Shown here in pieces: positions 1 to 64,000 of a stretch of 64,000 nucleotides of DNA (position 1 is the first letter of the stretch; every line of letters begins with the position of its first letter). The translations under genes and the position numbers were made by a program. Below the pieces are notes generated by a model, which was not told the origin of the DNA, did not search any database, and saw only the letters and a program-made list of their open reading frames with translations. The DNA comes from Pteria penguin (lineage: Eukaryota; Mollusca; Bivalvia; Pterioida; Pteriidae), in NCBI GenBank assembly GCA_035048485.1, contig CM068586.1:49288933-49352932 (forward strand), given 5' to 3'.

Positions 1-638
1 TCAATTGAACACCTCACTCTATGACAAACATGACGATTTCAATTTCGCTATCACAAACTTTCCTTTCATAAGTAGCAACATTCCATCATCGCCCGCATAC
101 GGCGTATTCATATCTCAGTTAATACGTTATTCCAGAGCATGTTCAAATTACAATAACTTTGTCCTGAGGGCTAGGCGACTTTCAGTTAAGCTGCTCAACC
201 AGGGTTATATATGTGCTAGACTAGCAACGTCACTGGGGATGTTCTACGGTCGTTACGAGACTCTTATTACTCCATATGATATCTCGTTATCCAGACTTTT
301 AAATGATATTCTGGACTGAGACCGATTCCGATCATTTTACACCGATTTGACACCTTCTACACTAGAAGGTTACCTACTTTGACTTCTCCATATATAAATA
401 CATATGGAATTTACACGATTTGACTTTACTGGGTATATGTGACGGGTGTTGCTAGCAAGCAGGAGATGCTCACTCTCACCGGGCATCTGATCTCATTCCA
501 TCACAGGGGTTCACATATGCTCTTCAAGTAGACATATTTTGTTATTTTCCACTTGTTTTTCATTTTCATTGATTTTGTATGTCCTCTGGTTTCATGATTT
601 TTGGACTTATGGTTTGGATTTATCCATCATCTTTACAT
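1..638 (+). mobile_element. Penelope-like element PLE-A, copy A1 (C-terminal end and 3' UTR)
   Basis: The window opens inside the last ~105 codons of a PLE reverse transcriptase (open frame to the TGA at 317-319, ending LLNDILD) followed by a ~320-bp 3' UTR. The same tail recurs at 34,125, 42,585, 48,904 and 59,330, always ending with a TTTGGATTTATCCATCATCT-type sequence plus TTACA, which defines the 3' terminus. The catalytic RT motifs lie outside the window. The frame is open but ATG 5-7 is internal to the protein, so this is a cut-off element copy and not a small gene. Confidence 0.85.
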
Positions 639-659
639 AATTCAAAGTGAATCAGAAAT

Positions 660-1110
660 ATATTTAATAGGAATTCTCTGTAAGGACCAAAATATTAACA
701 TAGGAGCCTGGCACACATGGTCTCAGATTTTCATGAAAATTTGCATATGTTTTAAGTATCCATATATTATATAAAAATGATACATGTTATAAAGTTTGAT
801 GCTGGGTTACCATGGTAACGAGATGTGCTACTTTTGGTGCTAAATTACATGATATTTTAGATAAAATTAGGGCATTTTCAATAGATCAATATAAGAATAA
901 GACATCAGATACATGGGAATTTGTTTTTGATTATTAATACTGAAGATTTTATATAGTTTTAAACACTTTTGATAATATAACTTTAAATTTTCTTTTCTGA
1001 GCTAATTACAAGCATTTGAAATTGGCATTTTGCTAAATACGGCAATTTTAGTAAAACCTTAAGATTTTAAAGTGCTATAGTAAAAATTGCACCAACTTCT
1101 AACCAAATCA
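660..1110 (+). repeat. Diverged dispersed repeat, inverted partner near 6.3-6.6 kb
   Basis: Starts with TAGGAATTCTCTGTAAGG and ends near AAAAATTGCACCAA. The same two landmarks, with diverged AT-rich sequence between them, occur in reverse orientation at 6,625 down to 6,270. No open frame. Probably an old non-autonomous element; class unknown. The rest of 639-1,900 shows nothing I recognise. Confidence 0.4.
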
Positions 1111-1899
1111 TTACACAGAATTTTAAAATATACATATTCATGAATGATTGAAGATAAAAATTTGATTGGGCAAATAATATTTGTATTTTGAATTACAAAA
1201 ATGGTCATTTTTGCAGGGAGAATTACTGAATTACATAAAGTACCAGAGCAGTTTCGTAATTATCCTGAGATAAGTGATTTATTTATTCATTTTAGGCCAA
1301 TAATTGCATTATTAAAAGATAAATATTTAACTTCTGTATCAAATTCTTGAAAAATAATTAAATCTATAAATGGGGGGAGGGTGTTGAAACTGGTTAAATA
1401 TGATTTTGCAACTTTCTTAAAAGAATTAATATCCTCATAACATTCACAATTACATAAAATTTCAAGTTCCTTTTAGACTCTCCATGCCAAACTAATTCAA
1501 CCTCATATTTTGTACATGTATTTATTGCAACCCATACGATCTAGTATAGAGGGGGCTACATTGCATGAATGAATGCTTCGTTAAACAAGATTAAATTGTA
1601 AAACTCTAATACATGTACCCAAATTTGCAACAAGCTGTTAGCCCAAAAGTAGGTCAAAAATGATACATAGAGGTCTTTTCAAAAGGAATACAAATATGAA
1701 ACATGAAAGCATTATGATCACTTTCAATTACAAGTTCACGGTTGAAGTATTAGTGAGAAAAAAAAAGCAAGAGCAACGCCTACCGTGGCATAATACGCCC
1801 ATCGCTTAATTCTGACAGGATCAATTCACATTTGGCATAAGTTTCATGAAAAACATCTGACGTTTACTAAGGTTAATTGCGTTTCATAGTATTTTATCA

Positions 1900-2612
1900 T
1901 AGGAATAAGTCCAAGGGCAATAACTCCTGCAGAAATGGTCCTATCAAACCCATCTTTGAACTTGACCTGCACAAAAAAATCTTGAAATTTTTTAGTCCAG
2001 CCCCTCCCCCCCCCCCCCCCCTAAATTTATAAATTTCTCAAAAATGGAGAAAAAGATATCAATACCTGTAAAATATGTGATAGTTGGTACATTTTACTTG
2101 TTTCATGCTAAATTTCATAATGTTTTTACAAAAATTAGATTTTTAATGAATTTTCAAAAAAAATCTTGAAATTTATAAGTCCAAGGGCCATAAATCCGTC
2201 AAAAGTGATCAATCATAACAAAACTTGAACTGGTACTGACGCCGCTTGATATAAAGCAATATACCAAACTTAAATGCAATATCTTGAAAGACGGCAAAAA
2301 ATTTTTGGAAAACATGACCTTGGACAGATGGTCAACACCCCCACCCTGAAATTAAAAATTTCTTAAAACTGAAGAAAAAGATATTAAAACCCATATTATA
2401 TGTGATAGTTGGTACATTTTACTTGTTTCATGATAAATTTCATAATGTTTTGACACAAAATAAATTTAAAATGAATTTCTGAAAAAAAATCTTGAAATTT
2501 ATAAGTCCAAGGGCCATAAATCCGTCAAAAGTAGGTTAATCGTAACAAAACTCGAACTGGTACTGACACCGCTTGCAATAAAGCTATATACCAAATTTCA
2601 GCGCCATAACAT
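1900..2612. repeat. Tandemly duplicated ~330-bp repeat
   Basis: Two diverged units (about 2,030-2,350 and 2,360-2,610) share the phrases ATGTGATAGTTGGTACATTT, TTGAAATTTATAAGTCCAAG and GGGCCATAAATCCGTCAAAAG. A partial third unit with GTCCAAGGGCAATAA lies near 1,910. It includes a C16 tract at ~2,007. The second unit is the target of the SINE that follows. Confidence 0.55.
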
Positions 2613-2876
2613 TGATTGTGTGATTCTTATTTAGCGTCACACCACGAATATTTCACGTATATGTTGACAGCATCTGTCTGATGCAGGGTATACAAATTTT
2701 GACCTTTGCAACAGACCCACCCGAAGCAGTGAGAGATCTTTAACGTGCCATGCATACCACGACACGGGACCCCGGTTTTTACTGTCTAATCCGAAAGACA
2801 GGACACCGGCATAACTCGAACCCCCGGCCTCCCGATCAGGAGTCCGGCGCAATACCACTAGGCCACACCGGCTTCT
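2613..2876 (-). mobile_element. tRNA-derived SINE, family 1, copy 1a
   Basis: Read on the minus strand it begins with a tRNA-like pol III promoter: an A box like TGGCCTAGTGG and a B box like GGTTCGAGT, in the CCTGATCGGGAGGCCGG context also seen at 24.8 and 28.7 kb. A central conserved domain follows (CACGTTAAAGATC on the minus strand). It is flanked by a 10-bp direct repeat GCCATAACAT (2,603-2,612 and 2,877-2,886), the expected TSD of LINE-driven retroposition. The open frame across it is incidental. Confidence 0.85.
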
Positions 2877-2886
2877 GCCATAACAT

Positions 2887-3561
2887 GATACGTCCTGTCT
2901 AATGACGGGCGCATAAAAACCAAAACAGATAGAAATGTCAAAATCTACATGCATTCAGATCTTTGATTACAAGAGCACAAAAACAAATACATTTTTTTTA
3001 CTTGTGAGTCAAATACCCTTTATTAAAATAACATACATGTATAGTGACAATGAGAATAATTTTCAAATGAATTTCAAACAATATAATCCATTCAGAACTG
3101 TACAAAACAATATGAAACAAGCAATACTGTTTATAGGGAATAGTTGTATAATATACCAAAGTGTTCGCGATCACTGATGTCGTTGTCAAATTTTGACCCT
3201 CTAAATGTGTGACCTTGACCTTTATTTGATGTTGACTCTCAGTGTGGCTGACATTCCTTGCAAGTTTGATTACTAAGTCATAGCCATTTATGTCAAAATC
3301 TGTCTACTGGACAGATGGAAGGACAGACAGATGGACAGATGCCAACAAAGTAATCCCTATAAGTTGTTTTTGCTTCATAGCCCACATTAACCGCAGGTAA
3401 TTATATCTGCTAAAATATTATTTTATACATACATCAATCAATTCAGAAATTGATGCAAAAAAAAAAAAAAAAATGAAAATGAATTTTTCACTTTTAAGAT
3501 GCTCGAATGCCATTGCTTTGTTAGACTAGATCATTTGTAATAAAAGATGTCCGTAAAACAC
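2887..3561. other. Anonymous AT-rich interval
   Basis: No coding or repeat-end signature beyond a short GGACAGATGGA-type simple repeat at ~3,308-3,340 and an A17 run near 3,458. The overlapping short open frames on both strands at 2,935-3,189 look fortuitous. Confidence 0.4.
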
Positions 3562-3914
3562 ATATGTCTCCCCTCTTGTACAATTATATAAAGGACTACA
3601 TGCACTTGGTGACCCCTGACTTGCAAATCAATAGGGGTCATCTAACACTCATAATCAACTCAGTGGAGGGTTGTCAAGATATTGGGCAGACAATGACTGT
3701 ATAAAGTACTGCATTCCACTCAGTGACCTTTTGACCTGAGAATCAATAGTGGTCTACTACTTATCTTAACAAAGCCAAATATCATTACTATCAAGCAAGG
3801 GTTCTCAAGGTATTTGGACAGGCAACATGTGGTCTACTCACTGAACAACAGACTGACCAACCGACTGACATGTGCAAAGCAATATCCACCCTTTTTCGAT
3901 GAAGGGGGACATAA
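3562..3914. mobile_element. MITE-like element with short terminal inverted repeats
   Basis: The left end TATGTCTCCCCTCTTG is inverted at the right end as GAAGGGGGACATAAT, about 350 bp apart. The interior is noncoding with internal echoes (CTGACTTGCAAATCAATAGG against CTGAGAATCAATAG). No TSD is obvious. Superfamily unassigned. Confidence 0.45.
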
Positions 3915-6269
3915 TAAAATTCCAATACCAAAAGCATTAAAGCAGAATTGAAATGCATTGGCATTATACCAATGTAAAGACAAGAATTTAATATAAATCA
4001 CATTATCAAGAATAAATAACTGTCATGAAACTGAAGTTGATCTTGGAAACTTAATGCAGATTGAAAAAAAAAACCTAATATTAGGCAATGTAAGTCAGGA
4101 TAAATGTATTACATGTATATTCAATATAAATAAAAGATATCTCAATTGTGGGGAAATAAACAAAATGATCTGTGTGATATATTAATCAATGTTTTCATAG
4201 ACGTTCAATTTCAGGTCCTCTTGCTTGATCTCCTGTTCAGGTGCTTCAAAATTAGCTATGAAATAAAACTTTCATCTGGAACAAGACCTTTCAGAAATGA
4301 CCTTAATGAATTTTTGGTGAAGTATGATGATATATGATGAAAGGTATTCTAAGTCATAGTTAGCAAGTGACCTTGACCTTTCAGAAATGACCTTGAGAGA
4401 CATTTGTCCCAAAGCCCCTAACCTAAATAATAATTTGATGAAGTATGATCAAATTCTGATGAAAGGTATAGGAGATATGAGCTCGAACGGAAAGACACGA
4501 CAGCGACTATATACTACCCCCCCCCCCCCCCCCCCCGAAAGTTGTCGGGGCGGGGAGCATGAAAACTTCCTTTATTACCACACATACATGTAGGCAGATA
4601 AACTGATTTGATGTGTCACACTAGAGATTAGCGACTTATCACTGTAAATTTATTTTGCTCTGTCTGAGATTATTAGCCTTTCTCTCTTGTAATTACATGA
4701 TCCAAGGAGCATGTTGTTTTCCATCTTATTCTTCGTTACAAAGCTTCTGCCACACCCTTCATGTTCACGGTAAAAAAGGTCCTTAACACAAACTTTTTTC
4801 TTTGGTGGTTCTTCTCCTTCACCTAAGAAAATTATGAAATGTTTTGAGAGTCAATTTATAATTCTAGCAAACAAAAACTTTCCGAGTACAACAGAGCATG
4901 GCATACAAGACATTTGTGAAATGCAGAGCATTCAAACTACGAATTAAATCAAAGTCCAACTTGAGGGTCACAAAATGAAAAAAGTCACTGAGTCATATAC
5001 TCATGTATAAATTGTACTCTTGGTGTAATCTAGCCATATCGGTTAAAAAGAAATGAAAAGTAAAAGTATGGTGTAACTTCAAGGTCATTACGTAAAAAGT
5101 TAAGTCATCAAAAGATACAGTCACAAGGAATATCATAGCCTTACCTATTTATGATTTTGGTTTTATATCCTAGGTCAAAATGCAACTTTTCAGTTATTTT
5201 TGACAAATACTACTACAAATATTTTGACATGTACATCTGAATTCATTAAAGAAGCATACATTTATGATCCCCCAAGGAGTACAACTCATAACAAGTCACC
5301 AGTCTAGCCGGATCATCTAAGCATGTGTGAAATAGTCTCATTGTGAAATTTATAAAGTAAATTGCTGTTCAAGATAAACCCCTCCCCCTTCCACCCCACT
5401 CCCTTTACAATCTCCATTATCAATGTAATTTTCCAGTGATGGCCACAACATTATTAATTTTCTTATGTGTAAGAGTCATTAACATCTTGAAACGATTTTA
5501 ACACTGAAAATGCCCTATTTATGGATTATATTGTCTAATAAACAGTTTATAAAAGCACTTACGAAACATAAAGTTACTAATAAGCAATATTTTTTTCAGA
5601 AGGCTGCAATTTTAATTAATTATACTCATTATAAAAAAGGAATAAAATTAGCATTTTCTTGTTTTCAAAATGAGCCAGGCGACAGTAGGTCAAGTAGATT
5701 TACATGTATGAAAATGATTGATTACCTGATCCAATGCATATTGGCAGTACAATCCCAGATGCTTCATAAAAGATATATAACTGTAATTTTTCGGTCATCT
5801 ACATATATTTTCTTTCTTTCTGTATGTGTGCTGTAATGCGCCGGAACAACACAATAATTTCTTTTCAGACGACTTTTTCTATTCAGCTGTTCATAAAGAG
5901 GCGTTCTTGGTGACGGTCGCGTATTGTAAAGTTTTCTATTAATTTACCTTTTTCTACACCGACATCTGGTAGAATTGAGACGTGCAAATCAGAATCCAAT
6001 GATGATAATGTACTTATATTGTCAGAACACGATATATTTGTATATAGTTTTTTTTCAAAAGAACACAATTATTGAATTGCGAATCATTTCTGATCAAACT
6101 AAACATTCCTCCTACCTAAAGATTTCACTACGGGAGATAACTCCAATTGACAAATATTGCGTAATTTCTAATATTTGTGTTTTGAGTTATTGGTTAAAAT
6201 ATAATTTGCCCACTTAGATTTTTATAGAATAAATTAAGCATGTTCAATAGATTAAAAATTGATATAATT
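3915..6269. other. Anonymous interval, no gene recognised
   Basis: Contains a C18 tract at ~4,517-4,536 and a short direct echo (CCTTTCAGAAATGACCTT at ~4,289 and ~4,378). Open frames of 61-108 codons are not supported by any family I know or by splice-like boundaries. Confidence 0.4.
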
Positions 6270-6625
6270 TAAATTATAAGATTTGGTGCAATTTTTACAT
6301 TCAGTGTTTAAATATAGGGATTAATCTGGCTTCTTTAGACCTATATTGTCATATATAACTTCATCACATTCATATAAATTAAATATTTTATTCTTTATTT
6401 TTCAAAAATATCAAATTCAACTATATTTCTAACTAAAATAAGTGTGCAAAAACTTCCTTTACAACTTATGAAACATTTTTATTATATCGACTATTTTGTT
6501 CAATTGTAACAAAAAACGTCTAAATTTATTTCTCTGATGTTACAATCATAACCAATTAAAATAAATATAAGTTTCATAATTGTTTTTCCATGTGTGCCTA
6601 AATTTTTTGGCCCTTACAGAGAATT
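6270..6625 (-). repeat. Inverted partner of the repeat at 660-1,110
   Basis: The minus strand carries GGAATTCTCTGTAAGGGCC at one end and GTAAAAATTGCACCAA at the other, matching the landmarks at 660-1,110 in order but strongly diverged between. Confidence 0.4.
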
Positions 6626-6786
6626 CCTTTTAAGTATTAATTTTACCCATTGTGCAGTTTATTGAGACATAATATGGTTTGAGGCGATGAATACTTTATA
6701 ATCCGCTTCACGGATTATAAAAAAGTGTGCACCGCCCTATATCTTATTATATCTCAATAAATTGTAAATCCCGAAAGTTAATCCCG

Positions 6787-7232
6787 GGCACCTGGTCTCA
6801 CCTCTGAATTTCAGAGACCGTGAATGCCTACTGTGGCACATTGTTGTTAGTCATAGTCATGTAACACCAGTTACTCTCGTATTTTAAATGAACGTCACTT
6901 TTATTCCCTTTGCAGTGTGGAGCTCGTAAAAAAGTTCCTCGCGGAGGGTTTGACTTAGGTGTTATTATACCATTTTCCTGATGTTATGTAGCTGTGACAC
7001 TTTCTACATAGTGTTTGTTCCTATTCATGTATATATACAGTACTAATTATATGTTTTGTCTATATGTAAGGGCATTCCCGGCGGGTGTGGCTAGCCAAAC
7101 AGGAGACGCTCACTCCTTCCGGGCACCTTCTCTCACCTCTAAATTTCAGGGGTCCGTGAATGCCCACTGTGGAACATTGATGTTAGTGTCATGGTCAGGT
7201 GACACCAGTTACTTTCGTATTTTAGTAATTTA
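6787..7232 (+). mobile_element. Two directly repeated PLE-type 3' tail fragments (family D)
   Basis: A ~100-bp segment (GCACCTGGTCTCACCTCTGAA to CTCGTATTTT) at 6,787-6,883 recurs at ~7,118-7,229. The second copy is preceded by a module like GGCGGGTGTGGCTAGCC, AACAGGAGACGCTCACTC, clearly related to the 3' UTR of PLE-A and PLE-C. No RT coding sequence is attached. Direct copies of a tail about 330 bp apart resemble the tandem or pseudo-LTR arrangements known for PLEs, but a local duplication explains them equally well. Confidence 0.5.
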
Positions 7233-8059
7233 ATTTAAGACTAGAATAATTTGAATAAATCTGAATTATCAACATTACATTCTTTTTGAACTGCAAGTGA
7301 AAATGTTCAACAAGCGCGGGAGAAAATATCCGCATATCTGGTTACTCCTAGCAACCTTAGGAGTCATTCTCTGCAAGCATAAAAAACTCAGATAGGGACC
7401 GGAAACCGTAAGTCACAGATTTCACTGAAATTTTGTATAATGTACCCAAACAGTAACCTTTCATCAAAACAGAAATCAAGTTTTACATAAATCATACTTT
7501 TTGCCATGGAAATGACAACTGCGAAATCACAGCCTCTGTGTGGCAATGTTTACTTTAAATCAAGTTATTTTCATTGCACATATAACAACACAATATTGGG
7601 ATTTCATATTTCCTTTATTCATCAGATTGAAGTTTATGTTTAACACTCAGAAATAAAAGATTAATTTTCTTTTCAAAATAATGCTTATACATGCCACTAA
7701 ACATAGCACATTTTTGAAAATTTTCTAGTTTTCAATATTTGGAGTTGTATGTTGTTTTTAAATACAATTTATAAAATAACCCCATGATAGAATATTGAGA
7801 AAGTATCGTCATTATTAAGAACTATCTTTGTACTGATGAATATGAAAACATAAGGAATGTGTTATTTTCTTTTTATGAAATAATTATTGTTGATATTAGT
7901 TACCGTGGAGATAACCCTATAAATCTCATTCTAATCACTATATATTTAATCAATAAAAAGACAGTTTCATATAAAATATTTCCATCCAATGTTCATTTGG
8001 AACATTTTTACATTCTTTGACAACCAAAACAAAAAAAAAATTAAATAAATAAAAAAAAT
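7233..8059. other. Anonymous interval
   Basis: AT-rich, with no open frame or repeat terminus that I can support. Confidence 0.35.
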
Positions 8060-8516
8060 TAAAAGTTTTGTTACCATAGCAACCAATCATATCTTCATGA
8101 TAACTACCTAACTTTGGCATTTTTGATTACAAATACAATGGGATAATTTCAAATCAAGACTTAAATCAAATGTACATTACCTAGGTCTAGCTCTTTCAAT
8201 TTCTGACTTTAAAAAAAAGCAATTTACAAAAGTTTTGTTACCATCGCAACCAATTATATCTTCATAATGACTTTGTTATTTTAAATATACACACAATGGT
8301 ATTATTTAAAATCAATACTTAAATCAAACGTACATTACCTAGGTGTAGCTTCTTCATTTTCTGACAACAAAAACGCAATTTACATAATTTTTTTTACCTT
8401 ACCAACTAATCATAACTTCATAATAACTACATGCCTTTGGTAGTTTGAATATCAATATAATGGTATTATTTCAAATCAAGACCTAAATCAAATGTACATT
8501 ACGTACGTCTAGCTCA
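8060..8516. repeat. Tandem repeat, three diverged units of ~160 bp
   Basis: Units begin with GTTTTGTTACCATAGCAACC-like sequence near 8,066, 8,232 and 8,385. Each contains AATCATATCTTCAT, a TTTCAAATCAAGAC-like block and end with GTACATTACCTAGGT. The third unit is the most diverged and runs into a T18 tract. Confidence 0.6.
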
Positions 8517-8701
8517 TGTTTTTTTTTTTTTTTTTTTCTATTAACTCATTGGTTAAACGTAATTTAATGTGTGATGTAAAATACCCATGGGTAAAGAAAG
8601 GAAAGATCAAAAACAACATTATCAAGTTAGTATTTATCTACATAGTGTCTAGTTCTATTCAATCAAGAAATGAAAACATTCTCATGTATTTTCACATAAT
8701 T

Positions 8702-9024
8702 CACTACTGGGTCCAAACACCCCTGAGAATCCCGTTTTTCACTGCAAAACTCTGCAACACCCTGAAAAACTCCGAAAAACACTGAAGTCTGCCTGAAAAA
8801 CACTGAAAAAATCTGACAGCCCTGATAAACACTGAAAAACTCTGAAGTCTACCCTGAAAAACTCTGAAAAACACTGACGACCCTGACAAACTCTGCAAAA
8901 CTCTGAAAAACTCTGCAAAACTCTGAAAAACCATGAAAAACACTGACACCTGCTGCAATGCCCTCCGGCCGTGCGATCGCGGCCTCGCGTACTTCTATAC
9001 GGTCCCTTTTATAATATAAGCCCT
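8702..9024. repeat. Left terminal arm with subterminal CTGAAAAAC-type array
   Basis: About twenty imperfect 9-10-bp units of the form CTGAAAAACA or CTGCAAAACT, interspersed with CTGACGACC and CTGAAGTC variants, occupy 8,735-8,960. They are followed by a GC-rich unique block (GCCGTGCGATCGCGGCCTCG) and TTATAATATAAGCCC. A repeated transposase-binding motif is the family-level analogy; binding itself is inferred. Confidence 0.7.
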
Positions 9025-11136
9025 TGAAATGGTTCGCTGTTATCTATGTATGGCCTTTAATAAGTGTTAAATGTGATGAATTTATAAGCAGGGAATAAGT
9101 AAAAAAACCCCGCATTTTTTACCATTTGTCAAGGACTTATTTTAACGATTTTAATAGATAAAATTACTAAGATATTGTTCGTATTCTGACTTACGTTTGT
9201 AAGATGATCTTTACATTTGCAGTTTAATAAATCACATGAATTACGTACTTAGCAAAAACAATTTTATTGACACAGGACTTTCCGGCGCGATGTCACTTCT
9301 TTTATTGATCGACTTAAAGAAAGAAAGAAGAATGAAAAAAAAAAAACAAAAACAAACGAACGAACAAATAATTTAACTACAGCAGTAGCATGTTACTTAA
9401 CATCGTTGTTTCATAGAGATGCATTAAGGGAGGGGGAAATAAGTATAAAATATAGAACAAGACATTTTAAAATTTATGTATTTATTTATTTATCTATAAT
9501 AAAAGCACTATTTTTCCGTACTGTAACATTTCGGCCAGCGGCCTTCCTCGGCGGACTTCATTTATTTATTTATTTATTTTCTTATTTATTTATTATTTAT
9601 CTATTTATTTAATTATTAATTCATCTATTTATTTATAATAAGAACATTTAACTTTTCCGTACGAAAAAAAAAAATACATAAAAATAAATTTAATAAAAAT
9701 AATAAGATTTTAAAAAATCGATAGACGAAGTTTACAGAAAACGCATAGTTTTAATTGTAAACAGATAAATAGATACAGAAAAAAAGAAATAATTAATTCT
9801 ATATATCCCTATCAATCATTTTAATAACACATAATGATTGATGTTTATTTTTACATCTTTTCCAATCTGTGTAAAGAATCCACCCAAATATCGTTATGTT
9901 ACGACCTTAAGGCCGCTCCCCACTCTCTTTCGAGTTTAAAGGCATTCATAATTAATATTGATAAATCAATATTGCATTCTTCATAAATTAGCGGCCATTC
10001 ACCGATAAACCGCTGTGAAGTTGCGTTAATTTAATTCTACCCCCCCCCCCCCTTTTTTTAACAATGTCCAACTTGAGTGAACGAGCATGGCTTTGAGTAT
10101 GCGTATTTCCTTCTCGCTACAGGCCGTAACGCAGCTACTTATTTAATCCGTATGTAAATTAATGGAACAGAATAGCACTTTAAATCACAGCTTTACAAAT
10201 CTCACATTTCGCATGTATTCTATAATATTGCTATTATCAGAGGAAATGCGGAAGAAATTGAACTTAAATAATATACTTTTAATATCTAAGTCTAATATTT
10301 TATAGGACAAAATTTACGTACAATGTATGTCATTCGAATGAAAGAGCAACACGTAGACACGTAAAATTTTCAGTTAAAGAAAGTTATTGTCCTCTGAACT
10401 TTGTTATATTACGCTGTTATAATAAATCAAAGGTTAAATTTGTATATCTTAATTTTGTGTGAAAAGTATTGATAGAGAAAAAAGTATTGCGTGTGTGTGT
10501 GAGAGAAGGGGTGGGGGGTGTTTAAACCTAAAGGTCGTCACATGAAAATATATGGGTATAGTCTCTATAAATGTTACAACAGAATTGGAATAGAGTGCAT
10601 AGTGTTATTTCAAAATGAATGACAAGCGATTTTCTTTGTGGTCGATTTGCTGTCAGTACTGGTGTATTAAATTCGCTTTTCGTATAAAATTTATAGGTAC
10701 TGGTCACATTCAAATATTATTTATTTATTTATTAATTTATTAATTTATTCATTTATTTATTCACTTTTTTATTTATTATTCAATAATTTATTATTTATTC
10801 ACTAATTTATAGTTCTGGAGCTTCTTTATTATACATATATTTTTTATTTTTTCTTCATTATTTAAATACACAGTTATGAAACAGTGATATTTACCAGGAA
10901 TATACGTACATACATTTTCATTTGAAAATATAAATGTACATATATATAAATATCGGTAAGAAAAGCCTTTGTATTGTTTGTTTGTTTGGTTTTGAATAAT
11001 GCATCAGTAAAATTAAATTTAGAGATTCGTTAAAATAATTTCACTTCAAAACACCGTACAAAAAAGCAAGATATGTTTTATTTATTTTCTCTTCCCTTTT
11101 TTCTAATTTACAACTCATCACATTTTATATCTAATA

Positions 11137-11407
11137 GGGCTTATAGAAGGGACCGTATAGAAGTACGCGAGGTCGCGATCGCACGGCCGGAGGGCATCGC
11201 AGCAGGTGTCAGTGTTTTTCAGAGTTTTTCAGTGGCGTCAGAGTTTTGCAGAGTTTTTCAGGATCGTCAGTGTTTTTCAGAGTTTTTCAGTGTTTATCAG
11301 GGCTGTCAGAGTTTTTCAGGCAGACTTCAGTGTTTTTCAGAGTTTTTCAGGGTGTTGCAGAGTTTTGCAGCGAAAAACGGGATTCTCAGGGGTTTTTGGA
11401 CCTAGTG
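11137..11407. repeat. Right terminal arm, inverted copy of the left arm
   Basis: Begins GGGCTTATAGAAGGGACCG, then CGCGAGGTCGCGATCGCACG, then ~18 units of GTTTTTCAG in the opposite orientation to the left arm, closing on GGATTCTCAGGGG and TAGTG. The open frames across it are repeat artefacts. Confidence 0.7.
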
Positions 11408-13290
11408 TAATAATCACAAGATACGTTTATAAAATTTGTGCGTCTAATAGTTTTACAACCCGCCGTTATGAAAAATATCGGAACCTTTGACCCCCCCCCC
11501 CCCCCCTTAGTTTGTACATTAGACTACCATAGAAATTGGGATGGGTAATTCCTATGGATACATATTGTTGAAAAGTCACATTTCCGAATTTAGATAAAAT
11601 ATCTGATTAAGATATGTAAAATTTACCAAAAGTTTTTCGAAGTTTATAATATTTATAATTCTGAGTAAGAAATTTAAAAGTAATCTGAGAATTTTTTTCC
11701 AAAACGTCAGCGCAGGCTATAGCAAACCGAACCAATTAACTAATATAAATACCATATGATTGGAGTCTGGGGACATCACTATCTAGATAAGGGAAATTTA
11801 CAATAGGAAATGCAAAGTCATAACGTTTATCATATATATTGGTATGAGTATGGTTGTTAATACTTTTAATATCTAAGTCCAAAAGAAAGTTGATTCCTGG
11901 TCGGAATTGAATTTATAAATGTCAGTAATATAGTTTTCAAACTCAGGGTTATCGATAAGTAAAATATCATCAAAATATCTGGAGGTGTTGAACTTATCAA
12001 TAAGGTCGAAACGGTTGAAGTTGGAATAGAGTGCATAAAGTCTCTTTCATAACAGTATGAAAATAAATCTGCTATAAAGGGATCGTAGTTAGTGCCCATA
12101 GGAATCCCAATAATCTGTTCATAAGTCTTTCCATTAAATTGTACATAAATATTATCCATAAAATATGTGATGGCATTACACAACTCAATACAAGTCCAAT
12201 ACATGTATTTATAATTATCATATTCTTTGTTCGAGAAAAATCCAGATGCAATTGAAGTACAGAGGTATGATTTAGACACTCTGTTGAAACATGAGAGATA
12301 GCAATTTGGTTTTGATTAAATCATGGTGTAAAAAGGTATACAGTGTCGAAAAATCAAAAGTAGAAACGTTTTTAGCCTCAACATTTCTCAAACGGAAATT
12401 TTGAATGACTTCTTTAGAATTTTTGACAGACTAATAGTAATTGACTTTACTATTGTTAAAGACAGATACTTGATAACATGCAGTAAGAGCGGAGGTGATA
12501 TCCTTAGAAAGCACTGTTGCAGTGCAACGATTAGAATTTGATATAAAACGTGATTTATATGTATTTTTGTGTAGTTTGGGAAGCCAGTACATTGTTGGAA
12601 AATCATTCTTTTCAATGCTTAACTTGAAGTCACACATAGATTTACAGTGGTTAGATAGGATCTTGTCTTTAAACAATGGGGTTTCAACATACCTGTATGT
12701 AGAAGTAGAGCTCAATTCCGTTTTAAGAACTGAAATATAGTATATTTTTCAAACAATGATAATATTATTAGCTGCTTTGTCAGCAGGTACGAAGACGTAA
12801 GTTTTATGTAAATCAGTCATTTTCTTTTTTATAAACAGGACTGGTATATAATGTGGTTGTTTGAATAAATGGGGATTACGAATATCGATAATTTTTAAGA
12901 TTTCACTTTTCCAGTCATTCAAGGAATGTATTTTTACACCTTTTTTACACAATCTTTTACGGTAAGTGTTTAATGCCTCTTCAACAATATCCCTGTATTT
13001 GGTAAAATCTATAAGTAACCTATGTTTTGGCCCTTTATCAAAAAGTGTACGTACATTGTAAATATTTATCCGAAATACAATTAAGATCACTTGTAATAAT
13101 ATGGCCCGCAGGCTGATAAATGAATTCAGAATTAGTGCAGAATAGGGCGATGGAATAGAGTCAAGAGAATTTAGATAAGATGTGACTGTACTGTAATTAA
13201 ATATAAGATTTCTAATAGGTTTTTTGTACTGATAGCAAATCAGAGGTGGCTCAAGATTCTCGAAATACTGTGGAATACTTCAAGCTTTGG
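11408..13290 (-). pseudogene. PLE-B reverse transcriptase fragment, copy B4
   Basis: The minus strand encodes, in order, a QYFENLEPP segment, a YQPAGHIIT linker, the PADKAANN segment, the RT entry IYWLPKLHK-like block (here MYWLPKLHKN), a GIPMGTN motif B (cysteine lost: TNYDP), YLDDILL-like motif C disrupted by frameshift, and a C-terminal NFPYLDSDVPR block. Several frameshifts and an in-frame TAA in the YIS-LVRF block make it dead. An in-frame TGA at 12,749-12,751 follows NNIIIV at the position of a PLE-A cysteine. A G16 tract sits in the C-terminal part. The 3' end abuts the CACTA-like element. Confidence 0.85.
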
Positions 13291-13304
13291 TGGATGCAGT
13301 TGGG

Positions 13305-13390
13305 GTATTGTGCATGGTTTCGCTCAGTTGGTAAAATGTCCAACATGTAAGCAGAAGGTCATGGGTTCGATTCCCATGCCAGTTACTTTT
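13305..13390 (+). repeat. tRNA-like pol III promoter remnant (SINE head or tRNA pseudogene)
   Basis: Contains GCTCAGTTGG (A box-like) and GGTTCGATTCC (perfect B box) with an intact T arm ATGGG/CCCAT. The anticodon stem does not pair, the base before the putative anticodon is not T and the acceptor strands do not match, so it is not a functional tRNA. Confidence 0.55.
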
Positions 13391-13928
13391 TCCTACCAAT
13401 CTATTATTTTAGATATGTCTAGAGACTTTTTAAATTAATTGTGAGCTTGTATGTGTGTTTATAAGTACATACATGTATCCTATATACACATTTTTTTCTG
13501 CACAAATTGTATTTACTAGTTGTTGAGATTAAAGAGTATGATCTGATACATAACATCCACAGTTCAACCAGTTAGAATATTTTCTTTCTCCATAAAACCT
13601 AGTCTGACAAATCTTACCATGGGCATTTTATCGCTTTTCAATATGCCCTAAAGAAAAATGCCCTTTGTCAGATTTGTTGGACTACACAAACCCATGGTCT
13701 GATTTGCAACAGAATTGTAGGTTGCATAATATTGGAGGGGAAACTGCAGTTTTAGCAGCATAAAATTCATCTCTTAAAATATAGGCCTATGCACAGAAGG
13801 ACATAGTAGAAATCTGATACTTACGAGTTTCAACTAGGAGAATCAACCCAACATGTTTGTGAACTGTGATTACATCCTATAATCCTCTATTCAAGAATCT
13901 ATACTTCCTTGCCTCTACTAGCATTTCG

Positions 13929-13967
<39 letters not shown>

Positions 13968-14140
13968 TTTTTTTTTGGGGGGGGGGGGGGGGTGGGTTTT
14001 TTTTTTTTTGTGTTGGGGGTTTTTTTGCAGAAAGACTCTGAAGGTTCTAATTCTGGATGGCAACTAATAATAGGTGGGGATTGACAGATTTCCGGCGTCT
14101 ACGATTCGAATTTATTTTTATTAAATAAATGAAATGTGCT
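13391..14140. other. Anonymous interval with long T and G homopolymers
   Basis: A near-pure T tract spans ~13,931-13,975, then a G run to ~13,992 and another T run. The phenylalanine/glycine open frame over it is a homopolymer artefact. No other feature is recognised. Confidence 0.5.
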
Positions 14141-14167
14141 GAGCATATTTAGTATTTAGCGGAATAA

Positions 14168-17100
14168 TTGTTGAAGTTAGAAGTCCGGCGTCAGATAAAA
14201 TTATACATACTGACTAATGCGTCGCCCATTATAAAAAGGCCTCAAACTGCAATGTGCAATGACACATGCATAGCAGTTAACTTACGTGTCCCCGAAATTA
14301 ATTTAAATGACGTTAGAAAACAAACATTTGTGGCAAGCTCTAATAATGAACTCTGGTATCAACATGCGAATGGCTTCATAAATATCAGGCCCTGTAGGGT
14401 TAAATTAGCTGAACTAATTAAAGATCACCAATTCTCCCCTTATGATTGTAAAATATCTAAATGCGGAACCAAACATTGCAAAACTTGCGACATCTTAATT
14501 ACAGACAATTCTTTGACGAGTAATTTTACATACTTTTAATACGCATAGTTTTGACCATTTAAATTGTAAGAGTTCATATATTGTATACGGTATTGAGTGT
14601 TCACGTTGTAGGTTAATATATACTAGAGAGACAAAGGGAGAACTCCTAACAAGAGTATCAGGTCACAGGTCCAAAATAAATTGTGGCGGAAACCAGTTAC
14701 TCTATCGCAACTTCAACCAACCTGACCACTCGATCCTCTCGATGAAAATTAGAATTATACAAAAAATATATCATCCCACAAACAATACCAATTTGAGCAC
14801 TCCTTTTCGTCAGTCATGAGAAGAATACTGGATACTCGGCACTGCTTCGCCCTATGGATGCAATGACAATATTAGTAGTATTAGTAACCTAACTAGTCCT
14901 GCGTGTCAATCAGTTAACGTACTCGGTTTATTTAACGAAAGCCAGAAGAGTCATGGTACACGCAAATACAACAAACCTGAAATACATAATATTTCCTTTG
15001 ATTCTCTTTGCCATATATAAATAAACCTTTGGGAATTCATCACACTCGTACAAAACTTTATTCTATTTCACACAGAAAGTTACACGAGTTGTACATATCG
15101 TCCAGACAACGTATATATACTGATATAAGCTCTGCAGAGTATAGACTAGATGGCATTATTATGAACATATCGACCACTAGACTTTTTCGTCCCGTCAAGT
15201 CAGATATATCTATGGAGAAATCTAATCGCCCTTTCACCAAAAGCAAATTTACAAATAAAGGCATTGATTATTTAAAGTTTGGCCAAATTTTAAATCATAA
15301 GTCTGTATTAGAGAAAATACCTCCATATTTCAAAAACAAAAATCCGCCATGTATTTCCTATAGCTACACACCATCAGTTGCATCCAAAATTTATAATTAC
15401 AAAAGGTTTCTACAGAGTTTTGATCTTAGCAACTTTGCATGCCAACCTCAACCGCGTGTTTCTCATCTAATTTAGTATATTCTACTTGTGGCCATATCAT
15501 TAGTGGTGATCTTGATATTGTTAAAAAACACCAAATTAAGAAAATCTTTACTTAAATGTCGAAAATACAGAGAACCCAGATCATTCACATGGGGCCAAAA
15601 CTTTCAGAATATTATCAACTGCTGCGAGGAATATGCTACACGATGGGCGAAAAGAGAGAAATTACAGGTCGACACTCTTTCGGAATGGATAAAATCTATT
15701 GCAGTAGTGCTGAGATCATAAAATAAAAAAATTACAAGGCTCTGTAAACACCAGATCTATTTTTAAAGATCCTGATGTAAGAGAAATTACCTTTCTCCAA
15801 GAACATTATATCATTATACCAGCAGATAAAGCGTCTAGTAATTATACATTTACTTGTAAGAAATATTACTTTGACAGCCTAGTGAAAGAATAAGGATTAA
15901 ATTCAGCTCCAGGAAAGCCTACTTATAGTCTCACGAACTTTTCGATTTCAGAAATACTTGAAAGTCATAAATCTGTCCTCAATACGTTTGGTATGGATAC
16001 AAATAAAGTAAGTTTAGAACTTCCGTATTTGTACTGCATTCCAAAAATGCACAAAAATCCTTACAAACAACACTTTATCACTGGTTCTTCGAAGTGTTCC
16101 ACAAAATCTGTATCGAGGCTACTCACAAAAATATTATCAGAAATTAAATCTGGCCTTCATGGGTATTGCGAAACAGTATATTCCAAAAGTGGAATTCATC
16201 AAATGTGGATCCTTAAAAATTCAAAAACATCTATTAGAACATCTAAAATCAAAAAGTTTTACTAAAATTCACTCCATTAAGTCTGTTGACTTTTCGACTC
16301 TTTACATAATGATCCCTCATCATAAATTAAAAGACAGATTACCGGAAATCAATCAAAATGTATTTACTAGTAAAAACGGAAGCCGCAAATTCAAATATAT
16401 AGGTATAGGTCATGATGAAACGTACTGTTTTAGGGAAAATTCTGATTCCAAAAATAAATACAAATAAATATACTGAAACAGGTATCATGCAGATGTTGAA
16501 CTTTCTTATCGATAACATTTTTGTGGTGTTTTTCGGCAAATTGTCGGCATTCCAAGGGGCATTTACTGTGCCCCGCTTCTGGCTGACATATTCCTTTACT
16601 CATACGAGGCTGAATTCATTCAGTCTTTGCTTTCGCAAGGAAAGAAACAATTGGCTCTTGGCTTCATTTTCACTTACAGATATATAGATGACTTGCTTTC
16701 AATTAATAATCCTTCATTCGCGGATTACCTTAGCAAACCATTCGGCCACGAGCATCACTGAAGAGACATAAGTTGTCGAAATGCGCATCTGGTGCACAAA
16801 AGTAAAAGGTATATATGTTCTATATTTATTATAACCACTAGGCCGGTGTCACTGCTGGTGGACTGATAGTTCCCGAGGGCATCACAAGTCTGGTTTTCAG
16901 TGCTTATGTACTGACTTGAAATATATACTTAAAATTTTCCGTCATGAAATTATGTAAATCACTCTTAAAACTAAGAAGTATCTCCCTCATGCATAGTTCT
17001 GTCCTTAGATTGATTTTTTGGTTCAATTTTTGGGTCATTTTGGTTTCAATACTGCTCTTCAAATATTTATATATGAGAATTCCAACCATTCGGCCACGAG

Positions 17101-17454
17101 CATCACTGAAGAGACATAAGTTGTCGAAATGCGCATCTGGTGCACAAAAGTAAAAGGTATATATGTTCTATATATATATATATAATCTATCCAAGTGAAC
17201 TGGAGGTCATAGAAATCACTGAAAGTAGTAATTCTACTTCGTATTTAGATATTATGTTGTCTTTCAAAATTGATGGTCAATTGAACATCTCACTCTATGA
17301 CAAACGTGACGATTTCAACTTCGCTATCACAAACTTTCCTTTCAAAGGTAGCAACATTCCATCATCGCCCGCATACGGGGTATTCATAACTCAATTAATA
17401 CGTTATTCCAGAGCATGTTCGAATTACAATGACTCACTCTCCCCGGGCACCTGA
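14168..17454 (+). pseudogene. PLE-A polyprotein pseudogene (Zn-like, GIY-YIG-like, RT)
   Basis: Order seen: a CGTKHCKTC cysteine cluster (~14,462-14,490); a GIY-YIG-like region at ~14,574-14,730 (VYGIEC for GIY, IYTRET where YIG is expected, GHRSKIN, then a PDHS block); EEYWI and PYGCNDNI at ~14,820-14,860; a linker ending GHIISGDLDIV; the PADKASNN block at ~15,825 followed by FTCKK (Cys codon TGT 15,855-15,857); YCIPKMHKNPYK; DFSTLY motif A; and YIDDLLS motif C at ~16,683. The order endonuclease then RT is the permuted one reported for Naiad PLEs. Multiple frameshifts and stops; the YIG motif is decayed and motif B is damaged (16,540). Confidence 0.75.
16736..17173 (+). mobile_element. Direct-repeat-bounded small element (DR element, copy 1) inside PLE-A2
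   Basis: A 90-bp sequence at 16,736-16,825 is repeated, apparently without change, at 17,084-17,173, giving a 348-bp period. Each repeat contains CTGAAGA, a 4-bp stem (GACA/TGTC), GAAA and a 5-bp stem (TGCGC/GTGCA), the layout of a hammerhead ribozyme core, but the UH triplet expected before the cleavage site is missing (GTGCAC). The 258-bp interior is noncoding. Relatives lie at 26,695 (minus, also two repeats), 57,925 and 61,150. Retrozyme-like or PLE pseudo-LTR origin are both possible. Confidence 0.6.
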
Positions 17455-17597
17455 TCTCACTCCATCATAGGGGTTCACATGTGCTCTTTAAGTAGACATA
17501 TTTTGTTATTTCACTTGGTTTTCATTTTCACTGATTTTGTATGTTCTTTGGATTCATGATTATTCGGACTGTTTGGATTTATCCATCATCTTTACAA

Positions 17598-18211
17598 TAC
17601 AAATGTTCGACTCACTGTGTGCATTTATGTCCGCCGCGTCTACCGAAAATTCTACACAGTTGTTTGTTTTGAAATGGCACAGCATATTTAATTTTCAGAA
17701 TAACATGTCGGTTGGTAATTTGTCAGTGAATATACATTTATAGGTATACTAAAGAATAATTAATCCGTAAAAGTTTACAAAACATCGTTTGGTTGTTTAC
17801 AATTCCAAGGTTTTTTACATCTCTATTTCATGATACTGAAGAGTACTATTTCATTAAGGGATGTATCTTAATGACAAATTAATCAGCAAATTGCAATTTT
17901 CAAGTAGGAATTTATATTCTTCATTAAATAACACTGTCTTTGAATATGCAATTAATCAGAATTTTTACACGTTGACTTATTGAGAAATTACGATCCCAAT
18001 ATAACAAGTAAATTCAACATAATATTTTCATATAGCCCACAAGAAATGAAAAATACATTCTAAATGACAAAGTTTGCTCTTAACTGATAACTCTTAAAGA
18101 TATTCAGATGTATGCATTTCATCTTAAATGTATGAAAAATAATGTATGAAAAATTATAAAACTTCAAGTTTTGTTTTCTTGTTTTCTCTATACTTGCACT
18201 ATTTTAAATAG
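17598..18211. other. Anonymous interval upstream of the exon candidate
   Basis: No recognised repeat. A 46-codon open stretch from the ATG at ~17,604 is too short and unsupported to call. Confidence 0.35.
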
Positions 18212-18389
18212 GTTGGTACACAAGCAAAATGATTCTCGTCATAGTTCATGGCACTAACGACTCTCCGATTGAAGAAACATATTTTAAAAGAGAGTTTGAT
18301 TTAGATTTTCAATTCAGAGCGGTGCTGAACATAGGGAAAGATAATTCGTTCATCAATTTCCCTTTTCCAAAACTTGAGAGTTACTTTAG
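18212..18389 (+). CDS. Candidate host-gene internal exon (178 nt)
   Basis: A block without stop codons in one frame lies between an AG acceptor (AAATAG, ending 18,211) and a GTATGT donor starting at 18,390. The reading frame (first full codon TGG at 18,214) gives WYTSKMILVIVHGTND followed by a charged segment and NFPFPKLESYF. Its codon use and amino-acid mix look like ordinary protein, unlike the flanking AT-rich DNA, and it matches no mobile element here. It ends with two bases of a codon, in phase with the microexon at 27,441. Product unknown; no family recognised. No polypyrimidine tract is striking, so splicing is inferred. Confidence 0.45.
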
Positions 18390-18457
18390 GTATGTATAAC
18401 TATATGCTACGTAAATAATTTGTGTAAAATATATAAATATTTATATATATATATCTA

Positions 18458-18462
<5 letters not shown>

Positions 18463-18520
<58 letters not shown>
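18463..18520 (+). repeat. (GT)n microsatellite
   Basis: About 29 uninterrupted GT units following a TATATA-rich lead. Confidence 0.95.
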
Positions 18521-18521
<1 letters not shown>

Positions 18522-18636
18522 GTAAAAATAAAAACATTACCTTCAAAGCCATACATATTTTTAGCTACTCTGCGGTTTAGACATTGTTTCGATTCAATAT
18601 ATTTTTCCTTACATTTGTCACATGACGTTATGATTT

Positions 18637-18775
18637 TCTATTTTCGCATTTTGTTACACCCATGTTTTCCTATATTTCATAATTAGAATTTGTTTTAGCA
18701 CATTTAATGTTAATTGTCTTAGATTGTTTGGTTGTCTCTTGCTATTGATAATTTGTGTCTCATTTAGAATTTATA
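18637..18775 (+). repeat. Direct repeat, left copy
   Basis: About 140 bp from GCATTTTGTTACACCCATG to CTCATTTAGAATTT, repeated nearly unchanged at 19,504-19,644. The 730 bp between the copies holds a tRNA-like SINE head and the TA microsatellite. Either a segmental duplication or long terminal repeats of a small element. Confidence 0.7.
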
Positions 18776-18949
18776 TATATATAAAGCCCAAATAGAATCA
18801 GTGAAAACACCTGGGAGTACTATGCACCTTGGATCTCCGAAGAAATACCTTTAGAAAATAAAGACAAATTAGACAAACATATAAAGCACAAAGACACTAC
18901 AGTTAACAAGGCACCCTACATTTCACTTATATTCGTTCCCAGTCTGGGA

Positions 18950-19030
18950 CTCGAATCCACGACTTATGGTACCGAATCACCTAGCTGTCATGCATCCGAC
19001 CCTTTAATCGACTGAGCTACCCGAGCTCCA
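18950..19030 (-). repeat. tRNA-like SINE head (minus strand)
   Basis: The minus strand reads GGGTAGCTCAGTCG (A box) and, about 60 bp on, GGATTCGAGTCCC (B box). The spacing is long and the anticodon region does not fold as a standard tRNA, so this is more likely a tRNA-derived SINE head. Its body would extend towards 18,780. Confidence 0.5.
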
Positions 19031-19091
19031 CAAAAATGGAGCTTTAATAGCCAATCATTAGCTAAACGCATGCATGACAACACGGTCGCGG

Positions 19092-19398
<307 letters not shown>

Positions 19399-19503
19399 TA
19401 TTACATTTTTAGAATGCATGTTAGTTTTCGTTTTACTAGGAATTGAATGTTAACATTTGTGAAATTATATAGATTTCTTTCCATAAGTATATCACATACT
19501 TTT

Positions 19504-19646
19504 CATTTTCTATTTTTGCATTTTGTTACACCCATGTTTTCCTATTTTTCATAATTAGAATTTGTTTTAGCACATTTAATGTTAATTGTCTTAGATTGTT
19601 TGGTTGTCTCTTGCTATTGATAATTTGTGTCTCATTTAGAATTTAG
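19504..19646 (+). repeat. Direct repeat, right copy
   Basis: Near-identical to 18,637-18,775. Its last 14 bases are the TSD of the SINE that follows, so the SINE inserted after (or into) the duplicated sequence. Confidence 0.7.
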
Positions 19647-19821
19647 AGGGCATGCTTGGTGTAGTGGTTAAGCGCTTGGCTTGCGGTACCGACGATCTGG
19701 GTTCGATTCCCGGGTTGCGTCACTATGTTTAAGAGGTTGGTTACCTACTGCTTCCATGTCGCGATATATAACTGAAAAATTGTTGAAGGTGACGTAAAAC
19801 ACCAATCAATAAACCAAACAA
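19645..19821 (+). mobile_element. tRNA-derived SINE, family 2, copy 2a
   Basis: Complete: A box TGGTGTAGTGG, B box GGTTCGATTCC, a body with GGTTGGTTACCTACTGC and a tail CACCAATCAATAAACC. Flanked by a perfect 14-bp TSD CTCATTTAGAATTT (19,631-19,644 and 19,822-19,835). The intact TSD and promoter suggest a fairly young insertion. A second copy is at 47,561-47,728. Confidence 0.9.
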
Positions 19822-19835
19822 CTCATTTAGAATTT

Positions 19836-20276
19836 TGTAAATCTTATCGCCCATTTTTAAATATTCTAAATGTTTGAATGCTTCCGTCAAGATGTCTGGA
19901 TTTCGTTTATTGTATGTTGACGCAAATGCTAAAGTGTGTTTTTCGTGTCTTTCATTTTTGTATGTCGCAGAATAGAATTGTTATGGCTTAGGCCATCTCG
20001 GATTCCTTACAATTTAATGTTATAGGATATCCACGATCTATTAAAACTGCGTGACTCTTTAAATTTAGTTGTTCTTTATTCAGAAATTCATATATGTCTT
20101 GCAAGAGTGTATGGTGTTGATTTTATACAAGATGTTGGATATTGACTCGTAGAGTGTAAATATTGTTGCGTATCGGTTGGTTTGTGATAAATGTTTGTGA
20201 TAATGTTATTATATCCAGACATTCGATAAAGCACAGGACCTTTCTCTAAATAGACTGAGTTTAAGATATGACACAA
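19836..20276 (-). pseudogene. RT C-terminal fragment of another PLE family (PLE-E)
   Basis: The minus strand encodes YHKPTDTQQYLHSTSQYP, SCIKSTPYTLARHIY, then an RGYP block and, after a frame change, LAFASTYNKRNPDIL and KMGDKIYKIL. The KPTD-YLH-S-HP, IPYSQALR-like, RGYP and TYNP order is typical of the RT C-terminal half of canonical PLEs and differs from PLE-A/B/C. Frameshifted and lacking the catalytic core; no endonuclease remains. Confidence 0.6.
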
Positions 20277-20394
20277 TGATATAAAACCAACACTTCACAA
20301 TTTGGAAGATCGGTTTAAAAAGAAGAGACAGAGGACATTTGCACATAAAACAAGATAATAGTTAAATGAACACATTAAATGACATTACAAAAGT

Positions 20395-20600
20395 ATTTGG
20401 GCCGTAAACTGGTTAACGACACCAATTGATTGACTGTCATAGCAAATAAATGGCCCTCCTAACTTGGTATCATAACTGCAATATAATCGAACATTTTTGT
20501 GATGCCTTTATGTATAATTCATTTCATTACGATATATATTGTATATTTCCGTGGTGAATTCTCTCACATGGCTGAGACAGTAACTCTTCTTTCTTCCCTA
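20395..20600 (+). mobile_element. PLE-B-like 3' tail, solo
   Basis: Carries the PLE-B tail modules in order: CCGTAAACTGGTTAACGACACC, a TCATAACTGCAATATAATCG block, and CACATGGCTGAGACAGTAAC near 20,567. No coding region is attached, consistent with extreme 5' truncation. Confidence 0.55.
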
Positions 20601-20985
20601 ATTATATTGCAGTAACCACGCCGACTTATGGCGGTCAATTTAGGTAACAAACGTTACTCAATTTGTGTGCGTAACCGATTTAAGGGCGCTCACCTCCTAC
20701 TCACCGTAAAAGCAGCACAATCAAAGGACATGTATTTAAAAATTTATAAACAATCCTCCATATCGAGAACAAGAGATAAAGGTTTCTCAAAATCAGAGGT
20801 CATACAAATTTTCTCACGAAACGTTTTATGTATGTTAAGCTCCATTAGCATAAGCCAACCTTTAACTAGTCTCCACCGAAAAGGTTTGGATAAGGCCCGT
20901 AAAAGAGTCCTTACCATCCTGTTAATCAGTAACGTCTGTCTGTATAAGGTTATAGTCTGTATAAGGTAGTAGATGGGAGCAAGTT
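20601..20985. other. Anonymous interval
   Basis: Contains a 113-codon open frame (20,628-20,969) of unremarkable basic composition with no recognisable motif or splice context; not called as a gene. Confidence 0.35.
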
Positions 20986-20989
20986 AAGA

Positions 20990-23400
20990 TTTACGGTGTT
21001 TAAAATGATTGTGGGTCATACCGTCAATGTCGAAGGCATTGATTATTTTAGAATCCTTCGATATGAAATTATCGGAACCTTTGACCCTGGTAAGTTAATA
21101 CAGGATACGTATTGTTGAAGTAAAAAACGAAGAAGTACCGAAAGGTAAAAGACATATTACAGAATTTAGATATAATGTCTGAATAAAATCTGTTACCGAA
21201 AGATTTTCGAAGTTTATGATACCTAACTTTAAGTCGTAAGTGATTTGTAATTATTTTGCTTTAAAATCCAAAGATACTGCAAGCTTTAGCAAACTGAACC
21301 AATTAACTAATATGGATATTATATGATGGAAGTCTAGGGATATCACCATCACCACTGAAAAAATCAAAAATCGTTATAAACAAGAGGCCTAAATGGGCCT
21401 ATATCGCTCACCTGAGCACAAATTGCTTATTTACAATAAAATGACAGCTCAATTTCAGTAGAACTTTTTGCTTTTTTTCTACAAGACTTTCTGTAAGGTT
21501 TGGTGATATTTTGTGCAGTCGTCTTGAAGTGTCCAAATTGCGTCAACCAATCAGAGCCAATGGCGGTCATCTTGGATTACGGATCGGCACGAAAAAACAC
21601 AAAATTTGTAGAGGACCTTGAGTACTTATTTCCTATGAGGTTTGGTGAAATTCTGTGCAGCGGTTCTGGAGAAGAGTTCGAAAATGTGTCATCCAATCAG
21701 AGCCAATGGCGGCCATCTTGGATTACGGATCGGCAAGAAAAACACAAACTTTGTAGAGAAATTTGAGTACTTACTTCCTATGAGGTTTGGTGAAATTCTG
21801 TGCAGTGCTTCTGGAGAAGAAGTCCAAAACGTGTCAACCAATCAGAACCAATGGCGGCCATCTTACTTCGTATGAGGTTTGGTGAAATTCTGTGCAGCCC
21901 TTCTGGAGAAGAAGTCGAAAATGTGTCAACCAATCAGAGCCAATGGCGGCCATCTTGAATTACGGATCGGCAAGAAAAACACAAACTTTGTAGAGGACCT
22001 CAAGTACTTACATCCTATGAGGTTTGGTGAAATTCTGTGCAGTGCTTCTGGAAAAGGAGTCCAAAACGTGTCAACCAATCAGAGCCAATGGCGGCCATCT
22101 TACTTTATATGAGGTTTGGTGAAATTCTGTGCAGCCCTTCTGGTGAAGAAGTCGAAAATGTATCAACCAATCAGAGCCAATGACGGCCATCTTGGATTAC
22201 GGATGGGCACGAAAAATACAAACTCGGTAGAGGACTTTGAGTACTTACTTCCTATGAGGTTTGATTGAATCTGTGCAGCGCTTCTGGAGAAGAGTTCGAA
22301 AATGTGTCAACCAATCAGAGCCAATGGCAGCCATCTTGGATTACGAATGGGCACGAAAAACACAAACTTTGTAGAGAACCTTGAGTACTTACTTCCTATG
22401 AGGTTTGGTGAAATTCTGTGCAGCGCTTCTGGAGAAGAAGTCGAAAATGCGTCAACCAATCAGAGCCAATGGCGGCCATCTTGGATTACGGATCGGCAAG
22501 AAAACACAAACTTTGTAGAGGACCTCAAGTACTTACTTCCTATGAGGTTTGGTGAAATTCTGTGCAGCGCTTCTGGAGAAGAAGTCGAAAATGTGTCAAC
22601 CAATCAGAGCCAATGGCGGCCATTTTGGAAAACAGATCGGCACGAAAAACACAAACTTTGTAGAGGACCTCAAGTACTTACTTCCTATGAGGTTTGGTGA
22701 AATTCTGTGCAGCGCTTCTGGAGAAGATGTCCAAAATGTGTCAACCACTCAGAGCCAATGGCGGCCATCTTGGATAACGGATTGGCATGAAAAACAAGCA
22801 ATTGGTAGAGAACCTTGAGTACTTACTTCCTATGAGGTTTATTGGAATTCTGTGCAGTCGTTCTGGAGAAAAAGTCCAAAATGTGTCAACCAATCAGAGT
22901 CAATGGCAGCCATTTTGGATTACGGATGGGCACGAAAAACATAAATTTGGTAGAAGACCTTGAGTACTTGCTTCCTATGTAGTTTGGTGGAATTCTGTGT
23001 AGCGGTTCTGGAGAAGAAGTCGAAAATGTAGAAAAACTAACGACAGACGACAGACGACGGACGACGGACGGTGGTGGATCACAATAGCTCACTTGAGCTT
23101 TCGGCTCAGGTGACCTAAAATGATATATGCTTGTATGGCTATTGTTGCTAATAATTCTTATATTTAAGAAAAGTGTTTCATTATCTGTTTAATTGAAGTT
23201 CAGGTGGGGAAATGTCAGTAATACATTTTTTAATTCCAGGATTATCGATTACTAAATCATATATATTATAATCAAAGACATCATCAAGATATCTAGAAGT
23301 GTTTTAATCTTATCAATAAGGTCTAATGGTTTCGAGGTTTGCACAGAATGTTTAAAATCCCTCTCAGAACAAAAGGCCTTTTTATACCTCTCATAAAAAT
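20990..23400 (-). pseudogene. PLE-B reverse transcriptase fragment, copy B5, split by a tandem-repeat element
   Basis: The minus strand at 23,400-23,120 corresponds to the motif C region (FERDF-like, then an SRYLDD-like block with frameshifts), and 21,345-20,990 to the C-terminal GDIPRLPSY and YHKLRKSFG blocks. The same nucleotide order occurs uninterrupted in copy B4 (12,080-11,470). The 1.7-kb element at 21,383-23,118 therefore sits inside this copy. Like B4 it has TAA in the YIS-LV block. Confidence 0.75.
21383..23118. mobile_element. Tandem-repeat-bearing non-autonomous element (pearl/Helitron-like)
   Basis: The left end AGAGGCCTAAATGGGCC and CGCTCACCTGAGCAC precedes 11 full units of ~145 bp (unit starts at TTTGG: 21,499; 21,641; 21,786; 21,878; 22,023; 22,115; 22,260; 22,404; 22,548; 22,693; 22,838) and a partial one at 22,983. 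Two units are only 92 bp. After the array come ACGACAGACGACGGACG microsatellite units, GATCACAATAGCTCAC, a TGAGC-TTTC-GGCTCA hairpin and AGGTGACCTAA. A hairpin shortly before CTAA and no evident TSD fit a Helitron-type 3' end. Pearl-type bivalve elements share this array-plus-microsatellite plan. Frames through it are not coding: 145 is not a multiple of three. Confidence 0.7.
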
Positions 23401-24612
23401 CTTATTCGTTATGTCATAATCCACTGACCTGTATGTTTACTGACTTATATTGTTTGCTTTGTTCACTGTTGTGTTACTTTTTCACAAATGTACTGCCATG
23501 ATGTTAAGTTATACGTTTATCTAAATAAGTTCATGAAATGCCTCTTTGTGGGGCATATTTGGAATCGATTCCAGGTGTAGGGCCTCCCCTATTCCTTTTT
23601 ATGAACAGTATTATAATAGTAAGATAAGGATATAGATATGGATTATTTCAATTTGAAAAAAAAACGAGGTTTACTTGCTGAACTTTATTGGATTAAACAT
23701 CTACAAACCCCATATCCCCTTAGTCTCAATGACCAAATTTTTCAACAAGGTAACATTTCCTCTTACCATGACAATAGCGGTCTGGTCACTAAGATCAGAC
23801 GATAAGAGGAATCACAGGTTCGCACAATCGTTGCCGTATACGTAATGGCAAGCGCTAAAAACATGGTAGGTTCAAATGGTCATTACACGATCTACTACGG
23901 ATTGCCGGAAATAATGGTCGTCACGAATTTCTACATGCATTATCATCTTTTCCGGTCACCAGATTAAAACCTATCCTGGATGAGGCTGATCTAATAAGTT
24001 TAAGTTATACGGATTGATTTAGACTTAAAATAATGATAGCATTTTCATATGACAAACGTTTCCAACGTATACCATCGCTTCCTCCTAAATCACAATTTAT
24101 CAAGGTTAAATTTATAAAATAAAGGTTTAAATCTGCTTAATTCTTCTAATATTTTTCGTTAACATAGAGTCAAATCTAAAATTCCTCAGTATTTCTATAA
24201 TCTTGAATCAACATTTGCTATCAGTACAAAAAAACCTATTAGAAATCTTAATTTTAATTACTAATCAGTCATATTAAATCTTAATTCTATTAACTCTATT
24301 CCATCGTCCTGTTCATGCAATAATTGTTAATTCATTTTTCAGCCTGCGGGCCATATTATTACTGGTGATCTTTTCTGACAAATATTTACGATCATTTTTT
24401 AAATAAAGGACCAAAGTATAAATTACCTTCCCGGATAGATTTTACCAAATGCCGGGATATTAAACACTGATGTAAAAAAGATGTAAAAACACATGCCTTG
24501 AATGACTGGAAAAGTGAAATCTAAAAAATTATCGATATTCGCGTCGATAATTTTACAAGTAATACACATTTATTCAAACAACCACATTATATACCAGTCC
24601 AGTCTACGAAAA

Positions 24613-24893
24613 TTGATTGATTGATTGATTGATTTTTGTTTTACGTCACAGCTCGAATATTTCACGTATATGATGACGGCATTTGCCGGATGCGGGGCAT
24701 ACAAATTTTGACCTTTGCAACGGACCTACCCGAAGCAGTGAGGGATCTTTAACGTGCCATGCATACCACGACACGGGGCCTCTGTTTTTACTGTCTCATC
24801 TGAAAGACATGACACCGGCTTGACCACAGTGGGACTGACTCGAACCCCGGCCTCCCGATCAGGAGTCTGACGCGATACCACTAGGCCACGCCT
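24613..24893 (-). mobile_element. tRNA-derived SINE, family 1, copy 1b, inside PLE-B3
   Basis: Minus-strand copy with the tail visible on the plus strand as TTGATTGATTGATTGATTTT, the central CACGTTAAAGATC domain and the promoter region at 24,840-24,893. A perfect 12-bp TSD AGTCTACGAAAA (24,601-24,612 and 24,894-24,905) interrupts the PLE-B coding sequence between VQST and KKK codons. The insertion therefore postdates PLE-B3. Confidence 0.92.
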
Positions 24894-26694
24894 AGTCTAC
24901 GAAAAAGAAAATGGCTGATTTACACAATACTTATGTCTTCGTACTTGCTGACAAAGCAGCTAATAATATTATCATTATTTCAAAAATACATTATATTACA
25001 GTTCTTAAAACAGAAATGAACTCTGCTTCTACGTATGTTGAAACCCCATTGTTTAAAGACAAGATCCAATCTGATCACTGTAAAGCTATGTGCGACTTCA
25101 ATTTAAGCATTAATAAAAAATGATCATGCAACAATGTTCTGGCTTCCGTAACTACACAAAAACCCATATATATCACTTTTATATAAAATTCTAGTCATTG
25201 CTCTACAACTGTGCTTTCTAAACATATTATCTCCGCTCTTACAGCAGTTAAAGACCATGTTGTCAAGTAATGTAACGCTGTATTTAGCAATAGTAACGTC
25301 AATTACTTTTGGTCTATCACAATTTTAAAGAAGTCATTGAAAAATTCCGTTTGAGAAATTTTGAGGCTAATAAAGTTTCTACTTTTGATTTTTCGACAGT
25401 ATATACCTCACTACCTCATGACTTAATGAATAAAATTGTTGTCTCATACGCTGGTGTTTCAACAGAGAGTCTAAATCATAACTCATTTACTTTAGTTACA
25501 TCTGGATTTTTCTCTAACAAACAATATGATAATTATAAATATTCGACTTGTACTGGGTCGTGTAATGCCATCACATTTTTGATGGATAATATTCATGTAT
25601 AATTTAATGGCAAGACTTATCAAGACAATATTGGGATTCCTTTGGGCAGTAACTGCGCTCCGCTTATAGCAGATTTATGTTTCTACTGTTATAAGAGAGA
25701 CTTTATGCATTCTATTCAAACTTCTAAACGTTTCGACCTTATTGATAAGTTCAATGACACTTCTAGATATCTTGATGATATCTTAGTTATCGATAACCCC
25801 GAATTTGATAACTATATCACTGGAATTTATCCATATGAACTTCAATTAAACAAAGGCAACACCTCTGACCAGGAAACACATTTTTTACTTAAATACTAAC
25901 ATTAACAACAAAACTGATACCAACATATATGATAAACGTGATGACTATGAATGTCCTATTGTAAAATTCCGTCATCTAGATGGTGATGTTCCCTGACTCC
26001 CAGCATATGGTATTTATATTAGTCAATTGGTTTGGTTCGCGAGAGCCTGCACTAACGTTATGGGTCAAAAACTCTCAGATTACGTTTAAACTTTCCCCGG
26101 GTTATAGATATCAAATACCTCGAAAACCTTTTGGTAAATTTTATAGATCTTATTCAGACATTTTATCTAAATTCGGAAATGTGACTTTTGAACAATATGT
26201 ATCCATCCCTCTACAACCCAATGCAGACTTTTATTTGAGCGTTGCACGCTGACTAACCGGGCAGTGAGAACTCTATTACGGACCTTGTCCAAACCTTTTC
26301 AGAGGGGACAAGGTCGTGATCCTCGTTCCCTCTGACTGTTATTCGACTCTCCTATTGATCAAGGATCTGAGCTCGCTTACAAACGGGTAGAGCACAGTTT
26401 ACTTATGTTGATGTCGCCTTACATATTTTTGATAGCAACATATTACTTCATAAAATTTTTTGTATGTAATAAATTTGCATTACCTCTCTTCTTTAGAAAC
26501 CTGTTGATCCTTGTTCTATATTAGAGGATTATATATAGATTTTTAAATGTGTGCCCTTTGATTGTGCTGCTTTTGCGGTGAGTGGAAAGGTGGGTGCCCG
26601 TAAACCGATTAAACACACCAATCGAATGACGTTTGTTATTCAATTAACAGTCGTAAGTCGATATCGTAATCGCAGCATAATCGAATATTGTTGT

Positions 26695-27035
26695 AATAAA
26701 TATAGAACATATATACCTTTTAATTTAGTGCACCATATGCGCATTTCGACAACTTGTGTCTCTTCAGTGATGCTCGTGGCCCAAATGTTTGGAATTCTCA
26801 AAATATATAAGTATTTGAAGAGTAGTGTTGAAACCAAAGAATCTGTCTAAGGACAGAGCTATGCATGAGGGAGATACTCCTTAGTTTTAGAGTGATTTAC
26901 TTAATTAAAGCGAAGAAAACTAGAACTATGATGCCCTTGGGGACTATTAGTCCACCAGCAGTGACATCGGTATAGTGGTTATAATAAATATAGAACATAT
27001 ATACCTTTTAATTTAGTGCACCATATGCGCATGTT
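26695..27035 (-). mobile_element. DR element, copy 2, inside the PLE-B3 tail
   Basis: Minus-strand relative of 16,736-17,173. Repeats at 26,695-26,780 and 26,983-27,035 share ATAGAACATATATACC and TTAGTGCACCATATGCGCAT; the second is truncated. The interior shares CCACCAGCAGTGACATCGG with copy 1 (reverse complement). It splits the PLE-B tail between ATATTGTTGTAAT and GTTGTTCCATGTATATTC; GTTGT on both sides may be the TSD. Confidence 0.6.
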
Positions 27036-27440
27036 GTTCCATGTATATTCTACTATTATCATTTTTTTGGTACATGTCCTTAGTGATTTGTGTCATACAG
27101 TTTTGTCAGATGTCTTCTGTTTTCTCTTTTATGCTAATCAATAAATTCTAAATGTATTGATACTATAACTTCTTGCAGTTCTTTTTGTCGATATCGCTGG
27201 ACGCGTACCGATTGTCGGCATATGATTGATAGGATATCATCATCTATTCAGTAAAGCGGTATCAGGAACATCCATTCTACTAGACAACATAGAGATAGGC
27301 TATCAAAGAGAAAGATTTAGAATGTATTGTTATTTTGATTTCATGGTTCTTAAACTAATATTCATGTCGCAAGTAATTTGTTAACATCTTACTGAAAAGA
27401 AAGAAAACATAAAAATACTATTTTTACGCTTGTATTACAG

Positions 27441-27467
27441 TGACATCCAAAAAGAACCGGACAGATT
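27441..27467 (+). CDS. Candidate 27-nt microexon
   Basis: TGACATCCAAAAAGAACCGG plus ACAGATT lies between TTGTATTACAG and a strong GTAAGT donor. Joined to the exon at 18,212-18,389 (two leftover bases AG), it continues open as S-DIQKEPDR and leaves two bases, preserving phase. Very short, so the call depends on the splice signals and phase only. Confidence 0.35.
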
Positions 27468-28709
27468 GTAAGTGATTTCTTTTTATGTATCTGTGCCTAT
27501 ATATGTATGTGTGTGTCTGACTGTATGTATGTGTATCTGTCTGTATGTATCAGTGTATATTTGTCTGGATAGATGGATGTATGATGTATGTTTATCTGTG
27601 TGTCTGGATGTATGAATGCATGCATGTATGTATGCGCGTATGTGTCTGTATTGGATGACTATTTTTGCAATCTGTATTACCAGCGCTTTAAGAGAGTATG
27701 AATTGTATCCATGTCATAGTGTCAAACATTAGATACATATTTATGTACAATTATCGGTACATAAATGAGATCTATTATCTAGAATGTATGAAAATTTTTG
27801 CAAATTTGTCATACTAATATATATGTAGTACAGGTATTGTATCTATGCTCAGTGATGTATAGATTTATTAACTTCTATACAGAAATCTTCATGGTCAGAG
27901 TGACAGAATCATCAAATAAATATAAAAACGTTTCAAAATACAAAAAATATTTCAGCATCACCGGCGGTATTATCGTCAGTTTAAATGACAATACTGACTA
28001 TTTCGGTGGATTAAACTAAGTACGGGCCCATATTTCCGCAAAGGCACTTTCAAATAGACCTTGCTTCCCATTATTCTACATTTCCAATTATCTAAGCTAA
28101 ACTGTCGTGGAGCGTGCGTCGTGTTGAATTAAATTTCAGTTATATGATATACATCTATCCGTATTAATTGAAGGTACTGTGGTTTGGGAAAACGAATATT
28201 ACACAGTGAGCATCACTTCAGGAAAGTCTTTGTAAAGGGGTCATATGCAAGCACATATCCGTGATATCCATCTAATACTGTCCATGCGAAAAGCTTTTCT
28301 ATATTCTTATCGGTGACAGAAAAGACACAGAATTAAGAAGAATCATACAGCGTTTTATGCGCCAAAAATTTATCCAAAACAGATATACAGATATCTACAC
28401 ATACTTGAATATTTGGGTCCTGCAGTAGAGTTGTTTTCCTTGACGTTCTTTAATTTCTTACTTCGCAATCACAAAAAAGGAAAAAATCCCACACCCATTC
28501 ACACACCAACCTACCCAGTAACCCCCCCCCCCCCTTTCACAGACAGACGCTTGCATGGACAACAACAACAGTAACAATAATTTTCGAAATGACTTGATAG
28601 CTAAATATGATGAATGCGCACATCTGTTAATCCAATACTCCGATACAGAAGTAAATCTAAAGATCCAACCCCCTTTATAGTCAGAGAGAAACTTATATTG
28701 CATGATTTT
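27468..28709. other. Anonymous interval
   Basis: Holds TGTATGTATG-type simple repeats (27,500-27,650) and a C14 tract at ~28,521. No coding family recognised. Confidence 0.4.
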
Positions 28710-28721
28710 CTGACAGTTTTG

Positions 28722-28910
28722 AAGTCGGCGTTGCCTAGTGGTATCGCGTCGGACGCCTGATCGGGAGGGGTTCGAGTTCCGATTTGATCATGCCGGTGTC
28801 GGATGAGACAGTAAAAACCGTATGCCCCGCATCAGACAGATGCCGTCACCACATACGTAAAATTTTCGTGGTGTGACGAAAAACAAAAATCAATCAATCA
28901 ATCAATCAAT
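28722..28910 (+). mobile_element. tRNA-derived SINE, family 1, copy 1c, internally deleted
   Basis: A box TTGCCTAGTGG, the GCCTGATCGGGAGG block, B box GGTTCGAGTTCC, and a (CAAT)n tail. Perfect 12-bp TSD CTGACAGTTTTG (28,710-28,721 and 28,911-28,922). At 189 bp it lacks ~90 bp of the central domain present in 1a and 1b: the GTAAAAACCG block joins directly to TATGCCCCGCATC. Confidence 0.92.
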
Positions 28911-28922
28911 CTGACAGTTTTG

Positions 28923-30070
28923 TAAATTATTCACAAATGATACATGTAAGCGCTATGTTTATTCTGGCATGTTGGAAAAGGGAGACACCCAGCCAATTCG
29001 AAGAAAGAAGTTAAGGTTGGGGGGAGGGGGGATCATAAATTATTATTCAGATTTGAAATATTTCAAAAACTATACTTCTATTTTTCTGTGAAAAATCTAT
29101 TTAGTTTACCCCAGAGCCCGGTACGCCAAAGTGCTAATATGGCTGACCTTTTATGACATTCTAAAATTCATAGTTTTACAAATTTTTGTCGGTTTTTTTT
29201 TTTATGGATTTGATACCAAACCAAGCTAACACATGTTTATTTCACAAAAATAATCAGAAATGACGACATTTATATAGCTTTTGGTTTAAAAATTTAAACC
29301 ATGAATAATATGTAACAATTATAGTGTTTTCCAATTTTCAACAATTTCTTTAAGATACAAAATTTACCAAGTTTAAAAAGTAACAAGCACCCTAAGCGCT
29401 TAATTATAGGCTAACATCGCTGATGTTGCAGGATATTTCAAAAGCTTAAAGAGAATTATAGTTTTTAAATACTTGCTTTGGATTTTAATGGGTTTTATGT
29501 ATACTCATTTTTCCAAAGATTTTCCATGATTTCGTGAAAATTTTAACCCCACTCCATGAAAAATCCCGTTGAGTTAAAGGACAAAATTTGTTTAGAACTG
29601 AATATGATGGATTTCTTTAATATATGTGAAACGCTGAACAATGTATATGTAAGGGAACATTCGGTTTTTCGGTAATTTTGGAGAAAATATGACGATCCAT
29701 ACAGTTATTGTCATTATATTCCGAACCCTTGATAAACGCAACAAAACCCTTATAAATTTTTTCATTAGCATTGGCTATTGATCTACAGTGGCTGTCACAT
29801 TCAAAAACATTATTTTGTTCCCAAAATATCTGATTTGTGGTCACAAATTACTCAACTATTAATCATAGAACGTTTGATGGATAAAGGTCAGTTGATGAGG
29901 ATATCCCAGGTCGCCAGTTTCATTTCCAGCCGGGAAGAATTTTGCGTTCTGATGTGTACGAAACGATGGGTTTATCCTTCTATGTAAAAGTATGCACATA
30001 CGTGCCGCTAAAATGGGATATATTTTAAGGCAATCGGATGTATAAATAGGTATTACTCTTATACTTACTT
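28923..30070. other. Anonymous interval
   Basis: G-rich stretch at ~29,017-29,030 and AT-rich DNA. The 75-codon minus-strand frame at 29,617-29,844 is unsupported. Confidence 0.35.
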
Positions 30071-31125
30071 CTCATACATTCGTGGATTATCTTAGCATTA
30101 TAGATAAATTATAAGACAAATTAGAGATACATGTATTGACTTCACCAGTCCCTATTCCTGGAACAGCCAGAGGTGGGATTAGGTGTCATGACAGAGAAAT
30201 AAATCCTGACTGGTCACAACCGCCGTGATGATATAGAATTATGCGAGGTAATATAAATCGTAATAACTTTAAATAGTAATGACATTACTGAAGTTAGACA
30301 ATTAATTCTAATAAATGCAAAGGTCTTTACAGCAATCGTAAAATTTGCGGAATGTAGACTTTAAACATGTCTAGATATATTGACTTACGACATTTTTTAA
30401 CACTAACACAAACATGACAATTTTGATCTCAGTATCAGAAACTTTACCATGAACAAAGATCCCCTATCTATATCGCAATTGTTATCATATGCTAGAACAT
30501 GTTCATATTACAGTGGCTTTTAAGAGTAAAACGACGTTCAGATTAACTACTCCGCCAGGGATATACAATAGACAGACTAACAATCAAAGCAGATATAATG
30601 TAAGTGCGGAGCTCTTATCACAGAAAATGACATCTCGTTATCTCGAATCCTGAATAACATAATGATAAAGACCTATTCCGACCATTTTGAACATTGAATT
30701 TTGACATCTACAGTTTGACTACAAGATACAAAGACGTGTGTTACTATCAAGATTGAAGTGCGTATTTCCCTTTGTACCTGCCACATAACTGAGCCAGTAA
30801 CTCCTCTTTGTTCTTTCTGATCTCATTCGAAATTTCGTATTCTCTTAATTAAATGTTCTTAGATTTGTTTTCTTTCTGTTGATTTTGGTATTATGAATTT
30901 CGGACTGGTGAGTCGGTTTACCTCTCAATTTCAGATAACAATTATATTTTGTTTTCTTTAAATACTCGGTTTCTCATGGTATTTGAAATAATTGTGCCTT
31001 TGAATGTATATAATTTTTTTTTGGATGAGTGGGAACGTGAGCCCGTAAACCAGTTAATCACACTTTTCTTAATGAATAAGCCAATACCGCAACGAAATCT
31101 TGAAATATTTTGTGACGGTTAATCT
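30071..31125 (+). mobile_element. Old, highly degraded PLE tails
   Basis: TTCGTGGATTATCTTAGCAT at ~30,077 and, at 30,395-30,720, sequence recognisable as the PLE-A C-terminal region (AACATGACAATTTTGATCTC; CCTATTCCGACCATTTTG) with many substitutions. At 30,788 the CACATAACTGAGCCAGTAAC tail module appears, and at ~31,030 GAGCCCGTAAACCAGTTAAT from a PLE-B-like tail. No frame survives. Confidence 0.5.
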
Positions 31126-32290
31126 ATAATATACTGTTTTATATACAATTTTTTGGCAATATTTGTATAAGTGATAAGCCCAAGTCTGCTTTACAAGTGG
31201 ATAGGTTTAAGACAATGTTAAGATAACGCAATCCTTTTACTAAAATAATCAACGATTACCAACTAATTGCTTTGTTATTAATGTCTCTTTGAAGGTTAAT
31301 CCGTTGGTTTCGGCATTGTTCAAGAAGGTGTTGTTTTGCAGTCTGTTGTTTTGTAAGAATATATTCATAACTTTGTCCAATTGAGCTTAATAAAGTAATT
31401 CCTCTGAAATTTCTTTTGAATGATAAATTTCAAAATTTAACTTTACAGTACAGACAGTTATGAGTATAAAAATCTATCAAATTATTTACATTTATATAAA
31501 TGATAGTACATGTCTACGAGCAATATATTTCAAACTTTCCCTGTTGGAATGGAAATGTGATGGTCTTGGTCCCTTGGTAAAAATTGCACATGTTCTTTGA
31601 CGTCATTATCATCTCGTTATCTTTTATACTAAGAAATTGAAATGGATCAAACACATATCGTTATCAAATCACTGTCTTATGATCTCCTCGTACAGATTAA
31701 ATCAAGAAACAAGTTCGAAGAAATTCCTTAAGACGTGCACTCAGTTATAGGGCAGATATTTTATTAACCATTCGTGTGTATAACATACTACCTTGTTGAG
31801 ATTCGCAGCTTTGCAGCAAAGACAATGTTGGACTAAATAAAAGTGCAAACAATAACTTAAAAACATTCTTGATATAATAGATTCCACTCAAAAACGTTAA
31901 TATAATTATCAACAATAAATTTTAAAACCAGATGACCTCATTGTCAACGCAGTTTTATCGAGTCTTGATGCATGTACGCTTGTGTGGGTAGAAATGTAAG
32001 TTTGTGTCTGTGTGGGGGAATGATGTCTATATAATAGTTTCGAAAATAGTCAATTTTTGCTGTGACATAGTTATATGGATTAAGATTATTTCATATGATT
32101 GCCATAAAACAAAAAAGGATATCTATTTCAATTTGTGTAAATTCAATAATTTAGATGAGTCAAATAACTTCCATCTATCTCAGAGTTAATGAGAATTCTA
32201 TTCATTGCCCAATTTCATGGGGTTTTTTATACACTGTGGTGAATTCCCCTCTTAACTGAAGTAGGTATTAAGGAGGAGTTGTTGACTATG
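31126..32290. other. Anonymous interval
   Basis: AT-rich with no supported gene or repeat boundary. Confidence 0.35.
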
Positions 32291-33700
32291 CATTACTGTG
32301 CGAAAACACCTTTGAGAATCCCGTTTTTCCTGATAAACTCTGTAAAACCCTGAAAAAACACTTAAGTCTACCCTGATAATCCCTGGCGGCCCTGAAAACT
32401 ATCCAAAACTCTGACGACACTGAAAAACTCTAGAAAACACTGACGACCCTGAAAAACTGTGACGTTACTGAAAAACTTTGGAAAACACTGACACCTACCG
32501 CGATGCCCTCTGGCAATGAGGTCGCGGTCTCGCGACCTTCTACACGGTCTTTTCTATAAGCACAATGTCCATTAATGTATATAAAATGTGATGAGTATTA
32601 AAATTAGTAGTGAATTAAAAAAAAAAGGAGAGGAAAATAAGTAAAATATATATTTTATTTCTCTGTACGATGTTTTGACGTACAATTACTTTAATGATAT
32701 TCTAAAAATTAATTTTACTGATGCATGGTTCCTGTTCTGACTTACGTAACTGAGCCGGTAACTCCTCTTTTTTCTTACGTTTGTAAAACTCACAGTATGA
32801 TAAAATAAATTACTAAATTAAATCAATTTTAAAAAAAGCCAAAGAAACAAATGAGAGAGAGAGAGAAAACAAATCCAGCAGAGGCATACAGTACTACAAA
32901 GGCTTTTCTTACCGAGATTTTTATATACATTTATCTTTGGTTTTTTTCAGATTTAAATGCATTTACGAATATTCCTGGTAAATATCAGTTTTATAACTGT
33001 GTATTAAAATAGTGAAGGAGAAATAAGAAAAAAATAAGTAAATAAAAAAAAAAAACCAAATAATAAAAGACTTATACAACAAAGAATTTTTAAAAGGTTA
33101 CAATTCTCTAGAACTATAAATAAATTTCAACCAATTTCAGATTATAAATAAATGTAATAATTAACAAAGTTTTAAAGAATAAATGAATGAATAAATAAAT
33201 AAATGAATAATAGATAAATGATATTTGATTGTGATCATTACCTATAAATCTTCTACGAAAAGCGAGATTAATACACCAGTCCAGTACTGATAACAAATGG
33301 ACCACAACGGAAATCGCTTGTCATTCATTTTAAATAACGCAATGCTCTCTATATCATTTGCATAGCAACTTTTATAGAGACTGCACCGATGTTTTGTCAT
33401 GTGATGACCTTTAGGATAAACCCCCTATTTTTACCTATAATTTTCACACAAAATTATAATATTCCACATGTAATTTAAACTTTGTTTTTATTATAACAGC
33501 GTAATATAACAAAGTTCAGAGGACAATATCTTTAACTTAAATTTCATTCGAATGACATACATACATTTTGTCCTATAAAATATTTAAGCGATTACATATT
33601 CACTCGATATTCAATAATGTTGAAATAGCATATTTTATTATATCACTTCTTACTTAATCTGCATGTAACTGTATCCATTGAAATGATGCTTTATCTTACA
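32291..33700 (-). mobile_element. CACTA-like element, copy 2 (partial)
   Basis: Begins CATTACTGTGCGAAAACACC, then TTTGAGAATCCCG and a CTGAAAAAC-type array to ~32,490, then the GC-rich block and TCTATAAGCAC. The interior is collinear with the reverse complement of copy 1 from 11,407 down to ~10,150: shared landmarks include AAAGGCTTTTCTTACCGA (32,907), GTTCAGAGGACAATA (~33,512) and ATTCGAATGACATAC. Only one arm is present; the other half is absent or replaced by MITE sequence. Confidence 0.65.
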
Positions 33701-33723
33701 GCATTGGCAGATTTAGAAAAAAA

Positions 33724-33742
33724 GGGAGGGGATGGGGTGGGG
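33724..33742 (+). other. Canonical G-quadruplex motif
   Basis: Four runs of three or four G separated by 1-2 bases. Formation depends on context; only the motif is seen. Confidence 0.6.
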
Positions 33743-33883
33743 TGGAGTTTGGAATCCTTTCAGGACCGAATAGTGCAAAACATTAGTCATAGGAGACTAC
33801 AATTCCTTCCCCTTCAAAAATTTCAAGATCGGCCTCTGAACAGTATCTCCCTTATTACGTAATGTAGTAATGTATCGAGTTAG

Positions 33884-34021
33884 CAGTGGCGGATTTAGAG
33901 GTCCCACCTTTTTGCCAAATATTTACGAGTAAAAATCGAGATTTGGCACCAAAAACGGCTGGGTAGTTTGGCTAATAAACATGTGCCCCTCCCCTTTTTG
34001 GAAATTCTGGATCCGCCACTG
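33884..34021. mobile_element. hAT-like MITE (138 bp)
   Basis: CAGTGGCGGATTTAGAG at the left is inverted at the right as TTCTGGATCCGCCACTG. This terminal type is common in invertebrate hAT-like MITEs. No convincing 8-bp TSD. A degenerate relative probably lies at ~33,702-33,840 (GCATTGGCAGATTTAGA to GATCGGCCTCTGAA), and a single end (CAGTGGCGAATTCAGG) starts at 34,039. Confidence 0.65.
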
Positions 34022-34124
34022 GTGAGGGGCATGTATAGCAGTGGCGAATTCAGGGGCGCTCGCCAAGTTGACTGGGACATCGAAGTCTTACATAAATAGC
34101 TCTGTCCTGTCAAAACTAGCGAAG

Positions 34125-34902
34125 TTGCTTTCAATTAATAATCCTTCATTCGCGGATTACCTTAGCATCATCTATCCAAGTGAACTGGAGGTCAAAGAAA
34201 CCACAGAAACTAGTAATTCTACTTCGTATTTAGATATTATGTTGTCTTTCGACATTAATGGTCAATTGAACACCTCACTCTATGACAAACGTGACGATTT
34301 CAATTTCGCTATCACAAACTTTCCTTTCATAAGTAGCAACATTCCATCATCGCCCGCATACGGCGTATTCATATCTCAGTTAATACGTTATTCCAGAGCA
34401 TGTTCAAATTACAATGACTTTGTTCTGAGGGCTAGGCGACTTTCAATTAAGCTGCTCAACCAGGGTTATATATGTGCTAGACTAGCATCGTCACTGAGGA
34501 AGTTCTACGGTCGTTACGAGACTCTTATTACTCCATATGATATCTCGTTATCCAGACTTTTAAATGATATTCTGGATTGAGACCGATTCCGATCACTTTA
34601 CACAGATCTGAAACCTTCTATACTAGAAGGTTACATACTTCGACTTCTCCATATATAAATACATATGGAATTCACACGATTTGACTCTTTCTACGGGGTA
34701 TATGTGACGGGTGTTGCTAGCAAGCAGGAGATGCTCACTCTCCCCGGGCACCTGATCTCACTCCATCACAGGGGTTCACATATGCTCTTCAAGTAGACAT
34801 ATTTTGTTATTTTCCATTTATTTTTCATTTTCACTGATTTTGTATGTCCTATGGTTTCATGATTTTTGGACTTGTGGTTTGGATTTATCCATCATCTTTA
34901 CA
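34125..34902 (+). mobile_element. PLE-A copy A3 (C-terminal third and 3' UTR)
   Basis: An uninterrupted frame from the LLSINNPSFADYL block to the stop at 34,578-34,580 (about 150 codons) followed by the complete 3' UTR ending near 34,902. It lacks motif C and everything upstream, so it is a 5'-truncated insertion. It is the cleanest reference for the PLE-A C-terminus; an upstream ATG at 34,041 lies in the flanking DNA. Confidence 0.88.
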
Positions 34903-37506
34903 TTTTTACCTTTAATTTTCAAAATGACTTGCATAGACCTATAAATATCAAGTAGAGTGTGTTATACTTAGGGTAGATACCTTGATCTGTCCAACAGCGG
35001 ATCTAAATTGTAAATTATCAAGTAAGCTGTTTGAACTAAAATATATTTAAAGTTGCACTAGCTTTTCCGTATTAAAAGCAAACGCTGTAATTTTTAACCC
35101 TGGACTCTCTCCTGAAGTTAAGCTGAAGTTAATACGAAGTTACATTGTTATATTCGTTCGATAAATATTGGAAAAAAATAATTAAAATACAATTAAATAC
35201 TTACGACCTACCCGCACAAAGTCGGTAATTTTTCTTCACTTGGCATGCCCAGTGTATCAATGACCTAACCCACGAACGCGAGATCAGGATACTTTTAATA
35301 ATAACAACAACAATCGTGACGTACACAGAGGTATCGAAGATGAGACGTCCCCCATTAAAGACAGAATTCGAAGGCATTAGGGATGAAAAAGACTGAGACG
35401 AAACATTAATTAGAACATTGGAGTTGCATTGGAACGATGGGAAGCAATGAGAGTTGTCAAATTGCAGAGAATACTTGGTGAGTATTTACATTTTTCCCCA
35501 CCACGTGGAAATGCCTTTGCATTGACTTTACGTCTTTGGACTATAAAAACGATTCAATATTTACTGTCATCAGATAAGGTTATCTGTGATAGCTAATTGT
35601 TCATGATAATGTGCAAAGCAGACGACATAAAAGAAACTAAATGCCTCTTGTAAGTTGTAAATATAGGAAAAACCTGGGGCTCTAAAAAGGGACAGAGTAC
35701 CTGTTTCATAGAATGTATTTCGTTCATTTTATATTTCTTTTAATAATGGAAAATGTCGTTCTATAGTCTCAAATATATATATGACTCTCAGCCTGGATAC
35801 TTCAAGCTCAACAGTTGATCATTCTTAAAACATCAATCTTGTAACCTTTTCTTTTATTCCACGATCTTTAAAATCAATTTTACACACCTAACATGGCCTT
35901 TGGGGTTTGAACATGTTGATCTATACAGTATAGATCATGATGTATCATTGTATGTACACTGTTGCATGCATGTTTCTGTCATCATATACTTTAAATTTGA
36001 TAATGATTTATGGTGAAAATAAATAAATATGTGGGAATTTGAACTGCAAAAATAAACGATGTTTCATTGCTTGTTGAAAGGAATCAAAAGCACCATGCGT
36101 TGCATGTTCAGGTAATTTAAACAATTTGCTTTCAAAAAGAAATTACATATGTATTTTATTACATTTTACATTATAAATGCCTTTTTGAAATACATGTCTT
36201 AGTTATAAATTATATGATATGGAAGAAACTATTCAGGTTAATATACATGTATACACATAATATATCATGTTTATATTGAGTCCAAAGGTTGAAATTTGAG
36301 TCATATTATGGATCGACTACCAAAAAAAAAAAAAAATAATAAAATCATTTTACTCTCCTTCAGACATGTCAAATAAAACAGTTAAATTTATTAGAAATAA
36401 TACATGGTAGTGACATATTCATTATACACATGTAAGGAAATCCTTCTATACAAATAGGTAAGATATCCAACACTCCATGTTTGTTATTTGCATAGTAATT
36501 AAATATAGAAATACTACTGACAGTAACTAGAAAATTTCAAATTCAGTTTTTGAAAATCAGGGTCCAGCCTGCATGGGTTAACTAAGCTTGTTCATGTCAG
36601 ATTTGAGTTCTTTAATTATGTGCAAATTGTTATATTGTTTTGAAGGAATATAATACTGTGTGTGTTGAATTGTAACAATAACTTTCCCATAGGATTTTGA
36701 TTGAATGTAGAAAGTTTTTCTATTTATATGCAGACTAAGTCTATAATATCAAGCATCAATGAAACAACTCAATTCTTTACATAGCACAGATGATGATACA
36801 GAATCTGACATTAAATTTAGTGAGTGTTAATGATAATTTATTACAGCTCCAACAAACGGAATTTTGTGGGTACATGTATATAGGAATCAATTTATCATTA
36901 TCTCTGTCCATCCAAATTTGTCCAGATAATAAAATCTTTATGCTTTTGAAGAAGTTGATACATCATACAACTGTTACACACGATACAATGGTGTTTTTTT
37001 GACTTGAAGCAAGGTCATACAACTCCAAGGTTCAAGGACACACCAAGACACTAAGACATAACATAAATGTGTGTTATATTTCTCACAATTGTTACCTTTG
37101 ACACAAGCGTGTGTTATGACCTTAGACAAAGGATATATTGCCAAGGTGAAATTCACAGCAACCCATAACCAAGTATTGTTGTGCCTCTTTGCTGCCAGGA
37201 TGAGGTTCTTTTTTCTACAAGAACTTTTCTAGTTCTACATATACATAAAACAGTATCCATACTGGTCTTACATACACTTATATAAATTCACTAGAGTACT
37301 AGTAAGATGAATATATAAATCAGTCATTGTAGTAACAAGTTTCGCTTTCGGTGACCTACCACTAAATATTTAGTTAAGTTAGTTAAACTGTTAGCAGTTC
37401 AGCATTAGAAATTCAACATGTATCATTTAGATACCAGTAATGATAGCAGATGGAATGAAATGAATTATGCATTTTATATTAAATTTTCTAATTGTCTGAC
37501 TTTCAG
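34903..37506. other. Anonymous interval, 2.6 kb
   Basis: No recognised element or gene. Open frames of 60-70 codons are scattered and unsupported. Possible intron if the exon candidates belong together. Confidence 0.35.
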
Positions 37507-37732
37507 AAACATCCAGTTTTATAAAACAACGATTAGGCTAAACGTGGATGGTAGTCAAGAAAAAAGGAACTCCATTGCATGCCTAAATGGTAAAGTAAAC
37601 AGTCCAGGTGCGTTTGGAAGTCAGCTTCAGAATATGAAGTATATAGAGAGAGGCAAGCTTGTTTGCTTTGGTATCCGTACTACTGAATTAAATGAGGACC
37701 TGAAAAGTGACAGTGCATATCCAAAACTTTAG
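37507..37732 (+). CDS. Weak candidate terminal exon
   Basis: An open block of 75 codons preceded by CTGACTTTCAG and ending in TAG, with AATAAA merging into an A14 run at ~37,774. It would accept the two leftover bases of the microexon and stay in frame. The protein (QFYKTTIRLNVDGSQEKRN and onward) is not recognised. The link to the upstream exons is speculative; the A-run could also mark a retrocopy end. Confidence 0.2.
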
Positions 37733-38002
37733 CCTCTTCAGATGATCTGTCAATTTGTGAAATACCAGCATTAATAAAAAAAAAAAAAAGCTACATATGC
37801 TGATAAGTGACATTCTATTACTTCTTATAACAAAACACAGGCCATTGTGAAAATTGAAGCCTTTCAATAAATAAATATATAGAAATATTATGAGTAGAAT
37901 GTACAATACTGTGTATGAATAAAAATGGTGAAATCTGAATCTATGACAGCTGTAAAAATATTTCAATCATGATAATGAATACAATGACTTCAACACATTT
38001 AT

Positions 38003-40496
38003 ATTTACCCTTTTGGTCTCAACGACCAAATATATCGACAAGGTAATATTTCTTCTCGTCAGAATAAGATCAATATTTTTACATTAAGACATAAAACTAT
38101 TAGAAAACGTAGGTCACATGGTCGTCGTCGTAATCGTAACATCAGAAAACGTAATCGTTTAAATAGGTCATTAAACGATCTTCTATTTATCGCAAAAAAT
38201 AATGGCCGTCATGAACTTTCGCATGCACTATCCTCTATTCCGATAAATAAATTGAAACCTATCCTTGACGAAGCTGATCTTCGAAGTTCTGATTGATATA
38301 AACTCAATTTGATTATTTTATTTTCATATAATAAACTCTTTTCTCGTATTCCGTCTCTTCCACCCAAGCAGCAATTTCTCAAAATTAAATCTATTAATAA
38401 AGGCTTCGATCTACTTAACATTTCTAATATTTTCCGTGATCATAGAGTCACATCTAAAATCCCCCAATATTTTGAGAATTTAGAACCTCCATTTATTTGT
38501 TACCAGTACAAAAAGCCTATAAGAAATCTTATTTTAAATTATAATAAAGTCACATCTAACCCTGATGTTTCAGACTCTATTCCTTCGTCGTGTTCTTGTG
38601 AAAATTCTAAATATATTTATAAACCGGCAGGTCATGTTATTACTGGTGACCAAAACTGTATTTCGGACAAGAAATTGCGCACCCTTTTTGGAAAAGGACC
38701 TAAATATAGGTTACCGTCCAGGATAGATTTCAATAAATGCCGTGACGTTATAGAAGATACTTTAACTACATATTGTAAACGTTGGTGTAAAAAAGAACAG
38801 GTAAAGATTCATGCTCTTAATGATTGGAAATTCGAGATTTTAAGAATTGTCGATATCCGTATTAAGAACTTTACGGAAAATCCGCATTTATTTCAACAGC
38901 CTAATACATTGACGACAAATTCTATTAAAAAGAAGATAGCTGACTTACATGCTAAATATGTCTTTGTTCCCGCTGATAAAGCAGGTAGTAACATAATAGT
39001 TGTTTGAAAACTATATTATATTGAAGTACTTAAAAACGAATTAAACTCCACTCATACATATGTGGAAAGCCCTACCTCAAAAGAGAGCACCTTGCACGAT
39101 CACCTCATGACCATGTCCGACTTCAAAAGTAAAACTGATAAATCTGATCTACCAACCATATATTGGCTCCCAAAACTACATAGAAGTCCATATAAATCAC
39201 GTTTCATATCTAATTCTAGCCACTGCTCTACCACGGTACTATCGAAACATATTACGTCTGCTCTAACTGCTATAAAAGATCATATTATCAAATATTGTGA
39301 TGTCGCATTTCATAATAGTAACATCAATTACTTTTGGTCGATTAAAAATTCTCATGAAGTTATAGACAAACTTCTTTCGCTAAATTTCAAAGCGACTCAA
39401 ATTTCTACATTTGACTTTTCTACACTTTATACATCTCTGCCTCATGATTTGATTAAAAGCAAGTTGCTGTCTCTTATACAATGGTGTTTTCACAGAGAAT
39501 CTAAAACGTACATATGTACTTCCAATAACTCGGGATTCTTTTCCAACAAACAATATACTTCATATAAATACTGGACTTGCAAGGAATTATGTAAAGCACT
39601 AGATTTTCTCATGAATAATATTTTTGTGCAATTTGATGGCAAGATATATCAACAAATAGTTGGGATTCCTATGGGTACTAACTGCGCGCCTCTGATAGCA
39701 GATTTATTTCTTTATTGTTATGAGAGGGATTTTATGGTTTCTATTCAAAAATCAAAACGTTTTGACCTCATTGACAAATTTAATAATACTTGCAGATATC
39801 TGGATGACATTTTGGTGATCGACAACCCTGAATTCGAACAATTTATATCAGAAATATATCCACCAGAGCTCACATTGAATAAAGCTCACATTGAACAAAA
39901 CTTGAGATAAATCTACACCTTTCTTAGATTTAAACATCAAAATTATCAACCACCTAATATATACTAATATTTATGATAAACGTGAGGATTTTGGACTTCC
40001 TATTGTAAATTTCCCTTACTTGGATGGCGATATCCCTCGACTCCCATCATATGGTATCTATATATCTCAATTAGTTCGATTTGTCAGAGGCTGCGCCGAT
40101 GTTTTGGACTTTCATAAACGAAATTTACAAATTACTACGAAACTTTTAATTCAGGGTTACAGATATCACAAGCTAAGAAAAACATTTGGCAAATTCTTCA
40201 GATCTAATTCAGAACTTCTATCTAAATTTGGAAATATTTCTTTTCAACACTATGTATCCAATGGAATTTCCCATCCCATTTTTTACGGTGATCTCGTATA
40301 TAAACTAAGGAAAGTAAAAGGCTCCGATAACGTTATTTTATCATGTAATAAAATACTCAAACGTCTTTTAAATAGACAATATGACATTGAGATCATCAAA
40401 AAGACTATAGGTCTTGTATGTGGCCCCTCTACAGCCTTATGCAGACTTTTACTTGAACGTTGCATGCTGACTAACAGGGTGGTGGGGACTATATGA
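38003..40496 (+). pseudogene. PLE-B polyprotein (linker plus RT) with shared in-frame TGA codons
   Basis: Apart from two TGA codons (38,294-38,296 and 39,005-39,007), frame 2 stays open from 38,003 to 39,910. Seen in order: a basic segment (RKRRSHGRRRNRNIRKRNR), the CxC motif (SSCSC, Cys codons 38,591 and 38,597), PAGHVITGD, PADKAGSN, IYWLPKLHRSPYKSRF (residues ~33-48 of the 39,062 frame), motif A FDFSTLY (D118), motif B GIPMGTNCAPLIADL, motif C YLDD (246-249). After an indel near 39,890 the C-terminal block continues from 40,020 (LPSYGIYISQLVRF). RT residues are intact; the indel and missing N-terminus make it defective unless the TGAs and indel are bypassed. Confidence 0.85.
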
Positions 40497-41007
40497 CGGG
40501 CCTTGTCCAAACCGCTTTCAGAGGAGACATTGTCCTGAACCTCGTCCCCTCTGACTGTTAGTCGGGACTCCTACAGATCTAGGGTCTTCGCTCGCTTTCA
40601 GACTGGTAGAGCACGGATTATCATGTTGATGTCGCATATCTTTTTTATATCATTAAGTGTTTTACAATACCTGACATGTTTATATTTTATGACCTCTCAA
40701 TATGCGATACCTATTGACCCTTGTTCTTTACATGGAGGATTATTTATAAATTTTTAATTGTACGTCCTTTGATTCTTCTCTTGTTACGGTGAGTGGGAAG
40801 GTGGGCCCGTAAACCGGTTAACCACACCATTTGTTTGGCTTTTGTCAAATTAAATGACCGTCCGAAGTCGGTATCGTAATTGCACTACAATCAAATATTT
40901 TTGTAATGTGTTATATGTGCTAGTATATTATTTACATTCATGTATTGTATAGTTCCATGGTGACTTCTGCCACATAACTGAGCCAGTATTTCCTCTTTTT
41001 TCTTGCT
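38003..41007 (+). mobile_element. PLE-B copy B1, best-preserved PLE in the window
   Basis: 5'-truncated within the end of the endonuclease domain (PFGLNDQIY at ~38,010), then a nearly continuous coding region to ~40,496 and a ~500-bp 3' UTR containing CCGTAAACCGGTTAACCACACC (~40,810) and CATAACTGAGCCAGT near 40,975. A ~97% identical copy sits at 49,846. PLE-C sequence follows directly. Confidence 0.88.
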
Positions 41008-41011
41008 AAGT

Positions 41012-41673
41012 ACACAATGACAATGTTGGCGATTTCAATTTCAATATTAACCAACTTCCCTTTCTAACTATCAACATAACTTCCTCTCCCGCATATGGTG
41101 TCTTCAGATGCCAGGGCATGCTCTTAATACATAAATTTCGTCCTGAGAGCAAGGCTTCTTGCTACGAAACTACTCTCAAGGGATATATTGAGGAACGTTT
41201 GAAATTGTCGCTGATGAAGTTCTATGGTAGATACAGGTATCTTGTGCAATTTCAGATTCCTCTTTTAAGAATGTTAACCGATATTTTGGGACCTGACCAT
41301 AAACAACAATCATTTAAACTATTTAACTATATTTGCTTTCATACTTTATGTATATATACAAACATTTGTTCACCTGCATTTCGAACGCTGGAATTTCAGT
41401 TAAACATTTCATACCGTGAATAGGATAATTACACTTCCTGTTCTTGTCTTATGTGTATATTTATGTATTTACCTCCTCGACTTTGTTGCAGGACTTTTGC
41501 GACGGGTGTTGCATGCAACCAGAAGACGCTTACTTCTCCTGGGAACCTGGTCTCACCTCGATTTTATTTGGGTTCTCACTTGTCTGAATATGCCATGATA
41601 CACGACATTCTCATTTTATTCCATGGACTGAGATATGGTTTATCCTTCGGTACTTCTTCATTTTTACTGTAAA
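41012..41673 (+). mobile_element. PLE-C copy C1 (C-terminal end and 3' UTR)
   Basis: Coding remnant (LKLSLMKFYGRYRYL then PLLRMLTDILGPDH) followed by a UTR with CGACGGGTGTTGCATGCAACC, the PLE tail module. It ends near TTTTTACTGTAAAAG. Starts immediately after the PLE-B1 tail. A second, minus-strand copy lies at 48,461-52,561. Confidence 0.75.
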
Positions 41674-42584
41674 AGTAATTCCGATGTTTGAAACCGAAGT
41701 TATTCCCAAGGTCTAAATTGAAGTACCGAAAATTTCAACAACATTTTTATTAAATTTAGGCCATAAAAAGCCCCCAAAATTTCATAAAGTATCGGTGTGT
41801 TCCGTTTCTTGTGCATAGTGAAGGTATCTATCTTTCGACAAAGTTCTAATTTTGCAAAGTTTGTCATGCGATATAGGTAAGGTTTTGTGGATTTTAAATT
41901 ATAAGTGCTAGTTTTTGTTTATTTTAGAAATTTGATAAATGTACTGCATCATTCGGAAGTGTCACATTAACGTTTAATTGCGTATTGTTCTATACTAGAA
42001 GGGCACAGGAATAAGTAAACTTTAGTCTTTGGTAGCAGTTATGGACGACTTGCCTTTGTACATGTATGTACAATAAAAACGTCAACTAAAACCTAAAGAA
42101 ATATTATGCTTCGAAAATATATATTTTATTTTAGAGTTTGCCAAACAGTTTAAACTTAAAGTAAGATTTGTATAAATAGTATTGACTTAATGACGCAGCT
42201 TTCGGTAATTTATAACGTTTGAAACGACGTCGAACTCCTCGATAACGTTGCACGGTATATTTTAAGCGTTTAAATGCTTACAGTAAACATCCATTAATTT
42301 TTGTAGCTTCATGAAACTTGTTCGAAACTTTTGTTTTAAGAATGCAAAATGCTTCATAAAGGATAATGTTATCATGTTGAAGGTCGGTGTCCCTTACTAA
42401 GGTTTGTTTATTTGAACTAGAAATTTATCTATATATAATTATTTTTGTTATTACGAATTTCAATCTCAATCAACGGTTAGAGTATTTACACAATGAAAAA
42501 TGATATGAAAATAAGTCTTATTCAAAAAAGACATTTAGTGATAAGATGTGTCTTAATATTCACTGCATATAGCTTTAAAATTCC
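41674..42584. other. Anonymous interval
   Basis: No recognised gene or element. Confidence 0.35.
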
Positions 42585-43425
42585 ACATAACATTCTGGCT
42601 GACATATTCCTTTACTCATACGAAGCTGAATTCATTCAGTCTTTGCTTTCGATGGAAAAAAGAACAATTGGCTCTTGGCTTCAATTTTACTTACAGATAT
42701 ATAGATGACTTGCATTCAATTAATAATCCTTCATTGGTGGATTACCTTAGAATCATCTATCCAAGTGAACTGGAGGTCAAAGAAACCACAGAAAGTAATA
42801 ATTCTACTTCGTATTTAGATATATGTTGTCTTTCGACATTAATGGTCAATTGAACACCTCACTCTATGACAAATGTGACGATTTCAATTTCGCTATCACA
42901 AACTTTCCTTTCATAAGTAGCAACATTCCATCATCGCCCACATACGGCGTATTCCTATCTCAGTTAATACGTTATTCCCGAGCTTGTTCAAATTACAATG
43001 ACTTTGTTCTGAGGGCTAGGCGACTTTCAGTTAAGCTGCTCAACCAGGGTTATATATGTGCTAGACTAGCAACGTCACTGAGGAAGTTCTACGGTCGTTA
43101 CGAGACTCTTATTACTCCATATGATATCTCGTTATTCAGACTTTTAAATGATATTCTGGACTTCTATACTATAAGGTTACCTTATGACTTCTCCATATAT
43201 AAATTCATATGGAATTTACACGATTTGACTCTTTCTACTGGGTATATGTGACGGGTGTTGCTAGCAAGCAGGAGATGCTCACTCTCCCGGGCACCTGATC
43301 TCACTCCATTATAGGGGTTCACATATGCTCTTCAAGTATTTTGGTTTTCATTTTAACTGATTTTGTATGTCCTCTGGTTTCATGATTTTTAGACATGGTT
43401 TGGATTTATCCATCATCTTTACATT
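42585..43425 (+). mobile_element. PLE-A copy A4 (RT motif C onward and 3' UTR)
   Basis: Begins in LADIFLYSYEAEFIQSLLS, has a frameshift near 42,660 and motif C as a YIDDLHS variant, continues through the C-terminal region with a one-base deletion at ~42,822 and a short deletion fusing the stop region to the UTR (~43,160). Ends at the standard 3' terminus. 5'-truncated. Confidence 0.85.
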
Positions 43426-46400
43426 ATCGAATTAATAGATATTCATTAATTTGAAATACTTATACATATACAATATATTTTGAATATAAGGGATACATTA
43501 AACAGTTTTACTGATTTTCTAAAGTGCAGTTAATTCATGCTGCACTTGAACTTTAAGAGATAAAAAAAAATACATCTGACAAACCTTTTTGACACAAATC
43601 ATCAAGGACATGCAGAATAATTCAAAAGTATTTCACATTCCATATTGAATCAATTACAGATGGCGACTTTCGCATGTCTTGAGATTCGCAATTAGTAATA
43701 TAAAATTATGAATTGCCCCACTGTAATGGAAATTACATTTTACGTATAATGCGGACGTGATTTTACACTTCTTTTTCATTATCTTTGAAAATAAAGTGTC
43801 ACAGCACAATTGACTAGGTGGATTGAGTGTAAAGACCTACAAGCAATTTAATACATTATGTACTTTCAAGCCGGGGTTTTCCTTTAATCCTAAACCATTG
43901 AGTAAGGATTGCCTCTTTAATCGACCGTCCTAAGTCAGTATCGCAGATGCTTTATAAGTGAAATGCATTTATGACGTCAATATCTGTGCTTATTCTTGTT
44001 TACATTGTATGGAACACCACAGTTCAAAATGCTATGCTACTGCGGTACTCCCTATAATGTACTATAGTGAACATTCATTGAAATTTGAAAATGACTATTT
44101 ACCATGGTGAACATTTACTGAATTTAGAAAAAGACTATTTAATCAAATGTTTTAATATCATTTTACATTGGTCGGATTATTTGTGTTGGGAGCGACTGTG
44201 AAATTGGCTTTTCATTTCCACCACCACCTTATTTTGGACATTTGGCAGAATTATAAGAAACTCGCAGCCCGCACAATATCTTTGGACATGTTTACTGAAA
44301 TTGTACTACTGGATAAATACATCACCTCTATGTCTCTGTAAAAACACAATCCGGGTCGTTTGTTGTTTGCTGTTTTGTTTGATGGTTTTTCTTTCTAACT
44401 GTTTTTTCCTCAACGTAAAAAATAAATACCTTTCGTTGAATATAAACTCAGTAACCCCATTTTTGAGGAGTGTAGATTGGTATTTATCTTTGAATTATCT
44501 TTTGAAGTTGTATACCCTACAATTCGGTATAATTTCATAAATTAGGGCATGTAAAACAAAATCTGTATTTTTCGTGTGGCTGAAGTTATTAATTTTGCGT
44601 TAATAACATTTTTGTTGCTTCAAACCCTCGGAGAAAATACTTTGTAAATAAAAAGGGTGTTCCATAAATACAACAATAACTTGACTTCGCGCATGCGTAG
44701 TTTAGTCAAAACATAAACGTTGAAGAGAGACTTCAAAAGAAAAGAATTTCAATAAATACTAACTTTAGCAGACTTGAATGTAGATGTTTACGTTACTTTA
44801 TTTACCTCGCCCACGATGATATGCTGCTTCAAAGTAAGATCACGTGATAAGTTGGTTTTCGTAAACATTCTGTATATAAACATAGCGACTTAGACAGCCA
44901 TATCTCACTAAATACGAAGAGTCGGAGAACAACATTTGCAAGTGTCCCTTTTTATCTCTTTTAGCCCTTTATATATAATCCAAACAATTTAGGATATATT
45001 TACCTATAATATGCACTGTACTAGCAACATAGGTTATACAGCTTTAAAAAGCAATGTTTGATTTTTATATATAGAATTTCTATGTGGGTCAAACTTCTGA
45101 GAAGTTTTGAACATAATTCAAATTACGGATTTAATACACTTTTGAAGGTCCTATACATTAACGATAGGACTCTTCGATGCATCAAAACAACTGCAGTCCT
45201 GCATATCCTTATGTTTATCTGTTTTAATGCTTACAAATTGTGGTCCACTTGACATATGCAATGTAATTATTAAATATCTCATTTAACAACGAAATATAAA
45301 CGGAGTATGATTATAATAACTAAGGAATAGAGCGCAAAAACGAATTCTTTCAATTGTAGAGAATATTCATTCCAGTACTTCAGAACAGACACATCTACCT
45401 GGCTTCTTTTGGAAATTTGACCCATACATTTTCTAGTTTATTGTCTTGTTGCGTTTGATTTCTGAATATAGTGAACTGAAACTATATGAATTTAACATGT
45501 AGGTTTGTAAATGTTATGTACACTGACATGAAATAAAAATGATCAATGCATTGGTGTTACGTTACTAATTCAAAGATTACTGTGGAATCATATGTGTGTA
45601 TGGAAGACAATACAACATCAAAGGTTATCAGAACAAAAGTGTAAATAGTGGAACTCAGTAGGTGTCGGACTTGACATTCGGCGGAAAACACCGTGTAAAT
45701 TGTCAAAGGCTAAAGTTTGAGTTAAACCACAAGAGTAAACTTCATCAAACGGCGTAACTAATCGGCTTAATATTGCATACTATCATTATTAATATCATTA
45801 CCAACCCCTTACATCTCTATGCTCGCTCTATGTTGATCGTTGAACATAACGTGAAAATCAATAAAACAGAATAGGATCTTTTTGAGAGGGAAAAAAGAAT
45901 AACTTATATAAAGAGTGTCAATCTGCAATTTCACAAAAAGATTACTGCAATTTAAGCAACTACTGTAGGACCTTATTTTAAGTTCCACCGTAAGAAGAAG
46001 AAAAAATGTTACTGGAAAAGCACCAATCACCTGTGTATTTTAGACTTTGCATGTTCGTTCGTTATAAATACCCGCTTTAAATCAATGGTATCTTCCAGTT
46101 TCCCCAATTCAAATTTTTGTTTATCCTTGTTCAATTGCTTATAAAATGGCTGACAAGGAGATTGCTGTTATACAGTTAGGACAGAATCCTTTTCTTTCCT
46201 GCATTTTTATTTTGTCAAGTGCTTTGTTATTCTATTGATAATGCAGATTATTATACTAAGGTGAATTGGTTTCTTTATGTTATGGTGCTATTTTCTCTGA
46301 ATTAACTTCATGAAATGTCTGTTACAATATCGTACAGCCTTTTCATAATATTAATTATTGTTTTGGGGTTCGGTCTCATGTGTAAATTCAGTACCCATTT

Positions 46401-46678
46401 CTTTTTCGTAAATATATTAATTATTTTGTTCCCCGTACCAATCAGGAAACTTCATATCTAGTCTGCTCATTGAGCGAGAGTCGCATTTTTCTTAACATCA
46501 CAGTAATTATTCACATTCAATGTCTACAAAGTTTTCTTGCAGGACGACTAAAGGAGAAAATAACGCTGTCAACACATCACCTTGGTCCACATTTAAAGCA
46601 TTTTGTAAAAGGGTATATGTGTTACTTTACTTTATTATTTCTTATGTTTAAATGACATCTATTTAAGCAGATTCACCG

Positions 46679-46713
<35 letters not shown>

Positions 46714-47560
46714 AGGTTTATAGTTCATCGTTTACTTCTAATACTGAAATCACACTGTATTTACAGAATAAACAGAATACTTCACTTCGCTATATTGCTT
46801 AAAAGTAAACCATTCACTTCTAATTAAGTACGTTTTTTATAATTGTTAATGCAAGTAAAGACACAAAAACATGGCAGTGAGAACTCAAAGTATATGAATT
46901 TAATGAAAAAAGTGCTATATTCCTTTTGCAAATGGCACCCAAATTATAGACGAATTCAAAGCAACCCTTCATATTTATAACTATTTACTTTTATGTTGTA
47001 TTTGTCAAGCCTTTCGTCTTTTAAACCAGTGTTGAATTAATTGTATAATCATGTTTTAATGTCATTTTTACGAAGGTTGGATCAAAGCATGGGTTGTCGC
47101 CGAGGAATCGTGTGCAGGAAAATTAGACAAAAATGTTTCCATCATAGGAATATAATGTAAAAAAGCTGATATCATATCTACTATGGACGTGGCTAAAATT
47201 TGTACAGTTGTACCAGAAAATATTACAATTTGTCCCATATGATTGCTGAAAGTGTACAATGTTTTTCCACTTATGTATATTTGAGTCATTAGTTATCTTC
47301 TTTTCTTTCTTTTTTTATCATTATACAATGTAGTGTACCGCACGATGCTATTGAAACAGCATATATGCGATATGATTATTTCATATAATGAGAACTAAAA
47401 AACTCTTATTAGATCAGCTAAGCCTTGTGCATTTAAATTGTATATCTACATCTCTTTCATCCTCTCTTTGCATTGAATTATAATTATTTAAATTAAAACA
47501 GTTGTTTTGTTCCTTTGATTGCTGGGCAAACACACATTCCTGTATATATGAAATAACATG
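43426..47560. other. Anonymous interval, 4.1 kb
   Basis: The longest stretch without a recognised element. A short (TA)n tract is at ~46,680-46,711. No open frame with coding character or splice-like boundaries that I trust. Confidence 0.35.
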
Positions 47561-47728
47561 TAGTTGGTTGGTTAATTAAAGTTTTATGTTGTCTTCCATG
47601 GTTGTTTAATTATATAGCGATATGGCGGCAGGAAGTAACCAACCTCTGAAACATAGTAGCATGAACCCGAATCGTCCGGACTGCAAGCCAGGTGCTGAAG
47701 CATTACACCCACCGTACTCCTTACAAAT
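47561..47728 (-). mobile_element. tRNA-derived SINE, family 2, copy 2b (older)
   Basis: The minus strand reads GGTGTAATGCTTCAGCACC, GGCTTGCAGTCCGGACGATT, GGGTTCATGC, then GAGGTTGGTTACTTCCTGC and a tail ending AACCAACCAAC, collinear with copy 2a but with part of the B box deleted. No clear TSD read. Confidence 0.7.
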
Positions 47729-48157
47729 TACTTGTTGCTATGTAAATTAAAATCAAAGTCAATGTTAAATTAATCGGTAAGTTAAGTAATTATTAAAAGG
47801 AAAAGGGATGTTCATGTGTTTATGAAACATACTGATAATATCATTTCGAATTATTCAATCATTCAAATCTCTCTGCAAACATTTGCTCATTTTCGAACCC
47901 AGTCGAATTAAACAAAACTGGAAATGATTATTTGTGCCGACTGCAATATCACAAAAGAATAACTGCCACAGAAGTCCCATCAGAAAATGTGTTGTCCATG
48001 TGTCAGTCGGAAAATAAATTTTAAGTTTTTGGATTATTCGAGCCTTTGCCACTCGACGAGCAGTTTGAGTTTAACATTTCTTCAACTGTGAAATTACGCC
48101 TAGTATCCAACAAACTGAAAAATCCTCAGACAATATGCTGTTTTTGACTTAAGGTTT
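47729..48157. other. Anonymous interval bordering the DIRS-like element
   Basis: The DIRS 5' end is not defined; its gag-like sequence becomes recognisable only from ~48,158. Confidence 0.35.
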
Positions 48158-48460
48158 ACCTTGATAACCACTTAAATGTACTGAAAAGAGATATTGCGGA
48201 TAGTGCTAACGAGAAAAGTTGGCAAGTCGTTAAAAAACTGAAATCGGACCTTCTATATAAATTCATGTATCAAGGTAATCAAAAACAATTTGATTTTAAC
48301 GATGAAGTTCTAGCTTAGATTTCAGCTATTGAGCGTGCTGCAGAGAAAAGGATTTTCTATCTCTCAAAGTTGCGTGTACTGAGCTCAAGAAGTCTATTCT
48401 TAAACGAAATAAGTGTATCAAGATGGCCAACAAATCTCAGCGGGATGGGATACGGTTAAA
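48158..48460 (+). pseudogene. DIRS-like retroelement, gag-like ORF part 1
   Basis: Translates as LDNHLNVLKRDIADSANEKS, KLKSDLLYKFMYQGNQKQF, FNDEVLA-stop-ISAIERAAEK and, after a one-base shift, LSLKVACTELKKSILKRNK and a GWDTVK block. This YKGNEKQF / W-T-V-K arrangement is typical of the first ORF of animal DIRS/Ngaro-type elements. It breaks off at GGTTAAA and resumes at 52,563 with KEYLSNELA, so the two parts flank a 4.1-kb insertion. Confidence 0.65.
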
Positions 48461-48903
48461 GTAAAAACCGAAGGGTAAACCATATCTCATAGTCTGTGGA
48501 ATAAAAGGACATTATCGTGAATAGTGGCATATTCAGACAAATGCAAATCCTAATAAAATCGATGTGAGACCAGGTGTCCGGGGGGAGTAAGCTCCCTTGG
48601 TTGCATGCGACACCCGTCGCAAAAGTCTTGCAACAACCTTTCAAGTCGAGGAGGTAAACACATAGATATACACGCACGAACACAGGAAGGAGGCAGGAAC
48701 ACGAAGTCAAATATTCCATTCAAGGCAAGAAAAGTTGCCAAACTGATATTCAGGTGTGGGAAGCGCACGTGAACAAATATCTATATATATATATATATAC
48801 GTATTGTGTAAAATCAAATATAGTCAAAAAGTAAAGATCGTTATGTGTATGTTCAGGTCCAAAAATATCGGTTAACATTCTTGAAAATGGAATCTGACAT
48901 TGC

Positions 48904-51900
48904 GTGTTCCATGCGAAACAGTATATTCCAGAAATGGAATGAATCAAATGTGGATATTAAAAATTCAAAAGAGTTGCTAGAACATCTAAAATCCAAAAAT
49001 TCTACTAAAATTCACTCCATGAAGTCTTTTGATTTTTCGACTCTTTACACAAAAATCCATCATCAGAAATTAAAAGACAGATTAGCAGAAAATATTCAAA
49101 ATTCATTTACTAGTAACAACTGAAGCCGCATATTCAAATATATAGTTATAGGCCATGATAAAACTTATTTTGTTAGGGAAATGTCCGATTCCAAAAATAA
49201 ATACACTGAAACAGATGTCATCCAGATGTTGAACTTTCTCATTGATAACATTTTTGTGGTGTTCGGAGGAAAGGTTTTTCAACACATTGTCGGCATTCCA
49301 ATGGGCACTAACTGTGCTCCGTCTCTGGCTGACATATTCCTTTACTCATACGAAGCTGAATTCATTCAGTATTTCCTTTCTCTAGGAAAAAAAGAATAAT
49401 TAGCTCTTGGCTTCAATTTCACTTACAGATATATAGATGACTTGCTTTCAATTAATAATCCTTCATTCGCGGATTACCTTAGAATCATCTATCCAAGTGA
49501 ACTGGAGGTCAAAGAAACCACAGAAAGTAATAATTCTACTTTGTATTTAGATATTATGTTGTCTTTCGACATTAATGGTCAATTGGACACCTCACCCTAT
49601 GACAAACGTGACGATTTCAATTTCGCTATCACAAACTTTCCTTTCATAAGTAGCAACATTCCATCATCGCCCGCATACGGCATATTCATATCTTAGTTTA
49701 TACGTTATTCCAGAGCATGTTCAAATTATAATGACTTTGTTCTGAGGGCCAGGCGACTTTCAGATAAGCTACCCAACCAGGGTTATGTGCTAAACTTGCA
49801 ACGTCACTGATATAGTACTATGGTCGTTACTAGACTCTTTTTACTCCTTGTCGATATTTGTATTAAGAACTTTACGGAAAATCCGCATTTATTTCAACAG
49901 CCTAATGCATTGACGGCAAATTCTATTAAAAAGAAGATAGCTGACTTACATGCTAAATATGTCTTTGTTCCTGCTGATAAAGCAGGTAATAACATAATAG
50001 TTGTTTAAAAACTATATTATATTGAAGTACTTAAAAACGAATTAAACTCCACTCATACATATGTAGAAAGCCCTACCTCAAAAGACAGCACCTTGCACGA
50101 TCACCTCATGACCATGTCCGACTTCAAAATTAAAACTGATAAATCTGATCTACCAACCATATATTGGCTCCCAAAACTACATAAAAGTCCATATAAATCA
50201 CGTTTCATATCTAATTCTAGCCACTGCTCTACTGCGGTACTATCGAAGCATATTACGTCTGCTCTAACTGCTATAAAAGATCATATTATCAAATATTGTG
50301 ATGTCGCATTTCATAATAGTAACATCAGTTACTTTTGGTCGATTAAAATTCTCATGAAGTTATAGACAAACTTCTTTCGCTAAATTTCCAAGCGACTCAA
50401 ATTTCTACATTTGATTTTTCTACACTTTATACATCTCTGCCTCATGATTTGATTAAAAGCAAGTTGCTGTCTCTTATACAATGGTGTTTTCACAGAGAAT
50501 CTAAAACGTACATATGTACTTCCAATAACTCCGGATTCTTTTCCAACAAACAATATACTTCATATAAATACAGGACTTGCAAGGAATTATGTAAAGCACT
50601 AGATTTTCTCATGAATAATATTTTTGTGCAATTTGATGGCAAGATATATCAACAAATAGTTGGGATTCCTATGGGTACTAACTGCGCGCCTCTGATACCA
50701 GATTTATTTCTTTATTGTTATGAGAGGGATTTTATGGTTTCTCTTCAAAAATCAAAACGTTTTGACCTCATTGACAAATTCAATAATACTTGCAGATATC
50801 TGGATGACATTTTGGTTATCGACAACCCTGAATTCGAACAATTTATATAAGAAATTTATCCACCAGAGCTCACATTGAATAAAGCTAATACTTGAGATAA
50901 ATCTACACCTTTCTTAGATTTAAACATCAAAATTATCAACCACCTAATATATACTAATATTTATGATAAACGTGAGGATTTTGGATTTCCTATTGTAAAT
51001 TTCCCTTACTTGGATGGCGATGTCCCTCGACTCCCATCATATGGTATCTATATATCTCAATTAGTTCGATTTGTCAGAGGCTGCACCGATGTTTTGGACT
51101 TTCATAAACGAAATTTACAAATTACTACGAAACTTTTAACTCAGGGTTACAGATATCACAAGCTAAGAAAAACATTTGGCAAATTCTTCAGATCTAATTC
51201 AGAACTTCTATCTAAATTTGGAAATATTTATTTTCAACAGTATGTATCCAATGGGATTTCCCATCCTTATTTTTACGGTGATCTCGTATATAATCGAAGG
51301 AAAGTAAAAGGCTCCGATAACGTTATTGTATCATGTAATAAAATAATCAAACGTCTTCTAAATAGACAATATGATATTGAGATCATCAAAAAGACTATAG
51401 GTCTTGTTTTTAGCCCCTCTACAGCCTTATGCAGACTTTAACTTGAACGTTGCACGCTGACTAACAGGGCGGTGGGGACTATATGACGGGCCTTGTCCAA
51501 ACCTCTTTCAGAGGAGACATGGTTCTGAACCTCGTCCCCTCTGACTGTTAGTCGGGACTCCTACAGATCTAGGGTCTTAGCTCGCTTTCAGACTGGCAGA
51601 GCACGGTTTATCATGTTGATGTCGCATATATTTTTATACCATTATGTATTTTACAATACCTTACGTGTTTATATTTTTATGACCTCTCAATATGCGATAC
51701 CTGTTGACCCTTGTTCTTTACATGGAGGATTATTTATAAATTTTTAAATGTACGTCCTTTGATTGTTATGGTGAGTGGGAAGGTGGGCCCGTAAACCGGT
51801 TAACCACACCATTTGTATGGCTTTTGTCAAATTAAATGACCGTCCTAAATCGGTATCGTAATTGCACTACAATGAAATATTTTTGTAATATGATATATGT

Positions 51901-52332
51901 TCTAGTATATTATTTATATTCATGTACTGTATAGCTCTATGGTGACTTCTGCTACATAACTGAGCCAGTAACTCCTCTTTTTTCTTCCTTATGATATCTC
52001 GTTATCCAGACTTTTAAATGATATTCTGGACTGAGACCGATTCCGATCATTTTGTACAGATCTGACACCTTCTATATTAGTAGGTTACCTAATTTGACTT
52101 CTTTATATATAAAATATATGTAATTTACACGATATGACTCTTTTTACTGGGTATATGTGACGGGTGTTGCTAGCAAATAAGAGATGTTCACTCTCCTGGG
52201 CACCTGATCTCACTCCATCATATGGGTACACATATGCTAAAGTAGACTTATTTTGTTATTTTCCACTGATTTTGTATGTCCTCTTTTTTTCACGATTTTC
52301 AGAGTTATGGTTTGGATTTATCCATCATCTTT
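48904..52332 (+). mobile_element. PLE-A copy A5, inserted in PLE-C2 and itself split by PLE-B2
   Basis: Flanked by a perfect 7-bp direct repeat ACATTGC (48,897-48,903 and 52,333-52,339) that is single in the reconstructed PLE-C target. Coding pieces: motif A FDFSTLYTKI (~49,026), GIPMGTNCAPSLADIF, YIDDLLSINNPSF (~49,430) and the C-terminal region to ~49,845; the remaining codons and 3' UTR resume at 51,986 (YDISLSRLLNDILD). Stops: TGA at ~49,122, TAA at ~49,396. 5'-truncated. Confidence 0.88.
49846..51985 (+). mobile_element. PLE-B copy B2, inserted in PLE-A5
   Basis: Near-identical to B1 from 38,850 on. RT core: IYWLPKLHKSPYKSRF, FDFSTLYTSLP, GIPMGTNCAPLIPDLF, CRYLDDILVIDNPEF. Stops include TAA at 50,006-50,008 (TGA in B1), TAA at 50,848, TGA at 50,893-50,895 and TAA at 51,439; a one-base deletion lies near 50,348. 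The 3' UTR ends at ~51,985 (TTTTTTCTTCCTT). Left and right borders share TCCTT as a possible TSD. 5'-truncated. Confidence 0.88.
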
Positions 52333-52562
52333 ACATTGCATTAGATCCCAATATCGATCATAGAAGTTCCTAAGTGACAATTTCAAACGTTCCTGAAATA
52401 TACTTGTGAGAGTAGTTTCGTGGCAAGAAGTCTCGCTCTCAGGACGAAATTTTCGTATTTAGAGCATGCCTTGGCATAGCCATAGCGTATAAGTTGTGAA
52501 ATGAAGACGCCGTAGAGGGAGAGGAAGGTAAGTTGCCACTCAGAAAAGGGAAGTTGGTAATA

Positions 52563-52900
52563 AAAGAATATTTATCTAACGAATTAGCCACGGACTCGCA
52601 GGATGAAAAACGCATCTGTGCAGCTGAACACCGGGAATTGCTAGCTAAGCGCCAAAAGAAAGATAAATGTAAACGCAAGGGAGATGCGACTTGCGACTCT
52701 CGGGTTAAACATGGTGCCATTGCCTCTTCTAGCAGTATTTTCGTGGTTTAAGACGTACCACGGCCAAATCATCCGATATGTTTCTGGTGTAACTAAATTG
52801 GACACTCGAGAAGAGACTTCCCAAGGATCAAGGACATCTACAAAACAGCAACGAGCACAGAGACGGTGATTCCAGCCCAGGTTATGTTGATGATGAGTAC
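52563..52900 (+). pseudogene. DIRS-like retroelement, gag-like ORF part 2 with decayed zinc knuckle
   Basis: Resumes with KEYLSNELATDSQDEKRICA and a lysine-rich AKRQKKDKCKRK stretch, then at 52,779-52,823 CFWCN-stop-IGHSRRDFP, a CCHC zinc knuckle whose last cysteine is now Phe and which contains a TAA. Continues to the FDPISVN codons. Nucleic-acid binding by a gag-like protein is the family expectation. Confidence 0.65.
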
Positions 52901-52904
52901 TTTG

Positions 52905-54770
52905 GCGCATTTGACCCTATTTCTGTAAACAAAAATGTTTCATCTCAAGCTCAGTCTATTAATTCATCTATTCGTGATACTATTAAGAGGCGATTAGTGT
53001 TGGATTTATTATTTTGGCAAGACATTGGTGCTAACAATTTTGTTATTGATGTAATTCAAAAAGGTTATTCAACTCCTATCATTTCTAACCAACATAAAAT
53101 TCAATAAGAACAACAGTTCTGCTTTAAATAATGCTGATTTTGTTTCACTCTCGATGCAGTTTCTGACTCGTTGATTAAGGGTTGTGTGGTTAAGATAGAA
53201 TGTTGTCCTGAGGCTGTCAATCCTCTCAGTGTAGCTTTTAACGGTTCGGGTAAAAATAGGCTTATTTGGGATTTGTGTGAGGTTGATTTACATGTTTGAA
53301 AAAATAGGATAAAGTTTCAAGATTACAAGGTTGCTCTTTTTTACTTTAAGCAAAATCACTTTATGCTTAAGTTTGATCTTAAATCCGGTTATCCCCACAT
53401 TGACATGGCTTAGTGGTGTCGTACTTATTCAGGTTTTTCCTGAGGTCGAGTCCTTATGTATTCACTAAGTGCCTTAGAGCTTTGGTAAAAGTTTGGGGAG
53501 AACATGGCTTGCGTATTGTGCTGTATTATTAACGAGTCTTTTTATCTCTCCATGTCTATGTCTGATCTACAGTTTGTTTCCAAGTCTTTGCCTGATGCAG
53601 GATTTCTTGTAAATAAGGATAAATCAGTATGTACCCCCATACAGTCTCTTCCTTTACTTAATTTGATATGGGGTGCTAAACATTTTTGTAGTTCCATCCC
53701 CCCTTCTAGGATTGCTGACCTTAAAAGTAGCCTAGATGCGTTACTATCATCGCGGTCATGCGTGACTGCTCGCAAATTAGCTCAGATATCTGGTCTAACC
53801 ATTCTATGGTACTTTTTATAGGTAATGTTGGACGCATTAAGACTCGTTGTTTATACAAGTGTATTGAGACTAGGCGCTCTTGGGATTTTAATTTTAGCAT
53901 ATGTGACCAATTTGTGATTAGTGAACTTTTGTTCTGGCGTTCTAACATAGATTCGTTTAATGTTAGAAAGTTTCTTCAGGTAAAGTTCTGTCCCGACTGT
54001 GTCGTCTATTCAGATGCTAGTAGTTATGCATGTGGTGTTGTGTCCCATAAAATGATTTATTTCACAAGACATGTGTACCGAGTATGAGAAGGACAAAAGC
54101 ACCATCTGGAGAAAGAAATGAAGGCCATAGAGATTTTTCACGTTACATTTAGACGTGTTTTAGAGACAAGACAGTGGAACTATTTACAGATAACAAAAAC
54201 CGTGTTTCTATCGTCACGCATGGTAATTCCAAGTTCGATTTACATGATATATCTCTGTCAAATTTTTCGGTATATTCGGATTTGTCCGTAAATTTTGATT
54301 TGCAATGGATTCCAAGAGTTTTGACTCAGAATGCAGACTCTTTCAGTAAAATTTTGATTTTGATAATTGGGGGTTCTCAGTTGATTTCTTAAACTTTATT
54401 GAATATATTTTAGACCTCAAACTGTAATCTTCCTTTTTTTTCTTCCCTAGATTCTATACTCTGAGTAGTTCTGGTGTGGATGTTGTCTCTGTTAGTTGTG
54501 GATTGTGCCTCCTATCCATCTGGTTACCAGTGCGAATGAGCATTGTGTTGCCTCGAAGGTATCCCGGAGTTTTGTGGTCCTAAATGGCCTTCGACACCTT
54601 TTTTGCCTCTTATATTTTGGAACAAGTGGCAATATCATTCATATATTAATGTCAGCGACAATTCTAATATTTTTGTGTCTGGTTCTTATAAGAATTCTGT
54701 TTTCGGGTCCAAGAAATTTAACGGTAAAGTACTTGTTTTCAGAATAGAATTTTGATATTATTGTATCATA
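52905..54770 (+). pseudogene. DIRS-like reverse transcriptase and RNase H pseudogene
   Basis: Order: SIRDTIKRRLVLDLLFW and GANNFVIDVIQKGYSTP; AVNPLSVAFNGSGKNRLIWD; KNRIKFQDYKVAL; FMLKFDLKSGYPHIDMA (motif A, D in FDLKSGY); after decay, MACVLCCI and GFLVNKDKSVCTPIQ; VTARKLAQISG; then the RNase H part with VVYSDASSYACGVVS (~54,000) and LFTDNKN (~54,176), DLQWIPR, NADSFSK, and a tail WIVPPIHLV. Many stops and frameshifts, several TGA at Trp positions as expected from G-to-A decay. The YxDD motif is not intact. It would copy the element RNA into DNA when functional. Confidence 0.75.
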
Positions 54771-55412
54771 TTTCTATCGACATTAAAAAGTATAGATTAT
54801 TTTCTATTTGTCTTATTTTTTTCATTCTCTTGTAATATCCGAATTTATTCATAATTTCCGGATTTTAAACCGTCGCCGTGAAGTATAAAAAGAAATGGGC
54901 GGACCGAAATTTGAAAATGTCGGTTTTTTACACTTGAACGAGAGAGAGTATTTTTTTCTGAGTTTAATATACTAGACCCACTATTTTGAATTAATTCTTA
55001 GCATGCAAATAGATACAAATGCTATGCATAATTCACGAAAGGTTTACATTGATTAGTGGTCAGGAATGTTGAAATTACGTGTGGTAAATTGCAAGTAGAG
55101 AGATTCTAACTGACCTGGAATCCATATATTGAACATTGAGCAGAGCAGAGCTCACCGTAACTGACAGGATGTAAACACTGTGACTCAGTATTGTAAACAT
55201 TGCTTTCCCGAGCAATTTTATTAAAAAGTCCATGCTGTACACAATGTGAATAATCACGTATAAATTGATTATTGTGATTTGATTTTTCTGTAAGATGTCA
55301 TACTAAATAAATAAAATATCGTTCCGTGCTTCACGATTTAGTTCCATCTATGTCCCATGTAATGTCTACTAGGCGGGTTGGGATAAAATTCGCGTACAGC
55401 GTCAAGTACACA
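54771..55412. other. Anonymous interval within the DIRS-like nest
   Basis: No recognised coding sequence; the N-terminal ~130 codons expected of a DIRS recombinase are not seen here. Confidence 0.35.
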
Positions 55413-55919
55413 TCATGGCATAATTTCACGCAAAGTGTACATTTCTTCTAGATCTTGAGGGTTATTATACTGTAACATTTGCCTTTTCTTGTTTAGATAA
55501 CGAGGATGAATCCTTGCATTATTAGATGAAATGAAATTCCAAAAAATTCTGTATTTTACTTTTCTAATAGCGGAGTTTATCATATGAGGTCGGACCGCAT
55601 TTCCTAACCATGCCTGTCAGATGTTATGCACGGGACACAAAACACTGTTCACATTCTCCGGTATTCCCTTCGATTCCTTGATTGCTTGGTGGATCGTGTT
55701 CGCCACCCTCACCACCATTTGAGGTTCCCTGTAAATCTGAAACCTGTTGCACAACAGATTCATTTTGTGAATTATTGTGTCAATAGTTTCAGACTCAATC
55801 TTCCAGTCATTCATAAGAATATTTTTATCTGTGTCCCAGTTATTAAAGTTGCTGAATTCAGAAATTATTGCACTCTGGACTCTTGTTAGGTGTAACGAAA
55901 CCTGCCGTTGCTCCGCCAT
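55413..55919 (-). pseudogene. Uncharacterised ORF with one in-frame TGA, divergent to the transposase
   Basis: From ATG at 55,919 (context GAGATATGGCGG) the frame runs 100 codons (MAEQRQVSLHLTRVQSAI to CPVHNI), meets TGA at 55,617-55,619, and continues in the same frame for 67 codons (QAWLGNAVRPHMINSAIRKV onward) to a second TGA. The composition looks like real protein. Not recognised. Its position ~500 bp from, and divergent to, the transposase suggests an accessory ORF of the same DNA transposon, but a host-gene fragment is possible. Confidence 0.4.
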
Positions 55920-56412
55920 ATCTCAACTTTCAGAAAATTAGAAATGTGGATTATCACAGAAAGCGTTCAAATATAGTGTTTCATTTAACATGAAGCTGCA
56001 AGAAAATGCTGTTTCTGTTGTCTAGGAGTGTGTCAATGGAATTCCCAGGACAGGGGAAGAATCTGATTACCATAAAAGGGATGATTGCAAAGAAAAATAT
56101 TATGGAAAAATTATTTTCCTATCATTATGAAAAGATTTCTGTCAGTATTTGACACTTTGCAAAATAGAGCTTCTAATTAAAAACATGTACAACTTTGCCT
56201 CTATAAGTTTATACTATAAATGACAATTAGCGAAAAAGATGGAAAGAGGCAAATAGAAATGAGTTTGGCAGGAAAAATGAAAATCGGATAATGGTGAAGC
56301 CATGAAAATTAGAAATGAACAAAAAAAACAAAAAAGAGAAAGAAGATAAGAATGTATCGGGGAATTTGAGATTTTATGCATTTTCAGAAAATGATGAAAT
56401 GGAAATACTGAC
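55920..56412. other. Spacer between divergent ORFs
   Basis: AT-rich noncoding DNA; could hold a shared promoter. Nothing specific seen. Confidence 0.3.
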
Positions 56413-57890
56413 ATGGTAGACGGAGCAAAAAGTTTGCTGAGTAAACGAGTATCATTAGTAAGTAATGCCATGATACTACGGGAAGTCTTTCAGTTTTTTG
56501 TTTTGACTCACAATGGTGGTGTGTCTGACCAACAAAATGACGACGCTGACGACACAGAATCATACCAGCCATATTTGAGAAACCCAAGGGACAACTGCAT
56601 GGGGGACATGTGTCTCATTTCAGGATCATTAAAAAACGTTGTAGCAGGCATAAGTAATCATGGACTTCATTCTATGGAAAGGGTGGAAATAGAATGCTTT
56701 TATACTTGTGATCCTGTGCAGAAACTAACTTTGAAATGTAAAGATAACCACAAGATGAAAATTGACACATCTTCAAGACTTCCTGGTGGAAAGTTTTTGG
56801 TAAACTTGCGTGTCTTGCATGGTATCTATTCCTCTGGAGTAAGGTATACAAAGTTCAAACGTTTTCCTAAGTATACATATATGGGGATGATCTCGGAGGC
56901 AGCATTTTACGAGGTCCAGGATATGTTTTGTGATGCAACAGAAGCTACGGTTAAGGAATCCGTTTCCGACGCCCTGGACGACGAGGTTGGAACTACCGTG
57001 CTCGAGTGTGAAAATGTAGACGAATATAAAGGAATTACGATCATATCGGACGCAGGTCATGGATGACGAAAACATTCTCGTTTCTCAGACATTATATCGC
57101 TCGGGTATCAACCAAATAAAGTTGTCGGATATGTTGTTGTTAGTCAGGGTGACGATCCATGTAGTCAGCGTGACGAGCTACATAGTGTGAACAAATTATA
57201 TGAGGGGCTATCGGAGAGAGATGTGAATGTCCACATACATGGTCATGATAGAAATATATCAATCAATAATTACTTAAAAGCACAATATCCTGAAATGACC
57301 AATGCGAATGATACATGGCATGTTACAAAAATGTCGCATAAGAGCTGAAGAAGGTGTGCTCTGGTCCGCGGTAACAATACGGGAAGACATGGCATGGTGA
57401 GCTATCTGATAACAGTGCTTCCATAAAAATACATGCATATTATGCGATAAAAAATTGTGATGAATCGGGTGAAACATTGTGCGCCAACCTTAACAACATA
57501 ATCCCGCATTATCAAAACATCCATTCCAACTGCGCAGTGGAATCAAGATGTAGAATTGATCCAAACCATATTCCAAGTAGAGCCGGACAAAATTGCAATA
57601 AAACTTCTAGATGATGTGCTGAAAAATTTACAAATCTACAAGACCCCCACGGATTATTGCAGCTGCATAGATACACATTATGTTGAACCTTTCAATAATG
57701 CATGCCTTATCTATCATGACAAAAGAATAGTGTATAGTGACAAAGAATACAAAAGGACAGCGATGGCAATTTTAAATTGGAATGAAAATATCAACTGACA
57801 ATACACATCAATTACACACACAGAGGACCCGAGGAATTCACGTCGTAGAACGAGGAAAACAATTAAAACCGAAAACTGGAATTTTTTGTG
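56413..57890 (+). pseudogene. DDE-type transposase-like pseudogene (Kolobok-like, assignment tentative)
   Basis: An open frame of 217 codons from ATG 56,413 ends at a TGA (57,064-57,066) inside ISDAGHG-stop-RKHSRFSD, where Trp is likely ancestral. The same frame continues with VVGYVVVSQGDDPCSQRDEL, HIHGHDRNISINNYL and NDTWHVTK; after frameshifts, a later block (57,556-57,798) has DTHYVEPFNNACLIYHDKR. Asp in SDA, Asp in HDRN and Glu in VEPFN are plausible catalytic acids. I know this motif set from transposase-like proteins of marine invertebrates; superfamily is inferred. Terminal repeats not found. Confidence 0.6.
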
Positions 57891-57924
57891 CAAATCTTTT
57901 CTATAAAGTCTTGGATATTTTATA

Positions 57925-58015
57925 TGCAAGTCAGAAGAGACGTTAGTTGTCGAAATGCGCATATGGTGCACTAGATTAAAAGGTATATATATATATATAT
58001 TCTATATTTGTTGTT
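57925..58015 (+). repeat. DR element repeat, solo copy
   Basis: GTCGAAATGCGCATATGGTG with the CAGAAGA, stem (GACG/TGTC) and GAAA core of the DR repeat, ending TTCTATATTTG. A single repeat without interior, like a solo LTR. It sits at the junction where DIRS recombinase sequence begins. Confidence 0.55.
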
Positions 58016-58222
58016 AAAGGCGTTAATGAAGAGTTGAAACGTATGATATCTAAACCCCGTGCGAAAAAGGAACCTGTGACTCCTGAAATGTTTAATGAGC
58101 TAGTCAAAAGATTTGGTCACACTTCTAATTAAAAAAGAACTGTTACTGTGTGCTTAATATCTTATGCTTGTTTCCTTCCTTTTTATGACGCAGCGAATAT
58201 TCGATCGTGTGATGTTAAATTT
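58005..58222 (+). pseudogene. DIRS-like tyrosine recombinase, N-proximal catalytic part
   Basis: Translates as GVNEELKRMISKPRAKKEPV, TPEMFNELVKRFG, then VTVCLISYACFLPFYDAANI and RSCDVKF. The KKEPVTPE linker and the R in FLPFYD-type box I region (arginine replaced by Pro in FLRFDE-like motif) are typical of DIRS/Ngaro recombinases. One TAA. It breaks at DVKF where PLE-A6 begins. Confidence 0.65.
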
Positions 58223-60325
58223 AAAACAAAAACACCAAATTAAGAGAAATTCTACTTAAAGGTCCAAAATACAAAAAAAAAAAAAAAAAAAACCAAGATC
58301 ATTTTCATGGAGCCAAAATTTTGAGAATGTTATCAACTGCTGCGAGGTCGACACTCTTTAGCAATGGATAAAATCTATTGCAGTACTCCTTAGATAAAAA
58401 ATTATAAAATTAAAAGACTCTAAACACCAGATTCGAATCTATTTTTAAAGATCCTGATTTTGTCAGAGAACTTAACTTCCTCCAAGAACATATCATTACA
58501 CCAGCAGATAAATCGTTGAATATTTATGCATTTACTTGTAAGAAATATTACTTAAAGCCAAGTGAAAGTGAATTAGTTTTGAATTCAGCTCCAGGAAATA
58601 CTACTTATAGTCTGACGAACTTTTAGGTTTCGGAGGTACTTGAGAATCATAAATCTCTCCTCAATACGTTTGGTATTGACACAAATTAAATTTAGAACGT
58701 CCATATTTGTAGTGCATTCCAAAGAATACACGAAAATTCTTACAAACAACGCTGGTTTCTCGACGTATTCCACAAAATCTGTATCGATGCTATTCACAAA
58801 AATATTATCAGAAATAAAATCTGGCCATCATAGGTACTGCGAACCAGTATATTCCATAAGTGGAATTAATCAAATCAGGATGCTTAAAAATTCAAAATAG
58901 TTGCTAGACCATCTAAAATCAAAAAGTTTTAGTAAAATTCACTACATCAAGTCTTTTGACTTTTCGACTCTATACACAACGATCCGTCATTAGGAATTGA
59001 AGAACAGATAGTCAGAAAGTATTCAAAATGCATTTACTAGTAAAAACTAAAGCCGCATATTCAAATATGTAGTTAAAGGCTATGGTAAAACTTGACTCTT
59101 TCTACGGGGTATATGTGACGGGTGTTGCTAACAAGCAGGAGAAACTCACTCCCCGGGCACCTGATCTCACTTCATCACAGGGGTTCACATATGCTCTTCA
59201 AGTAGACATATTTTGTTATTTTCCACTTGTTTTTCATTTTCACTGATTTTGTATGTCCTCTGGTTTCATGAATTGTAGACTTATGGTTTGGATTTATCCA
59301 TCATCATTACATTACATTGTTAAGGAAATATCTGATTCCAAAAATAAATACACTGAAGCAGATGTCATCTAGATGTTGAACGCTCTTATTGATAACATTT
59401 TTGTGGTGTTCGGAGGAAAGGTTTTTCAACAAATTGTCGGCATTCCAATGGGCACTAACTTTGCTCCGCTTCTGACTGACATATTCCTTTACTCATACGA
59501 AGCTGAATTCATGCAGTCTTTGCTTTCGCATGGAAAGAAACAATTGGCTCTTGGCTTCAATTTCACTTACAGATATATAGATCACTTGCTTTCGATTAAT
59601 AATCCTTCATTCGCGGATAACATTAGCATCATCTATCCAGGTGAACTGGACGTCAAACCACAGAAAGTACATGTAGTAATTCTACTTCGTATTTAGATAC
59701 TATGTTCTTTTTCGACATAAATGGTCAATTGAACACCTCACTCTATGACAAATGTGACGATTTCAATTTCGCTATCACAAGCTGTCCTTTCATAGGTAGC
59801 AGCATTCCATCATCGCCCGCATACAGCGTATTCATATCTCAGTTTATACGTTATTCCAGAGCATATTCAAATTACAATGACTGTTTTGAGGGCTAGGCGA
59901 CTTTCAGATAAGCTACTCAACCAGGGTTATATATGTGCTAGACTAGACTAGACTAGAGGTACTATGGTCATTACGAGACTCTTATTACTCCATATGATAT
60001 TTAGTTATCCACATGTTTATATGATATTCTGGACCGATCATTTTACACAGATTTGACACCTCCTTTACTAGATGGTTACCTACTTTGACGTCCCCTTATA
60101 TAAATATATATGTGATTTACACGATTTCATTCTTTCTACTTGGAATATTTGATGGATGTTGCTAGCAAGCAGGAGATGCTCACTCGCCCCGGGCACCTGA
60201 TCTCACTCCATCATAGAAGGTTACATTTTTTTTTTTGTCAACTTGATTTTCATTTTCACTAATTTTATATGTCATCTGGTTTCATGATCTTCGGACTTAT
60301 GGTTTGGATTTATCTATCATATTTT
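58223..60325 (+). mobile_element. PLE-A copy A6, inserted in the DIRS recombinase ORF
   Basis: Begins at the linker (AAACACCAAATTAAGAG, matching 15,527) and runs through PADKSLNIYAFTCKK (Cys codon 58,537-58,539), decayed fingers, motif A at ~58,960, GIPMGTNFAPLLTDIF, YIDHLLS (second Asp lost) and the C-terminal region to the 3' terminus near 60,322. Interrupted by a PLE-A tail at 59,094-59,314. Multiple stops. Recombinase sequence resumes at ~60,345. Confidence 0.82.
59094..59314 (+). mobile_element. PLE-A tail-only insertion inside PLE-A6
   Basis: A 221-bp piece consisting only of the last part of the PLE-A 3' UTR (GACTCTTTCTACGGGG to ATTTATCCATCATCATTACA) interrupts A6 between GYGKT and VKEISDSKNK codons. 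It is an extremely 5'-truncated insertion of the same family. Confidence 0.8.
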
Positions 60326-60344
60326 TGTTTATGATTAATAAATG

Positions 60345-60770
60345 TCCATGTTTATTGAAAAAAGTAAAACTGACCAATACAAAGAAGGTCGATATGAGGT
60401 TATTGCCGAACTAAAATCGCCAGCTTGACCTGTTCAGATATTACGAGAGTACATTTCATTGGCCAATATTGATTTAAATGGTGATAATTTCCTTTTTAGA
60501 CAGCACAGTTTATGTCGCCCTTCTAAACTTTATAGATTAAGAAATTCGGGATATCTTTCGCACACTAGAGTACGTGACTTGTTTTTAGAGAAACTTGTGC
60601 TTTTGGGTTTAAATTCAAGATTTGGACTTTATTTGTTGAGAGCTCGGGGGTGCTACAGCAGCTACAAATGAGGGCATTATGGATATAGGTTTTAACAAGC
60701 ACGGTAGATGACGTTCCGAATCAGCTAAAGACGGTTATGTAAAGGAAAATATTAATTCTCTTTTGTCAGT
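60345..60770 (+). pseudogene. DIRS-like tyrosine recombinase, C-terminal catalytic part
   Basis: Reads SMFIEKSKTDQYKEGRYEV, then PVQILREYISLANIDLNGDN and FLFRQ, LYRLRNSGYLSHTRVRDLF, LRARG (the HxLRAGGAT-type box, here YLLRARG with a one-base insertion), NKHGR-stop-RSESAKDGYV (HxxR analogue and catalytic-tyrosine region). TGA at ~60,427 and at the Trp after HGR. Together with 58,005-58,222 it makes most of one recombinase, split by PLE-A6. Confidence 0.7.
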
Positions 60771-61149
60771 TTTGTCAGTTTCAAAAAGAAAAAACAAAAA
60801 ACAAACAAACAAACCAAGAACAACAAAAGAAAAATACAAAAAAAAAAAAAAAACAAAAAAAGAATTAGGTTTATGACTTAATGCAAAAAAATTATCAAAT
60901 TTCTTTTGTTTTTCCCGCTTGTTTGTCTTTCAAAATGTTCTGTGGCAAGAGGCATCTCCCATATAAGTGTTTAGTTTTTGTTAATAAATACCTATGTTCG
61001 TTTCAGATGGGTGAATTAGAATATATAGTTAGATAATAACAGTTACTAAATTTTTTTAACATTTTACACTTAAATGAAGTTGGATTAATGCTCTTTCACT
61101 CAATGCATAGAAAAATATAGCTGAGGGCTGATGTAAGGGAGAGACAACA
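60771..61149. other. A-rich simple sequence and anonymous DNA
   Basis: AAACAAACAAACC-type and A14 runs at 60,785-60,862. The DIRS 3' terminal repeat is not identified. Confidence 0.4.
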
Positions 61150-61245
61150 TCCCAAAAAAGATCTGTCATCACTGAAGAGACATAAGTTGTCGAAATACGC
61201 ATCTGGTGCACAAGATTAAAAGGTAATATATGTTCTATATTGATC
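61150..61245 (+). repeat. DR element repeat, second solo copy
   Basis: CATCACTGAAGAGACATAAG, TTGTCGAAATACGCATCTGG and TATGTTCTATATT, the 90-bp DR repeat without interior; stem III carries one mismatch. Confidence 0.6.
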
Positions 61246-61405
61246 CAACCATTTACCCGATATACTTGGTTTTCGAAAGACTTAAATTTAATCCTCTCAA
61301 ATTGAGTTTGCATCCTTCATTGCAACGAGATGATAATGTATTATCTACTTCATATCAAAACGTTTTAAATTAGCTCTGAAGTAAATGGTAGCAAACAGAA
61401 GTGTT

Positions 61406-61575
61406 TGGAAGGTGGGCTCCCGTAAACCGGTTAACCACACTACAATCGAATATTGATGTAATGTCGTTTGTCCGTGTATATTTTACTATCATTGTGTTTT
61501 GTGTGCATATCCTTGGTAATTTGTGTCATACAGCTTTGTCAGATGTCTTTTGTTTTCTCTTGAACAATGTGTCTA
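61406..61575 (+). mobile_element. PLE-B-like 3' tail, solo
   Basis: GGAAGGTGGGCTCCCGTAAA, CCGGTTAACCACACTAC, CAATCGAATATTGATGTAAT, then TTTGTGTCATACAGCTTTGT, collinear with the PLE-B3 tail (26,586-27,130) without the DR insertion, so it shows the empty site. Confidence 0.6.
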
Positions 61576-64000
61576 TAGATGACGTAGTCTACTTGACAGC
61601 CTATTAACAAATTGAATTATGTATAATTCCTAGGCCTGCACTCCGCCCACCCCCCCCCCCCCCCCCAAAAAAAAAAGAGAGAGAGAAATCGAAAGAGACA
61701 GAAAATAATTCCACTACAAAAGAAACACCACACCTTCGCTTCCCTGCGATCTTAATAATTGGTTTTCCAATGAAATATATTTTTTTCAATGAAAGTATTA
61801 TTGGGTTTTGTTTTATCATAATCTAGAATTATTGTCCAAATTCAGAACTTGCTTTTTTATTTAAACAACTGCTTGAAATATATGAATTTGACGTCTGAGT
61901 AAATTGAAGCAAATGTGTTACTTTATTGAATCGCATTCGATATGTATTGATACAGGTATTAGAACTCGCCTATGTGTTTACGACACATCGCAATCGTTCA
62001 TAATGTTGTTAGTGCCATAGTCACTTGACAGGAATATTTTTTTTTTTCGTATTTAATTATGACATAGAAATTATCATGCATAAAAACGTCAATTAGACTG
62101 TTTTCCACTTGTATTGTTCGTAAATCGTAAATGCCATGAGTGATTATCCTTAAATATTTTCATTAACTTCACACAATTGGTATTGCTATAAGATTTAAAG
62201 TTACAGTGCACAAAGTAAAAGTTGCCTGTATTAAAGTATCATAAAGGTATGCAGAAGGATCATACTATCTCTCACTTGAAAATGTGAATGGGACCAGATT
62301 ATTTTCATTACTATTTAGCCCCTAACCGACTTCAAGAGTGTCTGACACAAAACTCAAAGTCTATGTTGACTGTAATGAATAGTGCATTCCAGATCTCTAT
62401 CAGCCATGTTATCCATTAAGCAAATAATTAGCACTCCGTTGGTGTTTCATCGTGATAAGATCTGTCACGTACTACTGCCGTTCTATTTATCTACAAAGAC
62501 CAGCCGTCATCGTGATAGGGAGTTAGGTCAAATGCTAAATAACGACCCTGGATGTGTGATTGACTGTGTAACGTTTTGATGTGATGTAATATTAAATATT
62601 ATGAAATTGAAACATTATATTACTACGATTTTTTCAAAAGTCGATCAACATGTAGCGGTTAAGAAAATAATAAGCCGTCTTATTAATTAAGACATCGACA
62701 TCAATTTCGCCTCGATTCTATCAATATGTTCTTTCAGATACGTAGATACGTGTGTGCTGCCTTTATGAGTTACCATTACTTGGAATGACTTATAAGACAG
62801 CCAGTTAACAATTTATTCTTAAAGAACAAACTGTAGATGCTACAAGAAAAATAAAGAATGTCTTACTGACATGTATAATATAACTAATAGTATCTACTAA
62901 CACATTGGTACACAATACATGATAATAAAGAAATACATGATGTACTTGTAAAGAAATACAGTTAAGGTGCTTATGGTACTCCGTACAACAATCTGGAGTT
63001 ATTTACTTTCTAGGGAAAATATAATACAGCCGAATAGGTGATAATGCCACTCCATACTCACGATCTCATAGCGACATAGATGCTACAATCGTCTGACAGT
63101 AGATACAGTTTTACGTAATCGTAGCAAATTATAGCTTATTACTTCAACAGAAAAAATGCGGCCGCATGATAGAATAAAGAGAAGTCGATGAAACTATAAA
63201 ATTACAGCTTTAAACATATAAACTGACAGATACCTAATACAGCATTTATCAGAATCTTGAAAAAAATGCAGCGTGGATGAAATCAATAAATAGAAACGGT
63301 GAGTAAAATACGGATCTATTCCGGAGATACACATCCGTATCATAAAACATGGCAATATATATATGTGTGTGTAACAAAATAGATATAATGAATAATATAA
63401 AATATATTGCTGACTCTTTCACCATATCTGCGGTACTGACTGTTTGGAGAAAGAATTGGTAAGATTCCCGTAAACATTTCTATCAAACTAAACACGAAGA
63501 ACCTCTTAATAGTCCTCTGAAGGGAAGTGTCATAAAACAAAGAACGATAAACTCAGTATTCACAATATTTCGGTCTCCTGACCTTCTTCCCGTGTATGTT
63601 ATCGGTATTGGTGGCTTAAGTTATGTAATATCCATCATATTTCATAACCGATATACGAAAAATTACAATAAACTAAGAATTACGTCATAGCGTATACACG
63701 TATAACATTTAGCGCGGTTTCTCTAAAATAACATATTCAATATATAGCGTTATTACAAATATAACTATAAGATATTTAAGATAATAACTATAAAATACAT
63801 ACATATATATATATATATAGGATAGGTAGGGAGGGAAGAGAGGTAAGGGACGGGGAAGTGGGGAGCGGGAAAGGAAAATTATGTGGTAGGGGTGGGGGTC
63901 TACCACTGATTTAAAACGACAAAAATAATCACATTAGATGTTCGCAAATAAGTGGGAGGGAAGAGGTAGGGTGGATGGAGTGTAACACTAATATAATATA
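61576..64000. other. Anonymous interval to the window end
   Basis: C-rich/A-rich homopolymers at ~61,651-61,675, a short (TA)n tract at ~63,804 and a purine-rich stretch at 63,820-63,975. No gene recognised. Confidence 0.4.
63847..63869 (+). other. Canonical G-quadruplex motif in a purine-rich tract
   Basis: Four runs of at least three G with loops of 2-4 bases, in a 150-bp strongly purine-biased strand. Confidence 0.6.

Follow-up and report, generated by a model that had tools for sequence, protein, structure and literature searches.

In-frame UGA codons in a family of Penelope-like elements are very probably decoded as selenocysteine

We propose that the in-frame UGA codons of PLE-B, one of two families of Penelope-like elements (PLE-B and PLE-A) in a 64-kb stretch of DNA (hereafter, the window; 33.7% G+C), are very probably decoded as selenocysteine (Sec), and we predict that a SECIS-type hairpin at the ORF's 3′ end directs this decoding. 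An initial annotation of the window had raised this reading for two TGA codons (here, sites 1 and 2), and it is now supported by the residues that relatives carry at site 2 and by SECIS matches. The claim concerns the family; all PLE-B copies in the window are decayed, none has every part intact and the copies themselves are dead.

Elements, codons and hairpins given below lie on the plus strand unless marked as minus. Copy B1 (38006-41007) is 5′ truncated inside the N-terminal nuclease region, with tblastn aligning the relative P0002 from residue 20 onwards; B2 (49838-51989), also 5′ truncated, is 95% identical to B1 across 38847-41007 (blastn). B3 (23659-26698) is much decayed, and B4 (13276-11505, minus) stops short of the hairpin region. 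The fragment B5 (21371-20601, minus) holds the 5′ half of the hairpin, and between it and a second fragment, B6 (23374-23123, minus), lies a tandem array (21486-23029) with spacings of ~144 and ~237 bases. A frameshift near 39890 in B1 and 50890 in B2, followed by a TGA at 39903 and 50893, respectively, is common to both copies, so B1 and B2 spread, or were duplicated, once the ORF was already broken. PLE-A is present as six or seven partial copies (judged by eye). Elsewhere, a repeat with many CTGAAAAACTCTGAAAAACACTGA-like units occupies 8699-9014, 11141-11406 and 32288-32559, and an open frame of 222 codons, lying outside the PLE copies, spans 56398-57066.

Judging from its sequence, PLE-B is likely a Penelope-like retrotransposon of the Naiad kind. 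Naiads combine a telomerase-like RT, a CxC motif between nuclease and RT, an N-terminal GIY-YIG domain and an IFD, and have neither a C-terminal nuclease nor a canonical hammerhead ribozyme. PLE-B likewise has a telomerase-like RT; in B1, this domain (39008-39889) is uninterrupted up to the frameshift common with B2 and matches RVT_1 with an E value of 0.00089, below Pfam’s cut-off. The CxC motif is present in B1 as Cys-Ser-Cys (TGT TCT TGT, all sense codons; 38591-38599) and in B3 as TGT..TGC (24310-24318). Among nine relatives scanned, an N-terminal GIY-YIG domain was found in three above Pfam’s cut-off and in one below it, with five lacking it; B1 and B3 begin inside that region. No Pfam family with an E value up to 0.01 was found in 39906-40493, and none of the nine relatives has a C-terminal nuclease. 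No hammerhead occurs among the 14 Rfam matches in the window up to E 10, a weak negative given that the copies are 5′ truncated. The RT part of B1 matched no solved structure by sequence up to E 1, and a viral contig collection and a first scan of genome contigs yielded no relative. Three protein searches, by contrast, gave 294 listed proteins (the best 120 of 445 matches, all 86 and the best 120 of 2,927). Naiad-like sequences filed under bacterial names (L003, P0083 and P0283; Thiodubiliella, Campylobacter and Thiodiazotropha) look like animal DNA in bacterial assemblies, and the occurrence of relatives in a Bathymodiolus symbiont MAG and under the name Thiodiazotropha would suit a bivalve host.

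The frame of B1 (38003-39889) comprises 629 codons with no TAA, no TAG and exactly two TGA, at site 1 (38294-38296) and site 2 (39005-39007), both likely Sec, whereas order-0 shuffles of the bases of this frame contain on average 25 TAA, 10 TAG and 10 TGA. The frame between the two TGAs is thus intact, as had been claimed, and B1 is 69% identical to P0002 over 38006-39889, a span that includes both UGAs, pointing to coding conservation on either side of them. When the window codons were re-read by tblastn with three relatives, each codon named in the initial annotation was present: TGA at site 1 of B3 (24015-24017); at site 2, TGA in B4 (12751-12749, minus), TAA in B2 (50006-50008) and TCA in B3 (24980-24982); and, in PLE-A at the site 2 position, TGT (Cys) at 15855-15857 and 58537-58539. 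The predicted enrichment of TGA over TAA and TAG at the two sites was borne out, weakly within the window and strongly through the pattern of W and stops in the listed relatives described below. Stops at the two sites in the window are TGA in four of five cases and TAA in one, compared with 7 TGA among 27 stops elsewhere in PLE-B coding parts (tallied by hand, leaving out stops at and beyond the ORF end); the resulting one-sided Fisher P value of 0.037 is weak and no clean test, as the copies are related by descent and two segments of B4 overlap in different frames. The TGA after the frameshift (39903 and 50893) was considered as a third Sec site and rejected, given that its column is Ser in 145 listed relatives covering it and that it is reached only via the frameshift.

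A SECIS search at the 3′ end of PLE-B, the check that had been proposed for the selenocysteine reading, returned SECIS_1 matches in three copies. The best, in B2 (51475-51538; 34.6 bits; E 0.004 for the whole window and 0.00023 in 3.6 kb), lies 0.4 bits short of the Rfam gathering score of 35; the match at the homologous place in B1 (40485-40548) reaches 25.5 bits (E 0.0043 in 221 bases and 1.2 for the whole window), and a homologous hairpin in B3 (26266-26330) reaches 17.9 bits (E 0.47 in 201 bases), with UUA rather than UGA in its core. A half hairpin in B5 (20915-20860, minus) also has a UUA core and, by eye, lacks the 3′ arm. An apical AAACC motif and a small extra stem are common to the hairpins of B1, B2 and B3, and those of B1 and B2 carry an AUGA core. 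None of the 14 Rfam matches in the window up to E 10 places a SECIS at PLE-A, and no SECIS_1 match was found up to E 1 in three Naiad-like loci (L001-L003) that have Cys at site 2.

Helix II of B3 is fully paired (z = -4.27, with 0 of 200 shuffles folding as well), the B2 hairpin alone has a z score of -1.89 (7 of 200 shuffles as good) and the B1 hairpin, in which several positions are mismatched, shows no gain in stability over shuffled sequence (z = -0.69; 48 of 200 fold at least as well), with a 103-base stretch around it taking another fold. Across the three copies, standard pairs fill 90.2% of pair cells, versus 42-52% when the partner is slid, and covariation gave no signal over these copies (156 of 500 shuffles reach the score, which makes it uninformative). 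Two further lines were set aside as evidence: a crude SECIS pattern scan, which gave two matches in the window (one of them B2, with B1 missed) versus a mean of 0.98 per order-1 resample, and the pairing potential of helix II deduced from the read-through peptides of six relatives, in which 10-11 of 11 pairs are possible in all six but are equalled by 38 to 432 of 2,000 residue shuffles. Only B1 combines UGA at both sites with a UGA core, but its hairpin is weak and its frame is shifted; B2 has the best hairpin, yet TAA at site 2; and B3 has UGA at site 1, yet a UUA core and TCA at site 2. B3 and B5, with their UUA cores, perhaps represent a subfamily that lost Sec decoding before spreading.

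In a functional element, the hairpin (that is, its AUGA/UGA core, AAA apical motif and small extra stem) would be expected to recruit the SBP2, eEFSec and Sec-tRNA of the host. Sec would then be inserted at site 1, upstream of CxC and 2.2 kb before the hairpin core (2,197 bases in B1), and at site 2, 1.5 kb before the core (1,486 bases in B1), where a strand is predicted to end at the start of the RT fingers and where the residue is normally Cys. In a structure model of P0007, the corresponding residue (359) is predicted to end a strand (351-359) ahead of a helix (360-373).

The residues of relatives at site 2 carry most of the argument. Among the matches listed, the column holds C in 69, W in 40, R in 2 and S in 1 of 112 proteins (aligned pairwise to P0002, itself counted as W), and Cys is confirmed at the DNA level in the three Naiad-like loci (TGC in L001, TGT in L002 and L003). 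A sense codon other than Cys, which the initial annotation would have taken, if present at both sites of intact young copies, as a sign of inherited nonsense mutations, is therefore not the rule at this site; the W entries are best read as UGA (see below) and 27 more ORFs stop there. These 27 are among 144 listed C-termini that fall within the family (within 3 residues), of which 41 are at the natural ORF end and 27 directly before site 2, with no other position holding more than 9; similarly, 31 of 160 listed in-family starts fall on the 12 residues following site 2. The second search had the region from site 1 to site 2 as its query and is thereby biased towards proteins ending at site 2, but P0092, a protein from the first search, also ends right before it. 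Some of the 27 stopping proteins share no more than 44% identity with P0002, which makes a stop at this position old.

These observations bear on the strongest rival explanation, according to which the TGAs are nonsense mutations passed down within a dead, perhaps trans-mobilized, lineage and the hairpin match is a coincidence. Such a history would fit the broken state of all window copies, the TAA and TCA at site 2 of B2 and B3 and the loss of the core UGA in B3 and B5. We nevertheless consider it improbable, as intact ORFs, from site 1 to site 2 and from site 2 onwards to the ORF end, occur in large clusters of relatives (for example, P0033 with 769 member sequences and P0039 with 499), the site 2 stop extends to proteins as distant as those noted above, the alternative residue is Cys and the SECIS match lies in the expected place. 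We give still less credence to selenium-free accounts, in which an ordinary near-cognate tRNA (for example, one inserting Trp or Arg) lets ribosomes pass the UGAs or in which the UGAs divide the product into separate proteins: the ORFs flanking each UGA are indeed intact by themselves, but the alternation with Cys at site 2 and the SECIS match would go unexplained, and a cut at site 2 would part the first conserved block of the RT from the rest.

The simplest reading of W in the relatives, which we infer from protein sequences, is that it stands for UGA, with TGA ending the ORF for one gene caller and being translated as W by another. Both kinds of call also appear at the codon of the SECIS core (TGA in B1 and B2), where W is read in 26 listed relatives and the protein stops after GTI in 22. 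If there are two such callers, the stopping one should never show W at the first Cys of CxC, and this is what was found: W occupies that position in 16 of 26 listed proteins with W at site 2 and in none of 25 listed proteins that stop at site 2 (24 C and 1 L; Fisher P about 1e-6 on slightly smaller groups, 16 of 25 versus 0 of 23). Two close sisters, P0010 and P0020, are 85.6% identical over 555 amino acids and yet carry W and C, respectively, at site 2. Of the columns covered by at least 20 listed proteins, just two have C and W each at a frequency of at least 5%, namely site 2 and the first Cys of CxC. That W is instead true Trp (TGG), with the window TGAs arising by TGG-to-TGA decay, seems highly improbable even though the W-bearing relatives are known here from protein sequence and the two codons are one step apart, given that W also appears at the core codon, a TGA in both B1 and B2 and the ORF end in 22 listed relatives, and that 27 listed ORFs end exactly before site 2.

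Reading W as UGA, we suggest that the first Cys of CxC is probably a further Sec site in sister lineages. Among the matches listed, this position is C in 80 and W in 28 of 113, the W-type relatives including P0005, P0010, P0013 and P0024. Site 1 is different in kind. Pairwise alignments give W at site 1 in 21 of 54 listed relatives, and the ORFs of 25 listed relatives begin at P0002 residues 124 and 126, just past the site; in a multiple alignment of the first 121 listed proteins, however, the column is Tyr in 22 of 34 and W in 3. A UGA at site 1 is therefore shared within the PLE-B lineage but does not replace Cys, and the argument from Cys is limited to site 2. There, the proposed alignment of UGA with Cys in a sister family holds (Cys in 69 of 112 listed proteins, in both PLE-A copies that cover the site and in L001-L003).

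The ORF of PLE-B ends inside the SECIS core. The final in-frame codons, ACT ATA TGA, run into the hairpin, and the terminal TGA is itself the UGA of the core in both B1 (40494-40496) and B2 (51484-51486). Relatives keep this stop, with 22 of the 41 natural ends among the matches listed falling after GTI and the 26 W-type proteins being read through. More than 100 residues beyond the core UGA in P0002 and P0003 were examined as possible coding sequence and are taken as non-coding, as they drift apart and look frame-shifted by eye. We tentatively suggest, at slightly less than even confidence, that the element, as a selenoprotein with several UGAs, solves its terminator problem by having the stop within the SECIS itself, in that the core UGA alone would terminate and the upstream UGAs would specify Sec. 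A ribosome that reaches the core UGA is opening the recoding hairpin, and this UGA could thereby escape recoding; alternatively, the core UGA may also be recoded at some rate.

Selenoprotein Naiads of clams and spiders were reportedly described by Craig et al. in 2021, so PLE-B adds to a known kind of element. Naiads resemble PLE-B and its relatives in the telomerase-like RT, the CxC motif, the N-terminal GIY-YIG domain (in some relatives), the absence of a C-terminal nuclease and the in-frame UGAs with SECIS, the Sec of the clam elements again being as reported. Neither a stop codon inside a SECIS core nor selenocysteine in Penelope-like elements appeared in the titles and abstract openings of the literature matches listed, a coverage that excludes the original Naiad paper; the doubling of the SECIS core as stop is thus a possibly new feature for which we claim no priority. 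Fowlpox GPX4, a redox enzyme, has a SECIS that is part of its coding sequence and lies within the ORF (PMC8310308, PMC6769590); it resembles PLE-B as a mobile or viral gene that relies on the Sec machinery of the host and whose SECIS reaches into the reading frame, but in PLE-B only the last codon of the RT ORF, the core UGA, lies in the SECIS. In Selenoprotein P and other multi-Sec proteins, several UGAs per message are recoded at a distance by a 3′ SECIS (PMC8704476), an arrangement similar to that of PLE-B, which differs in that a single hairpin was found and in that its protein is the polymerase of a retroelement.

Should the core UGA prove to be a working stop, PLE-B would illustrate how simply a single message can use the same codon for Sec and for stop. 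The family appears to alternate between Sec and Cys at a single RT position among closely related copies, a natural experiment on the benefit of Sec to a polymerase, and selenium-dependent retrotransposons would tie together nutrition, translational recoding and genome invasion.
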